A stretch of 64,000 nucleotides of DNA from contig NZ_JACHIR010000001.1 of NCBI RefSeq assembly GCF_014203355.1, positions 868,001 to 932,000 on the forward strand. The letters are read 5' to 3'. This DNA comes from Kutzneria kofuensis. GTDB taxonomy: Bacteria > Actinomycetota > Actinomycetes > Mycobacteriales > Pseudonocardiaceae. Position numbers and translations under genes: made by a program. Shown here one piece after another: positions 1-64,000 of this stretch. The notes below the pieces were generated by a model. It was not told the DNA's origin. It did no database searches and saw nothing but the letters and a program-made list of their open reading frames with translations. Numbering within the stretch: the first letter of the stretch is position 1; every line of letters begins with the position of its first letter.

Positions 1-167
1 CGGTTCGCCGTGATGCCCTCGACCAGGGCGATCGTGTAGTCGTTGACCGGGGGCACGTCGGGCGAGCCGACCCGCTCCGCGAGCAGCGTCACGGCGTCCG
101 CGCCGCGCAGGTCCGCCTCGTACAGGACGTCGACCGCGCGTTTGCGGTATTTGCTGCGGGCACCCAT
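1..167 (-). CDS. nusB: Transcription antitermination protein NusB (partial)
   Basis: Only the first 55 codons are present; the 3' part lies beyond the left edge. The N-terminus reads [19 protein letters not shown], the typical actinobacterial NusB start (family knowledge). NusB binds boxA RNA with NusE (S10) and helps antiterminate rRNA operons. Its ATG overlaps the TGA of efp by one base (TGATG), so the two are probably translationally coupled. The pepQ-efp-nusB order is conserved in actinobacteria. Confidence 0.9.
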   Translation of the reverse strand, partial: MGARSKYRKRAVDVLYEADLRGADAVTLLAERVGSPDVPPVNDYTIALVEGITAN

Positions 168-730
168 CAGGCGTTGACTCGTCCGAGGTAGCGACCGTCG
201 CGGGTGTCCACCTTGACCTTCTCGCCGGTCGTCACGAACAGCGGCACCTGGATCTCGGCGCCGGTCTCCAGGGTGGCCGGCTTGGTGCCGCCGGTGGAGC
301 GGTCGCCCTGCAGGCCCGGGTCGGTGTGCTGGATGACCAGCTCGACCGAGGTCGGCAGCTCCACGAAGAGCGCGACGCCCTCGTGCACGGCGACCACGGC
401 CTCCTGGTTCTCCAGCATGAAGTTGGCCGCGTCGCCGACGGTCTCGGCCGGGATGTTCATCTGGTCGTACGTGTCGCCGTCCATGAACACGAAGTCCGAG
501 CCGTCGCGGTACAGGTAGGTCATGCCGCGCTTGTCGACCGTGGCCGTGTCGACCTTGGTGCCGGCGTTGAAGGTCTTGTCCACCACCTTGCCGGTGAGCA
601 CGTGCTTGAGGGTGGTGCGCACGAACGCGCCGCCCTTTCCGGGCTTGACGTGCTGGAACGCCACGACGGTCCAAAGCTGGCCCTCGAGGTTGAGCACCAG
701 GCCGTTCTTGAGGTCGTTGGTGGTGGCCAC
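167..730 (-). CDS. efp: Elongation factor P
   Basis: EF-P relieves ribosome stalling at polyproline stretches. The product is 187 residues, the usual length, with the KOW-like N-domain followed by two OB folds. The loop KPGKGGAF places the conserved tip lysine at residue 32. I chose the GTG that gives [10 protein letters not shown] because AGGAGA lies about 10 nt upstream; a longer in-frame start at 754 would put this ribosome binding site inside the gene. It sits between pepQ and nusB, overlapping nusB by one base. Confidence 0.95.
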
Positions 731-796
731 GGTGGTGGTCTCTCCTGTAGTCACGGACGGGCCGCAGTCGCGGACCGCTGGGTTTCGGGTCGTGCG

Positions 797-1864
797 TCAG
801 ACGACCACGAGTTCCTTCGTGGTCAGGGTGAGCAGCTCGGGCGCACCCTCGCGCACGATGAGAGTGTCCTCGATGCGGACCCCGCCCTGCCCGGGCACGT
901 AGACGCCGGGCTCGACGGTGACCGCCATGCCGGCGGCAAGTGTACCGGTACCGGCCTTGTTCAGTGCCGGAGCCTCGTGGATCTCCAGGCCGACGCCGTG
1001 TCCGACACCGTGCGGGAACTGCTCCGCCCGGCCGGCCGCGGCGATCACCGAGCGGGCCGCGTCGTCCACGCCGGCCAGCGGCGTGCCGGGCCGCAGCGCC
1101 GCGCGGCCGGCCGCCTGCGCCGCCGCCACCAGCTCGTACATCTCGGTCTGCCAGTCGGCGGCCCGGCCCAGCACCACCGTGCGGGTCATGTCCGAGTGGT
1201 AGCCGTCGACCAGCGCGCCGAAGTCCATCTTCACCAGGTCACCGGCCTTGAGCGCGGCGTCGGTCGGCTCGTGGTGCGGGATGGCCGAGTGCTCCCCCGC
1301 CGCCACGATCGTGGCGAACGCCGGCCCGGTCGCGCCCTGGTCGCGCAGGCCGTCGTCCAGCGCCCGCGCCACCTCGCGCTCGGTGCGGCCGGGGCGCAGG
1401 CCGCCGTGCTCGATCAACGCCGCCAGCGCCCGGTCCGCCGCCGCGCACGCCATCCGCAGCGCCTCGATCTCCGTCTCGTCCTTGATCACCCGCAGCTCCG
1501 CGACCAGGCCCGGGGCCCGGACCAGCTCCGCCCGCGCGGCCTCGGACAGGTCGGCCAGGCCGTCCACGGTGACGTGGTCGCTCTCGAAACCGATCCGTCC
1601 CGTCGCCCGAGCGGCCAGCGCCAGACCGCAGTCCCGCTCGATGACCCGCTCCAGGTCCGGCACCTGGCTTGCCGACGACGTGTCGTACCGGCCGTCCGTG
1701 CAGAACACGGCGTCGTCGCGGGTGACGAGCAGCGCCGCGTTCGAGCCGGTGAAGCCGGTGAGGTAGCGCACGTTGAGCAGATTCGTCACCAGCAGCGTGT
1801 CCAGCTCGCGCTCGGCGAGCAGCCGGCGCAGCGCCGCCCGCCTCCTGCCGTGCATCTCAGCCAT
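797..1864 (-). CDS. pepQ: M24-family Xaa-Pro aminopeptidase / dipeptidase
   Basis: Cytosolic metallopeptidase of the pita-bread fold, cleaving Xaa-Pro bonds. From the chosen ATG (MAEMHGRRR) the protein is 355 residues: an N-terminal creatinase-like domain (about 1-130), then the catalytic domain. All five metal ligands are visible: D214 and D225 (DFGALVDGYHSDMT), H289 (FPHGVGHGVG), E318 (TVEPGVY) and E332 (RIEDT). The frame stays open to 1924, but the extra residues are unlike the family; an ATG three codons downstream is also possible. It lies upstream of efp, as in other actinobacteria. Confidence 0.9.
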   Translation of the reverse strand: MAEMHGRRRAALRRLLAERELDTLLVTNLLNVRYLTGFTGSNAALLVTRDDAVFCTDGRYDTSSASQVPDLERVIERDCGLALAARATGRIGFESDHVTVDGLADLSEAARAELVRAPGLVAELRVIKDETEIEALRMACAAADRALAALIEHGGLRPGRTEREVARALDDGLRDQGATGPAFATIVAAGEHSAIPHHEPTDAALKAGDLVKMDFGALVDGYHSDMTRTVVLGRAADWQTEMYELVAAAQAAGRAALRPGTPLAGVDDAARSVIAAAGRAEQFPHGVGHGVGLEIHEAPALNKAGTGTLAAGMAVTVEPGVYVPGQGGVRIEDTLIVREGAPELLTLTTKELVVV

Positions 1865-2253
1865 GCCGAGCAGACTATTGCCAGCACGCCCCCGCAGACA
1901 ATTGGCCATAATTGCCCGATACATCGTTGTCGTCGGCTTGGCGGCAATAGTTTGGTCGGCATGACGCCGTTGATCGACCTGCTCACCGACGCCGCAGACA
2001 AGGGCCGGCCAGCGCCTTCAACCAGGGCGAGGGACGGACGCCGGAGCGGGCCATCGAGTATGCCCTGGCCGAGCCCGGCCCCTGGTTGTGATCGACCAGT
2101 TCGTCACGGGAATTCCGGAGAACCGTCGTAAGCCCATTGTCGGCGACCGAAAATAACGACCACCCTTTTGTCACCGCGATTCCTGCCCGTCCGAACGGAG
2201 AGAAGGCACGCCGGCCAGAATTGGCGACCGGGGTGAGGGTTTACGCTGGGGCG
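1865..2253. other. Gene-free stretch between pepQ and the B-4DMT gene
   Basis: This 389-bp stretch separates divergent genes and should hold both promoters. No convincing gene is seen. Between 1961 and 2091 the + strand reads like about 43 codons of coding sequence (MTPLIDLLTDAAD..., later ERAIEYALAEPGPWL and a stop), but the two halves are in different frames, so it can only be a frameshifted remnant. TTTACGCT just upstream of the ATG at 2254 could be a -10 region, making that transcript nearly leaderless. Confidence 0.4.
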
Positions 2254-2706
2254 ATGAGGGCGTGGTTGCTACGCGGGCTGGTGTTGGCCGTGGTGCACGC
2301 GGCGGTGCAGACGGGCGAGGCGTGGGTGCGCGCCGGCGATCCGACCGCGGTCGGCTGGCTGCGGCCGACGGCACTGGGCCTGCTGGTGGGCGTCGCCGTG
2401 CTGTGGTCCGGCATCGACGGTTGGCTGGGCCGCGAGGGTCGCGGCATGGTGTGGTTCTTCAGCGCCCTGGTGGCCGGCCCGGTCGGCGGTGTGCTCGGGG
2501 TCATCGGCCAGGGCGTGTTCGTGGACGACACGGGCGCCGAGGCGCTGCCGGTGGCGATCACCGGCGGGGCCGCGTTCATCGCGCTGCTGGTGCTGGTCCC
2601 CGCCGGTGTCGGCCTGCTCATCGGACGGCTGGTGACCGCTACCCGAGCAGCGGATTCAGCACCAGCCACGCCTCCCACGCCCGTGTCACGCCGAACTGCG
2701 CGTTGA
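2254..2706 (+). CDS. B-4DMT family membrane protein (Rv2536-like)
   Basis: A 150-residue protein with four hydrophobic segments (about 5-22, 40-58, 65-88 and 108-132) and a Thr/Pro/Arg-rich tail, fitting the actinobacterial B-4DMT family of half-size drug/metabolite-transporter-like proteins. Its substrate is unknown. Start chosen at MRAWLLRGLV because the first helix begins there. The position and + orientation between aroQ and pepQ match Rv2536 of M. tuberculosis, which supports the assignment. Its 3' end overlaps the convergent gene by 68 bp. Confidence 0.75.
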   Translation: MRAWLLRGLVLAVVHAAVQTGEAWVRAGDPTAVGWLRPTALGLLVGVAVLWSGIDGWLGREGRGMVWFFSALVAGPVGGVLGVIGQGVFVDDTGAEALPVAITGGAAFIALLVLVPAGVGLLIGRLVTATRAADSAPATPPTPVSRRTAR

Positions 2707-3325
2707 ACCGGAGCGCGGCGCGCACGTCGTCGGGCGAGGCGCCGCCGCGCAACGCTCGGTCGACGTGGATGCGGAAGGTGTCGCCGAGAGTCCCGTAGTG
2801 AACGTCGACGCTGAGGCTGACCAGGCCGCGCTCCCGCTCGCTGAGCGTCCCCGGCCCGTTCCCGCCGCGCATCCGTGACTGGAGATCGAAGTACTCCGCG
2901 AAGTGCGGATCCATGCCCGCCAACCGATCCCGGACCGGCGCCGGCAGCGGGCTCGGCGCCGCGTCCGGGCCGGTGCTCACCAGCGACTCGTCCAGCGCCG
3001 CGGCCGTCGTCGGCTCCTCGGCCAACGCCGCCAGCGCCTCGAACCCGGCCACGGCGGCCGGGTATCCGATGTCGTACGAGACGAAGCGCAGCAGTCCGCG
3101 CAGGTCCTCGACGGTCACGCCGGCCCGCAGCCCGGCCCGGACGTGCGCCTCGAACGCCAGCCCGAGGCTGCCCTGGCAGATGTCGCCGACCACGGCCAGG
3201 AACGTCTTCTCCCGGTCGGTCAGTTCCGCGACCGACCGGGCGTGCCCGGCGCTGGCCAGCGTCATCTGCGCGAACACGGGGTCCAGTTGCCGGAGTCGGT
3301 CCCCGGCGGTCACCGCTGAAGTCAT
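2639..3325 (-). CDS. Carboxymuconolactone decarboxylase-like / AhpD-fold protein
   Basis: 228 residues with two tandem CMD-like helical modules (about 35-110 and 150-225). The first resembles LTDREKTFLAVVGDICQG and the second LSERERGLVSLSVDVHYG. Neither shows a clear CxxC peroxidatic pair, so a peroxidase role is not supported; the family also includes decarboxylases and lactonases. GGGAGG lies 7 nt before the ATG. The divergent TetR gene and the palindromes between them suggest this gene is the target of that repressor. Confidence 0.75.
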   Translation of the reverse strand: MTSAVTAGDRLRQLDPVFAQMTLASAGHARSVAELTDREKTFLAVVGDICQGSLGLAFEAHVRAGLRAGVTVEDLRGLLRFVSYDIGYPAAVAGFEALAALAEEPTTAAALDESLVSTGPDAAPSPLPAPVRDRLAGMDPHFAEYFDLQSRMRGGNGPGTLSERERGLVSLSVDVHYGTLGDTFRIHVDRALRGGASPDDVRAALRFNAQFGVTRAWEAWLVLNPLLG

Positions 3326-3349
3326 GACAGGTCCTCCCCTGAATTCACA

Positions 3350-3375
3350 CTACAGCTGTAGCGCTACAACCGTAG
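3350..3375. promoter_or_regulatory. Paired TetR operators in divergent promoter
   Basis: Two copies of CTAC-N4-GTAG lie 14 bp apart: CTACAGCTGTAG at 3350-3361 (a perfect palindrome) and CTACAACCGTAG at 3364-3375. They sit between the divergent CMD-like and TetR genes. TACAAT at 3393-3398 is a good -10 for the TetR gene and would start transcription at or next to its ATG (3408), implying a leaderless mRNA. Autoregulation plus control of the CMD gene is inferred. Confidence 0.65.
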
Positions 3376-3407
3376 CGTCAAGTTGGCCCGGATACAATCG
3401 CCGGATC

Positions 3408-4019
3408 ATGGAGACGGGCACCCGGAAGCCGAACGCGCGCGGTCGCGGCGACCAGCTGCGCGAGGAGATCGTCACGGCGGCGACCGCGATGCTGGCGGAG
3501 CTCGGTGATGACGAGGCGCTGTCGCTGCGGGCCGTGGCCCGCACGGTGAAGATCGCCGCCACCTCCGTCTATCTGCACTTTCCCGACCGGGACGCGCTGG
3601 TGCTCGCGGTGATGGAGCGGTTCAACGGGCTGATGGTCGAGGCCGGCAGCCGCGGCGAGGCGGCGGGCACGGACGCGGCCGCGCGGCTCAGGGGCTGGAT
3701 CTGCGGCCTGATCGACTGCGCCCTGCGCAACCCGGGCCTGTACAAGGTGATGCACGAGAGCCACGTCAACCGCGGCATCGGCATGCCCTTCAAGCAAACG
3801 ATCGGCGTGCGGACGACCGAGGCCGTGCGGCGCTGCCTGGACGAGGGGCTCGCGCCGGCCGGCGACGCCGCCACCATCGCGGCCGACCTGCGCGCGGCCG
3901 TCACCGGCATGCTGTCGCTGCGGATCAACGAGCCGGACCTGCCCTGGCCGCCGGTCGACGAGCAGGTCGACCGGTTTCTGACAAAGCTGGTCGGGTTGTC
4001 AGTTCCCGCGGAAGGCTGA
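3408..4019 (+). CDS. TetR/AcrR family transcriptional regulator
   Basis: 203 residues. The N-terminal helix-turn-helix is clear (residues 17-62: EEIVTAATAMLAEL ... SLRAVARTVKI...TSVYLHFPDRDALV). The C-terminal ligand domain is variable and its ligand cannot be told from sequence. It is transcribed away from the CMD-like gene, with two operator palindromes in between, so it probably represses itself and that neighbour. No Shine-Dalgarno precedes the ATG; the -10 TACAAT is 10 bp upstream, consistent with leaderless translation. The 3' end overlaps the convergent lipoprotein gene by 21 bp. Confidence 0.85.
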   Translation: METGTRKPNARGRGDQLREEIVTAATAMLAELGDDEALSLRAVARTVKIAATSVYLHFPDRDALVLAVMERFNGLMVEAGSRGEAAGTDAAARLRGWICGLIDCALRNPGLYKVMHESHVNRGIGMPFKQTIGVRTTEAVRRCLDEGLAPAGDAATIAADLRAAVTGMLSLRINEPDLPWPPVDEQVDRFLTKLVGLSVPAEG

Positions 4020-5486
4020 CAGGTCGCCGCCCTTGGGGCGGGCGTCCCAGTCGGCGTCACTCGTCTCGGTGACGGCCGAGGAGTTCGCCTGGACGGCGCT
4101 CGGCCCGACCGGCCAGAGCTTGCCGTCGAGCAGGAACGCGTACGGTCGGTTCGGCGAGTGCAGCACCGGGGCGCCGGCCTTGATCACCGCGACCACCGGC
4201 AGCGAGTCCAGCCCCGGCACCGGCTTGTCCAGCACCTGCACGGCGATCCGCGCCGACACCGACCGCCGCTCGATCTTCACCAGCCGGTCCCCGTACACCA
4301 TGACGATCATGCGGTCCGGCGACGGCATCGCGACCCCGTCCCCGGTGGCCAACGTCTGGCAGCCGTTGGCGTTGGCGATGTCCAGCCCGAACCGGCTCAG
4401 CCCGGTCGGCCCCTGGCCGTCGTCCCTGGTCGCTCGCACGACGTCGACCGGCACCCGCACGCACGGGTCCTGCGGCGAGGCCGGCGCGTGCCCGTCGGCC
4501 CGGCGCACCAGCCCCGGGCCCTCCTTCCACGGCCCGCCCAGCACGACGTCCTGGTACGGGTGCGTGGTGAATTCCTTGTCCCAGAACGAGATCACGGTCC
4601 CCTTGCCGTCGACCTCGTGCGCGACGGCGAACGCGTTCATGGCGTCCACCCACATCCAGTCGGCGCTGTAGGCGTTGGAAATCGACAAGGAGCGCTTGGT
4701 CTTCGTGCCGGGGACGTCCTGGAAACCGTTGGGCGTCAACGACTGCACACTGGTGGCGAAGTCCGGATCCGGTGACCGCAACACGAACTGCCCCGCACCG
4801 GCGGTGTTCGCGGCCGCGCCGGTGGTGTCCGTGAACATCAGGTAGAACCAGCCGTCGAGATGCAGCACGGACGGCTGGCCGACGCCGTAGGTGTTGGCCC
4901 GCTGCCTGTCCATCGACGGCTGCACGATCGGGTTCGGGTTGCGCTGCCAGGTCACGCCGTCGGCGCTGGTCGCGAGGCCGATGGAGTTGACCAGCGCGCC
5001 GTCGCCGGCCGCGCCGGTGTAGTACATGTAGTAGATGCCGTTGACCCGAATGACGGACGGGTCGCAGGTGTGCATGGCGTCGAAGCCGCCGCCGGACCCG
5101 TGCAGCACGGCCACCCCGTCGGGGAACGGCCCGTTCAGGCTGTCGGCCGAGGCCGTCAGCACGTCGTCGCCGGGCACCCCGACGTCGGGCAGCTGACTGC
5201 ACCACCAGATCCGGTACCGACCGCCGTCGAGCATCGCGGTCGGCGCGTAGTTGTACGGCGCGGCCGGCCCGCCGGACACCAGCGTGCCGGCCCCCTGTCT
5301 GGCGCGGTCGGTGCGTAACGGCGCCTCGGCCGCGTCCGCGGGCGGCTGGTCGGCCCGCTTCTGCACGGCCGTCGGCGTGGTCGGCGCCGGCGCGGTGATG
5401 CCCTCGGCGCTGCCGCAGGCCGTGAGCACCGCGGCCACCGCCAGGTAACCGGTCGTGCTCGCCATGGCCCTGATGGGTCTCGGCAT
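3999..5486 (-). CDS. Secreted lipoprotein with five-bladed beta-propeller (GH43/GH62-like fold)
   Basis: 495 residues. A type II signal peptide ends in the lipobox LTAC (Cys24), so the protein is likely anchored on the outer face of the membrane. After a Pro-rich linker, the domain carries repeated blade-like segments (RYRIWWCSQLP, CDPSVIRVNGIYYMYYTG, GVGQPSVLHLDGWFYLMFTD) typical of GH43/GH62/GH117-type glycosidase propellers. I cannot place the catalytic acids with certainty, so enzymatic activity is inferred from fold only. GGAGG lies about 10 nt before the ATG. Confidence 0.6.
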   Translation of the reverse strand: MPRPIRAMASTTGYLAVAAVLTACGSAEGITAPAPTTPTAVQKRADQPPADAAEAPLRTDRARQGAGTLVSGGPAAPYNYAPTAMLDGGRYRIWWCSQLPDVGVPGDDVLTASADSLNGPFPDGVAVLHGSGGGFDAMHTCDPSVIRVNGIYYMYYTGAAGDGALVNSIGLATSADGVTWQRNPNPIVQPSMDRQRANTYGVGQPSVLHLDGWFYLMFTDTTGAAANTAGAGQFVLRSPDPDFATSVQSLTPNGFQDVPGTKTKRSLSISNAYSADWMWVDAMNAFAVAHEVDGKGTVISFWDKEFTTHPYQDVVLGGPWKEGPGLVRRADGHAPASPQDPCVRVPVDVVRATRDDGQGPTGLSRFGLDIANANGCQTLATGDGVAMPSPDRMIVMVYGDRLVKIERRSVSARIAVQVLDKPVPGLDSLPVVAVIKAGAPVLHSPNRPYAFLLDGKLWPVGPSAVQANSSAVTETSDADWDARPKGGDLSAFRGN

Positions 5487-5557
5487 GCCGGGACGACCTC
5501 CACGATCGGATGACTGCGATTCCCGGCCAGTCTAGGGAATCCGGTCACCCGTGTGGG

Positions 5558-5989
5558 TTACACGTGGTCGGCGACCCACCGCAGCGCCAACGCGTACCCG
5601 TCCACACCCAGTCCGATGATCACGCCGTCGGCCACCGCGGAGATCACGCTGTGCTGCCGGAACTCCTCGCGCTTGTGCACGTTGCTGATGTGCACCTCGA
5701 CCAGCTTCGACGTCAGCTGCGAGCAGGCGTCCCGGACGGCGATCGAGTAGTGCGTCCAGGCGGCGGCGTTGAGCACCACCGGAATGCCCTGGTCGGCGGC
5801 CTCGTGCAACCAGCCGATCAGCTCGCCCTCGGTGTCGGTCTGCCGCACCTCGACGTCCAGCCCCAGCTCCTTGCCGGTGCTCACGCACAGCTCGGCCAGG
5901 TCGGCGTGGGTGGTGCTGCCGTAGATCAGCGGCTCGCGCGCGCCGAGCCGCCCCAGGTTGGGGCCGTTGAGCACGAAGACCCTCGTCAC
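5558..5989 (-). CDS. aroQ: 3-dehydroquinate dehydratase, type II
   Basis: 143 residues, normal for the dodecameric type II enzyme, which converts 3-dehydroquinate to 3-dehydroshikimate (shikimate pathway). The active-site loop [18 protein letters not shown] carries the catalytic tyrosine, and [18 protein letters not shown] carries the catalytic histidine. Starts at GTG, 7 nt after GAGGTGGG. It is the last gene of the aroC-aroK-aroB-aroQ run, 73 bp after aroB. Confidence 0.93.
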
Positions 5990-6062
5990 AGACCCACCTC
6001 GCTAGCGCTCGGAGGGTCTGCGACCCATGTCCCTGTGCTCATTGGTGCCCTCGCAAGCTCGG

Positions 6063-8889
<2,827 letters not shown>

Positions 8890-8940
8890 CCCTGGATCCT
8901 TTCACATCCTCCGCCGGCGTCGCCGGGCACGAGCGGGGCG

Positions 8941-8970
8941 AGTGGTCCTCCCGTCGCCGGGAGGACCACT
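8941..8970 (-). terminator. Strong hairpin after the PTS IIA gene
   Basis: A perfect 13-bp stem (AGTGGTCCTCCCG / CGGGAGGACCACT) with a 4-nt loop lies just after the crr stop at 8977. There is no long T-tract, as is usual in GC-rich actinobacteria. It would separate PTS transcripts from aroC. Confidence 0.7.
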
Positions 8971-8976
8971 TCGCCG

Positions 8977-9432
8977 CTACTTCTGCCAGGTGAACAGCGC
9001 GTCGCCGGCCTCGACCGGCCCGAACTCGCGCACGTCGACCAGGTTCTCCGCGGTCGCGTCCAGCGCGACCACCGGGCAGATCGGCGACTTGCCGCCGTCC
9101 TGCACCGCCTTCGGATCCCAGCCGATCACCGGCTGGCCCGCGCGGACCGTCTCGCCCTTCACCACGTGCAGGGTGAAACCCTCGCCCTTGAGCTTGACCG
9201 TGTCGATGCCCAGGTGCACCAGCACCGCGGCGCCGTCCGCGGTGGCCACCACGAACGCGTGCGGGTGCAACGTGACGACCGTTCCGTCCACCGGGGACAC
9301 CGCGTCACCGGCGGTCAGCTCCGGGTGCACGGCCAGGCCCGGCCCGACCATCGCCTGCGCGAACACCGGGTCCGGCACCTCGGTGATCGGCGCCAGGACG
9401 CCCTTCACCGGGCTGAGGACCGTGACACTCAC
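8977..9432 (-). CDS. crr: PTS glucose/GlcNAc-type IIA component (EIIA)
   Basis: 151 residues. Cytosolic phosphocarrier taking phosphate from HPr and passing it to IIB. The phosphoacceptor histidine is in AAVLVHLGIDTVKL, and the second conserved active-site histidine is in VTLHPHAFVVA. It starts at GTG overlapping the upstream IIB stop (GTGA). In-frame sequence upstream is a shadow of the IIB gene. With the IIB, IIC and HPr genes here it completes a sugar-specific PTS; enzyme I (ptsI) is not in the window. Confidence 0.93.
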   Translation of the reverse strand: MSVTVLSPVKGVLAPITEVPDPVFAQAMVGPGLAVHPELTAGDAVSPVDGTVVTLHPHAFVVATADGAAVLVHLGIDTVKLKGEGFTLHVVKGETVRAGQPVIGWDPKAVQDGGKSPICPVVALDATAENLVDVREFGPVEAGDALFTWQK

Positions 9433-9665
9433 AGCAAGTCCTCGATGTCGCTGGCGATCGTGTCCGCCTCGGGGCCGACGATGATCTGGACCACCGAGCC
9501 CGCGCGGATGACGCCGTGCGCGCCGATCGCCTTGAGCGCGGCCTCGTCCACCTTGGACCCGTCCTCGAGTTCGCAGCGCAGCCGCGTGATGCACGGCTCG
9601 ATCTCGATGATGTTGTCAGCGCCGCCGATCGCGGCGATGATCTGCGCCGCCCTGTCGTCTGCCAT
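9429..9665 (-). CDS. nagF: PTS GlcNAc/glucose-type IIB component
   Basis: 78 residues from MADDRAAQIIAAIGG, matching stand-alone IIB proteins of actinobacterial GlcNAc systems. The phosphorylated cysteine is in IIEIEPCITRLRCEL. It precedes and overlaps the IIA gene, and is divergent from the dasR-nagE operon. A dre operator lies 142 bp upstream, so DasR probably controls it as well. The symbol follows Streptomyces usage and is inferred from context. Confidence 0.88.
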   Translation of the reverse strand: MADDRAAQIIAAIGGADNIIEIEPCITRLRCELEDGSKVDEAALKAIGAHGVIRAGSVVQIIVGPEADTIASDIEDLL

Positions 9666-9806
9666 CTCGTCGCCTGCTCTCACTAGTCGGTTGTGGACAC
9701 GACGTCCGCCAGTCGTAGGCGAGTCGGCCGGATGGTGGCCGCCCGTGGCACGAACTCGTAACGGCGGTTGACACCCGGTCGCCCGGCGGCGCATCCTCCC
9801 CGCACC

Positions 9807-9822
9807 ACTGGTCTAGACCGGA
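9807..9822. promoter_or_regulatory. DasR-responsive element (dre) upstream of dasR-nagE
   Basis: ACTGGTCTAGACCGGA matches the Streptomyces dre consensus ACTGGTCTAGACCAGT at 14 of 16 positions, with the core GGTCTAGACC intact. A -35 TTGACA (9768-9773) with a weak -10 around 9792-9797 would place transcription initiation at this site. The operator sits between the divergent IIB gene and dasR. Consensus is from established knowledge; the match is read directly. Confidence 0.85.
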
Positions 9823-9889
9823 ACGTACCAATGTTCGCGGCGAGGATCGACAGGTGGGGCCGAATCGAGACGAATCCGCGGGAGGTGCC

Positions 9890-10681
9890 ATGGCCGTGTA
9901 CGAGGGCGCGTCGGGCATCCCCGACCGGATCGTCGACGGCCCCAAGCCCAAGCACGCCCAGCTGCGGGAAATCCTGCGGAAACTGGCCCAACAGGACCTG
10001 CCGCCCGGCTCGCCCATCCCGTCCGAACGCGACCTCGCCGAGCAGTACGGCGTGTCGCGTCTCACGGTTCGGGCCGCGGTCGGCCAGCTCGTTTCCGAGG
10101 GACTTCTGGCCAGGGCGCGTGGTCGCGGCACGTTCACCGCGCAGCGGCGGATGGAGGCCCAGCTCTATCTGGAGTCCTTCACCGACGACATGCGCCGGCG
10201 GGGGCACGAGCCCGGCACCGAGGTGCTGTCGTGCGCCCTGGAGGTGCCGCCGCCCGCGGCGGCCGCCGCGCTGGGGTTGGAGCCGAACGACGCGGCGTAC
10301 CGGCTGTTCCGGCTGCGCCGGGCCGACGGCACGCCGCTGGCGGTGGAGCGCGGTTGGTACAACCCGCACCGCCTGCCCGGCCTGCTCGACCTGGACCTGA
10401 CCCGGTCGCTGTACACGCTGATGGCCGAGCATTTCGGCGTGCAGCTCAGCCACGGCCGGCAGACGGTGTGGGCCGAGGCGGCCGATCGTGAGACCGCTCG
10501 TCTGCTGGGGGTGCGCACCGGCTCGCCGGTGCTGGTGTTCCGACGGATCTCGACCGCGGACGGCGAGGCCATCGAGGACATGACGTCCTGGTACCGGGGC
10601 GACCTCTACCAGGTAACCATGCAATTGGACCGGGGCGACCCGGGTTCCGGTCCGCTTTCCGCCCACGGAGGAAACCGATGA
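9890..10681 (+). CDS. dasR: GntR/HutC-family regulator, DasR-like
   Basis: 263 residues. An N-terminal GntR winged helix (about 20-85: LREILRKLAQQDLPPGSPIP, SERDLAEQYGVSRLTVRAAV) is followed by a UTRA effector domain (about 105-245). DasR-type regulators bind dre sites and release them with glucosamine-6-phosphate. Start chosen at ATG 9890, 5 nt after GGGAGGTG. Its stop overlaps the nagE start (ATGA), giving an operon with the permease. The dre site 68 bp upstream suggests autoregulation. Confidence 0.85.
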   Translation: MAVYEGASGIPDRIVDGPKPKHAQLREILRKLAQQDLPPGSPIPSERDLAEQYGVSRLTVRAAVGQLVSEGLLARARGRGTFTAQRRMEAQLYLESFTDDMRRRGHEPGTEVLSCALEVPPPAAAAALGLEPNDAAYRLFRLRRADGTPLAVERGWYNPHRLPGLLDLDLTRSLYTLMAEHFGVQLSHGRQTVWAEAADRETARLLGVRTGSPVLVFRRISTADGEAIEDMTSWYRGDLYQVTMQLDRGDPGSGPLSAHGGNR

Positions 10682-11964
10682 GTGCCAGCGCCCCCACGGT
10701 GGCCGGCAGCAACAAGGGTCTGGCCGCGCTGCAGCGCCTCGGCCGGAGCCTGATGCTGCCGATCGCGACGCTGCCCGCCGCCGGCCTGTTGCTGCGGCTC
10801 GGTCAGGACGACCTGCTCGGTAGCTTCAAGAACGATTTCATGCAGGACGTCGCCAAGGTGTTCGTGGCGGCGGGTGGCGGGTTGTTCAACTACCTGCCGC
10901 TGCTGTTCGCGATCGGCATCGCGATCGGTTTCGCCCGCAAGGGCGACGGTTCCACGGCGGTCGCCGCCGCCGTCGGCTTCGTGGTCTTCACCCAGGTGGT
11001 CCAGGTGTTCGCGCCCGTGACCGCCAAGAAGGCCGGGGACACCCCCACGCCGCCCGGGGGTTGGCCCTACGGCGTGCTCGCCGGCATCCTCGTCGGCATC
11101 GTGTCCGCCCTGCTGTGGCAGCGCTTCTACCGCACGAAGCTGCCTCCGTACCTGGCGTTCTTCGGTGGGCGTCGGTTCGTGCCGATCATCAACTCCCTGG
11201 TGCTGCTCGTCCTGGGCGTGATCTTCGGCCTGCTCTACCCGATCTTCAACGCCGGCCTCACCTCGTTCGGCAACCTCATCGCCGGCAACCCCGTTGTGGG
11301 CGGCGGCATCTACGGCGTCGTCAACCGCCTGCTGATTCCGTTCGGTCTGCACAACGTCGTCAACTCCGTCGTGTGGTTCCTCACCGGTCACTTCACCGAC
11401 CCGGCCACCGGCAAGGACGTCACCGGCGACCTGAACCGCTTCTTCGTGCACGACCCGTCCGCCGGTGGCTTCATGACCGGCTTCTTCCCGATCTTCATGT
11501 TCGCCCTGCCCGCCGCCGCCCTGGCGATCTGGCGCACGGCGAAGCCCTCCCAGCGCAAGGTTGTCGGCGGCATCATGATTTCCGCCGCCCTCACCGCGTT
11601 CCTGACCGGTGTCACGGAGCCGATCGAGTTCTCGTTCATGTTCGTCGCGTGGCCGCTGTACATCATCCACGCCGTCCTGACCGGCACCTCGCTCGCCATC
11701 GTCAACCTGCTCGGGATCCACGACGGCTTCTCGTTCTCGGCCGGAGCCATCGACTTCGTCCTGAACTGGGGCATCGCGCAGAAACCCTGGCTGCTGCTCA
11801 TCATCGGCGTGGTGTACGGCATCATCTACTACTTCGTGTTCAGCTTCGTGATCACCAAGTGGAACCTGCGCACCCCCGGTCGTGAGGACGACGCCGAGGA
11901 GCAGTTGGAAGGCGGCACCTCGGTCGCGGAGTCCACTCCCCGCAGCCGCCAGTCGTCCAAATAG
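10678..11964 (+). CDS. nagE: PTS GlcNAc-type IIC permease
   Basis: 428 residues, about ten membrane segments. Begins LQRLGRSLMLPIATLPAAGL, the hallmark of glucose-superfamily IIC proteins, with a central TGVTEPIEFSFMF motif (substrate-site Glu) and GIHDGFSFS. No IIA or IIB domains are fused; these are the divergent crr and nagF. CGGAGGAAACCG precedes the ATG, which overlaps the dasR stop. GlcNAc specificity is inferred from the DasR/dre/chitinase context. Confidence 0.88.
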   Translation: MSASAPTVAGSNKGLAALQRLGRSLMLPIATLPAAGLLLRLGQDDLLGSFKNDFMQDVAKVFVAAGGGLFNYLPLLFAIGIAIGFARKGDGSTAVAAAVGFVVFTQVVQVFAPVTAKKAGDTPTPPGGWPYGVLAGILVGIVSALLWQRFYRTKLPPYLAFFGGRRFVPIINSLVLLVLGVIFGLLYPIFNAGLTSFGNLIAGNPVVGGGIYGVVNRLLIPFGLHNVVNSVVWFLTGHFTDPATGKDVTGDLNRFFVHDPSAGGFMTGFFPIFMFALPAAALAIWRTAKPSQRKVVGGIMISAALTAFLTGVTEPIEFSFMFVAWPLYIIHAVLTGTSLAIVNLLGIHDGFSFSAGAIDFVLNWGIAQKPWLLLIIGVVYGIIYYFVFSFVITKWNLRTPGREDDAEEQLEGGTSVAESTPRSRQSSK

Positions 11965-12000
11965 GACCTAGGACCGCCACACCGCACGAAAGGGAAGACC

Positions 12001-12270
12001 ATGCCGGAACTTCGGGTCACCGTGGCCAGCAAGGTGGGTCTGCACGCTCGGCCGGCCGCTCTGCTGGCCAAAGCCGCCGCCGGTCAGGCCGTGCCCGTCT
12101 CCATCCGCAAGGAGGGTGGCGAGCAGGTGGACGCCGCCAGCGTCCTGGGCCTCATGACGCTGGGCGCCATGCACGGTGACGAGGTGATCCTGTCCGCCGA
12201 GGGCGCCGGGGCCGACGAGGCCCTCGCCGCCGTGGCGGACGTCATCACCACCGATCTGGACGGCGAGTGA
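12001..12270 (+). CDS. ptsH: Phosphocarrier protein HPr
   Basis: 89 residues. The N-terminal VGLHARPAALLAKAA contains the EI-phosphorylated histidine (His16 here). The region around residue 46 is AASVLGLM, lacking an obvious serine-kinase signature, as in many actinobacterial HPr proteins. It follows nagE by 36 bp and is closed by a strong terminator, so dasR-nagE-ptsH is a three-gene operon. Confidence 0.93.
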   Translation: MPELRVTVASKVGLHARPAALLAKAAAGQAVPVSIRKEGGEQVDAASVLGLMTLGAMHGDEVILSAEGAGADEALAAVADVITTDLDGE

Positions 12271-12291
12271 GCTAGCTCCTAGCCCGCTCTC

Positions 12292-12335
12292 AGGCCGCTG
12301 GTTCCCGCCCACCCGGGCGGGGACCAGCGGCCTTT
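12292..12335 (+). terminator. Terminator of dasR-nagE-ptsH operon
   Basis: Arms AGGCCGCTGGT and ACCAGCGGCCT, extended inward by CCCGCCC/GGGCGGG, form a long hairpin 22 nt after the ptsH stop, followed by TTTG. Confidence 0.85.
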
Positions 12336-12383
12336 GCCGTGCCCGAACACCGCCCGCCAGCACCGGACCCACTCACCGCGACA

Positions 12384-12424
12384 CAAAAGGAAGCCTCGCC
12401 CGGGAGTTCCCGGGCGAGGCTTCC
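12384..12424 (-). terminator. Terminator of the GH18 chitinase gene
   Basis: A perfect 16-bp stem (GGAAGCCTCGCCCGGG and complement, 12389-12424) with a 4-nt loop. On the minus strand it is followed by TTTTGT, a good intrinsic terminator 17 nt after the chitinase stop. Confidence 0.9.
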
Positions 12425-12440
12425 AACAATCGAGCCAACC

Positions 12441-13820
<1,380 letters not shown>

Positions 13821-13833
13821 GTCCAGCTCCCTG

Positions 13834-13849
13834 GTTGGTCTACACCAAT
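13834..13849. promoter_or_regulatory. dre-like operator upstream of GH18 chitinase
   Basis: GTTGGTCTACACCAAT matches the dre consensus at 12 of 16 positions and lies 14 bp before the chitinase ATG. It overlaps a second perfect palindrome, CACCAATTGGTG (13844-13855). Repression by the DasR encoded at 9890 is inferred. Confidence 0.75.
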
Positions 13850-13979
13850 TGGTGGCCACACCCTCCGCCCGGCGATCACCGAAGTCAAGAGGCCGTATAC
13901 CGGGGAAGCCAACCGTCCCAAGGGAACTGCCCGACCGACTGCCGATTCCGTCGCTCTCCGCGACCCCCGGCGACGTAAC

Positions 13980-14036
13980 GTGTCTGCCCGAAACCGACAT
14001 TCGGTGTGCCGGAGAGCGTGACTCGCGGGGGTTCTA
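13980..14036. repeat. Dispersed intergenic repeat, half-copy
   Basis: The stretch ending ACATTCGGTGTGCCGGAGAG CGTGACTCGCGGGGG (13999-14033) recurs at 28608-28644 in direct orientation and at 28539-28567 in inverted orientation, with few mismatches. TCTGCCCG 15-20 nt before it also recurs. It borders the aroE stop. See the fuller copy at 28536. Confidence 0.7.
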
Positions 14037-14882
14037 GACGGGGAGGGAGAGTTCTGTGCCGGTTGCCTGGCGCAGGGCGGCGCGCATGGCCTCGCGCGGG
14101 GCCTCCAGACCGGTGAACCACCGCACCTGCGCGAACGCCTGGTGCAGCAGCATGTCCAGGCCCGTCACGACCCGGGTGCCCCGGTCCGAAGCAGCCTGCG
14201 CCAAGGGCGTCGGCCACGGGTGGTAGATGACGTCGAAAACGCACCCGGCCCGCACGATGTCCCCGGCCACGGGCTCGACCGCTCCGACCGGAACCGTGCT
14301 CACGACCAGGTCGGCGCCGCCACACACCGCCGCGAAATCCACGTCGTCCCACCGCAGGACGTCAACCTCGACGCCGACCCGCCCGGCACACGACAGCGCC
14401 TCGCCGGCCCGTGCCGGATCCCGCACCACGATCGTCGCCGACGGAATCTTCAACGCCTCCAAGGCGGTCAGCGCCGCGGTCGCCGTCCCACCGGCGCCCA
14501 GCACCACCGCACGCCCGCCGGCCTCGACTCCCCCGGCGGCCGCCAGCGACCCGACCACGCCCTCGACATCGGTGCAGTCGGCCAGCCACCCGCCCGAAGC
14601 CCGCGGCACCAACGTGTTCGCCGCCCCGACGAGCTCGGCCACCCGGGTCCGCTCCGTCGCGTACGCCAGCGCCGCCCGCTTCCCGGGCATGGTCACCGCC
14701 AGCCCGGCCCACTCCGGCCCGAGCCCGTCGACGAACCCCGGCAACTCCTCCGCCGTGCACAGAACCCGCTCGAAGACCCAGTCTCCGAGCCCCAGCTCCC
14801 GGTATGCCGCACCGTGCAGCACCGGCGACAGGGAATGCTCGATCGGCGATCCGAGAACCGCCGCCCGCCGAGGAGAACCCAC
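14034..14882 (-). CDS. aroE: Shikimate 5-dehydrogenase
   Basis: 282 residues. Reduces 3-dehydroshikimate with NADPH. SPIEHSLSPVLHGAAYRELG is the substrate-binding N-terminus, VTMPGKRAAL carries the catalytic lysine, followed by GAANTL, then GAGGTATAAL for the nucleotide. Starts at GTG directly after the mltG stop (TAG GTG). It sits in the alaS-ruvX-mltG-aroE cluster, separated from the other aro genes by the chitin/PTS block. Confidence 0.93.
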   Translation of the reverse strand: MGSPRRAAVLGSPIEHSLSPVLHGAAYRELGLGDWVFERVLCTAEELPGFVDGLGPEWAGLAVTMPGKRAALAYATERTRVAELVGAANTLVPRASGGWLADCTDVEGVVGSLAAAGGVEAGGRAVVLGAGGTATAALTALEALKIPSATIVVRDPARAGEALSCAGRVGVEVDVLRWDDVDFAAVCGGADLVVSTVPVGAVEPVAGDIVRAGCVFDVIYHPWPTPLAQAASDRGTRVVTGLDMLLHQAFAQVRWFTGLEAPREAMRAALRQATGTELSLPV

Positions 14883-16094
14883 CTAGTACGCTCCCGCCGC
14901 TCGGGCCTTGGCGGCGTTGGCGTCCTGCTCGGCCTGGGTGACGGCGAAGCAGGAGTTGCCGTCCTTGTCGCACTTGACGAAGAACAGCCACGGGCCGTCG
15001 GCCGGCTTCTGCGCCGCGGTGATCGCGTCCGGGCTGGGCGAGGAGATCGGCGTCGGGGTCAGGCCGGTGTTCAGGTACGTGTTGTACGGCCCGGGCTTGT
15101 CCCGGTCCGCGTCGGACGTCCTGATCAGCGGCTGGTCGAGCACGTAGTTGATGGTCGAGTCGTCGCCCATCGGGATGCCCTGCGCCAGCCGGTTGTAGAT
15201 CACCCGCGACACCTTGGTGAAGTCGGACGTGATGGCCTCGCGCTCGATCAGCGAGGCGATGACCAGGATCTGGTACGGCGTCATGCCGGTGTCCTGCGAG
15301 GTCTGCGGCAGCGTGCTCAGCTTGGCGGCGGACTGCGACAGCACGGACTTCAGCAGCGCCACCGCGTCGGTGCCGGGCCGCACGTCGTACACGCCGGAGA
15401 TGATCAGCCCCTCCAGCCGGTGCGCGGGATCGGCCTTCTGCACGGCGGGCACCGCCCAGATCGGGATGCCCAGCTTCGTCGGGTCGGCGGTCTGCGCCGC
15501 CTTGCGCACGTCCTCGACCGAGACGCAGCTCTTGGTGCCGTTCAGCGTCACGCAGCTGGCGGCGGCCAGCTGGGACAGGATCCCCGGCTTCACCGAGTTG
15601 TCCGGGTTCTTGGTGTCGTCGAGCTGCGTGCCGGCCTTGATCTGCACGTTGCCGACGCGGCTGGCCGGCGACACGATCCGGGTCGCCGCGGCCTCGCCGG
15701 ACATGTGGGTCTTCATCACGTAGTAGCCGGGCTGCACGTTGCCGACCTCGGCGTTGCCGGCGGAGGCGTTGAGGAACGCCCGCACGGTCCGCACGACGTC
15801 CTTGGACTGCAGCGTCTCGGCGATGTCGGTGATGGTGGCGCCGTTGTCGACCTGGATCAGCACGTCCGAGTCGCCGTCGCCGCTGTAGTTGCCGTAGCCG
15901 CCGATGCCGAGGTAGACGCCGGCGCCGTAGTAGGCGCCCCAGCCGCCGCCGATCAGCACGACCAGCAGGATGGCCAGCAGCACCAGCTTGCGCCGCGGCT
16001 TGGGCGCCTTGCGGCCGGTCTCCTCGCCGCTGTCGAACAGGTCGAGGTCGTTGTCCTCGACATTGCTCTCGACGTCGTCGTTCACGTCGTTCAC
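14883..16094 (-). CDS. mltG: Endolytic murein transglycosylase MltG
   Basis: 403 residues. Acidic cytosolic N-terminus, one membrane helix (about 33-55), a LysM-like segment, then the YceG/MltG catalytic domain. The catalytic glutamate is in IASLIEREA, followed by [20 protein letters not shown] and [17 protein letters not shown], all MltG signatures. It cuts nascent glycan strands next to the inner membrane. GTG start overlaps the ruvX stop (GTGA). Confidence 0.92.
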
Positions 16095-16573
16095 GGCCTG
16101 CCCTCCCTGGCGAGTGCGGCGGCCCGCGCGTCCAGCCACGCCTGGAGGATCTCCACGGCGGCGGCCTGGTCGACGACGGCACGCTGCCGCCGACCACGCA
16201 CGCCGGCGTCGGCGAGCACCCTGGTCGCGGTGACCGTGGTCAGCCTCTCATCGGCTAGACGCACCGGCATGTCGAGCCGTTCAGCGAGCCGGCTCGCGAA
16301 CTCGGTGGCGATCTCGGCGGCCGTGCCGTGCCGGCCGGCCAGCGTCCGGGGCAGGCCGACGATCACCTCGACGACCTCGTGCTCCCCGGCCAGCGCCACC
16401 AACGCCTCCACGCTGCCCTCGCGCGGCAGCGTGACCAGCGGCGACGCCAGCATCGGCGACGGGTCGCTCAGCGCGACGCCGACCCGCACCGACCCGACGT
16501 CGACGCCGAGGCGTCGGCCCGGCCCCGGATGGAACTCGGGGCCGGGCCGACGCCTGTCCTTGCTACGAGCCAC
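16091..16573 (-). CDS. ruvX: Putative pre-16S rRNA nuclease YqgF/RuvX
   Basis: 160 residues from the GTG at 16573, which lies inside the end of alaS (reading [11 protein letters not shown]). RNase H-like fold: [15 protein letters not shown] (first Asp), [19 protein letters not shown] and [10 protein letters not shown]. Role in maturing 16S rRNA 5' ends is from family knowledge. Sandwiched between alaS and mltG as in most actinobacteria. A longer in-frame start at 16636 would overlap alaS by more than 70 bp and is less likely. Confidence 0.92.
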
Positions 16574-19229
16574 GCTGGATCTCGGCCCGCAGGGCGGCGA
16601 TGGCGTCGGCGATGCCACCGGGCTGGGTGCCACCACCCTGGGCGAGGTCGGGCTTGCCGCCGCCGCGGCCGCCGATGGCGGGGCCGAACACCGGCACCAG
16701 CTTGCCGGCGGCCAGGCCCTTGTCGCGTCCGGTGGCCGTGGTGGCGACGACGAAGCTGACCTTGTCCTCGTTGGCGGAGAACAGGGCGACCACGCCCGGC
16801 TTGTCGCCGAGCCGGCCGCGCACGTCCATGGCCAGGGCGCGCAGGTCGTTGCCGGAGACGCCGTCCGGGGCGGCGGCGGCCACCAGGAACGTGCCGCCCA
16901 GGTTCTCGGCGCCGTCGGCCAGCGAGCCGCCCGAGGACAGCAGCTGGGCGCCGCGCAGCTTCTCCAGCTCCTTCTCGGCGGCGCGCAGCCGCTCGACGGT
17001 CTGCCCGATGCGCTCGGGCAGCTCCTCGGGGCGGGCCTTGAACTGCTCGGCCAGCTGCGACACCAGCACGTGCTCGCGGGCGAGGAACCGGTAGGCGTCC
17101 AGGCCGACGAGAGCCTCGACGCGCCGCACGCCGGAGCCGATGGAGGCCTCCGACAGCAGCTTGATCACGCCGATCTCGCCGGAGCGGCCCACGTGGGTGC
17201 CGCCGCACAGCTCCTTGGAGTAGTCGCCGATGGTGACCACCCGCACCTGGTCGCCGTACTTCTCGCCGAACAGGGCCATGGCGCCGGACTTGCGGGCGGC
17301 ATCCATGGTCATGATCTCGGCCTGCACGTCGTAGTCGTGCAGCAGCACGTCGTTGACCTCGTCCTCGACGTCGGCCAGCACGCTGGCCGGCACGGCCCCG
17401 CCCGGCGAGGTGAAGTCGAAGCGCAGCCGGCCGGGGGCGTTGAGCGAGCCGGCCTGGGCGGCCGTCTCGCCGATGGCCTTGCGCACGCCGGCGTGCACCA
17501 GGTGGGTGGCCGAGTGCGAGCGGGCGATGGCGGTGCGCCGGCTGACGTCCACGTCGGCCTGCACGGCGGCGTCGAGCAGGATCTCGCCGGAGACGACCTT
17601 GCCGCGGTGCACGGTCAGGCCCGGCACCGGCGACTGCACGTCGTACACCTCGACCACGGCGCCGTCGGTGATGATCTTGCCGGTGTCGGCCTGCTGGCCG
17701 CCGCCCTCGGCGTAGAACGGGGTGCGGTCGAGCACGACCTCCACCTCGGCGCCGGCCCCGGCGGCCGGCACGGCGACCCCGCCGACGAGCAGGCCGACCA
17801 CGCGGGCCTCGCTGCCCAACTGGTCGTAGCCGAGGAAGTCGGTGCGCCCGTGGTCCTCCAGCACGGCCCGGTAGGCGGAGGCGTCGCCGTGGCCGGTCTT
17901 GCGGGCGGCGGCGTCGGCCTTGGCCCGCTGCCGCTGCTCGGCCATGAGCCGGCGGAAGCCCTCCTCGTCGACCTTGAGGCCCTGCTCGGCGGCCATCTCC
18001 AGGGTCAGGTCGATCGGGAAGCCGTAGGTGTCGTGCAGCTGGAAGGCCTTGTCGCCGGACAGCGTGGTGCCGCCGGCCGACCGGGTCTCCTCGGCGGCGG
18101 TCTCGAACATCTTGGAGCCGGTGGTCAGCGTGGCCAGGAAGGCGTCCTCCTCAGCCCGGACCACGGCGTCCACCCGCTGGAAGTTGGCCACCAGGTCGGG
18201 GTAGGACTCGCCCATCTCGTCGCGCACGACGGCAGCGAACGTGCCCAGCACCGGCTCGGTGATGCCGAGCAGGCGGGAAGAGCGCACGATGCGGCGCAGC
18301 AGGCGCCGCAGCACGTAGCCGCGGCCCTCGTTGCCAGGGCTGACGCCGTCGGAGACGATCATGATGCCGCTGCGGGCGTGGTCGGCGATGACGCGGAACC
18401 GCACGTCGTCGACCTCGTCGTCGCCGTAGCGCTTGCCGGACAGCTCCTCGGCCTTGTTGATCACGGCGCGGATCAGGTCCGTCTCGTAGACGTTCTCCAC
18501 GCCCTGCAACAGCATGGCCACCCGCTCGACGCCCATGCCGGTGTCGATGTTCTTGGCCGGCAGCTCGCCGATCGGCGAGTGCCCGTACTTGGGGCTCTGC
18601 TCGCCGCGGACGTCCTGCATGAAGACCAGGTTCCAGATCTCCAGGTACCGGTCCTCGTCGGCGACCGGGCCGCCGTCCTTGCCGTGCTCCGGGCCGCGGT
18701 CGAAGTAGATCTCCGAGCACGGGCCGCCGGGGCCGGGAACGCCCATGTCCCAGTAGTTGTCCAGGCCGTCGCGGCGCTGGATGCGCTCCGGCGGCAGGCC
18801 GGCGACCTTCTGCCAGAGCTCGATGGCCTCGTCGTCGTCCTGGTAGACGGTGACCCAGATGCGGTTCGGGTCGAAGCCGTAGCCGCCCTCGTCCTGGGAC
18901 TTGGTGATCAGCTCCCAGGCGAAGGTGATGGCGCCTTCCTTGAAGTAGTCGCCGAAGGAGAAGTTGCCGGCCATCTGGAAGAACGTGAGGTGGCGGGTGG
19001 TCTTGCCGACCTCGTCGATGTCCGGGGTGCGGACGACCTTCTGCACGCTGGTGGCGCGCTTGTACGGGGCCGGGGCCTCGCCGAGGAAGTACGGCTTGAA
19101 CGGCACCATGCCGGCGTTGACGAACAGCAGCGTCGGGTCGTCGAGGATGAGCGAGGCACTGGGCACGACCGTGTGGCCGTTGCGCTCGAAGTGCTCGCGG
19201 AAGCGCTTGATGATCTCGTGGGTCTGCAC
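16563..19229 (-). CDS. alaS: Alanyl-tRNA synthetase
   Basis: 888 residues, full length. Catalytic core at the N-terminus ([20 protein letters not shown], later [18 protein letters not shown]), tRNA-recognition domain, editing domain with zinc ligands [11 protein letters not shown] and CGGTHV, and a C-terminal [15 protein letters not shown] domain. All catalytic and editing elements look intact. It leads the alaS-ruvX-mltG-aroE operon. Confidence 0.97.
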
Positions 19230-19284
19230 GGCGGTGTTCCTTGCGGGTTCAGGTGAAGGTGGGCGCGGAAACGGCGGGCGGGAA

Positions 19285-19566
19285 CTAGTTGCCGCCCGCC
19301 CTGCGCGCTCGCGCCTCGGCGCTACGCGAGTAGCTGTAGCCGGTCTTCGCCTGCACCTCGCGGGCCAGCTCGTCCTCGCGCTCGCTCATGCCGGCGCGCA
19401 CGTCGGCGCCGAAGGAGCCGAGGGCCCCGGCCATCTCGCGCATGGCGTCGCCCAGGTTCTCGGCGACCCCGGCGGGCGTGGCCTTGAAGGTCATACCAGC
19501 GACTTTACGGGTCACGACGACGCCGGCGGCGACGCCGAGGCCCAGCCAGAACAGCCGTCGCATCAT
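19285..19566 (-). CDS. Small membrane protein, DUF6167-like
   Basis: 93 residues: one N-terminal membrane helix ([15 protein letters not shown]), then a basic amphipathic helical region and a tail of Arg/Glu. This small protein is regularly found between the DUF948 gene and alaS in actinobacteria (established synteny); its function is unknown. ATG overlaps the upstream stop (ATGA). Confidence 0.75.
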
Positions 19567-19964
19567 CGCCTCCCGCGCTTCGGTCGCCGCGTCTCCTTGC
19601 CCGCCGCCTTCGCGCGCCGGGCCCGGACAGCTTTGCTGATCCCGTAGGAAAGCGCAGCCGCTTTCACCAGCGGGCCGCCCAGGGTCGCGGTGAACAGCGA
19701 CGTGAGGGCGGAGACGTTGCCGGTGACCGCGCGGGCGTTCGCGGTGATGCCGTCCACCCGCTCCAGCTGCGTGTTGACGTGGGTCAGCGTGGTGTTCGCC
19801 TCGACGAACAGCGGCTCGCTGTTCTCGTGCGCCTTGCGGATCGCCTTGGTCGCCTCGTCCAGCGTGCGCCCGAGCTTGACCAGCACGATCACCAACACGA
19901 CCACCACCGCCAGCACGACGACGACGGCGGCCACCACCAGCGCGGTGATCCACTCCGGTGACAC
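19563..19964 (-). CDS. DUF948 domain membrane protein
   Basis: 133 residues: one strong N-terminal membrane helix (ITALVVAAVVVVLAVVVVL), a coiled-coil-like stretch (LDEATKAIRKAHENSEPL, THVNTQLERVDGITANARAV) and an Arg/Lys-rich tail. This matches DUF948 proteins, with general-stress YtxG-like relatives. Function unknown. It leads the short DUF948-DUF6167 pair upstream of alaS. Confidence 0.8.
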   Translation of the reverse strand: MSPEWITALVVAAVVVVLAVVVVLVIVLVKLGRTLDEATKAIRKAHENSEPLFVEANTTLTHVNTQLERVDGITANARAVTGNVSALTSLFTATLGGPLVKAAALSYGISKAVRARRAKAAGKETRRPKRGRR

Positions 19965-20137
19965 GGATCCTCCTAGCGAGACATGGGGTGTGCCACAGGC
20001 TACCGCCCCACGTTTTCACCCCCGCGCCGACCAGGCTTTCCAACCCACACAGTTGATCTTGCCGGCCACCGCCGCCGCCGAAGTTGTGAACGGGGCTTTC
20101 CCAAACCCGGAGTTGAGGAATGGTCCGTTCCGAGCGG

Positions 20138-21064
20138 TCAGACCGTCGCGAGCAGGCGCGGGGTGTCGGCGTGGAAGCCGGTGGGGGCGACCCGGCCGGC
20201 GCAGCGGCTGGTGCCGGCGCGCTCCGCCGCCTCGCGACCGACGGTCACCTCGTACACCCCGAACGGGCAGCGGACCTTGACCGTACGAGTGTCGTCGGCG
20301 TTGAGCCGCTCACCGGTGGCGACGGCGTCGTCGAGGCCGCGCAGCCCGGCGTGCCGGCGCACGACGATCTCGGCGTACTGGGTCCACTGGGTCGGCGACG
20401 CGGTGCGGCCACGCAGCTGCTCCAGCTGCACCTGCCCCTTCAGCGCGTCCTTGGCGACGAGCACGGCCTCGGCCGGCGTGAGCTGGCCGTGCAGGAAGCC
20501 GTCCGGCACGACGAGCAGGTTGCCGGCCCAGCGGTCGCCGCCGACGTGGCTGACCTCCCACGACAGGCCCGGGTGGTTCTCCGCCAGCGCCGCGGCGACG
20601 GGCCGGCCGAGCACGGCGCAGCACATGTCCTTGGCGCCGTGGGTGCACGCCAGGAACAGCGGCCCGGACACCGGTTCGCCGTGACCGGGGCGACCGTCGA
20701 CGACGGCCTCCAGGTCGATCGCCGCCAGCTCGGCGAGGTCGGAGATGACGAGGCGTTCCAGCCAGCGGGCCCCGGGCACGCCACTGGCGACGAAGACCGT
20801 TCGTGTTGCCTGCTGGTCGCGCTGGTGGCGTCCCGGCGTGCGGATGAGCAGCGGGCGCAGGCCACGGGCCCGCAACTGCTCCATCCGCCCGTCCGGGAAC
20901 GCCTCGGCCAGCACGTTCTCCAGCGCGTCGGCCGGCCACGGCCCGGGCTGCTCGATGAGCAGCCACGAGGTCATCAGGGCCGCGGTCCCGGCCGGGTTGC
21001 CACCGAGCAGCCTGGTCACGAAAGCACAGCCTCGTGCGGCATCCTCGGAAGTTACCTTAGGCAT
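20138..21064 (-). CDS. Sucrase/ferredoxin-like (thioredoxin-fold 2Fe-2S) protein
   Basis: 308 residues. FLACTHGAKDMCCAVLGRPV carries the Cys-His-Cys-Cys cluster typical of Suc/Fer-like thioredoxin-fold ferredoxins; a further Cys is at residue 13. The region KVRCPFGVYEVTVG ends the family domain. A 19-bp iron box overlaps the ATG, and TAAGAT (21075-21070) is a -10 placing the start site at the ATG, so the mRNA is probably leaderless and iron-repressed. It follows the JmjC gene by 16 bp and could supply electrons to it; that link is inference. Confidence 0.8.
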   Translation of the reverse strand: MPKVTSEDAARGCAFVTRLLGGNPAGTAALMTSWLLIEQPGPWPADALENVLAEAFPDGRMEQLRARGLRPLLIRTPGRHQRDQQATRTVFVASGVPGARWLERLVISDLAELAAIDLEAVVDGRPGHGEPVSGPLFLACTHGAKDMCCAVLGRPVAAALAENHPGLSWEVSHVGGDRWAGNLLVVPDGFLHGQLTPAEAVLVAKDALKGQVQLEQLRGRTASPTQWTQYAEIVVRRHAGLRGLDDAVATGERLNADDTRTVKVRCPFGVYEVTVGREAAERAGTSRCAGRVAPTGFHADTPRLLATV

Positions 21065-21070
21065 ACCTAA
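21052..21070. promoter_or_regulatory. DtxR/IdeR-type iron box over the ferredoxin start
   Basis: Read on the minus strand, TTAGGTATGCCTAAGGTAA matches the IdeR/DtxR consensus TTAGGTTAGGCTAACCTAA at about 14 of 19 positions. It covers the predicted -10 edge, start site and ATG of the gene ending at 21064, an ideal repressor position. Iron regulation is inferred. Confidence 0.75.
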
Positions 21071-21080
21071 TCTTACACAG

Positions 21081-22271
21081 CTACCGCGGCGAGAGCATCC
21101 CGTGTGTGACCAACTCGCCCAACAAGGCCCGAACGGTCCCGCGATCGAGGGTCGGCGCCGCCAGCTCGACCAATGTCTTGACGGACAACGGTTGCGCGGG
21201 CAGCAGAGCCTCCAGCACGGGCGCGGCGGCAGCGGCGAAGACCAGGCGTTTCCCGGCCGCGGCCAGTGCGACCGTGCCCTCGCCGTGCTCCAGAACGGCA
21301 CGCGGGACGACCAGCAGCACCTCCTCTTCGTCCCCGTCGGGCAGCAGGCCCGGAGTCGCCGTGAACGGCAGGCCGAGCCGGCTGTGCGCGGGCGCCTGGG
21401 CGTCGCGATCGGTCAGGAACCGGTCCACGACGTCGTCGGTGAGCCGCGCGACGAGCCGGTCCCGCAGCTGTCGGGCCCGCTCGACCCGGTCCTCGGCCGA
21501 GCCGAAGCGCGGCAGGTCCTCGCGGAACAACTGGTCCACCCGCAGCTGGTCGGCCAGCCACGCCACCAGGTCCACGCCGGTCGCCCGGTTGAAGCCGATC
21601 GTCAGGTGCAGCGACTGCTCCCCCACCGCCGACACGTCGTGCCAGTGGCCGCGCGGCAGGTACAGCACGTCGCCGTCTTCCAGCATGAAGTCGTCGATCG
21701 GCTCGCCCTCGGGCCGCACGGGCAGCTCGACGTCGCGCATCAGCGGGTACGGGCGGCTCACGCCGTGGATGCGCCAGCGCTTACGGCCGGCGATCTGGAT
21801 GATGAACGCGTCGTGGTCGTCCCAGTGCACGTCGAAGCCGTGCGTGGTGCCCCAGCCGGCGTACAGGTTGACCTGGATCTTCTCCCGCAGGTCGTGCTCG
21901 AGCCCGGCGGCCAGGTCGCCGACCGGCTCGAACATCTCCTGGACGGAGTCGAGCACCAGGGTGGCGCCGGCCCGCAGCCGTTCGGCCAGCGGGGCGTTGA
22001 GCAGCCGCGGCACCTGCCCGTTGCGGCGGGTGTCCACCATTTCCGTGTACGTGTGCACCGGCACGACCGCGCCGTCGTGGGCCAGCCGCAGACGCGGGAA
22101 GTCCAGCCGGTGCTGGCGCAGCGCGCGGTTGAGGTCCGCCCACGGCAGCAGCCGGGCGAACCGGCCGGCGTGTCCGGCGAACCGCCGGTGCGTCCGGCCC
22201 TGCACCGTGGCAAAGAACTGGCTGACCTCGATCGGTGCGACGAGGTCAGCCAGGGTGGGAATGCCGGTCAC
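21081..22271 (-). CDS. JmjC/cupin-4 2-oxoglutarate Fe(II) oxygenase
   Basis: 396 residues. JmjC domain about 90-230 with an intact facial triad: H149 and D151 (VHWDDHDAF) and H222 (SLHLTIGFN); GRKRWRIHG provides a candidate 2-oxoglutarate Lys/Arg. A C-terminal helical and winged-helix region (about 250-396, ending LLGELVTHGMLSPR) gives the architecture of RoxA/YcfD-type ribosomal oxygenases. Its GTG directly follows the TGA of a 32-codon ORF with a strong ribosome binding site, so the small peptide is a candidate substrate. Ribosomal-protein hydroxylation is the alternative. Confidence 0.8.
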   Translation of the reverse strand: MTGIPTLADLVAPIEVSQFFATVQGRTHRRFAGHAGRFARLLPWADLNRALRQHRLDFPRLRLAHDGAVVPVHTYTEMVDTRRNGQVPRLLNAPLAERLRAGATLVLDSVQEMFEPVGDLAAGLEHDLREKIQVNLYAGWGTTHGFDVHWDDHDAFIIQIAGRKRWRIHGVSRPYPLMRDVELPVRPEGEPIDDFMLEDGDVLYLPRGHWHDVSAVGEQSLHLTIGFNRATGVDLVAWLADQLRVDQLFREDLPRFGSAEDRVERARQLRDRLVARLTDDVVDRFLTDRDAQAPAHSRLGLPFTATPGLLPDGDEEEVLLVVPRAVLEHGEGTVALAAAGKRLVFAAAAAPVLEALLPAQPLSVKTLVELAAPTLDRGTVRALLGELVTHGMLSPR

Positions 22272-22370
22272 TCAGTCGTTGCCGTCGTTGTCGGCAACGG
22301 CGCCGTTGGCCTTGCCGCGGTCGACGGCGGCGTCCAGCTTCTCGACCTCGATCAGCAGACCGCTCTCCAT
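22272..22370 (-). CDS. 32-residue peptide, possible modified-peptide precursor
   Basis: ATG 22370 with GGGAGG 8 nt upstream, 32 codons, stop abutting the GTG of the JmjC gene (TGAGTG). The peptide begins MESGLLIEVEKLDAAVDRG and ends in an Asn/Asp/Gly-rich tail, AVADNDGND. It has no cysteine, no signal peptide and no membrane helix. Leader-like acidic helix plus D/N-rich tail next to an Asp/Asn-type oxygenase suggests a precursor whose tail is hydroxylated; this is inference. It may instead be a leader peptide coupling translation of the JmjC gene. Confidence 0.6.
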   Translation of the reverse strand: MESGLLIEVEKLDAAVDRGKANGAVADNDGND

Positions 22371-22471
22371 AGCCAACCTCCCAGTTAGGGGACCCTGACC
22401 CGCCCCACCGTACGTGCTGATCCCGGTGCGGGCATCGGTCAAAGGAGTGGTGGCGTGATCACTGCCCGCGA

Positions 22472-22948
22472 TCAGTGGTCCACGTCGATTACCAGGCGAT
22501 TCGGCCCCGTGAGGGTGAAAACGTGAACGTTGGCCGGGTGCTTCAGGCCGAGGCCGACGCTGAGCACGTGCTCGAAGTCGCCGATGATCGCGACAGCCTG
22601 CACGTTGGTCAGCTGCGGGGTGGAGATGGTCCGCGGACCGGTGTAGGTGGGGTTGCCGTTGTCGTCGAACGAGCTGGCCCCCTGCATCACCAGCTTCACG
22701 AACTTCGTGCCGGGAATGGTCACCGGGTTGCCGCTCGGGTCGTAGTACAGCTGGTCGACCAGCTCGTAGCGGTAGGCGGGCAGGCTCGTCAGGTCGAGCA
22801 CCACCCGGTCGTACGTGTCGTGCGCGCCGACCCGGATGTTGGTCAGGCGGGCCGCGGTGTCGCTGGGGGCGGCGCCGGCCGCCGGCGCGACGGCGACGAG
22901 CGCGAGCAGGGCGAGAAGTAAGGCCGCCAGCGACTTGGGTCTGGTCAT
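22472..22948 (-). CDS. Secreted AMIN-like domain protein
   Basis: 158 residues. Sec signal peptide (SLAALLLALLALVAVAPAAG, cleavage near AAGAAP), then a single beta-rich domain: RLTNIRVGAHDTYDRVVLDL, TISTPQLTNVQAVAIIGDFE, ending NRLVIDVDH. This fits the actinobacterial AMIN-like domain, thought to bind cell-wall polymers. No catalytic residues are evident. Free-standing gene. Confidence 0.75.
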   Translation of the reverse strand: MTRPKSLAALLLALLALVAVAPAAGAAPSDTAARLTNIRVGAHDTYDRVVLDLTSLPAYRYELVDQLYYDPSGNPVTIPGTKFVKLVMQGASSFDDNGNPTYTGPRTISTPQLTNVQAVAIIGDFEHVLSVGLGLKHPANVHVFTLTGPNRLVIDVDH

Positions 22949-23004
22949 GGCAACTCCCGACAAAAAGGGTGTTCGGTTGCCAAGGAGACGCCGCGGACCC
23001 CGCA

Positions 23005-23850
23005 TCAGTTGCCCTGCTCGGCGAGGAAGTTTCGGGCCAGTTCGAGGGCGTGGTCGAGCGCGTCGGCGGCGGGCACGTCGATGTCCGGCGCGACACCCAC
23101 GGCCTCCCAGTTGGTGCCGGACTTCGGGTTGATCGCCCGAGCCTCGGGCACGGTGAGGTAGAGGTGCTCGGCGATCTCGTGCCAGTCGGTGGGATGCGCG
23201 CCGCCGCGGGTGGTCTCGCCGACGATCACCGCCCAGCCGGTCTGCTGCAGGTCGTAGGCCAACTCCTCGCCGCCGGAGAAGGTGAACGAGCTGGTCAGCA
23301 CCCAGACCGGCTTGGCGCCGCCGAATCGCCGCCCCGGCACGTAGGGCGGAGTCCAGAACTGCACGACCATGTCGTCCGGCCGGCTGTAGATGTCGTTGAC
23401 GTGCTTGGACTCGTCGAACAGATAGCCGCAGACCAGCGACACCATGCCGGGGTCGCCGCCGCGGCACCGGCGCAGGTCGATGATCAGCGCGTCGGTGTCG
23501 GCGACGAGGGTCATCGCGGCGGCGGCGATGTCGCCGTACGCCCGGGGATCGCGCAGCCGCGTGTTCTCGACGTAGCCGATGTTGCCGTCGAGGACCTCCA
23601 CCCGGTCGAAGCCGTGGGCGTCGCTGACCGCGCGGGGCTTGGGCTCCTCGTGCAGCAGCCGCAGGTGCTTGTCGCCGTTGACGGACTGCAGGTCGGCGGT
23701 GACCGCCGCGGCGAACGCGTCGACGTCGGCGAGGTGGTCGTAGTCGTTGCGCCGCAACACGTCCACGATCTTCTCGGCCACGTCCGGGAACACGTAGTTG
23801 TCGGTGATCAGCGGGATCGCGGCGTCGATCAGCTCACGGCGGGTGGTCAT
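23005..23850 (-). CDS. S41-family (tail-specific-like) peptidase
   Basis: 281 residues without signal peptide. Helical N-terminus (about 1-75), then the S41 core: GNIGYVENTRL, DTDALIIDLRRCRGGDPGMV, and WVLTSSFTFSGGEELAYDL with the nucleophilic serine. VGETTRGGAHPTDWHEI follows. The arrangement is the short IRBP-like S41 subgroup lacking PDZ. Substrate unknown; cytosolic from lack of a signal. Confidence 0.82.
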   Translation of the reverse strand: MTTRRELIDAAIPLITDNYVFPDVAEKIVDVLRRNDYDHLADVDAFAAAVTADLQSVNGDKHLRLLHEEPKPRAVSDAHGFDRVEVLDGNIGYVENTRLRDPRAYGDIAAAAMTLVADTDALIIDLRRCRGGDPGMVSLVCGYLFDESKHVNDIYSRPDDMVVQFWTPPYVPGRRFGGAKPVWVLTSSFTFSGGEELAYDLQQTGWAVIVGETTRGGAHPTDWHEIAEHLYLTVPEARAINPKSGTNWEAVGVAPDIDVPAADALDHALELARNFLAEQGN

Positions 23851-23893
23851 CCCGCCACGCTAGCGGCGCGGCGGGACGACCGACCCCGAATCG

Positions 23894-25486
23894 TCAGAGG
23901 TCGCCGATGTCGCCGCCGACGCCCAGGCCGACGCCGGCGTGGAAACCGGCGCTGCGCTCGATGACGAAGCGGTCGATCTCCTGGCCGTGATTGGTCACGC
24001 AGCGAACCGTGATCGTCGACTTGCCGCCGAAGAACGCGGGCTTCACGTCCAGGGCGATGAAGGCGTAGCCGGTGTAGCGGACCCGGGACCAGGTCACGGT
24101 CTCGGTGACCTTCGCCCCGCCGTCGGCCCAGTAGTACGACGGCACCTCGCGCTGCGACACCTCGTGCCCGGCGTAGCTGTCCGGCGCCGGGAACGCGTAC
24201 AGGCTGCGCCCGGCCGATCCACAGGTCGCGTAGACGGTGCCGTCCCGCTCGGGCCGGACGATCCCGCCGATCGGCACCTCGGTGCTGACCTTGCCGCCCC
24301 GAAGGGCATCGCTGCGCTCGTAGACGTGGTTGTGGCCGTTGATCACCAGGTCGACCTCGTACCGGTCGAACAGCGGCACCCACTGCTCCCGCACGCCGCC
24401 CTCGGAGGCATGGTTCTTCGTGGTGGAGTACGCGCAGTGGTGGAAGAACACCACGATGAAGTCGACGTCCGGCTGCGAGCGCAGGTAGGCCAGCCGGCGC
24501 TTGAGCCACGCGGTCTGGCCGCCCTGGCTGTAGCCCAGGTTGTGCGGGATCTCGTGCGAGACGTCGTTGGCGTCCAAGGAGATCACACCGACGTTGCCGT
24601 AGATGAAGGAGTACACGGTCGGGCAGGACGAGGGGCCGTTGCCGGGGAAGTCCCAGCGCGCGGTCTGGCCGCCGTAGCCGTGGTCGCCGTACAGCGCCTC
24701 CATGTCGTGGTTGCCGGTGGCGACCATCCACGGCACCTTCGACGCGACCGGCTCGATCTGGTTCAGGTAGGCGTCCCAGACCTTCGGGTCGAACGTGTCG
24801 TGCGTGGCGTCGGGCAAGCTCGCGATCGGGCTGCCCGAGCCGTTCGGGTCGGCGTAGGCGATGTCGCCGGCCAGCAGGTGGAACACCGGGTTCTGTTGCG
24901 CCACAACGCCGTTCTCGGCCAGCGCGTCGGTGCTGACGCCTTGGTCGCCGAAGGCGGTGAAGGTGAACGGGCGGGTCGGCAGCCAGCGCGCCGGGGCGGT
25001 GCGGAAGGTGGACAGCGCGCCGCCCTCGTAGCCCTCGTGGCCGACCGTGTAGTAGTAGCTCTGGCCGGGGCGCAGGCCGCACAGGTCGGCGTGCAGGTAG
25101 TACTGGTCGTACGGCGCGATCACGCCGGGGACCTCGGAGTGCAGCGCCCGGACCTCGGCGGGGATCCGCTGCGACAGGTGCTTGGGGTCGGTGCCGACGC
25201 GGACGAACGGCTTGCGCACCGGGGTCGGCACCTGCCAGCCGACCCGCATCTCGGTGCGGGGGTTGCGGCCGAACGCCAGGTGGCGCGCGGTCGGCGTGAC
25301 GCTGTCGCCCGCGGCATAAGCGATTCCGGGCAGGAAGGCCGGGCCGGCGGCCGCCGCCGCGCCGACCAGCAGGCCGCCGCGCAGCATGCTGCGCCGGCCG
25401 AAGCGGGTGCGCAGGTAGTCGTGCTGCTCGGCCATGGACAGCCGGTTGGCCAACGGCTCCGGCACACCGGTTCTCGGGATCTCCAT
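23894..25486 (-). CDS. Tat-exported purple acid phosphatase-like metallophosphoesterase
   Basis: 530 residues. Twin-arginine signal FGRRSMLRGGLLVGAAA after a 30-residue n-region, then a fibronectin-like N-domain (about 70-170) and a metallophosphoesterase domain. Metal motifs in order: TAFGDQG, LLAGDIAYAD, VATGNHDME, VVFFHHCAYS and INGHNHVYER, complete for a binuclear site. Likely releases phosphate from esters outside the cell. M. tuberculosis has a similar protein (Rv2577) near aspS, in keeping with the conserved region. Confidence 0.88.
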   Translation of the reverse strand: MEIPRTGVPEPLANRLSMAEQHDYLRTRFGRRSMLRGGLLVGAAAAAGPAFLPGIAYAAGDSVTPTARHLAFGRNPRTEMRVGWQVPTPVRKPFVRVGTDPKHLSQRIPAEVRALHSEVPGVIAPYDQYYLHADLCGLRPGQSYYYTVGHEGYEGGALSTFRTAPARWLPTRPFTFTAFGDQGVSTDALAENGVVAQQNPVFHLLAGDIAYADPNGSGSPIASLPDATHDTFDPKVWDAYLNQIEPVASKVPWMVATGNHDMEALYGDHGYGGQTARWDFPGNGPSSCPTVYSFIYGNVGVISLDANDVSHEIPHNLGYSQGGQTAWLKRRLAYLRSQPDVDFIVVFFHHCAYSTTKNHASEGGVREQWVPLFDRYEVDLVINGHNHVYERSDALRGGKVSTEVPIGGIVRPERDGTVYATCGSAGRSLYAFPAPDSYAGHEVSQREVPSYYWADGGAKVTETVTWSRVRYTGYAFIALDVKPAFFGGKSTITVRCVTNHGQEIDRFVIERSAGFHAGVGLGVGGDIGDL

Positions 25487-25597
25487 GGGCGCTCATGCTT
25501 GGTAACGCACGTGTACGCCGGACGTCCGGAAGGTGAACGAAGCGGGGCAATTCAGACAGGTTTCACCTTTGACACGAACGGCTATCCTCCTGCTCTC

Positions 25598-26383
25598 ATG
25601 ATCAGGGACTTCTTCGCGGGCATCGGCCTGCTGCTGCGGGGCTTCGGCATCGTGTTCCGAACGCCCCGGCTCCTGCTGCTCGGGGCGCTGCCGGCGGTGG
25701 TCACCGGCGGGCTGCTGCTGGCGCTGGTGATCACGCTCGGCATCTTCGCGCCCGACCTGGTCGCGCTGGCCACGCCGTTCGCCGACGGCTGGGACGCCAC
25801 GTACCGGGAGATCTTCCGCGACCTGGCGGCCGTGGCACTGGTGATCGCGCTGCTGTTCCTCGGGCTGCTGGTGTTCGCCGCGGCCACGCTGGCCATCGGC
25901 GCGCCGTTCTACGAGTCGATCGCCCGCCGGGTCGAGGACCAGCTCGGCGGCGTGCCGACCGAGAACGACACGTCCTGGTGGACCGACACCGTGGACAACG
26001 CCAAGGTCGTGGGCGCGTCCGCGCTGCTGGCGGTCCCGCTGTTCCTGATCGACCTGGTGCCGGTGGTCGGCGAGACCGCCGGGCCGGTGATCGGCGTCTG
26101 CGTGAGCGCCTGGATGTTCGGGCTGGAGCTCAGCGTCGTGCCGTTCTCACGGCGAGGGTTGCCGCTGGCGGCCCGACGGCACCTGCTCGGCCGGCGGCGG
26201 GCGCTGGCGTTCGGCTTCGCACTGCCGGCGTATCTGCTGTGCCTGGTGCCGCTGCTGGCGATCGTCGTGATGCCGGCTGCGACCGCCGGCGGCACCCTGT
26301 TGGCCCATCGGTTGCTGGAAGAACAGGCATCCGCACCAGTCTCGCTACCCCGACCGGATTCAGAAAAGCCTTTCTTGCCCTAG
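25598..26383 (+). CDS. EI24/CysZ-like membrane protein
   Basis: 261 residues with a reentrant, multi-helix layout (hydrophobic stretches about 20-60, 84-108, 143-175, 205-235). GIGLLLRGFGIVFRTPRL at the start and GAPFYESIARRVEDQLGG are EI24/CysZ family features. CysZ imports sulfate in proteobacteria; substrate here is unknown. No Shine-Dalgarno is visible. Followed after 32 bp by a secreted hydrolase gene. Confidence 0.8.
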   Translation: MIRDFFAGIGLLLRGFGIVFRTPRLLLLGALPAVVTGGLLLALVITLGIFAPDLVALATPFADGWDATYREIFRDLAAVALVIALLFLGLLVFAAATLAIGAPFYESIARRVEDQLGGVPTENDTSWWTDTVDNAKVVGASALLAVPLFLIDLVPVVGETAGPVIGVCVSAWMFGLELSVVPFSRRGLPLAARRHLLGRRRALAFGFALPAYLLCLVPLLAIVVMPAATAGGTLLAHRLLEEQASAPVSLPRPDSEKPFLP

Positions 26384-26415
26384 GCTCCCTCCGGAACGAT
26401 CTTCGGGAGGCAGCG

Positions 26416-27408
26416 ATGCGGTGGTGGGCCACGGCGGCCGTCCTGGCGCTGCTGGTCGGTCTGGCCGCGCCCGCGACGGCCGCGACCAGCTGTCGGGACG
26501 TGACCGTGCCGGTTCAGCTCGACGTGGTGTTACCGGCACAGGTCCACGGCCGGCTGTGCGAGCCGCCGAGCGGCTCCGACCATGTGCAGCTGCTGGTGCA
26601 CGGCGCCACGTACGACTCGCGATACTGGGACGAGCCCGTCGGTGACGGCCGGTTCTCGTACGTGCGGCGGGCCCTTGCCGACGGCTGGGCGACGCTGGCG
26701 ATCGACCGCATCGGCTACGGACAGAGCACCCGCGTGCCCAGCATCCTGCTCACCGCCAGCACGCAGGCGATCACCGTGCACCAGGTCATCGCCGAGCTGC
26801 GGCGATCCTTCGACAAGGTGGTGCTGGTCGGGCACTCCGTCGGCAGCGCGGTGGCGTTGATCGAGACCTCGCTGTACAACGACGCCGACGCGCTGGCGCT
26901 GACCGCCCTCACGCACCGGCTGTCGCCCGTGGGACTGGCCTCCGCGCTGGCCGAAGACGTCCGTCCGGTCACTGTGGACCCCAGTCCGCTGGCCAAGGAG
27001 TACGACCCCGGTTACCTGACGACCGTGTCCGGTCACCGGGCCAAGCTGTTCTACGGACCGCATCCGGATCCGGAGATGCTGGCGTACGACGAGGCCACCA
27101 AGGGAGTCGTCTCCGCCACCGAGATGGCCGACGCCATCGCGGTCGGGTTCACGCTGCCGACGTCGCGGGCCATCACGGTGCCCGTGTACCTCGTGGACGG
27201 TGGTGTGGACACGTTGTTCTGCAGTCGTTTCGCCGGCGGCAACTGCTCCGCCGGCTCGTCCTTGGCCGCCCAGGAACGGCTCTACTTCGCCCATGCGCGC
27301 AGCTTCACCGCCGCTGTTCTACCCGGTGCCGGCCATGACCTGAACTTCGAACCGCGTGCGGCCGCGTACGAAGACGCGTTGAACGCCTGGGCCGACACCA
27401 ACGCCTGA
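26416..27408 (+). CDS. Secreted alpha/beta hydrolase (first of tandem pair)
   Basis: 330 residues; signal peptide (LALLVGLAAPATAATS). Fold markers: QLLVHGATYDSRYWDEP (oxyanion region), VVLVGHSVGSAVAL with the GHSVG nucleophile elbow, VYLVDGGVDTLFC (Asp), and LPGAGHDLNFEP (His). Likely an esterase, substrate unknown. GGGAGG precedes the ATG. A paralogue follows after 105 bp. Confidence 0.85.
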   Translation: MRWWATAAVLALLVGLAAPATAATSCRDVTVPVQLDVVLPAQVHGRLCEPPSGSDHVQLLVHGATYDSRYWDEPVGDGRFSYVRRALADGWATLAIDRIGYGQSTRVPSILLTASTQAITVHQVIAELRRSFDKVVLVGHSVGSAVALIETSLYNDADALALTALTHRLSPVGLASALAEDVRPVTVDPSPLAKEYDPGYLTTVSGHRAKLFYGPHPDPEMLAYDEATKGVVSATEMADAIAVGFTLPTSRAITVPVYLVDGGVDTLFCSRFAGGNCSAGSSLAAQERLYFAHARSFTAAVLPGAGHDLNFEPRAAAYEDALNAWADTNA

Positions 27409-27513
27409 CCCCTTCTTGTCCTAAACGTGTCGTAGCTCCGGTGTTGTCCGGAGTTAGGCTGCTTGCCCTGTCCACACAGCACAATCCCGGGGGCAACCCG
27501 AGGAGGTGCCGCA

Positions 27514-28530
27514 ATGCGTTGGCGTGCAATGGGTGTTGGCCTGACGGCGGCCGTGGCGATGATCGGACTCGCGGCCCCGGCGACCGCGACGACGACGTGT
27601 CAGGACGTGTCCGTGCCGGCACAACTGGATCTGCTGCTGACGGTTCAGGTGCACGGCCGGCTGTGTGTGCCGGCCGGCGCGGACAAGGTGCAGTTGCTGG
27701 TGCACGGAGCGACGTACGACAGCAGATACTGGGACGAGCCGGTGGAAGGCAACCTGTACTCGTACGTGCGGGAGGCCACTGTGGACGGTTGGGCGACGCT
27801 CGCCGTCGACCTCGTCGGCTACGGGCAGAGCACCAAGGTCCCCAGCGCGACACTCACCGCGACCACGCAGGCACTGGTCGTGCACCAGCTGATCGGCAAG
27901 CTGCGCGCGGGAACCATTGGCGGGCATGCGTTTCCGCGGGTGCTGTTGTCGGCCCACTCGGTCGGCGGCGCCGAGGCCGTGATCGAGACCTCGCTGTACA
28001 ACGACGCCGACGCGCTGGCCGTGTCCGGGATGAGCCACATGCTCTCCGTGCCGCAGCTGCTGCAGACGTTCACCTCTGGCCTGCATCCGGTCACTCTGGA
28101 CCCGAGCCCACTGGCCACGCAGTACGATCCCGGCTACCTGACCACCGTGCCCGGCACCCGCGGAACCCTGTTCTACGGCCCCGATCCCGACCCCGTGATG
28201 GTGGCGTACGACGAGGCCACCAAGGGGGCCATCTCCGGCACCGAGGCCGCCGACGCCATCAGCCTCGGCTTCGTGCTGCCCACGTCGCGGGCCGTGCACA
28301 TCCCCGTCTACCTCGTGCTCGGCGACTCGGACAAGCTGTACTGCTCGGCCGTGCTCGGCACCGACTGCACCGACAACGCCTCGCTGGACGCGCAGGAACG
28401 GCCGTACTTCGCCAACGCCAGCAGCTTCACCGCCGTTGTCGTGCCCGACTCCGGCCACGACGTCAACCTCTCGCCGAACGCCGTCAGCTACGAGACCGCC
28501 CTGAACACCTGGGCCGACACCCACATCTGA
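27514..28530 (+). CDS. Secreted alpha/beta hydrolase (second of tandem pair)
   Basis: 338 residues; signal peptide (VGLTAAVAMIGLAAPATATT). Aligns along its whole length with the preceding gene, sharing LLVHGATYDSRYWDEPV and IETSLYNDADALA. Differences: the nucleophile elbow is AHSVG instead of GHSVG, and there is a short insertion before it (RAGTIGGHAFPR). His is in VVPDSGHDVNLSP. AGGAGG lies 8 nt before the ATG at 27514. Between the two genes is a small hairpin (27436-27453). Confidence 0.85.
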   Translation: MRWRAMGVGLTAAVAMIGLAAPATATTTCQDVSVPAQLDLLLTVQVHGRLCVPAGADKVQLLVHGATYDSRYWDEPVEGNLYSYVREATVDGWATLAVDLVGYGQSTKVPSATLTATTQALVVHQLIGKLRAGTIGGHAFPRVLLSAHSVGGAEAVIETSLYNDADALAVSGMSHMLSVPQLLQTFTSGLHPVTLDPSPLATQYDPGYLTTVPGTRGTLFYGPDPDPVMVAYDEATKGAISGTEAADAISLGFVLPTSRAVHIPVYLVLGDSDKLYCSAVLGTDCTDNASLDAQERPYFANASSFTAVVVPDSGHDVNLSPNAVSYETALNTWADTHI

Positions 28531-28535
28531 CACCC

Positions 28536-28645
28536 CGGCGAGTCACGCTCTGCGGCACACCGAATGTAGGTTTCGCGCAGATCTGAGGCTCACATCTGCC
28601 CGGTTCTCACATTCGGTGGGTCTGAGAGCGTGACTCGCGGGGGTC
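28536..28645. repeat. MITE-like element with inverted arms
   Basis: About 110 bp. Left arm GGCGAGTCACGCTCTGCGGC plus ACACCGAATGT (28537-28567) is the inverse of the right arm ACATTCGGTG...GAGAGCGTGACTCGC (28608-28640). The same sequence ends the copy at 13980-14036. It lies between convergent genes and touches the rarA stop. No coding capacity; it could be a non-autonomous mobile element or a hairpin terminator family. Confidence 0.7.
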
Positions 28646-29999
28646 ACTCCTGGCCCCTGATGACCTTTCGCAGCTTCGGCACGCGGTCGGCCAGGGCGCG
28701 TTCGTTGCCGCGGTTGGTGGGGTTGTAGTAGTCCCGGCCGACCAGGTCGTCCGGCGGGTACTGCTGGGTCAGCACGCCCTCGGGAACGTCGTGCGGGTAC
28801 CGGTAGCCCTGGGCGTTGCCCAGCTTCTTCGCCCCGGCGTAGTGGCCGTCGCGCAGGTGCGGCGGCACCGTGCCGGTCGCGCCCTTGCGCACGTCGGACA
28901 GAGCCGAGTCGATCGCCATGACGGTGGCGTTGGACTTCGGCGCGGTGGCCAGGTGGATGGCGGCCTGGGCCAGGTTGATCCGGGCCTCGGGCATGCCGAT
29001 CAGCTGCACGGCCTGGGCCGCCGCCACGCACACCTGGATCGCCGTCGGGTCGGCCATGCCGACGTCCTCGCTGGCGTGCACCACCAGCCGGCGGGCGATG
29101 AAGCGCGGGTCCTCGCCGGCCTCGATCATCCGGGCCAGGTAGTGCAGCGTCGCGTCGACGTCGGAGCCTCGGATGGACTTGATGAACGCGCTGATGACGT
29201 CGTAGTGCTGGTCGCCGTCGCGGTCGTAGCGGACGGCCGCCTTGTCGACGGTGGCCTCCAGCGTGGCGAGGTCGATGACCTCCGCGCCGGTCGACGCGGC
29301 CGACTCGGCCGCTGCCTCCAGCGCGGTCAGCGCGCGGCGGGCGTCGCCGCCGGCCAGCCGGACCAGGTGGTCCTCGGCCTCCGGCGACAGCGTCGGCGAG
29401 CCGCCGAGGCCGCGCTCGTCCGTCACGGCCCGGCGGACGACCTCCCGCACGTCCTCGTCCGTGAGGGATTTCAGTTGCAGCACAAGGGATCGCGACAGCA
29501 ACGGGGAGACGACCGAGAAGAACGGGTTCTCCGTGGTCGCCGCGACCAGCAGCACGATCCGGTCCTCCACCGCGCCCAGCAGCGCGTCCTGCTGCGTCTT
29601 GGAGAACCGGTGCACCTCATCGATGAACAACACCGTGGCCTCGCCGGAGCGGCCCAGCCGGCGGCGCGCGTCGTTGATCACCTCGCGGACTTCCTTCACG
29701 CCCGCCGACAGCGCCGACAGCGCGACGAACCGGCGGCCCGTCGCCTGCGAGACCAGCGTGGCCAGCGTCGTCTTGCCGGTGCCCGGCGGCCCGTACAGCA
29801 TCACCGAGGCCGGCGCCGCGCCCTCCACCAGCCGCCGCAGCGGCGCGCCCGGGCCGAGCAGGTGCCTCTGGCCGACGACCTCGTCCAGCGACCGGGGACG
29901 CATCCGCACCGCGAGGGGCGCGTTGGCCGCCACCTGCGCCCTGCTCCGCTCCTCGACGTCGGCGCCGAACAGCCCGCCGTCGTACAACCCGTCGCTCAT
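28644..29999 (-). CDS. rarA: Replication-associated recombination protein A (MgsA/RarA AAA ATPase)
   Basis: 451 residues. N-terminal [20 protein letters not shown], Walker [10 protein letters not shown] (about 70-78), Walker [13 protein letters not shown], sensor [12 protein letters not shown], then the C-terminal tetramerisation domain ([20 protein letters not shown]). Acts at stalled replication forks. Position between aspS and alaS matches mycobacteria. Its stop lies in the repeat at 28536-28645. Confidence 0.95.
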
Positions 30000-30044
30000 G
30001 AGTTCGACGTTACAACGCCGGCGCGTGTGAGATACTCGTTACCC

Positions 30045-30662
30045 GTGCCGTCAGCTTCCGTTCATCCGCGCGTCGTGCTGCTGGCCGGGCCCTCCGGCTC
30101 CGGCAAGTCCACCCTCGCCGCCCACCTCGGCTGGCCCGTGCTGCGACTGGACGACTTCTACCGTGAGGGCACCGATCCGCTGCTGCCCCGGGACGAGGCC
30201 GGCCGGGTCGACTGGGACCACGAGAACTCCTGGAACACCGACGACGCCCTGGCCGCGATCGTCGAGCTGGCCTCGACCGGCGAGGTGTCGGCGCCCGTCT
30301 ACTCCTTCGGTGAGGACCGCCGCACCGGCTGCCACCGGGTCGAGCTGGGCGACTCGCCGCTGTTCCTGGCCGAGGGCCTGTTCGCCGACCGGCTCGTCAC
30401 CGGCTGCCGCGACGCCGGCGTGCTGGCCGACGCCCTCGTGCTCGCCCCGCCCGCCGCGAAGACGTTCTTCCGCCGGCTCGTCCGGGACGTCGCCGAGGCC
30501 CGCAAGCCGCTGCCGGTGCTCGTCCGCCGGGGCCTGCGGCTGTGGCGGGAGCAGCCGGCCGTCGTGCGCCGCTGCCTGAACGCCGGCATGCGCCGCACCA
30601 CCCCCGAGTGCGCCACCGCCGAGCTGGCCGACGTCGCCGCCGCGGCGGCCGTTGCCGCTTGA
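30045..30662 (+). CDS. Uridine kinase-like P-loop protein
   Basis: 205 residues from GTG (VPSASVHPRVVLLAG). Walker A LAGPSGSGKSTLAAHL, substrate-side RLDDFYREGTDPLLP, VDWDHENSW, then FLAEGLFADRL. These fit the uridine kinase/PRK fold. No Shine-Dalgarno; GATACT about 8 bp upstream may be the -10 of a leaderless transcript. The stop overlaps a TTG that begins a HAD remnant. Confidence 0.82.
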   Translation: MPSASVHPRVVLLAGPSGSGKSTLAAHLGWPVLRLDDFYREGTDPLLPRDEAGRVDWDHENSWNTDDALAAIVELASTGEVSAPVYSFGEDRRTGCHRVELGDSPLFLAEGLFADRLVTGCRDAGVLADALVLAPPAAKTFFRRLVRDVAEARKPLPVLVRRGLRLWREQPAVVRRCLNAGMRRTTPECATAELADVAAAAAVAA

Positions 30663-30882
30663 CGCTTCCGGTCGTCATCGTCGACCTCGACGACACGCTG
30701 ATCCCCGACGTCTCGGCCGCCCGTGCGGCGATCGAGCTGGTGCGGCAAGAGTTCGGCGTGGTTGCCGACGTCGATGCCGTGCTGGTTGCCGCCCCGGCGA
30801 GGTGGGGTGGCCCAAGGGCAGCCCGGAGTTCGCTGACGTCGTGCGAACCGCGCCCGACTTCGCCGCCTTCTGCCGCTGCTAG
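30659..30882 (+). pseudogene. HAD-superfamily hydrolase remnant
   Basis: From TTG at 30659 the frame reads LTLPVVIVDLDDTLIPD, a perfect HAD motif I (DxDDT), then a cap helix AARAAIELVRQEFGVV. Near 30800 the sensible reading switches frame to GWPKGSPEFADVVRTAPDF and stops at 30882 after about 75 codons. Motifs II-IV are missing, so this is a frameshifted and truncated copy. It overlaps the uridine kinase stop. Confidence 0.6.
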
Positions 30883-31280
30883 TCCGGGACCACCGCGACG
30901 GCGGTGATCTCCACCAGCTGACCGCCGTACCCGAGCATGCTGACGCCCAGCAGCGTCGAGCTGTGCGGGCCCTTGGCCAGGCCGGACGCCGTCACCACGT
31001 CCCACACCGCGACCAGGTCGGAGGGCTGTTCGGCCACGACGTACACGGTCGTGTTGACGACGTGTTCGAGGTCGGTGCCGGCCTGCCGGAGCTGCTCGGT
31101 CAGGTTGGCCAGCACCTGCTCGGCCTGGCGGACCCGGTCGCCGGGGCCGACGAGGTTGCCGTCCTGGTCCAGGGGGACCCCGCCCGCGGTGAACACCAGC
31201 CGCTCCCCCGGCTCGACGACGACGCTGTGCGAGTAGGTGGGCGGCGGGAACAGTCCGGGCGCGATGCGATGAGTGGCCAT
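30879..31280 (-). CDS. RidA/YjgF family protein
   Basis: 133 residues, typical for the trimeric RidA fold. Begins HRIAPGLFPPPTYSHSVVVE; VFTAGGVPLDQDGNLVGPGD and LEHVVNTTVYV follow the family pattern, ending with LVEITAVAVVPD. The usual active-site Arg just before the last strand is not obvious (GYGGQLVEI), so imine deaminase activity is uncertain. Just downstream of an acyl-CoA synthetase on the same strand. Confidence 0.8.
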   Translation of the reverse strand: MATHRIAPGLFPPPTYSHSVVVEPGERLVFTAGGVPLDQDGNLVGPGDRVRQAEQVLANLTEQLRQAGTDLEHVVNTTVYVVAEQPSDLVAVWDVVTASGLAKGPHSSTLLGVSMLGYGGQLVEITAVAVVPD

Positions 31281-31323
31281 GGCACGGTTCTACCCCGTGA
31301 CGTGGTGTCGGGCTTAGCGGATT

Positions 31324-32841
31324 TCAGATGGCGCGGTCGGGCCAGTACGGGCGGCGGAGGACCTTCTTGAGGATCTTGCCGGTGGCGTTGCGGGGCATCT
31401 CCTCGACGACGTCGATGGTGCGGGGCACCTTGTAGCCGGCCAGGCGCTCGCGGGCGTAGGCGACGAGCTCCTCGGGGTCGACGGTCTGGCCGTCGGCGGC
31501 CTGCACGACGGCCTTCACGGACTCGCCCCAACGGTCGTCGGGCACGCCGATGACGGCGACGTCCGCGACGGCGGGATGCTCGGCGAGCACGCGCTCGACC
31601 TCGGGCGAGTAGACGTTCTCGCCGCCCGTGATGATCATGTCCTTGACCCGGTCGACGATGTAGACGTAGCCGCCGTCGTCGAGGCGGCCGACGTCGCCGG
31701 TGCGCAGCCAGCCGTCGGCGGTGATCGTGTCGGCGGTGGCGGCCGGCTGCCCGAGGTAGCCGAGCATGGTCTGCGGCGTACGGAACCAGAGCTCGCCGAC
31801 CTCGGCGTCCTCGCCGGTGGCGGGATCGACCACCCGCAGCTCGGCGCCGGCGATGGGCCGGCCGGCGGAGGTCAGCCGCTCCGGGTGGGCGGCGTCGCGG
31901 TGGTCCTCCGGACTGAGCACGGTGATCGCGCCCGCCATCTCCGTCATGCCGTACACCTGTACGAAGTCGGTGTCCGGCCAGGCGGCCATCGCGGCGCGGA
32001 GCAGCGGCAGCGGCATCGGCGACGCGCCGTAGATGAGGCGCTTGAGCCGGCCGAACGCCGTGATGGCGGGCTGGCCGGCGGCCATGATGCCGGCGACCAC
32101 CGCCGGCACCAGGAAGGCGTGGGTGCAGCCCTGGGCGATGGCGCCGAGCAGGCCGGGGCCGCTCGGCTCGCGGAGCAGCGTCGACGGAATGCCTTCGCAG
32201 AAGCCGGACATCGCGTAGCAGGAGCCGCCGACGTGGAACAGCGGCATCGCCACCAGGCTGCGGAAGCCGTCCTCGACCGGCATGGCTTGCCCGGTGTTAC
32301 GGGCGTGGGCGAGGACGTTGGCATGGCTGAGCAAAACGCCCTTGGGACGGCCGGTGGTGCCGGAGCTGTACATCACCAGCACGGGGTCCTCGGTTCGGAC
32401 CTCGGACTGGACGGCTACGGGATCGGCGTCGGCGATGAGCTCCTCGTAGTCGCTGAGGAGGATCGTCGTCGGCCGGTCCGCGATGTCCTTCACGCCGGGG
32501 AGCAGGTCGTCGGCGACGAACAGCATCTTGGCCCCGGAGTCGCGGACCACGTAGTCCAGCTCGTCGGGGGCGAGGCGCCAGTTCAGGATCGCCGTCGCCG
32601 CCCCGAGCGAGCCGGCGGCGAGAATCACCTCCAGGCACGACAGGTTGTTCTTGTCGAGGTAGGCGACTCGGTCGCCGCGTCCGACCCCGGCCCTGCGCAG
32701 CGCACCCGCGACCTTCCGGATCCGGTCCCGCCACTGCTGCCAGGTGAAGCCCTGCGCCTCGTAGCTGATCGCCTCGGCGTCGGGCTTCACCTCCGCCCAG
32801 TGCTCGACCAGTTCCGGAAGCAGCCGCGCCTGTGCAGTCAT
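31324..32841 (-). CDS. Acyl-CoA synthetase (AMP-forming)
   Basis: 505 residues from MTAQARLLPELVEHW. ANL superfamily: adenylation motif VMYSSGTTGRPKGVLLSHAN, QVYGMTEMAG, GWLRTGDVGRLDDGGYVYIV, and the C-terminal lysine in PRNATGKILKK. Substrate (fatty or aryl acid) is not evident. Start at the second Met; the longer form begins MARCESHAM and lacks similarity. The RidA gene follows after 43 bp. Confidence 0.9.
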   Translation of the reverse strand: MTAQARLLPELVEHWAEVKPDAEAISYEAQGFTWQQWRDRIRKVAGALRRAGVGRGDRVAYLDKNNLSCLEVILAAGSLGAATAILNWRLAPDELDYVVRDSGAKMLFVADDLLPGVKDIADRPTTILLSDYEELIADADPVAVQSEVRTEDPVLVMYSSGTTGRPKGVLLSHANVLAHARNTGQAMPVEDGFRSLVAMPLFHVGGSCYAMSGFCEGIPSTLLREPSGPGLLGAIAQGCTHAFLVPAVVAGIMAAGQPAITAFGRLKRLIYGASPMPLPLLRAAMAAWPDTDFVQVYGMTEMAGAITVLSPEDHRDAAHPERLTSAGRPIAGAELRVVDPATGEDAEVGELWFRTPQTMLGYLGQPAATADTITADGWLRTGDVGRLDDGGYVYIVDRVKDMIITGGENVYSPEVERVLAEHPAVADVAVIGVPDDRWGESVKAVVQAADGQTVDPEELVAYARERLAGYKVPRTIDVVEEMPRNATGKILKKVLRRPYWPDRAI

Positions 32842-32952
32842 GGCGTGACTTTCGCACCGCGCCAACGTGATGGCAATCGTTGTGCGTGCGCGAACGCGGA
32901 CAACGACCCGGGTGCACGGTCGTGAGACGCGGGACGCCGGGACAGCCCTCGG

Positions 32953-34047
32953 TCAGAGCAGCTTGGCCAGCGCCGACAGCATCAGCTCGGCCCGGTCGAG
33001 CCGGGCGTTGTGGCCCATCAGGCCGATCCGCCAGACCGTCGACGCGTACCGGCCCGCACCCGCGCCGATCTCGATGTTGTACTCGGTGAGCAGCCGGTGC
33101 CGGACCTTCGGGCCGTCGACGCCGTCCGGCACCCGGACCGTCGTCAGCTCGGGCAGGCGGTGGCCTTCCGCCGCGAACAGTTCCAGGCCGAGATCCTGCA
33201 GGCCGGTCTGGAGGTACTCACCTGCGACGCGGTGCCGTTCGTACACGGTGTCCAGTGACTCGTCGAGGATCCGGCCGAGGGCCGCGTGCAGGGAGGCGAT
33301 CATCGCCACCGGGGCCGTGTGGTGGTACGTGCGGCCGCCGGTCGCCGTGCCGGAGACGTAGTCCCCGATGAGTCCCAGATCCAGGTACCAGGTCGGCGGC
33401 TTCTGGACGCGGCGGTGCCAGGCCCGGTCGGAGACCGTGAACGGGGCCAGCCCCGGCGCCACCCCGAGGCACTTCTGGGTGCCGGAGTAGCCGATGTCGA
33501 TGCCCCAGTCGTCGGCTTCGACCGGGATGCCGGCCAGGGAGGTCACGCAGTCGGCGATGACGACGGCGTCGGGGTCGCGGTCGTGGACCGCCGCGCCGAG
33601 GGCGGCGATGTCGCTGCGGACGCCGGTGGACGTCTCGGCGTGCACCGCGGCGACGATGGCGGGATTCGGGTGGGCGTCGAGGACCCGGTCGACGTCGATC
33701 GGCTGGCCCCAGTCGTGCTCGACCGGGACGACCGTGGCGCCGTAACGGGACGCGACGTCGACCATGCGCTGGCCGAACAGGCCGTTGACGGCGATCACCG
33801 CGGTGTCGCCGGGGTGGACCGTGTTGGCGAACGCCGCCTCCATGCCGATCGAGCCCGTGCCGGACAGCGGAAGGGTGCGGACGTTCGCGGTGCCCCAGAC
33901 CGAGCGGAGGCGGGCGCAGGTTTCGTCGAGAAGCGTCAGGAACGCGGGGTCGAGGTGCCCCAGGAGCGGCGCGGCGAGGGCGGCAGTGGCCTCGGGGTAC
34001 GGGTTCGACGGGCCCGGCCCCAGGAGAACGCGATCGATCAACGGCAT
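32953..34047 (-). CDS. PLP-dependent aminotransferase, alanine-glyoxylate/serine-pyruvate type
   Basis: 364 residues, fold type I class V. Begins LLGPGPSNPYPEA, the family hallmark. PLSGTGSIGMEAAFAN binds cofactor phosphate, VVIADCVTSLAGIPVE holds the pyridine-binding Asp, and DIGYSGTQKCLGV contains the Schiff-base lysine. Ends ELMLSALAKLL. Transfers amino groups to glyoxylate or pyruvate. Confidence 0.9.
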   Translation of the reverse strand: MPLIDRVLLGPGPSNPYPEATAALAAPLLGHLDPAFLTLLDETCARLRSVWGTANVRTLPLSGTGSIGMEAAFANTVHPGDTAVIAVNGLFGQRMVDVASRYGATVVPVEHDWGQPIDVDRVLDAHPNPAIVAAVHAETSTGVRSDIAALGAAVHDRDPDAVVIADCVTSLAGIPVEADDWGIDIGYSGTQKCLGVAPGLAPFTVSDRAWHRRVQKPPTWYLDLGLIGDYVSGTATGGRTYHHTAPVAMIASLHAALGRILDESLDTVYERHRVAGEYLQTGLQDLGLELFAAEGHRLPELTTVRVPDGVDGPKVRHRLLTEYNIEIGAGAGRYASTVWRIGLMGHNARLDRAELMLSALAKLL

Positions 34048-34074
34048 AGGTGGAGCCTACGGAAGCGGTGGCGG

Positions 34075-35331
34075 TCAGAAGCCGGCCAGGCCGTTGGGGG
34101 TGCCCACGCCGGTGGGGCCGTCCCAGCCCTTGCCGGCGACGCACAGCTGGGGCGCGATGGTCTGGCAGGAGTGGGCGGCGCCGTTCTGGCCGAGGGAGAC
34201 GTCGGTGAAGGCGCCGTCGGGCGCGGTGTAGAGGGTGTTGGGGCCGTCGACGCGGGAGGTGTGGCCGGCGCGGGCGTAGAGGGCGGCGATGAAGGGGGCG
34301 GCGGCGCTGGTGCCGCCGGCGATGTACCAGCCGCCGATGCCGTAGGAGTCGTAGACGGCGACGCCGGTGGCGGGGTCGGAGACGGCGGAGACGTCCGACG
34401 AGGCGCGGTGGCCGGAGCAGAGGGCGGCGACGGCGGAGGGTTGGCCGTGGGCGGGCGGGAGGTCGGTCTCGCAGGCGCTGCCGGCCTGGTTCCAGGCGTT
34501 GGAGACGAAGCCGTCCGAGGTCTGGTAGAGGGCGGTGCCGCCGGCGGAGATGACGGTGGGGAGGTTCTGCGGCCAGTAGCCGTGGACGTTGCCGTGGTAG
34601 CCGGAATCGCCGGACGACGCGACGAAGGCGATGCCGGGATGGGAGAAGACGGCGCTGACGGCGCCGGTGTTGATGTCCTTGGTGGACGGATAGCCGAAGC
34701 TCATGCTGACGGCGGAGGCGCCGGAGCGGATCGCGGTGTCCACGGCCTTGGCGATGCTGGGGACGGCGGCGCTGGAGGGGTGCAGGGCCGAGAGGTAGAA
34801 GTCCTCGGCGGGGGCCTGCACCAGGACGATCTTGCACGCCGGGCAGGCGGCGGAGATCATCTCGGCGTCCAACGCCGTCTCCAGGGAGAGTTCCTTCTCC
34901 TGGTCGGTGCCGTCGGGGTGCAGCGGCGGGCCGCCCTTGTAGTCGACGACCTTGAGGCAGCCGTCGGCGACCTTGCACGGGGGCAGGCCGAACTGGGAAC
35001 GGTAGGTGGCCAGGTCGGACTCGAAGCCGGGATAGCCGCCGCCGTCGATGAGGGCGACGGTGCCGGCGGTTCCGGCCGACGCGGCGGGCAGGTGGTAGGC
35101 GGCGGCGAGCTCGGCGGCGCTGTAGCCGACCGGGACGACGGTCGCCAGCGGGGTGGTGGAGCCCTGGGCGACGGTGACGACCTCGGAGTTGCAGACGTCG
35201 CAGGTGGCGACCACGCCATGACTCTGCAGCAGGGTGCCGGCCTGCACCTGGTGATGCAGCGCGGTGGTATCGGGGTAAACGGACACAAGCGACGACGACA
35301 GCACCAGCGCCGCGACCATCCCGGCAAACAC
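34075..35331 (-). CDS. Sedolisin (S53) serine-carboxyl peptidase, copy 1
   Basis: 418 residues from GTG 35331, chosen because GGGAGG sits 5 nt upstream; the alternative GTG at 35358 has none. A short hydrophobic N-terminus (MVAALVLSSSLVSV) likely directs secretion. Catalytic set complete: E151 and D155 (SLETALDAEM), D242 (SSGDSGYHG) and S342 (GGTSAAAPF). Unlike classical sedolisins, the propeptide is very short. Related to the copies at 37769 and 38515; all end GVG(T/V)PNGLAGF. Confidence 0.88.
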   Translation of the reverse strand: MFAGMVAALVLSSSLVSVYPDTTALHHQVQAGTLLQSHGVVATCDVCNSEVVTVAQGSTTPLATVVPVGYSAAELAAAYHLPAASAGTAGTVALIDGGGYPGFESDLATYRSQFGLPPCKVADGCLKVVDYKGGPPLHPDGTDQEKELSLETALDAEMISAACPACKIVLVQAPAEDFYLSALHPSSAAVPSIAKAVDTAIRSGASAVSMSFGYPSTKDINTGAVSAVFSHPGIAFVASSGDSGYHGNVHGYWPQNLPTVISAGGTALYQTSDGFVSNAWNQAGSACETDLPPAHGQPSAVAALCSGHRASSDVSAVSDPATGVAVYDSYGIGGWYIAGGTSAAAPFIAALYARAGHTSRVDGPNTLYTAPDGAFTDVSLGQNGAAHSCQTIAPQLCVAGKGWDGPTGVGTPNGLAGF

Positions 35332-35403
35332 TGTGACCTCCCGAGCACTCTGCGTCACCTCAGTGTCGTGACAACTACCGGACTCCGCGCTTCCAGTTCA
35401 CGG

Positions 35404-35427
35404 ATGTATCCGATACATTCATGTATC
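35404..35427. promoter_or_regulatory. Operator of alternating ATGTATC half-sites at a TetR gene start
   Basis: ATGTATCCGATACAT (35404-35418) is a perfect palindrome around a central C, and GATACAT-TC-ATGTATC (35412-35427) is a second overlapping one. The last half-site includes the ATG at 35421. TACATT (35414-35419) could be the -10, so repressor binding would block initiation. Autoregulation is inferred. Confidence 0.7.
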
Positions 35428-36059
35428 AGATGGACACCACACCGAAGCGGGTCACCAAGCGCCGGGGCGAGACGCGCCAGCGGCTGCTCGACGCCGCCCT
35501 CCAGGTGTTCGCGGAGCAGGGCTTCGGCCGCTCGACGGTGGAACAGGTGTGCGAGCGGGCCGGCTACACCAGGGGCGCCTTCTACTCGAACTTCGCGTCG
35601 CTGGACGACCTGTTCCTGGCGATGTGGGAGCAGCGGTCGACCGAGCTGGTCGACGGGCTGCGGCAGGCGCTGGCCGACATGGAGGCCAAGAGCGTCAAGG
35701 ACGTCCGCGGCGTGGTGGAGCTGGTGACACCGGCGGTGCGGGTCGACGACAGCTGGTACCGCGTCACGGCCGAGTTCACGGCCCACGCGCTGCGCAACCC
35801 CGGCCTGCGCCGGGTGATGAAAACACGGGAAGAGGCCATCGCCGGGGCGATCACGCCGGTGGTCTCCGCGCTGCTGCGAAGGATCGGGCGAGAAACACCC
35901 GATCAGGTGGCGTTGGGGCAGGCGCTGGTGGCCGTGCACGACGGCACCGCGGTGCAGTGCCTGCTGGAACCGGACAACCCCGCCGTGTGGCGGCGCCGCG
36001 CCGACCTGTTCGAACGGGTCCTGACGGCCTACAGCATCGAAACCGGAGGACGGTCATGA
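35421..36059 (+). CDS. TetR family transcriptional regulator
   Basis: 212 residues. HTH about 15-60: TRQRLLDAALQVFAEQGFGR, STVEQVCERAGYTRGAFYSN. C-terminal ligand domain is a common TetR type; ligand unknown. Start could be ATG 35421 or ATG 35430 (MDTTPKR); neither has a Shine-Dalgarno, and the -10/operator layout favours leaderless translation from one of them. The stop overlaps the next ATG (ATGA), so it forms an operon with the flavoprotein, which is probably its regulated partner. Confidence 0.88.
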   Translation: MYQMDTTPKRVTKRRGETRQRLLDAALQVFAEQGFGRSTVEQVCERAGYTRGAFYSNFASLDDLFLAMWEQRSTELVDGLRQALADMEAKSVKDVRGVVELVTPAVRVDDSWYRVTAEFTAHALRNPGLRRVMKTREEAIAGAITPVVSALLRRIGRETPDQVALGQALVAVHDGTAVQCLLEPDNPAVWRRRADLFERVLTAYSIETGGRS

Positions 36060-37717
36060 CATTCGAGGCCGACGTCATCGTGGTCGGCGCGGGACTCGCC
36101 GGCCTGGTCGCCACGCACGAGCTGGTCAAGGCCGGCCGCAAGGTGCTGGTGCTGGACCAGGAGAACCGGAACAACCTGGGCGGCCAGGCCTTCTGGTCGC
36201 TGGGCGGCCTGTTCCTGGTGGACAGCCCGGAGCAGCGCCGGCTGGGCGTCAAGGACTCCTACGAGCTGGCCTGGCAGGACTGGCAGGGCTCGGCCGGCTT
36301 CGACCGCGACCAGGAGGACCACTGGGGCCGGCAGTGGGCGCAGGCGTACGTGAAGTTCGCGGCCACGGAGAAGCGCCAGTACCTGAGCGAGCTGGGCCTG
36401 CGGGTCACGCCGCTGGTGGGCTGGGCGGAGCGCGGCGGCGGGCTCGCCGACGGCCACGGCAACTCGGTCCCCCGCTTCCACCTGACCTGGGGCACCGGGC
36501 CGGAGGTGGTGCGGGTGTTCCTGGAACCCGTGCTGGAGGGGGAGAAGCGCGGGCTGGTGGAGTTCGCGTTCCGGCACCGGGTGGACGACATCGTCGTCGA
36601 GGACGGCGTGGCGGTCGGCGTGCGGGGCGCGGTGCTGGAGCCGACGGACCTGGAGCGCGGCAAGGCGTCCTCGCGGACCGAGGTGGGCGAGTTCGAGCTG
36701 CGCGCCAAGGCGGTCATCGTGGCGTCCGGCGGCATCGGGCACAACCACGAGCTGATCCGCCGGAACTGGCCGACGGACCGGCTCGGGCCGTGCCCGCAGA
36801 CGATGATCTCCGGCGTGCCGGCGCACGTGGACGGGCGGATGATCGCCATCACCGAGTCGGCCGGCGGCAACATCGTCAACCGCGACCGGATGTGGCACTA
36901 CACCGAGGGCATCAACAACTGGGACCCGATCTGGCCCGACCACGCCATCCGGATCATCCCCGGCCCGTCCTCGATGTGGTTCGACGCCACCGGCAAGCGG
37001 CTGCCCTCCCCCAACTTCCCGGGCTTCGACACCAACGGCACGATGAAGGCGATCCTGGCCACCGGCCACGACTACTCGTGGTTCGTGCTGACACAGTCGA
37101 TCATCGAGAAGGAGTTCGCGCTGTCGGGTTCGGAGCAGAACCCGGACATCACCGGCAAGGACATCAAGCTGACCCTGACCGGCCGGCTGGGCAAGGGCGC
37201 GCCGGGCCCGGTGGAGGCGTTCAAGCAGCACGGCGTCGACTTCGTCGTCGCCGACAACCTGCAGGAACTGGTGGCGGGCATGAACAAGCTGTCCCGCGGC
37301 CCGCAGCTGTCCTACGACGACATGCTGCGCCAGATCCGTGCCCGCGACCAGGAGCTCCGCAACCCGTACACCAAGGACCTGCAGCTGATGGCCATCGCCA
37401 ACGCGCGGCACTACCTCGGCGACAAGGTGTCCCGGGTGGCCAAGCCGCACCGCATCCTGGACCCGGCGCACGGCCCGCTGATCGCCGTCCGGCTGAACAT
37501 CCTGACCCGCAAGACGCTCGGCGGCGTGCAGACCAACCTCGACTCGCAGGTGATGCGGCCGGACGGCGAGGCGTTCCCCGGCCTGTACGCGGCGGGCGAG
37601 GTCGCCGGCTTCGGCGGCGGCGGCGTGCACGGCTACAACGCGCTGGAGGGAACGTTCCTCGGCGGCTGCATCTTCTCCGGGCGGGCGGCGGGACGAGCGC
37701 TGGCCAAGAAGCTGTGA
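36056..37717 (+). CDS. FAD-dependent dehydrogenase, KstD/fumarate-reductase-like
   Basis: 553 residues. FAD-binding VIVVGAGLAGLVATHELVKA at the N-terminus and GLYAAGEVAGFGGGGVHGYN at the C-terminus define the flavoprotein family that includes 3-ketosteroid delta-1-dehydrogenases and fumarate reductases. Whether it acts on steroids is not known; typical KstD active-site tyrosines could not be placed. Translationally coupled to the TetR gene; closed by a strong hairpin. Confidence 0.85.
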   Translation: MTFEADVIVVGAGLAGLVATHELVKAGRKVLVLDQENRNNLGGQAFWSLGGLFLVDSPEQRRLGVKDSYELAWQDWQGSAGFDRDQEDHWGRQWAQAYVKFAATEKRQYLSELGLRVTPLVGWAERGGGLADGHGNSVPRFHLTWGTGPEVVRVFLEPVLEGEKRGLVEFAFRHRVDDIVVEDGVAVGVRGAVLEPTDLERGKASSRTEVGEFELRAKAVIVASGGIGHNHELIRRNWPTDRLGPCPQTMISGVPAHVDGRMIAITESAGGNIVNRDRMWHYTEGINNWDPIWPDHAIRIIPGPSSMWFDATGKRLPSPNFPGFDTNGTMKAILATGHDYSWFVLTQSIIEKEFALSGSEQNPDITGKDIKLTLTGRLGKGAPGPVEAFKQHGVDFVVADNLQELVAGMNKLSRGPQLSYDDMLRQIRARDQELRNPYTKDLQLMAIANARHYLGDKVSRVAKPHRILDPAHGPLIAVRLNILTRKTLGGVQTNLDSQVMRPDGEAFPGLYAAGEVAGFGGGGVHGYNALEGTFLGGCIFSGRAAGRALAKKL

Positions 37718-37726
37718 AGGCAAGAA

Positions 37727-37752
37727 GGCGGGCGGCCGCGAGGCCGCCCGCC
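37727..37752. terminator. Terminator between the flavoprotein gene and the S53 pseudogene
   Basis: Perfect 11-bp stem GGCGGGCGGCC / GGCCGCCCGCC with loop GCGA, 10 nt after the flavoprotein stop and before the convergent pseudogene; it could serve both strands. Confidence 0.85.
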
Positions 37753-37768
37753 CTCATTCACCAGTGAA

Positions 37769-38328
37769 TCAGAAGCCGGCGAGGCCGTTGGGCACGCCGA
37801 CGCCGGTCGGGCCGTCCCAGCCCTTGCCGGCGAAGCACAGCGCCGCCTCGGCAGCGGTGCAGGAGTGCGCGGGGGCGTTCTGGCCGAACTCGACGTCGGT
37901 GTCGGTCGGGTAGCCGTAGCTCATGCTGACCGCGGTCGTGCCCAGCTTCGCGGCGGTGCCCACCGCGGTGCCGAAGTCGGCCATGGCGGCGTCCAGATGC
38001 GCCTTGTCGCCGTAGAAGCCGTCCAGGAGCGGCAGCTGGAGTTCGATCAGCTTGCACGAGGGGCAGGCCGCCGAGGCCATGTCCATGTCCAGCGCGGTCT
38101 CCACGCTGATCGACTGCTCGGCCGGCTGGAGTTCGGGGTCGGTGGTCGGCGTCTGCGGCGCGCCGCCGTCCAGGCCGGCGACCGTCAGGCAGCGCGCAAC
38201 GACTGGATCTGCGGCGTGACGGCGTGCGGATCGCCGGCCGCCTGCGCGACCGGGGCGAATGCGGTCAGGGCGGCGACAACGGCCGCGCCGACGGTGAGCA
38301 AGGTATTTCTGACGAACGATCCCGACAC
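37769..38328 (-). pseudogene. Sedolisin (S53) pseudogene, copy 2
   Basis: Starts at GTG 38328 with GGAGG upstream and reads VSGSFVRNTLLTVGAAVVAA, closely matching copy 3. After PQIQSLRA the sequence jumps, in another frame, to CLTVAGLDGG, equivalent to residue 149 of copy 3. It then runs through VETALDMDMASAACPSC and jumps again from DVEFGQ to NAPAHSC, losing the Asp/Ser part of the active site. Two internal deletions, one with a frame change, make it non-functional. It keeps the C-terminus GVGVPNGLAGF. Confidence 0.85.
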
Positions 38329-38471
38329 AGGTCCTCCACGAAAGGAATTACGGGAACCAACGCCAGGAGCGTAACCACACACACCGTGACCCGAGCGGAC
38401 CACAACGAAAGGATTACCGGTCACGGCAGGTGATTTCATTTCAGGTCATGAGACCACATTTACCGCCGATA

Positions 38472-38500
38472 ATGGCGGGCGACCACGGGCCGCCCGCCAT
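38472..38500 (-). terminator. Terminator of S53 copy 3
   Basis: Perfect 10-bp stem ATGGCGGGCG / CGCCCGCCAT with a 9-nt loop, downstream of the S53 stop at 38515. A second small palindrome (ATTCAT-TT-ATGAAT, 38502-38515) overlaps the stop codon; the pseudogene keeps equivalents of both. Confidence 0.75.
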
Positions 38501-38514
38501 CATTCATTTATGAA

Positions 38515-39870
38515 TCAGAACCCGGCGAGGCCGTTGGGCACGCCGACCCCGGTCGGCGCGTCCCAGCCCTTCTGCGCCGAGCACAGGGCGGGCGTGGCGG
38601 TCGGGCAGACGTGCGCCGGGGCGTTCTGGCCCAGCGTCACGTCGGTGAAGGCGCCCTTGGGCGCGGTGTACAGCGTGTTCGGGCCCATCACCTGCGAGGT
38701 GTGGCCGCCGCGGGCGTACAGGCCGGCGACGAACGGCGACGAGGCGCTGGTGCCGCCCACGAGGATCCAGTTGTACGGCGCGCCGCTGAACGGCGAGTAC
38801 GTGTCGAAGACGGCGACGCCCGTGTTCGGGTCGGCGACCGCGGACACGTCCGAGGAGGCGCGGTGGCCGCCGCAGTTGGCGCTGACGGCCGGCGGGGCGC
38901 CGATCGCGGCGGGCAGGTCGGTCTCGCAGCCGCTGCCGGCGCCGCCCCAGACCACATCGGTGTAGCCGTCGCCGTTCTGGAACAGCGAGGTGCCGCCGAC
39001 GGACACCACCCACGGCAGGTTCTGCGGCCAGCCGGTGTGCACGTTGCCCTCGTAGCCGCTGTCGCCGGAGGACGCCAGCACGGCCATACCGGGGTGGAAC
39101 AGGTCGCGGCCGGCCTGCCCGAACTCGACGTCGGTGTCGCTCGGGTACTGGTAGCTCATGCTGACCGCGGAGGCGCCCAGCTTGGCCGCGGTGTTCACGG
39201 CGTCGCCGAAGTCGGCCATCGCCGCGTCGACGTGCTCCTTGGTGCCGTTGAGCGCGTCGCCGATGGGCAGCTGCAGCTCGATCAGCTTGCACGAGGGGCA
39301 GGCCGCCGAGGCCATGTCCATGTCGAGCGCGGTCTCGACGCCGACCTCTTCCTCGTAGTACGTGTTCGGGAAGTCGGTGGCCGGCGGCAGCGCCGGGCCG
39401 CCGTGCTGGTCGGCGATGGTCAGGCAGCCGCTGGCCACGGTGCAGGCCGGCAGGCCGTACTGGGCCCGGTAGGCGTTGACGTCGGCTTCCAGGTTCGGAT
39501 AGGCGCCGGCGTCGATGATCGCGATCGTGCCCTGGGCGCCGGTCGCGGCGGCGGGCAGGTGGTAGGCGGCGGCGAGGTCGTCGGCGCCGTAACCGGCCGG
39601 AACCGTGGTCGACAGGGGTGTTTTCGACCCGGGTGCGGCGGTGACGAGCTTCGACTGGCAGAAGGCGCAGGGCGCGAGCGTGCCGTGCGACTTCAGCAGG
39701 GTTCCGTTGTGGACCTGGGCCCGGAGGGACTGGACCTGCGGCGTGACGACGTGCGGATCACCGGCCGCCTGCGCGACCTGGCCGAATGCGGACGGCACGA
39801 ATGCGGTGAGCGCGGCGACCACCGCCGCGCCGACGCCGAGCAGGGTTGATCTGACGAACGTTCCCGACAC
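38515..39870 (-). CDS. Sedolisin (S53) serine-carboxyl peptidase, copy 3
   Basis: 451 residues from GTG with AGGAGGACAA just upstream. Signal peptide (LLGVGAAVVAALTAFVPSA, cleavage near AQAAGDPH), short pro-region with a Cys pair, then the catalytic domain. E179 and D183 (VETALDMDM), D270 (SSGDSGYEG) and S375 (GGTSASSPF) complete the active site. Presumably a secreted peptidase. It is the full-length reference for the pseudogene at 37769. Confidence 0.9.
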   Translation of the reverse strand: MSGTFVRSTLLGVGAAVVAALTAFVPSAFGQVAQAAGDPHVVTPQVQSLRAQVHNGTLLKSHGTLAPCAFCQSKLVTAAPGSKTPLSTTVPAGYGADDLAAAYHLPAAATGAQGTIAIIDAGAYPNLEADVNAYRAQYGLPACTVASGCLTIADQHGGPALPPATDFPNTYYEEEVGVETALDMDMASAACPSCKLIELQLPIGDALNGTKEHVDAAMADFGDAVNTAAKLGASAVSMSYQYPSDTDVEFGQAGRDLFHPGMAVLASSGDSGYEGNVHTGWPQNLPWVVSVGGTSLFQNGDGYTDVVWGGAGSGCETDLPAAIGAPPAVSANCGGHRASSDVSAVADPNTGVAVFDTYSPFSGAPYNWILVGGTSASSPFVAGLYARGGHTSQVMGPNTLYTAPKGAFTDVTLGQNAPAHVCPTATPALCSAQKGWDAPTGVGVPNGLAGF

Positions 39871-39941
39871 TTGTCCTCCTGAAATGGAAGAACGCGTCCA
39901 ACATCGGGAGCGTACCCACGCAATTCCACGGTTGACCTATA

Positions 39942-40778
39942 TCAACTATTCACGGAATTCTCTTGTGAATAATTCGTCCAAGTGGCCCACGACGACTGTC
40001 GTGAATCGCCTACGACTGTCCTGAACAAGACAGTGAAGGCATAAGGAACCAGATCCGAACCACGTCTCCACAACCACGGAATGCCCTTGAGCACGAGCCA
40101 CGCCACGTGCTGCCACGGGGCGATCGCGGCGCCGCCGGCGCACTCCATGCTCACCGGTGCTTCGACGACGCAGCCGGCCAGCTCGAGTTCGTCGGCGAAG
40201 CCCTGGGCGAGCATCCGGTGCCCCAGTTCGGACGGGTGCAGCCGGTCCACGCTCCACGCCGCCAGGTCGTAGGCGCCGGGCAGCGAGTCCAGGTCGACGC
40301 AGCCGATGCCGCGGGCCACCACGACGGACGTGATCACGGCGTTGAGCTCGTCCACCCGGCGGCGCAGCGCGCGACGCAGCGGCGCCGGCAGCCGGAACAC
40401 TCGGGCGTGGTCGTGGTAGCTGGCCAGCACCACCACCGCGCCGACGTCGAGCACCTTGCCCACCACGTGGTCGAGGTCGGCGCGCAGTCGCGCCGGATCG
40501 AAGTCCGAGCGCATCGTGTCGTTCATGCCGGCGACGATCACCACCGCGTCCGGCCGCAGCGCCGCCGCCATCGGCAACTGCTCGTGCCGCACCGTGCCGA
40601 TCCGGGCCCCGGTGCGGGACAGGTTCGTCAGGTCGCAGCCGCCGAGCGCGTCGGCCAGCAGCGGGCCGAAGCCACGCCAGCCGCCGCCGGGCAGCGGATC
40701 ACCGAGTCCGACGCTGGTGGAATCCCCGAGCACCACGAGCCGTCCGACCGCACGCCGGGCGGGCACGCTCTCCGACAT
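39942..40778 (-). CDS. SGNH/GDSL-family hydrolase
   Basis: 278 residues from MSESVPARRAVGRL. Block I VVLGDSTSVGLGD holds the serine, GMNDT is block III, and SVDRLHPSELGH gives the Asp-His pair. No signal peptide, so intracellular unless the longer start (40817) matters. Likely an esterase or deacetylase; substrate unknown. The C-terminal 60 residues are hydrophobic/aromatic (WQHVAWLVLKGIPWLW) and may touch the membrane. Confidence 0.83.
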   Translation of the reverse strand: MSESVPARRAVGRLVVLGDSTSVGLGDPLPGGGWRGFGPLLADALGGCDLTNLSRTGARIGTVRHEQLPMAAALRPDAVVIVAGMNDTMRSDFDPARLRADLDHVVGKVLDVGAVVVLASYHDHARVFRLPAPLRRALRRRVDELNAVITSVVVARGIGCVDLDSLPGAYDLAAWSVDRLHPSELGHRMLAQGFADELELAGCVVEAPVSMECAGGAAIAPWQHVAWLVLKGIPWLWRRGSDLVPYAFTVLFRTVVGDSRQSSWATWTNYSQENSVNS

Positions 40779-40877
40779 CGCCTGAACCGTCACCCGTCCA
40801 CGATCACCCGCGGACAATCACTCCCGGTGATGGCCGGGTGGCGGGCCGGGGACGGGTGGGCGAACAGTGCTGTTTGG

Positions 40878-40908
40878 CGCGCGGCTCGGCCCCTTCGGGG
40901 CCTCGCGC
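40878..40908. terminator. Hairpin between the SGNH and phosphotransferase genes
   Basis: GGCCCC-TTC-GGGGCC core extended by imperfect GCGCG pairing, 25-55 bp after the phosphotransferase stop (minus strand). On the minus strand it is followed by CAAACAG rather than a T-run. Confidence 0.55.
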
Positions 40909-40932
40909 CTCCTGGGTACCGGCGAGGGTCGG

Positions 40933-42138
40933 TCAGCTGAACGCGGGGAACAGCGGGAGATGCACCGCCTCCGCGCCGTACTGCTCGGCGATCGCGGCGG
41001 CGACCTGGTCGGCGTGCTCGGCGACCGCCGGCGCCTTCAACCGCCCGGCGTCGTCGCGCAGCCGCTGCCACCGGGCGTGCAGCGCGCTGCTGCGCCGGGG
41101 CGAAGCCAACCGGTTGGTGATCGGCCCGTCCGGCACGCCCGGCCGCGGCAGGTACATCCACGTGGACAGCCACACCCACAGCAGCTGGCCGTGCAGCAGC
41201 TTGGGCATCAGCACCTCGTCGTCGTCCAGATCGGGGAAGACGGGGCTGACCTCGGCCCGCCAGGCCGCGACCATCGCCTCGGTCATGCCGTTGGGCAGCC
41301 GGAACGAGCAGCCGCACAGCGGGAACGGGATGCGCAGCGCGGCGGCGTCCAGGGCGACGTCACGCACGCAGCCGCCCTCGAAGTCCAGCACCCGCAAGCC
41401 CTTGCCGGTGATGAGGTTGTTGTCGGCGCACGCATCGGACGGGCTGAACGCCCGGTGCTGGGTGCTGGTCAGCAGCCGACCGCCCTCACGGGCGTGCCCG
41501 AGCGCCTCGGCGCCGATGGTCACGCCGAGCAACGTCTCCAGCATCTCCGGCAGCTCGGCCAGCGCCACCTTCGCCTTGCGCGCCAGCGGATCCTGCCCCG
41601 GGCGGCCGCCGAGCCGCCGGGTCAGCGCGTCGAAGTCGGCCTCGCGGCCGGCGGTGGTGGCGTGCAGCCGGCCGAGCGCCCGCGCCCACGCCAGCAGCGC
41701 CCGCTCCGCGCTGCGCGCGTCGTGATCGAGCAGCTTGTCGGCCAGGGTCGGGACGCGGCCGAGATCCTCCAGCACGATCACCCGCTTGGCGCCGTCGTGG
41801 GCGATCAGCTCCGGACAGATCCGGTCGTCCTGGCCCAGCGCGGTGAACAGCTGGTAGCTGACGGCCTCGTGCGGGAACGGGTCGATCAGCTCGCCGACCG
41901 GCGGCTCCGCGTAGCTCTTCACGACCAGCGTACGCGGTAGCGAGAACGGCGTCGACGCCACCCGCACCCGCAGCACGGTGGACTTGCCGCTGCCGCGCAG
42001 GTCCTCGGGGTCCGCCAGTCTGATCGACGCCCCGAATCGCCTGGTGAGCACTGACTCGGCGGCCGCGACGGTCGCCAGGACCTCGTTGTCCGCTGCCCCG
42101 GCGGCGTTGGCGGGGCCAGCGGTGGTCTCCACGCTCAT
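40933..42138 (-). CDS. Aminoglycoside phosphotransferase-like kinase
   Basis: 401 residues from MSVETTAGP. Protein-kinase-like fold: RTLVVKSYAE (ATP-binding Lys), VIVLEDLGRVP (hinge), SPSDACADNNL (catalytic-loop Asp and Asn; the usual His is replaced) and VLDFEGGCVRDV in place of the DFG/DxD metal site. Such proteins phosphorylate small molecules or are choline-kinase-like; the substrate is unknown. It lies next to aspS on the same strand. Confidence 0.72.
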   Translation of the reverse strand: MSVETTAGPANAAGAADNEVLATVAAAESVLTRRFGASIRLADPEDLRGSGKSTVLRVRVASTPFSLPRTLVVKSYAEPPVGELIDPFPHEAVSYQLFTALGQDDRICPELIAHDGAKRVIVLEDLGRVPTLADKLLDHDARSAERALLAWARALGRLHATTAGREADFDALTRRLGGRPGQDPLARKAKVALAELPEMLETLLGVTIGAEALGHAREGGRLLTSTQHRAFSPSDACADNNLITGKGLRVLDFEGGCVRDVALDAAALRIPFPLCGCSFRLPNGMTEAMVAAWRAEVSPVFPDLDDDEVLMPKLLHGQLLWVWLSTWMYLPRPGVPDGPITNRLASPRRSSALHARWQRLRDDAGRLKAPAVAEHADQVAAAIAEQYGAEAVHLPLFPAFS

Positions 42139-42314
42139 CCCTTCCGACCCTACTCCTTCGAGTGCACGGCACGTCCACACGATCGGCACAATCGGCTACC
42201 AGGAGCAGTCGCTGCGCCCGTCATGTTCGAGCATCACCGCGCTGGAATACGGCTTGGTAACGGGTTGGTGCCGCCGGGGGACGCCTGAACGGGTACCCAC
42301 TGACGGAGTAGTGG

Positions 42315-44099
42315 TCAGGCCTTCGCCGCCTCGCCCTTCACGACCGGCTTGGCGTCCACGCCGGCCTCCTTGCGCTGCTGCGCGGTGATCGGCGCGGGCG
42401 CGGCCGTCAGCGGGTCGTAGCCGCCGCCGGACTTGGGGAACGCGATGACCTCACGGATCGAGTCGGCGCCGGCCAGCAGCATGACGATGCGATCCCAGCC
42501 GAAGGCGATGCCGCCGTGCGGCGGGGCGCCGTACTTGAACGCCTCCAGCAGGAAGCCGAACTTCTCCTCGGCCTCCGCCTCGCCGAGGCCCATCACCGCG
42601 AACACGCGCTTCTGCACGTCGGGGCGGTGGATACGGATGGAGCCGCCGCCGATCTCGTTGCCGTTGCAGACGATGTCGTAGGCGTAGGCCAGCGCCTTGC
42701 CCGGGTCCTCCTCGAAGCGGTCGATCCACTCCGGGGTGGGCGAGGTGAAGGCGTGGTGCACCGCGGTCCACTTGCCGCTGCCCACCGCGACGTCGTCGCC
42801 GATCTTGTCGACCGACTCGAACAGCGGGGCGTCGACGACCCAGACGAACGACCAGGCGGACTCGTCGATCAGGCCGACGCGGCGGCCGATCTCCAGCCGG
42901 GCCGCGCCGAGCAGCGCCCGGGCGTCGGACGGGTCGCCGGCGGCGAAGAAGATGCAGTCGCCGGGGTTGGCGCCGGCGGCCTTGGCCAGGCCCTCGCGCT
43001 CGGTGTCGGACAGGTTCTTGGCGACGGGGCCGCCGAGCGTGCCGTCCTCGGCGACGAGCACGTAGGCCAGGCCCTTGGCGCCGCGCTGCTTGGCCCAGTC
43101 CTGCCAGGCGTCGAGCGTGCGGCGGGGCTGGTCGGCGCCGCCGGGCATGACCACCGCGCCCACGTACGGGGCCTTGAACACCCGGAACGGGGTGTCCTTG
43201 AAGTACTCGGTGAGCTCGGTCAGCTCCAGGCCGAAGCGCAGGTCCGGCTTGTCGGTGCCGTAGCGGGCCATCGCGTCGGCGTAGGTCATGCGCGGGATCG
43301 CGCCCTCGATGGCGTGGCCGGCCAGCTCGCTCCACAGCGCCTTGACCACGGCCTCGCCGAGCTCGATGACGTCGTCCTGCTCGACGAAGCTCATCTCGAT
43401 GTCGAGCTGGGTGAACTCGGGCTGCCGGTCGGCGCGGAAGTCCTCGTCCCGGTAGCAGCGGGCGATCTGGTAGTAGCGCTCCATGCCGGCGACCATCAGC
43501 AGCTGCTTGAACAGCTGGGGCGACTGCGGCAGCGCGTACCAGGAGCCGGGCTGCAGGCGGGCCGGCACCAGGAAGTCGCGCGCGCCCTCGGGGGTGGAGC
43601 GGGTCAGCGTCGGCGTCTCGATCTCGACGAAGTCGCGCTCGTCCAGCACGCGGCGGGCGATCCGGCTGGCCTGGCTGCGCATCCGGATGGCGCGGGCGGG
43701 GCCGCTGCGGCGCAGGTCGAGGTAGCGGTGGCGCAGCCGCGCCTCCTCGCCGACCTCCAGGTTGTCGTCCAGCTGGAACGGCAGCGGCGCGGCCTCGGAC
43801 AGCACCTCGAACGCGGTGACCGTGACCTCGATGTCGCCGGTGGCGATGTCCGGGTTCTCGTTGCCCTCGGGGCGGCGCACGACCTCGCCGGTGACCTTGA
43901 GGCAGTACTCGGCGCGCAGCCGGTGCGCGCGCTCGGCCATCTCGCCCTCGCGGAACACGACCTGGGCGACGCCGGAGGCGTCCCGCAGGTCGATGAAGAT
44001 GACGCCACCGTGATCGCGCCGGCGCGCCACCCACCCGGTCAGGGTGACGGACTGCCCGGCCTGCTCGGCCCGGAGCGTCCCGGCCTCGTGCGTGCGCAT
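42315..44099 (-). CDS. aspS: Aspartyl-tRNA synthetase
   Basis: 594 residues from [17 protein letters not shown]-fold anticodon domain, class II core (motif 2 [20 protein letters not shown], motif 3 [13 protein letters not shown]) and the bacterial GAD insert. In actinobacteria it may be non-discriminating (Asp/Asn), which cannot be read here. AGGAG lies 13 nt upstream of the ATG, or 10 nt upstream of the adjacent GTG (44102). Divergent from the chitinase at 44314. Confidence 0.96.
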
Positions 44100-44186
44100 C
44101 ACGGGTACAGCACTCCTCATACGGTGGACGTTTCGGTCACCGGACAGGTTAGCCAACCTCGCCGAACGCCTTTCCCCGCGGTGCCG

Positions 44187-44215
44187 TTGACGAAGTGGTC
44201 CAGACCACCTACGGT
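44187..44215 (+). promoter_or_regulatory. Chitinase promoter with dre in the -35/-10 spacer
   Basis: -35 TTGACG (44187-44192), a 17-bp spacer and -10 TACGGT (44210-44215). The spacer holds AGTGGTCCAGACCACC (44194-44209), 13 of 16 to the dre consensus with inverted arms GTGGTC/GACCAC. Binding of DasR here would directly exclude RNA polymerase. The chitinase ATG is 98 bp downstream. Confidence 0.85.
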
Positions 44216-44313
44216 GATGGACGGCACACGCTTTGTCCCTTTTCACCGGCTCCCGCACGGGCCCTCGCCGCCGCCCCGTGCCGGCGCCCTCCTGCGGATA
44301 CAGGGAGAAACGC

Positions 44314-45549
44314 ATGGCAATGTTCGGAAAGCGGCGGCTCATGGCGGGCGCCGCCGCGCTGGTCGGCCTGGTGGCCGCCTCACTCGTGGGCACGGCGCCT
44401 GCTTCCACCGCTGAGCCGGTCTCAACCTCGGCCCTGGCCGCCGGCACGACCATGGTCGGCTACTTCACCAACTGGGGCATCTACGACCGCGGGTACCAGG
44501 TGAAGAACCTGGAGACCAGCGGCACCGCGGCCAAGCTGAACGTCATCAACTACGCGTTCGGCAGCACCGCCAACGGCCAGTGCTCGCTCACCGACGCCTA
44601 CGCCGACTACCAGAAGGTGTTCGACGCCGGCAGCAGCGTGGACGGCAAGGCCGACACCGGCCCGCTGTACGGCAACTTCGGCCAGCTGCGCAAGCTGAAG
44701 AAGATGCACCCCGGCCTGAAGGTGGTGTTCTCGGTCGGCGGCTGGACGCTGTCCGGCGGCTTCACCCAGGCCGCGAAGAACCCGGCGGCGTTCGCCTCGT
44801 CCTGCTACAGCATGGTGAAGGACTCGCGCTGGGCCGACGTCTTCGACGGCATCGACCTCGACTGGGAGTACCCGAACGCCTGCGGCCTGAGCTGCGACAC
44901 CAGCGGCGCGGCGGCGTTCAGGAACGTGCTGTCGGCGGTGCGGTCCAAGTTCGGCTCCGGCGCGCTGGTGACCGCCGCGATCACGGCCGACGGCACCAGC
45001 GGCGGCAAGATCGACGCCGCCGACTACGCCGGCGCCGCGCAGTACGTGAACTGGTACAACGTGATGACCTACGACTACTTCGGCGCCTGGGCCCCGACCG
45101 GGCCGACCGCCCCGAACGCGCCGCTGACCACGTACTCCGGCATCCCGACCGCCGGCTTCTACGCCGACGCGGCGATCCAGAAGCTGAAGGGCAAGGGCAT
45201 CGCGTCGTCCAAGCTGCTGCTGGGCATCGGCTTCTACGGCCGCGGCTGGACCGGCGTCACCCAGGCCGCGCCCGGCGGCACGGCCACCGGCGCCGCGCCG
45301 GGCAAGTACGAGGCCGGCATCCAGGACTACAAGCTGCTCAAGACGTCCTGCCCGGCCACCGGAACCGTCGCCGGCACCGCCTACGCCAAGTGCGGCAGCC
45401 AGTGGTGGAGCTACGACACGCCGTCCACCGTCAAGGGCAAGATGAGCTACGCCAGGACCCAGGGCCTGGGCGGCGCGTTCTTCTGGTCCGCCGACGGCGA
45501 CACCAGCAACGGCGAGTTGGCCTCCGCGATGCGTGGCGGCCTGGGCTGA
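44314..45549 (+). CDS. Secreted GH18 chitinase
   Basis: 411 residues. Signal peptide ([18 protein letters not shown], cleavage around ASTAEP), then a compact GH18 barrel. Catalytic motif [10 protein letters not shown] puts the acid at E185; [26 protein letters not shown] and [11 protein letters not shown] are typical of the ChiC/ChiD-like actinomycete enzymes. No carbohydrate-binding module. GGGAGAAACGC precedes the ATG; ATG 44320 is an alternative. Controlled by the dre promoter above. Confidence 0.94.
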
Positions 45550-45562
45550 ACTGATTAGGCCA

Positions 45563-45588
45563 CCCCGGGCGCATTCCTGCGCCCGGGG
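45563..45588. terminator. Terminator of the second chitinase gene
   Basis: Perfect 11-bp stem CCCCGGGCGCA / TGCGCCCGGGG with loop TTCC, 14 nt after the stop codon. Confidence 0.88.
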
Positions 45589-45648
45589 TAACGCCTTGTG
45601 TTGTCGCGCCGACCTTGCTGCCGAGTCAGCGGATGATCGGCAGGCGCG

Positions 45649-46332
45649 ATGGACCCGGGCGATGTCACGAACTCCATGGACGGCAAGGCGAACAACGTCG
45701 TCCAGGCGCACACCGTGCACGGCGGCGTGCACATCACCGAGGCGCGGCGGCACGCCGTCCGCAACGCGATCCTCGTGGCGCTCATCGTGTTGGGCACCGG
45801 CGGCGGCATGTGGCTGATGATCGCCAACCGGCCGACCGGCTCTGCCCCGCCGCCGTCGCCGACGCCGACGACACCGCCGGCGGAGCCCCAGAACGCCAGG
45901 TCGGTCCAGCAGTGCGAGGCGCTGCACCACATGTCGTCGCAGCACACCCTGATCAAGGTCTCCGACACCGCTCGCGCGTACAACTCCTGCGCGTGGCCCG
46001 CGCCGTCCTTCGCCGACGCCGACGGCTTCACCCAGATCAACGTCGTGACCGTGGCGGGGCCGGGCGAGTACGAGGCGTCCGACGCCACCGAGGTGGACCG
46101 GATCACCGGACCGTGCAGGGAGTTCAGGCTCACCTACGACTTCGGCTACCAGGGGGAGCTGCAGCACAAGGCGCCGTTCACCGCGCCGCCGGGCATGGTG
46201 ACGGACCTGGACCAGCCCGGCTCGAACTGGTCGCCGGGCGTGACCGCGCTCAGCTTCTACCCGTCCCGCAACGAGGTCGATGTCGTGCACAACGGCCACA
46301 ACATCGTCTCCGACGTCGCCTGCTCCGGCTGA
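45649..46332 (+). CDS. Single-pass membrane protein with RHIM/BASS-like N-terminal motif
   Basis: 227 residues. Residues 7-30 (NSMDGKANNVVQAHTVHGGV followed by HIT) fit the G-x-VVQA-x-x-(I/V)-x-GGVHI pattern of bacterial amyloid signalling (RHIM-like) motifs found in NLR-type and effector proteins (literature knowledge). A membrane helix follows (about 41-59), then a Pro-rich linker and an extracytoplasmic domain with four Cys (about 89, 113, 156, 225), DUF3558-like in look. Topology would place the motif in the cytosol. Ends at the convergent ArsR-like gene. Function unknown. Confidence 0.6.
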   Translation: MDPGDVTNSMDGKANNVVQAHTVHGGVHITEARRHAVRNAILVALIVLGTGGGMWLMIANRPTGSAPPPSPTPTTPPAEPQNARSVQQCEALHHMSSQHTLIKVSDTARAYNSCAWPAPSFADADGFTQINVVTVAGPGEYEASDATEVDRITGPCREFRLTYDFGYQGELQHKAPFTAPPGMVTDLDQPGSNWSPGVTALSFYPSRNEVDVVHNGHNIVSDVACSG

Positions 46333-46335
46333 GGT

Positions 46336-46860
46336 TCACCCGTCGGTGGGAAGAGCCTCGCCGGGGAACAGGATGGGGCTCAGCAGGTAGCGGGACCGGT
46401 CGCCGCCCGGACCGTTGCCCAGTCGGGGGACGATCACCTTGCGCAGGTCGGCGATCAGCTCTTCGAGCTCCGGCCGGCTGAGCCAGATCGCGTGCTGCCG
46501 GAAGCCGACGAGGTCCGCGGTCGGGTCGACGCCGTCGCGGTCGAGGTAGGCCGTGAACTCCGCCAGCAGCGTGGCCATCGCCAGGTCGAAGCCGCGGCGG
46601 TAGTCGTCGACGGTGAGGTCCTCGGTGTCGATGGTCGCGTCGCGCAGGCGGAAGGTCCGCTCGACCGCGCCGCGAACCCGGCGCTCCTCGGCGACTTCCA
46701 GGACTTCGCCGGCGGCAAGGGCTTCGACGTGCCGGTACACCATTGCCTTCGACACGTCCGGCAGCAGCTCGCACAGCCGGCCCGTGGTCAGCGCCCGCCC
46801 GCGCAGGGCGTGCACGATCCGCATCCGAACGGGGTGGGCCAGCAATTCCCTCGCGGTCAC
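46336..46860 (-). CDS. ArsR-like winged-helix regulator
   Basis: 174 residues from GTG. Winged helix in the first 75 residues: LLAHPVRMRIVHALRGRALT, SKAMVYRHVEALAAGEVLEV. The C-terminal part (FDLAMATLLAEFTAYLDRDG) is helical and of unknown ligand. Divergent from an alpha/beta hydrolase gene with a shared inverted repeat, so it likely controls that gene. Confidence 0.8.
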   Translation of the reverse strand: MTARELLAHPVRMRIVHALRGRALTTGRLCELLPDVSKAMVYRHVEALAAGEVLEVAEERRVRGAVERTFRLRDATIDTEDLTVDDYRRGFDLAMATLLAEFTAYLDRDGVDPTADLVGFRQHAIWLSRPELEELIADLRKVIVPRLGNGPGGDRSRYLLSPILFPGEALPTDG

Positions 46861-46869
46861 GGCGCAATG

Positions 46870-46905
46870 TTCTCACACCATGCTACCGTTCGCACATGTT
46901 GAGAA
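46870..46905. promoter_or_regulatory. Inverted repeat in the divergent ArsR-like/hydrolase promoter
   Basis: TTCTCA (46870-46875) and TGAGAA (46900-46905), 24 bp apart, span the hydrolase start. TACCGT (about 46884-46889) could be the -10, giving a leaderless hydrolase mRNA from ATG 46896. Operator role inferred. Confidence 0.45.
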
Positions 46906-47960
46906 CGGTGCTGGATCTCGCCGCCGCCGGGCGCTTCGAGGAACTGGCCGACCTGTTCGCGCCGGAGTTGCGGGCGGCGGCCTCGGCGGACATGGTTCGA
47001 CTGGCCTGGGCCAAGGAGGTGGGCGAGCTTCGGTCTATCGGGGAGCCGGTCAGCCTCGGCTCCCGAAGGTTCGGCGTGCGCCTCAACGGGGACATCGATC
47101 TGTTCGCGTCCTTCGACGAACAGGGCCGGGTGACCGGGTTGCGGCTGGCCGCCGCGGCGGAGTGGACGCCGCCGCCCTACGCCAAGCCCCGACGCTTCAC
47201 CGAACAGGTGGTGCACGTCGGCACCCGGCCCGGCACGTTGACGCTGCCGCGCAAGGGAAACAAGGTCGGGGTGGTGCTGCTGAGCGGCGGCGGACCGTTC
47301 GACCGGGACGGCACGGCCGGGGCGATGAAGCCACTGAAGGACCTGGCCTGGGGCCTGGCCGGCCAAGGCATCGCGTCGGTGCGGTTCGACAAGCCCGTGG
47401 ACGCGCCGACGCTGACCGAGGAGTACGTGCCACACGCGGTCGCGGGCGTGGAAATCCTTTCGCGGCATGCGGATCGGGTGTACGTGGTGGGGCACAGCGC
47501 GGGCGGCAAGGTTGCACCCAAGGTCGCCTTGGTTGCACCGGCGGTGGCCGGTCTGGTGTTGCTGGCGGCCGACACCCAGCCGATGACCGATGCCGCCGTA
47601 CGCGTGGGAAAGCGCCTCGGGCAGGACCTCAGCGAAATCGCCCAGCGAACCGCCGACGTCACCCCGGACACTCCGGCGAGCGAGCTGCTGTTCGGCTTCC
47701 CGGCCACGTATTGGCTGGAGCTCAAGGAGTACGACCAGGTGGCAGCCGCCATCGAAGCGGACCGGCCGATGCTGGTGCTCCAAGGCGGCCGGGACTACCA
47801 GGTGACCGTCGAGGACGACCTTCCGGCGTGGCGGCGGGTGCCGCGAGCGGAGATCCGGATCCACCCGGACGCCGACCACATGTTCTTCCCCAGCAACGGA
47901 TCCCACGTGATGGCGGAGGTGGTGGACGACATCGCTCAGTTCACCCTTCGCCGCGAATAG
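46896..47960 (+). CDS. Alpha/beta hydrolase with DUF3887-like N-domain
   Basis: 354 residues. N-terminal about 90 residues form a small alpha-beta domain (LDLAAAGRFEELADLFAPEL) like DUF3887. The hydrolase domain has VGVVLLSGGGPFDRDG (oxyanion), VYVVGHSAGGKVAPK (GHSAG nucleophile), MLVLQGGRDYQVT (Asp) and PDADHMFF (His). Cytosolic; substrate unknown. Its 3' end overlaps the IclR gene by 25 bp, tail to tail. Confidence 0.83.
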   Translation: MLRTVLDLAAAGRFEELADLFAPELRAAASADMVRLAWAKEVGELRSIGEPVSLGSRRFGVRLNGDIDLFASFDEQGRVTGLRLAAAAEWTPPPYAKPRRFTEQVVHVGTRPGTLTLPRKGNKVGVVLLSGGGPFDRDGTAGAMKPLKDLAWGLAGQGIASVRFDKPVDAPTLTEEYVPHAVAGVEILSRHADRVYVVGHSAGGKVAPKVALVAPAVAGLVLLAADTQPMTDAAVRVGKRLGQDLSEIAQRTADVTPDTPASELLFGFPATYWLELKEYDQVAAAIEADRPMLVLQGGRDYQVTVEDDLPAWRRVPRAEIRIHPDADHMFFPSNGSHVMAEVVDDIAQFTLRRE

Positions 47961-48673
47961 CGCCGCAGCGACTCCAGCAGCAGCTCCACGAACTCCGGCA
48001 ACCGCTCGGCCGCCTGATCATGCGGCCCGGCCAACGCCACGGCGCCGACCACCTGCCCCTGTTCCCACACCGGCGCGGCGACCGAGGCGATCCCCCGCAG
48101 CATCGGGCCGCTGTCCCCCAACGTGTAGCCGGTTTCCCGCACGCGGCTGAGCTCGGCGAGCAGCGCCAGGGCGGCCGCTCGGTCGTCGGGGAACTGAGCC
48201 GCCACGATCTCGTGCCGTTCGCGGTCCGGCATGAACGCAAGCAAGACGCGCCCTACTGCCGTCTCCGGCAACGGGGTGCGGAGCTGTTGCACGGTCAGGT
48301 AGTTGAACGGGTCGTCGGTGCCGGCCCAGTCGGCGTACACGGAGGTGTCGCCGGTACGCACGGCCAGGACCGCGCTGAGGCCGGTGCGGTTGTGCAGATC
48401 CACCAGGTCGGCGTGGTTGACCGTGGACACGAGCCGCTGCCCGGAACGCATGGCCAGCAGGTAGGGAGCGGCGCCGAGGCGGAAGCGCTTGTCGTCCTCC
48501 TCCAGGTAGCCGACGGCGACGAGCCCGTTGACCAGCTTCTGCACCGACGACACCGGGGCGTGCAGCCGCAGCGCGAGCTGGGTCAGCGTCAGCCCGGAGC
48601 GCTCCGTGACCACCGCCTCCAGGATCTCCGCGATCCGGTCCACCGCCCGGTGGTGCGGCCGCAGCTCCGCCAT
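47936..48673 (-). CDS. IclR family transcriptional regulator
   Basis: 245 residues. N-terminal winged helix (RIAEILEAVVTERSGLTLTQ, APVSSVQKLVNGLVAVGYLE) and the C-terminal IclR effector domain (VSTVNHADLVDLHNRTGLSA, GIASVAAPVWEQGQVVGAVA). Divergent from the acyl-CoA operon, with a perfect palindrome between them. Likely senses a carboxylate or CoA metabolite of that pathway. Confidence 0.88.
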   Translation of the reverse strand: MAELRPHHRAVDRIAEILEAVVTERSGLTLTQLALRLHAPVSSVQKLVNGLVAVGYLEEDDKRFRLGAAPYLLAMRSGQRLVSTVNHADLVDLHNRTGLSAVLAVRTGDTSVYADWAGTDDPFNYLTVQQLRTPLPETAVGRVLLAFMPDRERHEIVAAQFPDDRAAALALLAELSRVRETGYTLGDSGPMLRGIASVAAPVWEQGQVVGAVALAGPHDQAAERLPEFVELLLESLRRYSRRRVN

Positions 48674-48684
48674 GATCCACTCCT

Positions 48685-48698
48685 TATCTATATAGATA
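48685..48698. promoter_or_regulatory. Palindromic operator next to the IclR gene
   Basis: TATCTATATAGATA is a perfect 14-bp palindrome, strikingly AT-rich for this DNA, 12 bp before the IclR ATG and 80 bp before the CoA-transferase gene. Likely IclR binding site. Confidence 0.65.
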
Positions 48699-48777
48699 GA
48701 ACGGTATCACATTGCGTAAGCCGACCACGGAGCGCAGGATAGTTGATGTAAGGCAAACAACTGAGGAGGCGGAGAGC

Positions 48778-49968
48778 ATGGGGGCTCTGGACGGCATCAG
48801 GGTGATCGACCTCGCGACGGTGGTCATGGGCCCGTACGCCACACAGATCCTCGGCGACCTGGGCGCCGACGTGATCAAGGTCGAGCCGCCGGCCGGCGAC
48901 ATGAGCCGGCTGACCGCCCCGTACCGCAACGAGGGCATGGGTTCGCTGGCCCTCAACGTCAACCGCAACAAGCGAGCCGTCTCCATCGACCTGAAGAACC
49001 CGCGCGGCAAGCAGGTGTTCCTCGATCTGGTGAAGACCGCCGACGTGCTCGTCACCAACATGCGCCCGGGTGCGCTGCGCCGGCTGGGCCTGGACCACGA
49101 GCAGCTGGCCGAGGTCAACCCGGGCCTCATCTACTGCAACGCGCAGGGTTTCCGCAGCGACTCGTCGCTGGCCGACCGCGCCGCGTACGACGAGATCGTG
49201 CAGGCCGCGTCCGGCACCGCCGACCTGATGCGCCGCGCCACCGGCACGCCGACCTACATGCCGACCATCCTGGGCGACAAGGTCAGTGGACTGACTATTG
49301 TCTACAGTGTCCTGGCGGCACTCGTGCACAAGCAGCGCACCGGCGAGGGCCAGCGCGTCGAGGTGCCGATGACCGACACGATGCTGGCGTTCAACCTGGT
49401 CGAGCACCTCGCCGGCCGCACGTTCGAGCCGGCCGCCGGCCTGATGGGCTTCTCCCGGTCGCTGTCCCCCGGCCACCGCGCCGTGCGGACGTCGGACGGC
49501 TGGGCCTGCATTCTCCCGTACAGCCGGCGCAACATCGACGACTTCTTCGCCGAGGTGGGTCACCCCGAGGTGGTGGAGGACCCGAGGTTCGCCGACTCGG
49601 CCAGCCTGGCCGCCAACTTCGACGCGTTCTACGACCTGATCGAGAAGTACGCGGCGCAGCGGACCACCGCCGAGTGGGAGGCGACCTGCGCCCGGCTGAG
49701 CATCCCGTTCGCGCCGGTGCTCGACCTCGACGACGTCACCGAGGACCCGTACGTCACCGAGGTCGGCCTGCTGGAGTGCGCCGAGCACCCGACCGAGGGC
49801 ACCTATCGGGTGATCGGCTCCCCCGTGCGGTTCTCGGCCACGCCTGCGAGTGTGCGCAGGCACGCGCCGCGGCTGGGCCAGGACAACGACGAGGTGCTGG
49901 GCGAACTCGGGTACTCCGAGGACGAGCTGCGTGAGCTGGCCGAGGCCGGCGTCACGGTGAGGAGGTAG
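48778..49968 (+). CDS. CaiB/BaiF family III CoA-transferase
   Basis: 396 residues. Begins LDGIRVIDLATVVMGPYATQ, with VIKVEPPAGDMSR, SIDLKNPRGKQVFLDLVK and the catalytic-Asp region SLADRAAYDEIVQAASGTAD. Moves CoA between carboxylic acids. GAGGAGGCGGAGAGC precedes ATG 48778. First gene of an operon that would continue with the acetoacetate decarboxylase-like, hydroxyacyl-CoA dehydrogenase and acyl-CoA dehydrogenase genes, but an IS element lies in between. Confidence 0.9.
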   Translation: MGALDGIRVIDLATVVMGPYATQILGDLGADVIKVEPPAGDMSRLTAPYRNEGMGSLALNVNRNKRAVSIDLKNPRGKQVFLDLVKTADVLVTNMRPGALRRLGLDHEQLAEVNPGLIYCNAQGFRSDSSLADRAAYDEIVQAASGTADLMRRATGTPTYMPTILGDKVSGLTIVYSVLAALVHKQRTGEGQRVEVPMTDTMLAFNLVEHLAGRTFEPAAGLMGFSRSLSPGHRAVRTSDGWACILPYSRRNIDDFFAEVGHPEVVEDPRFADSASLAANFDAFYDLIEKYAAQRTTAEWEATCARLSIPFAPVLDLDDVTEDPYVTEVGLLECAEHPTEGTYRVIGSPVRFSATPASVRRHAPRLGQDNDEVLGELGYSEDELRELAEAGVTVRR

Positions 49969-49975
49969 TGGTCAT

Positions 49976-50064
49976 GCACTCGTCCCTGAGGGAACGAGCG
50001 TGCCTGCCGCCGCGGACGGCGGTTTGTAGGCTTGCTGCTGCCATCCTAGCTGGCTGCCAGGATG
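49976..50064 (-). ncRNA. Candidate right-end omega (guide) RNA scaffold
   Basis: Three consecutive hairpins lie at the tnpB 3' end: CATCCT...AGGATG (50042-50064, spanning the stop), CCGCCG-CGGA-CGGCGG (50007-50022) and an imperfect GCAC-TCGT-CCC stem (49976-50003). In characterised TnpB systems the guide RNA comes from this region and the guide lies just beyond the element end. Presence of an RNA is inferred from structure and position only. Confidence 0.4.
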
Positions 50065-51230
50065 GGCGCTGCGTCTGGACGCATGACTTCGCCCCAGCAC
50101 TTCACACCGCGTGCCGCGATGTTGAGCGCCGCGTTGTGGTCGGCGTGCCCAACGAAGTCACACCGGCCACAATGAAACGCCGCCTGACTACGGCGGTTGC
50201 GTTTGTCGACGTGCCCGCAGACGTGGCAGGTCTGCGAGGTGTAGGCCGCGTCAACCTGCACCAACACCACACCGGCCCGCTGGGCCTTATACGTCAGAAG
50301 CCGACCGAGCTGGGCGAACGCCCAGGAGTGCAGCATGGCCCGTTGGGGCTTGCGAAGCCGTACCCGTGCGCGGATTCCACCGAGGTCTTCGATGGCGATG
50401 CCGCGTCCGGTGCGTTCAGCCTCGGCCACGATGCTCTTGCTGATCTGATGGTTCACGTCGGTGGCGAACCGGGCCTCCTTGCGGCGGCGTTTTTTCAGCA
50501 GCCGTCGCGCGGAGGAGGTCTTCTTGGCCTGCAACCGCTTCCTCAGCCGCAGTTGACGCTTGCGGTAGCGGTTCAGCCGCAACCCGCACCGCCGGTCACC
50601 GTCAGAGGTCGTGGCGATGTTGACGACACCAAGGTCGACACCGAGGAACCCGTTTACCGGCTCGCGCTGGGGCGTCACGGGGGTGTCGATGACGGCGTGC
50701 AGCAGCCACACCCCGTCCCGGTGCAGCAGGTCGGTTTCCCCGATCGGACGGGACCGCAACAGCGCTATGTGGGCGCGACTTCCCACGATCCGCACATTCC
50801 TCAGTCGGCCGGCGGTGGTCCAGATCGACACCGTGCCCTCATGGCCGGCGTCGCCGAGCTGCCAGGACAGACAACGGGCGTCGAACGGCTGTCCCGCCCG
50901 CAGGCGGAACACGATCGGGGTGTTCTCGACCGTGCGGCGTCGGCCCGAGCCGGGCAGCCCGTAACTACCGGCCCTCAGATTGGCGTTGAGGGTGGAGTAA
51001 GCGTCCACGGTCTTGCCGATCACCCGGATCGCGGGTTGAGCGGCCAGCCCGAACCGCTCCCGCAACTGAGTGTAGAAGCGTTTCTGCACGTCGAACTTCC
51101 GCAACACCCGCTCGGTGTGCATCTGCTCGGACAGCCAAGACGCGGCAGCGTTGCAGGCGTGCAGGGTATCGGCAAGCGCCAACGCCTGCTCAGGCGTCGG
51201 CAGCAACCGCACCGGCACCACCTGCTTCAT
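50046..51230 (-). CDS. tnpB: TnpB RNA-guided nuclease (IS200/IS605 OrfB)
   Basis: 394 residues from MKQVVPVRLLPTPEQ. RuvC-type catalytic residues are present: Asp in FLGVDLGVVNIAT, Glu in AIEDLGGIRAR and Asp in HADHNAALNIA. The zinc finger has CHVCGHVDKRNRRSQAAFHC and GRC, between RuvC II and III. Basic RKRLQAKKTSSARRLLKKRR lies between RuvC I and II. All parts look functional. ATG 51242 (MVIS) is an alternative start. Confidence 0.9.
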   Translation of the reverse strand: MKQVVPVRLLPTPEQALALADTLHACNAAASWLSEQMHTERVLRKFDVQKRFYTQLRERFGLAAQPAIRVIGKTVDAYSTLNANLRAGSYGLPGSGRRRTVENTPIVFRLRAGQPFDARCLSWQLGDAGHEGTVSIWTTAGRLRNVRIVGSRAHIALLRSRPIGETDLLHRDGVWLLHAVIDTPVTPQREPVNGFLGVDLGVVNIATTSDGDRRCGLRLNRYRKRQLRLRKRLQAKKTSSARRLLKKRRRKEARFATDVNHQISKSIVAEAERTGRGIAIEDLGGIRARVRLRKPQRAMLHSWAFAQLGRLLTYKAQRAGVVLVQVDAAYTSQTCHVCGHVDKRNRRSQAAFHCGRCDFVGHADHNAALNIAARGVKCWGEVMRPDAAPILAAS

Positions 51231-51253
51231 GCTGATCACCATAGCCCTGATCC

Positions 51254-51427
51254 ATGTCACCACTGCGAGAGCCTGACCCCAACACCCGTAGCGGCCGGAA
51301 CATCGTGCACAGTCGCTACCCGTGGGTCGACCACATATGGTCGCCGTCCTACTTCGCGGGCTCATGCGGGGGAACCCCGCTGTCATCGGTCCGCGAGCAC
51401 ATCGAGAACCAGAAGCACCCGAAGTGA
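51254..51427 (+). pseudogene. tnpA: Internally deleted IS200/IS605 TnpA
   Basis: A 57-codon frame joins a TnpA-like N-terminus (MSPLREPDPNTRSGRNIVHS) to a TnpA C-terminus (PWVDHIWSPSYFAGSCGGTP). The usual protein is about 130-140 residues; the middle with the HUH motif is missing. In the last helix, VREHIENQ has His where the catalytic Tyr is expected (family pattern YIExQ). It is thus doubly inactive. Confidence 0.75.
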
Positions 51428-51508
51428 CCCACCGCTGCGCGATCGAGAGTCGAGGAATCGCCTCCTCTGGGCCGTGAACGGCCGAGCTTCCGTCGATTGG
51501 AGAAATCA

Positions 51509-52249
51509 GTGAAGGCAGCGGAAGTGGCCCGGCGGCTCGCGACCCCGCTCACCGCGCCCGCGTGGGCGCCGGTCCGGTCGCGGTTCACCGACCGGGAGTA
51601 CCTGAACGTCGTCTACCGCACCGATCCCGAGGCGCTGCGGGCGGTCGTCCCCGAACCGCTGGAGTTCGACGAGCCGCTGGTCCGGTTCGAGGTCATGAAG
51701 ATGGGCGACAGCACCAGCTTCGGCCCGTACACCGAGTCCGGCCAGGTGATCCCGGTCCGGTTCGGCGAGGAGCGCGGCGAGTACCTGCACGCGATGTACC
51801 TGGACAACGTGGCCGCCACCGTGGCCGGCCGGGAGGCCAGCGCGTACCCGAAGACCGCCGGCTCGCCCCGGCTGTTCGCCGAGGCCGGCGCCCTGGTCGG
51901 CACGCTGGACGTCGGCACGCAGCGGGTGGCCACGGCGACCATGGGCTACAAGCACTACCCGATGGACCTCGACGAGGCCCGCGCCGAGCTGACGCTCCCC
52001 ACGTACATGCTCAAGATCGTGCCCGGCTACGAGCGCGAGCCGCGGATGTGCGAACTGGTCCGCACCCGGATCACCGACATCACGGTGAAGGCGGCGTGGA
52101 CCGGGCCGGCCCGGCTGCAGCTGTTCCAGCACGTGCTGGCCCCGCTGGCCGACCTGCCGGTGCTGGAGATCGTGTCGGCCAGCCACATCATCACCGACCT
52201 CACGCTCGACGGTGTCCGGCCGGTGTTCGACTACCTGAAGGAGCGCTGA
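51509..52249 (+). CDS. Acetoacetate decarboxylase-like protein
   Basis: 246 residues from GTG, 6 nt after GGAGA. ADC fold: TDPEALRAVVPEPLEFDEPL, HAMYLDNVAATVAGREASAY, then PKTAGSP in which the lysine aligns with the Schiff-base Lys of acetoacetate decarboxylase. May decarboxylate a beta-keto acid made by the neighbouring enzymes, or have another Schiff-base activity. Followed after 2 bp by the dehydrogenase gene. Confidence 0.85.
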   Translation: MKAAEVARRLATPLTAPAWAPVRSRFTDREYLNVVYRTDPEALRAVVPEPLEFDEPLVRFEVMKMGDSTSFGPYTESGQVIPVRFGEERGEYLHAMYLDNVAATVAGREASAYPKTAGSPRLFAEAGALVGTLDVGTQRVATATMGYKHYPMDLDEARAELTLPTYMLKIVPGYEREPRMCELVRTRITDITVKAAWTGPARLQLFQHVLAPLADLPVLEIVSASHIITDLTLDGVRPVFDYLKER

Positions 52250-52251
52250 CC

Positions 52252-53133
52252 ATGACTGTCGCAGTCGTCGGCGCCGGCACCATCGGCCTGTCCTGGACGA
52301 CCCTGATGCTGGCCAAGGGGCACACCGTGCGCGTCACGGATCCCCGTCCGGACCTGTCGGAGGCCGTTCGCGACGCCGTTCGCGAGTTCGCCCCGACCGT
52401 GCCGGGTTTCGCCGGTGACGCCGAGGAGTTGCTGTCCCGGGTGGAGATCGTCGGCTCGGTCGAGGAGGCCGTCGACGGTGTCCAGGCGGTGCAGGAGAAC
52501 GGCCCGGAACGCCTGGAGTTCAAGCAGGACCTGTTCGCCGCCATCGAGAAGGCCGCGCCGGATTCGGCTCTGCTCCTCTCCTCCACCTCGGGCCTGACAC
52601 CGTCCTCGATGTCGTCGAGGATGACCGCGCCGCAGCGGTTGGTGGTGGGCCACCCGTTCAACCCGCCGCACCTGCTTCCGCTGGTGGAACTCGTCGGCTC
52701 GTCGGACCGGGAAGTGGCCCGGGCCAAGGAGTTCTACCTGTCGCTGGGCAAGGTTGCGGTGGTGGTGCACCAGGAGATCCGCGGCCACGTGGCGAACCGG
52801 TTGCAGCGCGTGCTGTTCGAGGAGTGCGTGAACCTCGTCGAGCAGGGCGTGGTGTCCATGACCGAGCTGGACGACATCGTCACCAACTCGGTCGGCGTGC
52901 GGTGGGCGACCGTCGGGCCGTTCCTGGCCTTCCACCTCGGCGGCGGGCCGGGCGGGCTGCGACACATGATGTCGCACCTGATGCCCTACATCCCCTCGGA
53001 CGTGCAGCAGCGCCTGGCCGACCAGGCCGAGACGGTGTATCCGTTGGCGCAGAACGAAAGCCGAGCCGCCCGGCGGGACCGCCAGCAGCTCGGGATCATC
53101 AGCTTGAAGGAGCGTGACGACGATGTCCGGTGA
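52252..53133 (+). CDS. 3-hydroxyacyl-CoA dehydrogenase family protein
   Basis: 293 residues. Rossmann start MTVAVVGAGTIGLSWTTLML; VVGHPFNPPHLLPLVELVGS holds the catalytic His; C-terminal domain with GHVANRLQRVLFEECVNLVE. Closest in look to 3-hydroxyacyl-CoA or L-carnitine dehydrogenases; exact substrate unknown. It overlaps the next gene by 11 bp, so the three downstream genes are one transcript. Confidence 0.87.
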   Translation: MTVAVVGAGTIGLSWTTLMLAKGHTVRVTDPRPDLSEAVRDAVREFAPTVPGFAGDAEELLSRVEIVGSVEEAVDGVQAVQENGPERLEFKQDLFAAIEKAAPDSALLLSSTSGLTPSSMSSRMTAPQRLVVGHPFNPPHLLPLVELVGSSDREVARAKEFYLSLGKVAVVVHQEIRGHVANRLQRVLFEECVNLVEQGVVSMTELDDIVTNSVGVRWATVGPFLAFHLGGGPGGLRHMMSHLMPYIPSDVQQRLADQAETVYPLAQNESRAARRDRQQLGIISLKERDDDVR

Positions 53134-54271
53134 CTTCTACGACTTCCAGAACCTGCTCACCGACGAGGAGAAGGCGATCGTCGAGCGGACGCGGGAGTTC
53201 CTGCGCACCGAGGTCGCGCCGATCGCCAACGATGCGTGGGCCAACGCCGAGTTCCCGCACCAGATCGTGAAGGGCTTCGCCGAGCTGGACATCGCCGGCC
53301 TGGCCTACCGGGGCGCGCGCAGCCTGCTCACCGGGTTCCTGGCGCTGGAGATGAACCGCGTCGACCCGTCCATCGCGACCTTCTTCGGCGTCCACAGCGG
53401 ACTGGCCATGGGCAGCGTCAACCGCTGCGGCTCCGACGAGCAGAAGGAGCGCTGGCTGCCGGCGATGGCGCGGATGGAGAAGATCGGCGCCTTCGCCCTG
53501 ACCGAGCCGGGCGGCGGCTCCGACGTCGCCGGCGGCCTACGGACCACCGCCCGGCGCGACGGCGACACGTGGATCCTCAACGGCGCCAAGCGCTGGATCG
53601 GCAACGCCACCTTCGCCGACCTGGTGATCGTGTGGGCGCGGGACGAGGCCGACAACAAGGTCAAGGGCTTCGTGGTGGAGAAGGGCACGCCCGGTTTCGT
53701 CGCCACCAAGATCGAGCACAAGATGGCGCTGCGGACCGTGCAGAACGCCGACATCACGCTCATCGACTGCCGCGTGCCCGAGGCCAACCGGCTACAGAAC
53801 GCGCACGGTTTCCGGGACACCGCCGACATTCTGCGGCAGACCCGCGGCGGCGTGGCGTGGCAGTCCGTCGGTGTCATGATGGGCGCCTACGACCTCGCCC
53901 TGGCGTACGCCAAGGAGCGCACCCAGTTCGGCAAGCCCATCGCCGGCTTCCAGCTCGTGCAGGACCTGCTGGTGAAGATGCTGGGCAACGTGACGGCGTC
54001 GCTCGGCATGGTGGTGCGGCTGGCGCAGCTGCAGGACGAGGGCGTGTACAAGGACGAGCACTCCTCGCTGGCCAAGGCGTACTGCACGTCCCGGATGCGC
54101 GAGGCCGTTGGCTGGGCCCGGGAGATCCTGGGCGGCAACGGAATCGTGCTGGACTACAACGTCGGCCGGTTCGTCGCCGACGCCGAGGCCGTGTACTCGT
54201 ACGAGGGCACGCGGGAGATCAACTCCCTGGTCACCGGGCGGGCGATCACCGGGCTCGGCGCCTTCGTGTAA
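53123..54271 (+). CDS. Acyl-CoA dehydrogenase
   Basis: 382 residues from ATG 53123, with AAGGAG 10 nt upstream. Family signatures: FALTEPGGGSDVAGGLRTTA, NGAKRWIGNATFADLVIVWA, ERTQFGKPIAGFQLVQ and AREILGGNGIVLDYNVGRFV; the catalytic Glu is in YSYEGTREINSLV, as in glutaryl-CoA dehydrogenases. Flavoprotein passing electrons to ETF. Last gene of the operon, closed by a strong terminator. Confidence 0.93.
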   Translation: MSGDFYDFQNLLTDEEKAIVERTREFLRTEVAPIANDAWANAEFPHQIVKGFAELDIAGLAYRGARSLLTGFLALEMNRVDPSIATFFGVHSGLAMGSVNRCGSDEQKERWLPAMARMEKIGAFALTEPGGGSDVAGGLRTTARRDGDTWILNGAKRWIGNATFADLVIVWARDEADNKVKGFVVEKGTPGFVATKIEHKMALRTVQNADITLIDCRVPEANRLQNAHGFRDTADILRQTRGGVAWQSVGVMMGAYDLALAYAKERTQFGKPIAGFQLVQDLLVKMLGNVTASLGMVVRLAQLQDEGVYKDEHSSLAKAYCTSRMREAVGWAREILGGNGIVLDYNVGRFVADAEAVYSYEGTREINSLVTGRAITGLGAFV

Positions 54272-54279
54272 GGACCACA

Positions 54280-54303
54280 GCGGGCCGCCCTCGGGCGGCC
54301 CGC
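54280..54303. terminator. Terminator after the acyl-CoA operon (probably bidirectional)
   Basis: Perfect 11-bp stem GCGGGCCGCCC / GGGCGGCCCGC with a 2-nt loop between two convergent stops (54271 and 54305). Confidence 0.88.
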
Positions 54304-54304
54304 T

Positions 54305-55333
54305 TCAGTCTGCCGGGCGCAGCGGCGGCATCCACAGCCGCCGGGCGCCCGGCACGACCATGCGCACCAGCGCCGCCACCAACACCGGCAGGCCGGCGTC
54401 GTCCGGCCAGGCCAGCCGCCCGATCGTCTTGAGCGCCCAGTCGCGGTGCCGGTCGTCGCCGGTGGCTTCGGCCATGTCGAGGAGAAACTCCACGTTCTCC
54501 ACGACGCCGTGGCAGGAGGCGGTCGCCATCGTCCACTGGTCGGCCCGTACCGCCGCCGCGGCGGCGTCGGCGACCTTGCGGTAGCGCTCGTCGCCGGTCG
54601 CGAGCCAGGCTCGGACCAGGAAGCTGCCGACACCGGCGGCGTCGCCGCACCAGCCGCCGAGCGGGATGCTCTCCCCCGGGCCCGAGGGCCACCTCGCCGC
54701 CGTCCGGTCCCACATCGCGGCGTCGCAGAGCGTGTCGGCCAGCCGGATCGCCTTGATGCGCACGAGCTTGTCGCCGGTGGCCAGCGCGTGGTCGAGCAGG
54801 AACGCCGCGATGCCGGCGATGCCGTGGCCGAAGCCGTACTTGCCCTGCTCGGTGTCCTGGTGCCGGGCGCACTCGGTGGCCCGGGCCAGGAACTGCCCGT
54901 CGCCGGTGACCCGCCAGGCGTGCAACAGCGTCAGGCCCGCGCCGGCCGATCCGTCGCAGACGTCCGGATTGCTGCTCAGCACCGGGATCTCGGTGGCCAG
55001 CTTGGCCGCGCGGGCCATCAGCTTGGGATCGGCCAGCGCGTGCGCCGCGTCCAGCAGCGCCCACACCGCCCCCGACTGGCCGAAGTGCAGTCCCGGCAGG
55101 ACGATCGACTCCCGCTCACACCGCTTCGCCGTGCGCTTCGCCGCCGTGCGGACCACGCCCGGCAGCCGGTCGTTGCGGGGCAGCGCCGCCACCAGCGCGC
55201 CCAGCACCGAGGCGCTGTGCTTGCGAGGATTCATCCGATTCAGCAGCTGGAGGATGCCGTCGTCGAGCAGCCGGTCGCCCGGCACCCCCTCCGGGTGCAC
55301 CGCGCCCGCTGCCACCGATCCGATCGACATCAC
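54305..55333 (-). CDS. Orphan LanC-like cyclase protein
   Basis: 342 residues from GTG with GGAGGGGG 8 nt upstream (ATG follows directly). The double alpha-barrel repeats carry LanC glycine motifs: SGAVWALLDAAHAL, DGSAGAGLTLLHAW, GFGHGIAGIAAFLLD. Zinc ligands are intact: C229 (GGWCGDAAG), C274 and H275 (ASCHGVVEN). LanC cyclases form thioethers in lanthipeptides, but no LanB, LanM, kinase domain or precursor is found nearby. It could act in trans or have a LanCL-like housekeeping role. Confidence 0.82.
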   Translation of the reverse strand: MMSIGSVAAGAVHPEGVPGDRLLDDGILQLLNRMNPRKHSASVLGALVAALPRNDRLPGVVRTAAKRTAKRCERESIVLPGLHFGQSGAVWALLDAAHALADPKLMARAAKLATEIPVLSSNPDVCDGSAGAGLTLLHAWRVTGDGQFLARATECARHQDTEQGKYGFGHGIAGIAAFLLDHALATGDKLVRIKAIRLADTLCDAAMWDRTAARWPSGPGESIPLGGWCGDAAGVGSFLVRAWLATGDERYRKVADAAAAAVRADQWTMATASCHGVVENVEFLLDMAEATGDDRHRDWALKTIGRLAWPDDAGLPVLVAALVRMVVPGARRLWMPPLRPAD

Positions 55334-55480
55334 CGGCAGGACCCCCTCCGGCCTGCGAAAACACCGCTACCCGTCCACAATCGCACCAGGTGATCGCGGG
55401 GCCGACGATCGGGAGCATATCGTCCCGCCACCACTGCCCCAATGGACAGTCGGGGGGAAAACCGTGAAAGCTATTCGCGT

Positions 55481-55954
55481 TCAGCCGACCTGTTTGAGCA
55501 GCTTGGCGACGGCCTCGACCTGTTGCCTGACGGTCGTCAGCGCGGCGGCGCACGGACCGGCGTTGGGGCCGCCGGTGCTGGGGTCGGCGTTGTTCACGCC
55601 GGGATTCTGGGTGCCGACGCCGCACGTGCGCTTCTCGTAGTCGGCGACGGCCGCCTGCATCTTGTCGACGACGGCCTTGATGGCGTCGGCCTGCTTGCTG
55701 CCGGCGGTCTCCGAGACCACGCTGTTACCGAAGTTGGCCACCTGGGTCGCGTAGCGCTCGCATTCCGGATAGACGACCGCGGGGTCCACGGTCTGGCACT
55801 GGTCGGCCTGCAAGGCGTCGGCCTTCACGGTCAGGTCCTGCACCGACGGCCCGTACTTGGCCACCGGCGGGCCGCTCGGGCCGGCCTCCCGACTGCACCC
55901 GGCGGCGACCAGGAGCAATGCGGCGGCGGGCACGACAACCAGACGCAGGTTCAC
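55481..55954 (-). CDS. Small lipoprotein of unknown function
   Basis: 157 residues from GTG (VNLRLVVVPAAALLLVAAGC); lipobox VAAGC places the lipidated Cys at 20. The mature part is helical with four Cys (QADQCQTVDP, PECERYATQ, KRTCGVGTQ, GPCAAALTT) that may form two disulfides. No family recognised. Stands alone, upstream of the LanC-like gene on the same strand with 147 bp between. Confidence 0.7.
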   Translation of the reverse strand: MNLRLVVVPAAALLLVAAGCSREAGPSGPPVAKYGPSVQDLTVKADALQADQCQTVDPAVVYPECERYATQVANFGNSVVSETAGSKQADAIKAVVDKMQAAVADYEKRTCGVGTQNPGVNNADPSTGGPNAGPCAAALTTVRQQVEAVAKLLKQVG

Positions 55955-56180
55955 CACCCGGCCAGCGTAGAACAGGGCAGCGCCGCCCCGAACGGCGCGT
56001 CCCCGCCGCAACCGACACAGGTGCCCGGAAATTCCCGCTGGATACACAATTCGCCGATGAGGCAGGAATCGACGACTGACAAGACAGGATTGGCTTGCCG
56101 CCAGCCTTCGGGGGCGTAGATTTTGCCGCAAGACAACCAATACGTGTGACCGCGCGCACAGTTCTTCTAGCGAGGCCCCC

Positions 56181-56855
56181 ATGCAATCCAGCACCAATGC
56201 CTGCCCCACCGCGCTGGCCGCGATCGGCCGCCGGCCGCGGCTCGGCCGGCCTCGCAACGCGGGCGCGCTCGCCGTCGGCTTCACCTTTCGGCGCGACGCG
56301 GCGCCCCAGCCGGCGCCCGACGCGTGGCTGATCCTGCGTCCGGGCGAGATCCTGTTGTACAGCAGGGACATCGCCTTCGACGCGGTCGAGCAGGCGGCGG
56401 CCAGCCGGATGATCGCGGAGGAGCTGCACGTCACCGAGGCGACGGTCCGGTTCAGCTCCGGCCAGGCGCTGCACAACCAGGGCCTGCCGTGCGGGATCGC
56501 GCTGCGCAAGGCGGCGGCGACGGCGTACTGGGGCCTGCACCGGGACGCGGCGGCGCTGCTGAACGTGCCGAGCCGCGCGCTCGCCTCCGACAACGGCCGG
56601 TTCCGGGTCCGCGGCGGCCTGCGGCGGGTGTCCTACGCCCAACTGCTGGACGCGACGACAACCGTGCTGTCGCTGGACACCCGCGTGCCGTTGGTCTCGG
56701 ATCACGACTATCTCGCCGACTACGTCGCCCCGGCGGTCGTGCTGAGCAGCACGTCCTTCTCCTCGCAGGGAACGGGCCGGTTCTCCGGCTTCCTGCGGGA
56801 CGAGATCCGCCGGGACGACGACGCGGCGACCGGGATCCTGGCCCGGATCAGCTGA
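56181..56855 (+). CDS. Truncated molybdenum-hydroxylase-large-subunit-like protein
   Basis: 224 residues. PDAWLILRPGEILLYSRDIA, then AASRMIAEELHVTEATVRFS, GIALRKAAATAYWGLHRDAA and RVSYAQLLD follow, in order, the early part of isoquinoline 1-oxidoreductase/xanthine-dehydrogenase large subunits. The usual GxG-type glycine pattern and the later Mo-binding regions are missing, and a true subunit is 700 or more residues. Either a relic or a stand-alone domain. No small or medium subunits are near. Overlaps the convergent gene by 8 bp. Confidence 0.55.
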   Translation: MQSSTNACPTALAAIGRRPRLGRPRNAGALAVGFTFRRDAAPQPAPDAWLILRPGEILLYSRDIAFDAVEQAAASRMIAEELHVTEATVRFSSGQALHNQGLPCGIALRKAAATAYWGLHRDAAALLNVPSRALASDNGRFRVRGGLRRVSYAQLLDATTTVLSLDTRVPLVSDHDYLADYVAPAVVLSSTSFSSQGTGRFSGFLRDEIRRDDDAATGILARIS

Positions 56856-57498
56856 GCGGCACCAGCCCGCCCGGCAGGAACGGCGGCACCTGGCCGGTGG
56901 CGTCCTCGTAACCCTTGACGGCGCCGTCGAAAGCACCGCCCGCCGCGCCACCGGCGGCCGCGCCGGCGAGTTGGCCGCCGGCCGTGCCGATCGCGGTGCC
57001 GATGGCCGTGCCGATCGGGGCCGCCGGCGGGGCGATCGCGCCGCCGATGGCACCGCCGATCGCACCTCCCGCGGCGCCGCCGACCGCGCCACCGACGGCC
57101 TTGCCGATGTCGCTGCCCGGCTTGGCCGTTCCGGTGGCGGTGCCCGTGACACCGCCGATGCCGCCGTCCACCGCCCCGCCCAGCCCGCCACCGGCGGTGG
57201 AGCCCAGCACGGAACCGGTCTGCTGGCCGAACTGCTCGCCGGCCTTCTGCCCGGAACCGTCCTTCACGCCGAAGATGCCGTCGGCGACGGCGCCGACCGT
57301 GCCGCCGGCGAACCCACCGAGGCCGGAGCCGAGCTGCTCGCCGGCGGTGATGCCGGCGTCGGTGAAGTCGGTCGGCTCGGCGGCGCTCGTGCTCGCGCTC
57401 GCGGAACCGGCCAGCGGCAGCATCATCATCGCCGCGACCACACCGCCGCCGACCGCGACGCTCAGCGCCGACCGCCGGACCAGACTGTGACGACCCAT
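56848..57498 (-). CDS. Secreted glycine-zipper repeat protein
   Basis: 216 residues. Signal peptide (LSVAVGGGVVAAMMMLPLAG, cleavage near ASASTS). The mature part is almost only Gly, Ala, Ile, Val and Thr in GxxxG/AxxxG repeats, for example GGAVGGAAGGAIGGAIGGAI (about 135-155), with GTAIGTAIGTAGGQLAGAAA later. Such zippers pack as membrane helices, as seen in some toxins and pore formers, but also in structural proteins. Function unknown; ends LPGGLVPLS. Confidence 0.65.
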   Translation of the reverse strand: MGRHSLVRRSALSVAVGGGVVAAMMMLPLAGSASASTSAAEPTDFTDAGITAGEQLGSGLGGFAGGTVGAVADGIFGVKDGSGQKAGEQFGQQTGSVLGSTAGGGLGGAVDGGIGGVTGTATGTAKPGSDIGKAVGGAVGGAAGGAIGGAIGGAIAPPAAPIGTAIGTAIGTAGGQLAGAAAGGAAGGAFDGAVKGYEDATGQVPPFLPGGLVPLS

Positions 57499-57680
57499 GG
57501 GAATTCCTCTCTCGCAACGGAATTGCCTGGACCGTAGCCAGATCGGGGGCCGACCGGCGGCGCCGTGTGAGTCAGTTCATCCGGGCTCGCGAGGAGTTGT
57601 CACGTCGGTGCGCAAGTCCGTCGACGCCAACTGTCCGCAGTGTTCATGCCGCGGAGCCCGGCACTCTGCCGCGTCGGCGA

Positions 57681-59417
57681 TCAGCGCCAACTGTCCACGA
57701 GGGTCAACGGGCTGGTTCCGGTGGCGGCGGACCGGTTCGGGTCACTCTCCCAGGTGACCGATCCGTCCGGATTCTTCTTGATGTACTTGTACTGGAACGA
57801 GGTGTTGGCCGGCAGCGAGGCCGTCGCGGTCCAGGTCGGGTAGCCGGCCGAGGACAGCGCGATCGCATTGACCGGGTTCCAGCTGCCCAGCGCCGGGACG
57901 GACCCGACGACGTACACGTTCTGGCCCCAGCTCGTGGTGGCGTTCTCGGCGAACGACACCTGGACCCGGCTGCCCGTGATCTTCGAGCCGGCGTGGATCG
58001 CCACCGCGTCCATGCCGCCGACGGTTGTGGTGGCGTTTCCGTTGGCGTCCACCGTGATCACCGGTCCGGTACAGGAGCCGTTGCCGATGTCGCCGTGCAG
58101 GACGTCGCAGTAGGCGCCGGCCGGCATGCCCGTCGCGAACGTCCGCGCCAGCGTGCCGCCTTCCTTGTTGATGGCGACGAATCCCTTGCCGCCCCGGCCG
58201 AACGCGATCTGGTTGGTGCCGTCCGACCACCAGTTGCCGACGCTCGTGCCGGCGACGGCGTCGTGGAAGCCGACCATGTTCGCGGCCCAGCGTTGCCGGT
58301 GCTCGCACTCCCAGCCGTTGCCGCAGCTGACCGGCGACACCATGCCGTTCGCCTGCGCCGGCGGCGACTGGTCGTTGTCGCCGAAGTCGAAGCTGGACAT
58401 GATGTTCGGCGTGCCGTAGTTCCAGGCCAGGCCGAACACCGTGGCCAGGTGGTAGATCGCACCGTCCTTGTAGGACAGCGTGCTGCCGTTCCGTTGCGTG
58501 TCATGGTTGTCCACGAACACGACCGCCTTGTTGCTCGGCTCCATTCCCCACGACTGGCCGAACGTGGCGAGATCGGCGATGTTGCCGCCACCGAACTTCG
58601 CCTTGAGGTTGGTGCCGTAGCGGAACTCCAGCAGGTCGCCGGTGCTCTCGTACTGCTGCGGCTGCACGGCCTCGCCGGCGCCGTAGATCACCTCTTGGAA
58701 CAGGTAGGCCGGCCTGGCCAGCTTCGCCTCGATGCCGGCGATGTCGGCCGGATTGATGTGCTTGGCCGCGTCGACCCGGAACCCGTCCACACCAAGGGAA
58801 AGCAGGTCGTTCAGGTAGTTGGCGATGTTCGTGCGCACGTTGTCGTGCTCGGTGTAGAGATCGGCCAGGCCGACCAGCTCGCACTCCTGGACATCCGCCC
58901 GCACGCCGTAGTCGTGGATCTGGCCGTCGGACTCCGGGCAGGGATTCGGGTAGTGGTGGAAGTCCGCCGACGAGTACAGGCCCGGATAGTCGTACTTGTC
59001 GGGGAAGGTCGTGCCGCCGTAGCCCGTGTTGCCCTGGCCGGTCATGTGGTTGATCACGGCGTCGGCGTACACCTTCACGCCGGCCGCGTGGCACGTGCTC
59101 ACCATGCTGGCGAACTGCTGGCGGTTGCCCATCCGGCTGGTGAGCTGATAGCTCACCGGCTGGTAGACCTCCCACCACGGGTGGTTCGCCACCGACACGG
59201 ACTCCTCCGGCGGCGACACCTGCACGCCGCCGTACCCCTTGGGGCCCAGCACATTCGTGCACTCCGAAGCCACGGATGTCCACGGCCACTCGAACAGGTT
59301 CGCGATCACGTCATGTCCGCCGCCGGGTGGGGCGGCGGCGGATTCAGCGGGCAGGGTCAGCAGGGCCAGCAGGGCGGACACGATGACCACGCGGCCCCAT
59401 TGCGACGTGGTTGTCAT
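57681..59417 (-). CDS. Secreted alpha-amylase (GH13) with CBM20
   Basis: 578 residues. Signal peptide (VVIVSALLALLTLPAESAAA), GH13 barrel (about 35-390), domain C, then a C-terminal starch-binding CBM20 (about 484-578: VYVVGSVPALGSWNPVNAIA). Catalytic triad: D216 (GFRVDAAKH), E242 (FQEVIYG) and D306 (FVDNHDTQR). Endo-hydrolysis of starch outside the cell. A weak dre-like TGGTCCCGACC lies about 45 bp upstream; not scored as a site. Confidence 0.95.
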   Translation of the reverse strand: MTTTSQWGRVVIVSALLALLTLPAESAAAPPGGGHDVIANLFEWPWTSVASECTNVLGPKGYGGVQVSPPEESVSVANHPWWEVYQPVSYQLTSRMGNRQQFASMVSTCHAAGVKVYADAVINHMTGQGNTGYGGTTFPDKYDYPGLYSSADFHHYPNPCPESDGQIHDYGVRADVQECELVGLADLYTEHDNVRTNIANYLNDLLSLGVDGFRVDAAKHINPADIAGIEAKLARPAYLFQEVIYGAGEAVQPQQYESTGDLLEFRYGTNLKAKFGGGNIADLATFGQSWGMEPSNKAVVFVDNHDTQRNGSTLSYKDGAIYHLATVFGLAWNYGTPNIMSSFDFGDNDQSPPAQANGMVSPVSCGNGWECEHRQRWAANMVGFHDAVAGTSVGNWWSDGTNQIAFGRGGKGFVAINKEGGTLARTFATGMPAGAYCDVLHGDIGNGSCTGPVITVDANGNATTTVGGMDAVAIHAGSKITGSRVQVSFAENATTSWGQNVYVVGSVPALGSWNPVNAIALSSAGYPTWTATASLPANTSFQYKYIKKNPDGSVTWESDPNRSAATGTSPLTLVDSWR

Positions 59418-59475
59418 TCAACGGACGGTCCCGCGTGACCGGGCTCGAGGTCAAGGCGTGGTCCCGACCTCGCGC

Positions 59476-60708
59476 TCACGCCACCCGCTCAGCCACCTCC
59501 CGCAGATAGGCCCGTGCCACCTCCGGATCGCCCAGCCACGGCTCGTAGTCCGAGGGATCGTTGAACAGGTGCGCGAACCGGTGCGCGACCTCGGGAAACT
59601 CCTGCGCCGCCTGCAAGGTCTCCAACACGTGCACGGGCGGCGGCGCCAGCAGGTCGTTGTTGAACCGGGTCGAGTGCCGGGCATAGTCCCAGTACCGGTC
59701 GAAACACGTCCGCATGAACTCCGCGTCGAACGGCCGGTCCCCGTGCTCGAGGATCAGCCGCTGGTAGATGCGGGCGCAGTGCACGGCGTTGTTCGCGCCC
59801 TGGCCGGCGATCGGGTCGTTGGTGATCGCGGTGTCGCCCATGGCCAGCACGGGTTGCCCGGTCGGCAGCGTGCCGACGCCGTGCCGGACGACCGGCGTGA
59901 TCCGCCCGGTCAGGAAGTCCAGCGGGCCATCGCTTTTCGCGTCCTCGGCCGCACCGGCCGACCACGGGAAGAACCGCCGCAGCTGCTCCTGGCAGAGTTC
60001 GAGGTGCCGCGCGGCGTCGGTGACGCCGTCGAAGACGTCCATCGGGCCGCCCGGGATCGCCGAGAAGTACAGGCCCGTCTTGGGGCCGGCGGCGGTGAGC
60101 AGCGGCAGCACGAAGAACTCGCCGACGCCGGGCACCAGGCCGAACGTGACGCCCTGGTAGAAGTCGCCGGGCGCCGTCACCAGGTGCAGGGTGATCCCGC
60201 GCTGCGGCTCCGAGTACGGGGAACGCGCGTCGTCCCGCGGGAAGACGCTGTCGAACTGCGGCCCGCGACCTGCGGCGACGAGCACCAGGTCGGCCTCGCG
60301 GGCGTAACCGGCGAGGTCCTCGGGAGTCGCCCTCGCGATCCGGAGTTCACCGCCGCGGGCCACGAACTCGTTCAGCCAGAACGACATCTTCAGCCGCTGG
60401 TCGACCGACTGCGCGGGGTGGTCCAGCGGCGAGACCCAGGAGATGAACGGATCGGCCGAGCCCGGCATGCCGGCGTCGAAGGCGATGCCGGTCACCGGCG
60501 GCACCTGGCCGTCCCAGTGGTTGAGGCCCAACGCCCGCTCGTGCCGCAGCGCCGGCTCGAAAACGCACTGGTTGGACAGGACCCGCCCGTTCCCGATCTG
60601 CTCCGCCGTCCGCTCCGACACCATGGTCACCCGGTAGCCCTCGGCCAGCAGCCCCAGCGCCAGCAGCGAACCGGCCTGACCTGCGCCGACGATCACGATG
60701 TGCCGCAC
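59476..60708 (-). CDS. Styrene/indole monooxygenase-like flavoprotein
   Basis: 410 residues. RHIVIVGAGQAGSLLALGLL binds FAD; VLVAAGRGP and VLAMGDTAITNDPIAGQGAN follow, the latter characteristic of StyA-type monooxygenases, ending in WDYARHSTRFNNDLLAPPPV. StyA enzymes need a separate flavin reductase (StyB), not found in the window. Substrate unknown. 57 bp upstream of the amylase gene start on the same strand, probably separate. Confidence 0.82.
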   Translation of the reverse strand: MRHIVIVGAGQAGSLLALGLLAEGYRVTMVSERTAEQIGNGRVLSNQCVFEPALRHERALGLNHWDGQVPPVTGIAFDAGMPGSADPFISWVSPLDHPAQSVDQRLKMSFWLNEFVARGGELRIARATPEDLAGYAREADLVLVAAGRGPQFDSVFPRDDARSPYSEPQRGITLHLVTAPGDFYQGVTFGLVPGVGEFFVLPLLTAAGPKTGLYFSAIPGGPMDVFDGVTDAARHLELCQEQLRRFFPWSAGAAEDAKSDGPLDFLTGRITPVVRHGVGTLPTGQPVLAMGDTAITNDPIAGQGANNAVHCARIYQRLILEHGDRPFDAEFMRTCFDRYWDYARHSTRFNNDLLAPPPVHVLETLQAAQEFPEVAHRFAHLFNDPSDYEPWLGDPEVARAYLREVAERVA

Positions 60709-60787
60709 GGAAAACCCCCTTCGCGCCCCAGTGACGATCAGCCTAGGCGGATTTCCGGGCGGCGGTAGCGCCCTTTAGGGTGCCCTG

Positions 60788-61300
60788 GTGAGCACCGAGC
60801 CGTTCCCGGCCGCACTGGCCGAGGTCGCCCGCGTCGACTTCCCGTACGACAGCGAGGACGACGTCGACTTCGAGCCCTACGGGGAGTTCCGGCCCGACGA
60901 GGACACCGCCTTCTGGCTGCCCCTCTGGACCGGCACGGACCTGTTGAACCCGAAGGACTTCCTGGTGTTCGGGCAGGACGGCAGCGGCGGCTACGTGATC
61001 ATCTGGCTGGCCCGCGCGGGTGCGCCGGTCACCGAGCAGCCGGTGGTGTTCATGGGCTCCGAAGGCGACCACGGCGTGATCGCGAGCGATCTGGGCGACT
61101 TCCTGTGGCTGCTCGCCGACGGCTCCGGTCCGTACGAGGCGGTGTCGTCCCCGGACCGGCCGTCACGGCCGCACCGGGAGCTGACCGCGATCGCCGAGCG
61201 GCACGCCCCGGATGCCCGCAAGTCGGCGGCCGAGGTGATCGCCCTGGCCCGCGAGCGGTTCCCGCATTTCGAGCGGCTCGTCGCCGAGGCCATCGGCTAG
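60788..61300 (+). CDS. SUKH (SMI1/KNR4)-like protein
   Basis: 170 residues from GTG. Acidic N-terminus (DFPYDSEDDVDFEPYGEF), central SUKH-like core (DLLNPKDFLVFGQDGSGGYV, FMGSEGDHGVIASDLGDFLW) and a helical tail. SUKH proteins often give immunity to secreted toxins, but no toxin gene is next to it; lone SUKH copies are common in actinobacteria. Ends 4 bp into the convergent sigma-GH128 gene. Confidence 0.7.
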   Translation: MSTEPFPAALAEVARVDFPYDSEDDVDFEPYGEFRPDEDTAFWLPLWTGTDLLNPKDFLVFGQDGSGGYVIIWLARAGAPVTEQPVVFMGSEGDHGVIASDLGDFLWLLADGSGPYEAVSSPDRPSRPHRELTAIAERHAPDARKSAAEVIALARERFPHFERLVAEAIG

Positions 61301-63036
61301 GCGGCGGCCCGGTACGCGAGGCCGACCTGCGTCGGTTGCGCTCCCGGTTCGTAGAGACCGGTGTCTTCGCCCTGCGAGGGCAGCGCGAACCAGGCGTAGC
61401 GCTCCAGGTACGGCAGCGAGTCCAGCATCGCCGCCGCGTTCGTGACGAACGCCGCCTGCTGGGCCTGGGTCGGGAACTTCGGCGCGCCGCCGAAGTTGAT
61501 CAGCGCGAACTCGGTGAGCCAGACGGGCTTGTGGTAGCGGTCGTGGACGGCCTGCAGGTAGCTCTTCAGCTGGCCGACCGCCGCCGCGCCGAAGTCCGAG
61601 CCGTACCAGTGCAGGGTGATGAAGTCGACCCGGTAGCCCTTGCTCCCGGCGCCACTCATGAACTGGTCGAGCCAGCCGCCGGGCGTGTCGCCGCCGAAGG
61701 CGACGGCCGGGCTGCCCAGGCGCATCCCCGTCGCCTGCAGCTGCGGCCAGAGGTCCAGTGCCTGTGCCGGCGTCATGTTCGCCTGCTGGGCCAGGTCGGG
61801 TTCGTTGAAGCCGAGCAGCTCGGTGCCCTGCTTCCTGACCTGCGCCAGCGTGTCCGCGGTGACGGACTTGGCTCCCCAGATCATCGGCACGTACTCGACG
61901 CCCGGCGGGGCCGGAATCGTGTTGTGGTTGGCGTCCCAGTTGTAGAACCAGGCCGCGCCGACGTCCTTGAGCGAGGCCGTGACGCCGTCGAAGGCCCAGG
62001 CACTCACGCCCTTTCGGGCCGAGGTCTGGGCCGGCTTCTGCTGCGGCACCGCCCTTGTGCTCGCCGCCGCCTTGGTGGTGGTCGTGGTCGTCGCCGTGGT
62101 TGTCGTTGTCGTCGTGGTGGTGACGGTGGTTGAAGTGGTGGTGATCGGCGCCGCGACGGCAATCGGCTCCGGTTCGGTGGGTTTCGGGACGAGCACCGCC
62201 GCCAGGACCGCCACGGCTGCGGCAGCCGCCACCAAGGGCTTCGTCGCGGCGTGCTGCCACCAGCGTCGGGGCGCCGGCGGCGACGAGGTCGGCACCGCGC
62301 CGAAGTCCGGTGGGATCGGCACCAACGGGATGCCGAGCAGCAGGCGCTCCGCCGGCATCAGGTCGTCACGCAGGCAGCGGCCGCAGTCGCGTACGTGGCG
62401 GGCGATTCGCTTGCGCCACAACGGGCTCGGTCGGCCGTCCCATTCCGCTGTGAGGTGTGCCAGCTCCGGGCACCGCACCCTCAACGCCCGCACCACCATG
62501 CGCGCCGCGTCCAGCTTGGCCTTCATCCGCTGCACCCGGACGGCCGTGTGCTGCGGCGTCAATCCCAGGCCCGCAGCCACTTCCGCCCTCGTCAGCCGGC
62601 CGGCCGCCTCCAGCCACCACAACGACAGCAGTTCGCGTTCGTCGTCCTCCAGCCAGCGCGTCGCCTCGACCAGGTCCCTGCGCTGGTCCACCAGGTGCAG
62701 GCGGTCGATCGTCAGGTCGACGAAGTCCGCGCCCGGGTCCGCCACGTCATCCGGCCGCACCGCCGGAAATCCCTCGCCCGTGCGGCGGCGCTTCCGTACC
62801 TCGCGCATTGCCATGACCACCAGCCAGGACCGGAAATGCGCCGGGTCTTCCAGGTCGGGCAGGCCGTCCAGGGCCGCGAGCATCGTGTCCTGGACCGCGT
62901 CGTCCATGTCCGGGTGGCCCGCCATCGCCCGGCCCACGATGTTGTAGACCAGCGGCAGGTAGGTCGCCACCAGCTCGTCGAGGGCGTCCGCGCGGCCCTT
63001 GCGCGCGGCGATGACCAGGTCCCAGTCGTCGCTCAT
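61297..63036 (-). CDS. ECF-type sigma factor fused through a membrane helix to a GH128 domain
   Basis: 579 residues from MSDDWDLVIAARKG. Order: sigma region 2 (about 5-85), sigma region 4 (about 125-180, ELLSLWWLEAAGRLTRAEVA), a zinc-finger-like HxxxCxxC (H214, C218, C221), one membrane helix (about 267-284), a Thr run (299-321) and a GH128-like domain (344-579). GH128 acids are present: E412 (LLGFNEPDL) and E509 (PVWLTEFAL). GH128 enzymes cut beta-1,3-glucan. The layout implies a one-protein sensor: cytosolic sigma, external glucan domain. Release would need proteolysis. Confidence 0.85.
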   Translation of the reverse strand: MSDDWDLVIAARKGRADALDELVATYLPLVYNIVGRAMAGHPDMDDAVQDTMLAALDGLPDLEDPAHFRSWLVVMAMREVRKRRRTGEGFPAVRPDDVADPGADFVDLTIDRLHLVDQRRDLVEATRWLEDDERELLSLWWLEAAGRLTRAEVAAGLGLTPQHTAVRVQRMKAKLDAARMVVRALRVRCPELAHLTAEWDGRPSPLWRKRIARHVRDCGRCLRDDLMPAERLLLGIPLVPIPPDFGAVPTSSPPAPRRWWQHAATKPLVAAAAAVAVLAAVLVPKPTEPEPIAVAAPITTTSTTVTTTTTTTTTATTTTTTKAAASTRAVPQQKPAQTSARKGVSAWAFDGVTASLKDVGAAWFYNWDANHNTIPAPPGVEYVPMIWGAKSVTADTLAQVRKQGTELLGFNEPDLAQQANMTPAQALDLWPQLQATGMRLGSPAVAFGGDTPGGWLDQFMSGAGSKGYRVDFITLHWYGSDFGAAAVGQLKSYLQAVHDRYHKPVWLTEFALINFGGAPKFPTQAQQAAFVTNAAAMLDSLPYLERYAWFALPSQGEDTGLYEPGAQPTQVGLAYRAAA

Positions 63037-63147
63037 CTCACTCCCCGACGCGAGGCGGATTCGTCCGCATGCTCGCACCACGCCCGGGAGTGATCCATGT
63101 GTTCATTTCCACTGGCCCGCTGACCAGCGGATAACAGTTTTCTCTGC

Positions 63148-63753
63148 TCAGAGAATTCGCCGGAACGCCGCGTCCGACACGCTCGCCGGCACCTCGTGTC
63201 CACCCGTGAACTCGCGGTAATCGACCCGGTATCCCACGATGCGCAGCGCCGGCACGATTCGCCGGCTCGTCCCCTCGATCGGCAGCACTCCGTCCTGGCG
63301 CCCGTGCGACACGAACACCTCCGGCTTGCCCGCCCTGGCGCCCGGCACCACGAAGCCCGGCGAGAACGCCACCACGTTGTCGAACAGCGTCCCGTTCGCC
63401 AGCCCCACCGACAGCGCGTACGAGGCCCCGTCCGAGAATCCCGCGATCGCCGCGGTCTTGATCTCGAAGTGCTCGAACAGCTCCGTCAGCGCCCGGTCCA
63501 GCGCCTCCACGTCCGGCCCGAAGTTCCCGTGGATCGCGTCCCAGGTGCGCGCCCTCGACTTGGGCGCGTACACCAGCGCTTCCCGGTCTCTCACCACGGT
63601 CAGCACCCGCTCCGGGTTCGACCCCGCCCCGTGCAGCAGCACCACCAGCGGCACCGGCCCCGTCGGCAGGTCGCTCGGCACGTGCAGCAGCCCTTCCCCG
63701 AACGCGTGCGTCCCCGCCGCCAGCCGCTCCCCCGTGGGCTGCCCCGGCCTCAC
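63148..63753 (-). CDS. Small serine esterase (alpha/beta hydrolase)
   Basis: 201 residues from GTG. LVVLLHGAGSNPERVL (oxyanion), AAIAGFSDGASYALSVG (nucleophile GFSDG), VSHGRQDGVLP (Asp) and EFTGGHEVP (His) complete the fold of the phospholipase/carboxylesterase group. The GTG has a poor ribosome binding site; 51 bp upstream, in the same frame, is an ATG (63804) with an excellent GGGAGG, separated by one in-frame TGA (63774-63772). The true gene may start there and be interrupted. Confidence 0.8.
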   Translation of the reverse strand: MRPGQPTGERLAAGTHAFGEGLLHVPSDLPTGPVPLVVLLHGAGSNPERVLTVVRDREALVYAPKSRARTWDAIHGNFGPDVEALDRALTELFEHFEIKTAAIAGFSDGASYALSVGLANGTLFDNVVAFSPGFVVPGARAGKPEVFVSHGRQDGVLPIEGTSRRIVPALRIVGYRVDYREFTGGHEVPASVSDAAFRRIL

Positions 63754-63819
63754 CGCCAGTTCCCCCAGCCGTCACCCCGTCCCCAACTGCGCCGTCGTGC
63801 CCATGACCCACCCTCCCTT

Positions 63820-63837
63820 GTACGACCCTTGTCGTAC
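63820..63837. promoter_or_regulatory. Inverted repeat upstream of the esterase
   Basis: GTACGAC-CCTT-GTCGTAC, a perfect 7-bp inverted repeat 15 bp before the ATG at 63804. Could be an operator or a small hairpin in the leader. Confidence 0.45.
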
Positions 63838-63924
63838 GTAACCTCCGAGGTCCGAGATTCCATTCCCGCTCCGAGCGAACGGGCAGGCACGAGCCGCCGG
63901 CCGGCACTCCACGGCCGAAGACGG

Positions 63925-63977
63925 GTTCGGAAAGCCCCGTTCCTCCACTCCGAGTAGAGGAACGGCGCTTTCCGAAC
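63925..63977. repeat. Long inverted repeat near the right edge
   Basis: Arms GTTCGGAAAGCCCCGTTCCT C (63925-63945) and GAGGAACGGCGCTTTCCGAA C (63957-63977) pair over 20 of 21 positions with an 11-nt loop. A related single arm (GAACGGGGCTTTCCCAAAC) is at about 20089-20107. Terminator or dispersed hairpin element; the stretch 63838-64000 otherwise shows no gene. Confidence 0.7.
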
Positions 63978-64000
63978 ATTACCCGTCAGTAGGATTTGGG

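Follow-up and report, generated by a model that had tools for sequence, protein, structure and literature searches.

Kutzneria kofuensis encodes a single protein that probably acts as a membrane-tethered, one-component ECF sigma factor, with a GH128 domain outside the cell as its sensor of beta-1,3-glucan. The gene occupies 61297..63036 on the minus strand of the window, the 64,000-nucleotide stretch of contig NZ_JACHIR010000001.1 analysed here, and comprises 579 codons plus a stop. Translation runs from an ATG at 63036 to a stop at 61297-61299 with no internal stop, yielding 579 amino acids, and the relatives of the gene are likewise in one frame. An initial annotation, which gave no strand, had read this frame as a single polypeptide carrying sigma regions 2 and 4, a zinc-finger-like anti-sigma motif, a membrane helix, a Thr run and a GH128 domain with both catalytic Glu; our analysis recovered each of these elements.

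Sigma region 2 (residues 22-86; 62779..62973, on the minus strand like all features of the gene given below) matches PF04542 (Sigma70_r2) with an E value of 2.6e-11. Region 4 (about residues 120-175; 62512..62679) is covered by the sigma70-ECF model TIGR02937, which spans residues 17-175 (E 2.2e-17), and is seen in the predicted structure as helices 101-128, 131-144, 150-157 and 161-186; no match to a Pfam region-4 model was listed for the window protein. By PF04542 and TIGR02937 the protein thus has both regions of an ECF-type sigma factor, and the CnrH structure 4cxf also matches its sigma part (E 8.3e-6). The zinc-type anti-sigma motif C189...H214-x3-C218-x2-C221 (62374..62472) is invariant in 20/20 aligned fusions, all of which show the H-x3-C-x2-C pattern and upstream ligand of zinc anti-sigma (ZAS) domains. 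This pattern was found in 58 of the 63 sigma-bearing ORFs scanned, being absent from L004, L005, L006 and both L008 pieces; Pfam zf-HC2 gave no match to the window protein at E 0.1 and only a weak one to L067. The hydrophobic stretch of residues 267-283 (62188..62238; Kyte-Doolittle mean 2.66) has basic residues on its N-terminal side and the Thr run on its C-terminal side, the latter within a predicted extracytoplasmic linker of residues 284-337 (62026..62187). In the predicted structure of the whole protein (mean pLDDT 81.9, pTM 0.48), the sigma and GH128 parts are confident and their relative placement is uninformative; residues 247-334, and so the Thr-rich linker, are of low confidence, and the membrane helix appears as 269-281 with pLDDT below 50.

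This layout resembles that of known fused-anti-sigma factors. According to excerpts of one review, such factors occur in groups ECF48, ECF52 and ECF53 of Actinobacteria, with C-terminal extensions of up to 400 residues, a zinc finger and one or two membrane helices, and are expected to be activated by proteolysis (PMC8999054). The window protein has an extension of about 400 residues, zinc ligands and one membrane helix, and passed the NCBIfam cut-off only for the ECF superfamily. It differs from SCO4117, the studied ECF52 factor, for which the portion available describes a proline-rich region, a carbohydrate-binding module and the proposed motif CSGYN-17bps-SRHA (PMC5826349): in place of the proline-rich extension and binding module it bears a Thr-rich linker and GH128, and its family's promoter signature is also unlike that motif.

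The GH128 domain (residues 338-579; 61300..62025) was identified by profile, sequence and structure alike. The fold, which the initial annotation had singled out as the point to be checked, was found both by HMM (Glyco_hydro_cc, PF11790, residues 357-575, E 1.5e-50) and in the predicted structure, where the GH128 part superposes on AmGH128_I with a TM-score of 0.96 (by target length), an rmsd of 1.5 and 64% identity. AmGH128_I (6uaq) is also the closest solved relative by sequence (residues 338-578, E 6.4e-100); unlike the window protein, its solved chain consists of 263 GH128 residues without a sigma part. The alignment pairs E412 (61801..61803) with E102 of AmGH128_I, by numbering derived from an offset, and E509 (61510..61512) with E199, opposite the Q or A of the E199Q and E199A mutant chains. 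Both Glu are present in 21/21 fusion ORFs and in 28/28 other GH128 ORFs aligned, one short ORF having been left out, and with the fold they place the domain in GH128 subgroup I. In the available part of a report on the GH128 enzyme CBM6E, an Asn-Glu pair, a His-x-Tyr motif and a second Glu are in use (PMC10956234). Matched by eye, their counterparts here are N411-E412, H476-x-Y478 and E509, and all five residues are kept in 21/21 fusion ORFs. The domain is therefore predicted to be a catalytically complete endo-beta-1,3-glucanase. Alternatively, it might sense a ligand other than beta-1,3-glucan, or act only as a binding lectin for which catalysis is dispensable. Two GH128 entries of subgroup VII are indeed titled oligosaccharide-binding proteins, and the glucanase activity of the fusions is a prediction; however, the best match is to subgroup I, with 64% identity to an endo-beta-1,3-glucanase, and the conservation of the five active-site residues likewise speaks for an enzyme, so that we consider a pure lectin or another ligand improbable.

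A scan of bacterial genomes returned 33 loci, and 19 of 60 genomes, that of K. kofuensis included, contained a match. Sorting these loci together with a class-wide draw gave 92 distinct ORFs, of which 21 had both parts, 29 only GH128 and 42 only the sigma part, the last group including the first piece of L008 and distant sigma factors. One of the 21 is the other piece of the split L008 gene, leaving 20 intact fusions from genera including Kutzneria, Actinospica, Actinoplanes, Mangrovihabitans, Rugosimonospora, Kitasatospora, Actinacidiphila and Trebonia, and two from a Frankia-labelled metagenome-assembled genome. A plasmid search yielded 35 records, but in none did the match extend over 80% of the protein.

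That the frame might be two genes with a missed stop, the other doubt raised at the outset, is ruled out by the single frame, by the presence of intact fusions in many actinobacteria and by the dN/dS values of orthologues. The orthologues L041 (G005) and L007 (K. buriramensis) keep a single frame, with dN/dS of 0.09-0.37 in every segment compared; across three Kutzneria orthologues, the ratio is 0.09-0.26 for the sigma part and 0.25-0.33 for GH128. The same data bear on the idea that the protein serves mainly as an anchored glucanase, its sigma part being a decaying passenger. In favour of this idea, the orthologue of Kutzneria sp. 744 (L008) comes in two frames, one of 203 aa for the sigma part (4956-5564) and one of 407 aa for the zinc-membrane-GH128 part (5850-7070), which may be a true disruption or an assembly error. 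Yet in 3/3 comparisons dN is lower in the sigma part (0.033-0.080) than in any of the other three segments, and the upstream signature described below is kept, so that decay of the sigma part is highly improbable.

The sigma, zinc and membrane portion also occurs apart from GH128. It was detected at E 1e-25 or better in 35 of 394 genomes of the class, including K. kofuensis. The outside part of 58 distinct sigma-bearing ORFs (counted without L004-L006 and the two pieces of L008) was GH128 in 20, CAP in 23, AbfB in one and a shared unnamed domain in four; ten had no assignment, among them L071, truncated by the edge of its contig, and L003, which has a BACON match. In a quick tree built from 52 sigma parts, five changes are needed for GH128 and four for CAP, of which well-supported branches force only two and three, respectively; the AbfB form groups with a CAP form there (support 95). 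Thus, sensors were exchanged at least once, and the sigma-zinc-membrane part is a reusable chassis whose relatives bear CAP, AbfB or an unnamed domain. The unnamed domain forms the C-terminal 200 or so residues of L073, L088, L096 and L060, without a Pfam match, and was also confirmed in G114, G357 and G317. The K. kofuensis genome itself holds two paralogues of the chassis, G000:C1:6969100-6969879 (L002) and 6929296-6930000 (L003), one of them short and the other, L003, the bearer of the BACON match; neither has the promoter signature upstream.

When word pairs were counted in the upstream regions of 50 sigma genes, the signature GTTATC-N16-GTCTCC stood out, some 54-131 bp ahead of the start as set by alignment; this promoter signature of the sigma genes is new here. 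GTTAT-N16..18-GTCTCC lies within 300 bp upstream of 24 of the 50 sigma genes, which share at least 45% identity, GTTAT alone upstream of 37, and the full form upstream of none of nine more distant sigma genes; in 200 Markov shuffles its mean count was 0.0. The figure of 24 is no independent test, since the motif was drawn from those very sequences, whereas the genome-wide counts given below are independent. Because the full signature accompanies GH128 (10/20) and other sensors (14/30) alike, it goes with the sigma part. A promoter matrix scored 18.6 or more in 13 of 20 fusion genes; those below were L009, one L015 gene, L095, L097 and three Kutzneria genes with a variant box. In 300 background windows the best five scores were 23.9, 23.5, 19.7, 18.6 and 11.4, and the top four belong to sites of the family type, in L022, L011, L009 and L015. 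The site in L022 (Kitasatospora) is a second copy of the fusion gene's own promoter: near-copies of GTTATC...GGACTCC at 4286 and about 4840, some 550 bp apart, both stand before the fusion gene with a small frame in between.

In 13 genomes the exact signature has nine sites, seven of them before the chassis sigma gene itself, against one for the backwards control. With the relaxed signature, 16 distinct genomes that bear the fusion yield 44 sites, compared with six for the backwards pattern (47 and 7 in 17 genome records before one duplicate genome was removed). Ten of the 44 precede the fusion gene, two precede CAP-type sigma paralogues in Kitasatospora and 32 lie elsewhere. Thaumatin-like proteins act on beta-1,3-glucan, and five of these 32 non-self sites stand before beta-1,3-glucan genes: thaumatin genes in the Frankia-labelled genome and in Trebonia, a GH64 gene in Trebonia, a secreted GH128 with an F5/8-type domain in G331 and a GH55-like protein in G458. 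The last has no Pfam match and aligns at 511 bits to 4pew, a GH55 exo-glucanase listed as 'putative secreted protein'. If glucan genes made up 0.25% of a genome, an assumed share, at least five in 32 would arise with P ~2e-8, for gene categories chosen after the fact. A sixth site precedes a DUF1996 protein (L150, 192-1661) whose other domain resembles glucanase or chitosanase binding domains, making it a candidate glucan-active family. The remaining 26 sites, one of them a repeated low-scoring site, are before other or unclear genes, including DXP reductoisomerase and galactokinase. Four non-self sites in four genomes precede SARP-type (BTAD) regulators (L158, L130, L159, L136), a possible second regulatory tier, and two divergent frames at contig ends behind the signature look by eye like the starts of secreted proteins. 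None of 29 stand-alone GH128 genes scored above 10 with the promoter matrix, yet the one in G331 bears the signature.

Neighbouring frames are shared between the Kutzneria loci and in a few pairs; across genera, the thaumatin gene is the only one named. It adjoins the fusion in three of 13 loci compared, window included (upstream side incomplete in L014, L019 and L024), and all three adjoining thaumatin genes carry the signature on their own strand, that of L009 with GTAAT for GTTAT. The Actinospica thaumatin gene, with this weaker GTAAT site, has a frame that ends directly ahead of the fusion gene, so that the two could be read from a single transcript. Tandem sigma-GH128 genes (2423-4762 and 4881-6971) are found in L015, adjoined by a divergent thaumatin gene, and two Streptomyces proteins (L028, L031) combine a thaumatin domain and GH128 in one chain.

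As a contrast, 16 Streptomyces genomes with CAP or other sensors yielded 21 sites (control 4), 14 before chassis sigma genes and seven elsewhere. The seven comprise three alginate-lyase-like genes, three PATR genes and one CAP gene; no beta-1,3-glucanase was among them. The difference from the fusion-bearing genomes (5/32 against 0/7) is not significant (Fisher P 0.56), and the contrast is thus only suggestive. In genomes with the unnamed sensor, the signature stands before alginate-lyase-like (G114, G357) or PATR (G317) proteins, and no likeness between sensor and target was found at E 1e-3. In G412, the free CAP target shares 60% identity with the CAP sensor on the sigma protein of that genome; in G331, the identity between GH128 target and GH128 sensor is 65%, a value that is not special because GH128 domains in the set are often about 60% identical. 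These pairs, with GH128-sigma before secreted GH128 or other glucanases and CAP-sigma before a free CAP protein, raise the tentative idea that the family comprises modular one-component surface sensors, sharing one promoter code and swapping sensors, in which the sensor would be a tethered copy of an effector under control of the sigma factor. Should this idea, toward which we remain rather more doubtful than convinced, be true, a working enzyme would be the receptor for its own substrate.

In Kutzneria the signature takes a variant form. A predicted autoregulatory promoter, GTTATC-N16-AGTGGA, lies at 63108..63135 on the minus strand; it is kept in 4/4 Kutzneria genes, which retain GTTATCC and have AGTGGA in the -10 place, and another upstream site, GAAC-N18-CGT, is conserved by eye in all four but was set aside. 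At six positions of the sigma part, the four Kutzneria genes all depart from the GTCTCC group; these include A54 (32/32 with R), E79 (24 with Q) and K174 (25 with Q). As these differences represent one event, they are weak evidence of altered promoter reading. The pattern GTTATCN{14,18}AGTGGA has one site in the K. kofuensis genome, the gene's own promoter, and its backwards version also has one. Since the control equals the count, the evidence for this site is its conservation in four species. Across four Kutzneria genomes the AGTGGA pattern has five sites, four of which are the promoter of the fusion gene itself, against two for the backwards version. With a looser Kutzneria pattern, 15 sites were obtained against 5 in the control, 11 of the 15 lying away from the fusion gene; in the K. 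kofuensis genome it found only the gene's own site (backwards control 2).

Glucanase genes offered no further targets in Kutzneria. The K. kofuensis genome has one GH128 gene, the fusion gene itself, five GH55-like matches and three GH64 genes, and the signature preceded no glucanase gene among those checked. GTTAT was absent from all 21 stretches of 900 bp upstream of GH55 or GH64 genes in the four Kutzneria genomes, of which K. kofuensis contributed two of its five GH55 and three of its three GH64 genes. A search for a thaumatin gene in its genome gave no match, and the same search gave none in any control genome either. For Kutzneria, autoregulation is the sole predicted output, and a wider regulon would be extrapolated from other genera.

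These data lend some weight to the view that the protein is a self-amplifying surface enzyme whose sigma part switches mainly its own gene, with few further targets or none, particularly in Kutzneria. The own-promoter share of the AGTGGA pattern fits this view, as does the exact GTCTCC signature with its seven self sites in nine. On the other hand, other genera have the signature before further glucan-active genes, and most sites of the looser Kutzneria pattern lie away from the gene. We regard pure self-amplification as rather unlikely, though clearly less so than a lectin or a decaying passenger.

The likeliest reading is a tethered sigma factor that senses glucan. The occurrence of the signature before thaumatin, GH55, GH64 and GH128 genes favours glucan as the input and glucan attack as the output. 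In the resting state, the sigma part would be kept inactive by the zinc anti-sigma segment fused to it, together with the membrane helix. Beta-1,3-glucan, most plausibly that of fungal walls, would engage the GH128 domain, whereupon the tether might be cut or rearranged and the sigma part freed to start its own gene from the GTTATC-type promoter and, in some relatives, thaumatin-like, GH55, GH64 and secreted GH128 genes as well. The ligand, the proteolytic release and the reading of the GTTATC signature by this sigma factor are inferred from computation, and release in the manner of IutY from the layout. The direct glucan sensing put forward in the initial annotation thus gains support from the genes behind the signature in other fusion genomes, gains none from the glucanase genes of K. 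kofuensis itself, and as an act of sensing stays a deduction.

Several known systems share parts of this scheme. In the SigI/RsgI pairs of Clostridium thermocellum, sigma and anti-sigma are separate proteins, and some RsgI carry a glycosidase domain outside. As in our scheme, anti-sigma factors there control glycanase genes and undergo autoproteolysis on glycan binding; the glycans named in the excerpts differ, being cellulose and xylan (PMC10766802). IutY (ECF243) of Pseudomonas putida likewise joins sigma and membrane anti-sigma in one chain and is activated by proteolysis, but it belongs to a Gram-negative bacterium, responds to the siderophore aerobactin and has no glycosidase mentioned in the excerpts (PMC8999054). 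Closest in layout are ECF52 and ECF53, which combine zinc finger, membrane helix and sugar-active domain, and some of which have predicted glycosidase catalytic and carbohydrate-binding domains, described as not validated in the part of the review available (PMC10766802). The initial annotation was hence right that ECF groups with C-terminal extensions are known; the GH128 input, which it had called unusual, is better seen as a variant of glycosidase domains already reported. The excerpts of PMC10766802 and PMC8999054 name no GH128, no GTTATC...GTCTCC promoter and no glucanase regulon for these groups, and together with those of PMC5826349 they identify no ligand for the actinobacterial fused-anti-sigma groups. 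Our literature searches found no report of a sigma-GH128 protein, its promoter or its regulon among the matches listed, and the portions of PMC8103513 and PMC7406223 seen hold nothing specific to it. Because sensor fold, likely ligand, promoter and candidate targets agree, the question is directly testable with laminarin and a reporter. The fusion may show how soil actinobacteria detect fungi, and it offers a ready glucan-responsive switch.

Beside the fusion gene, a plus-strand frame at 60788-61300 gives a weak SMI1/KNR4-like (SUKH) match below the cut-off; it is convergent with the fusion gene and overlaps its stop.
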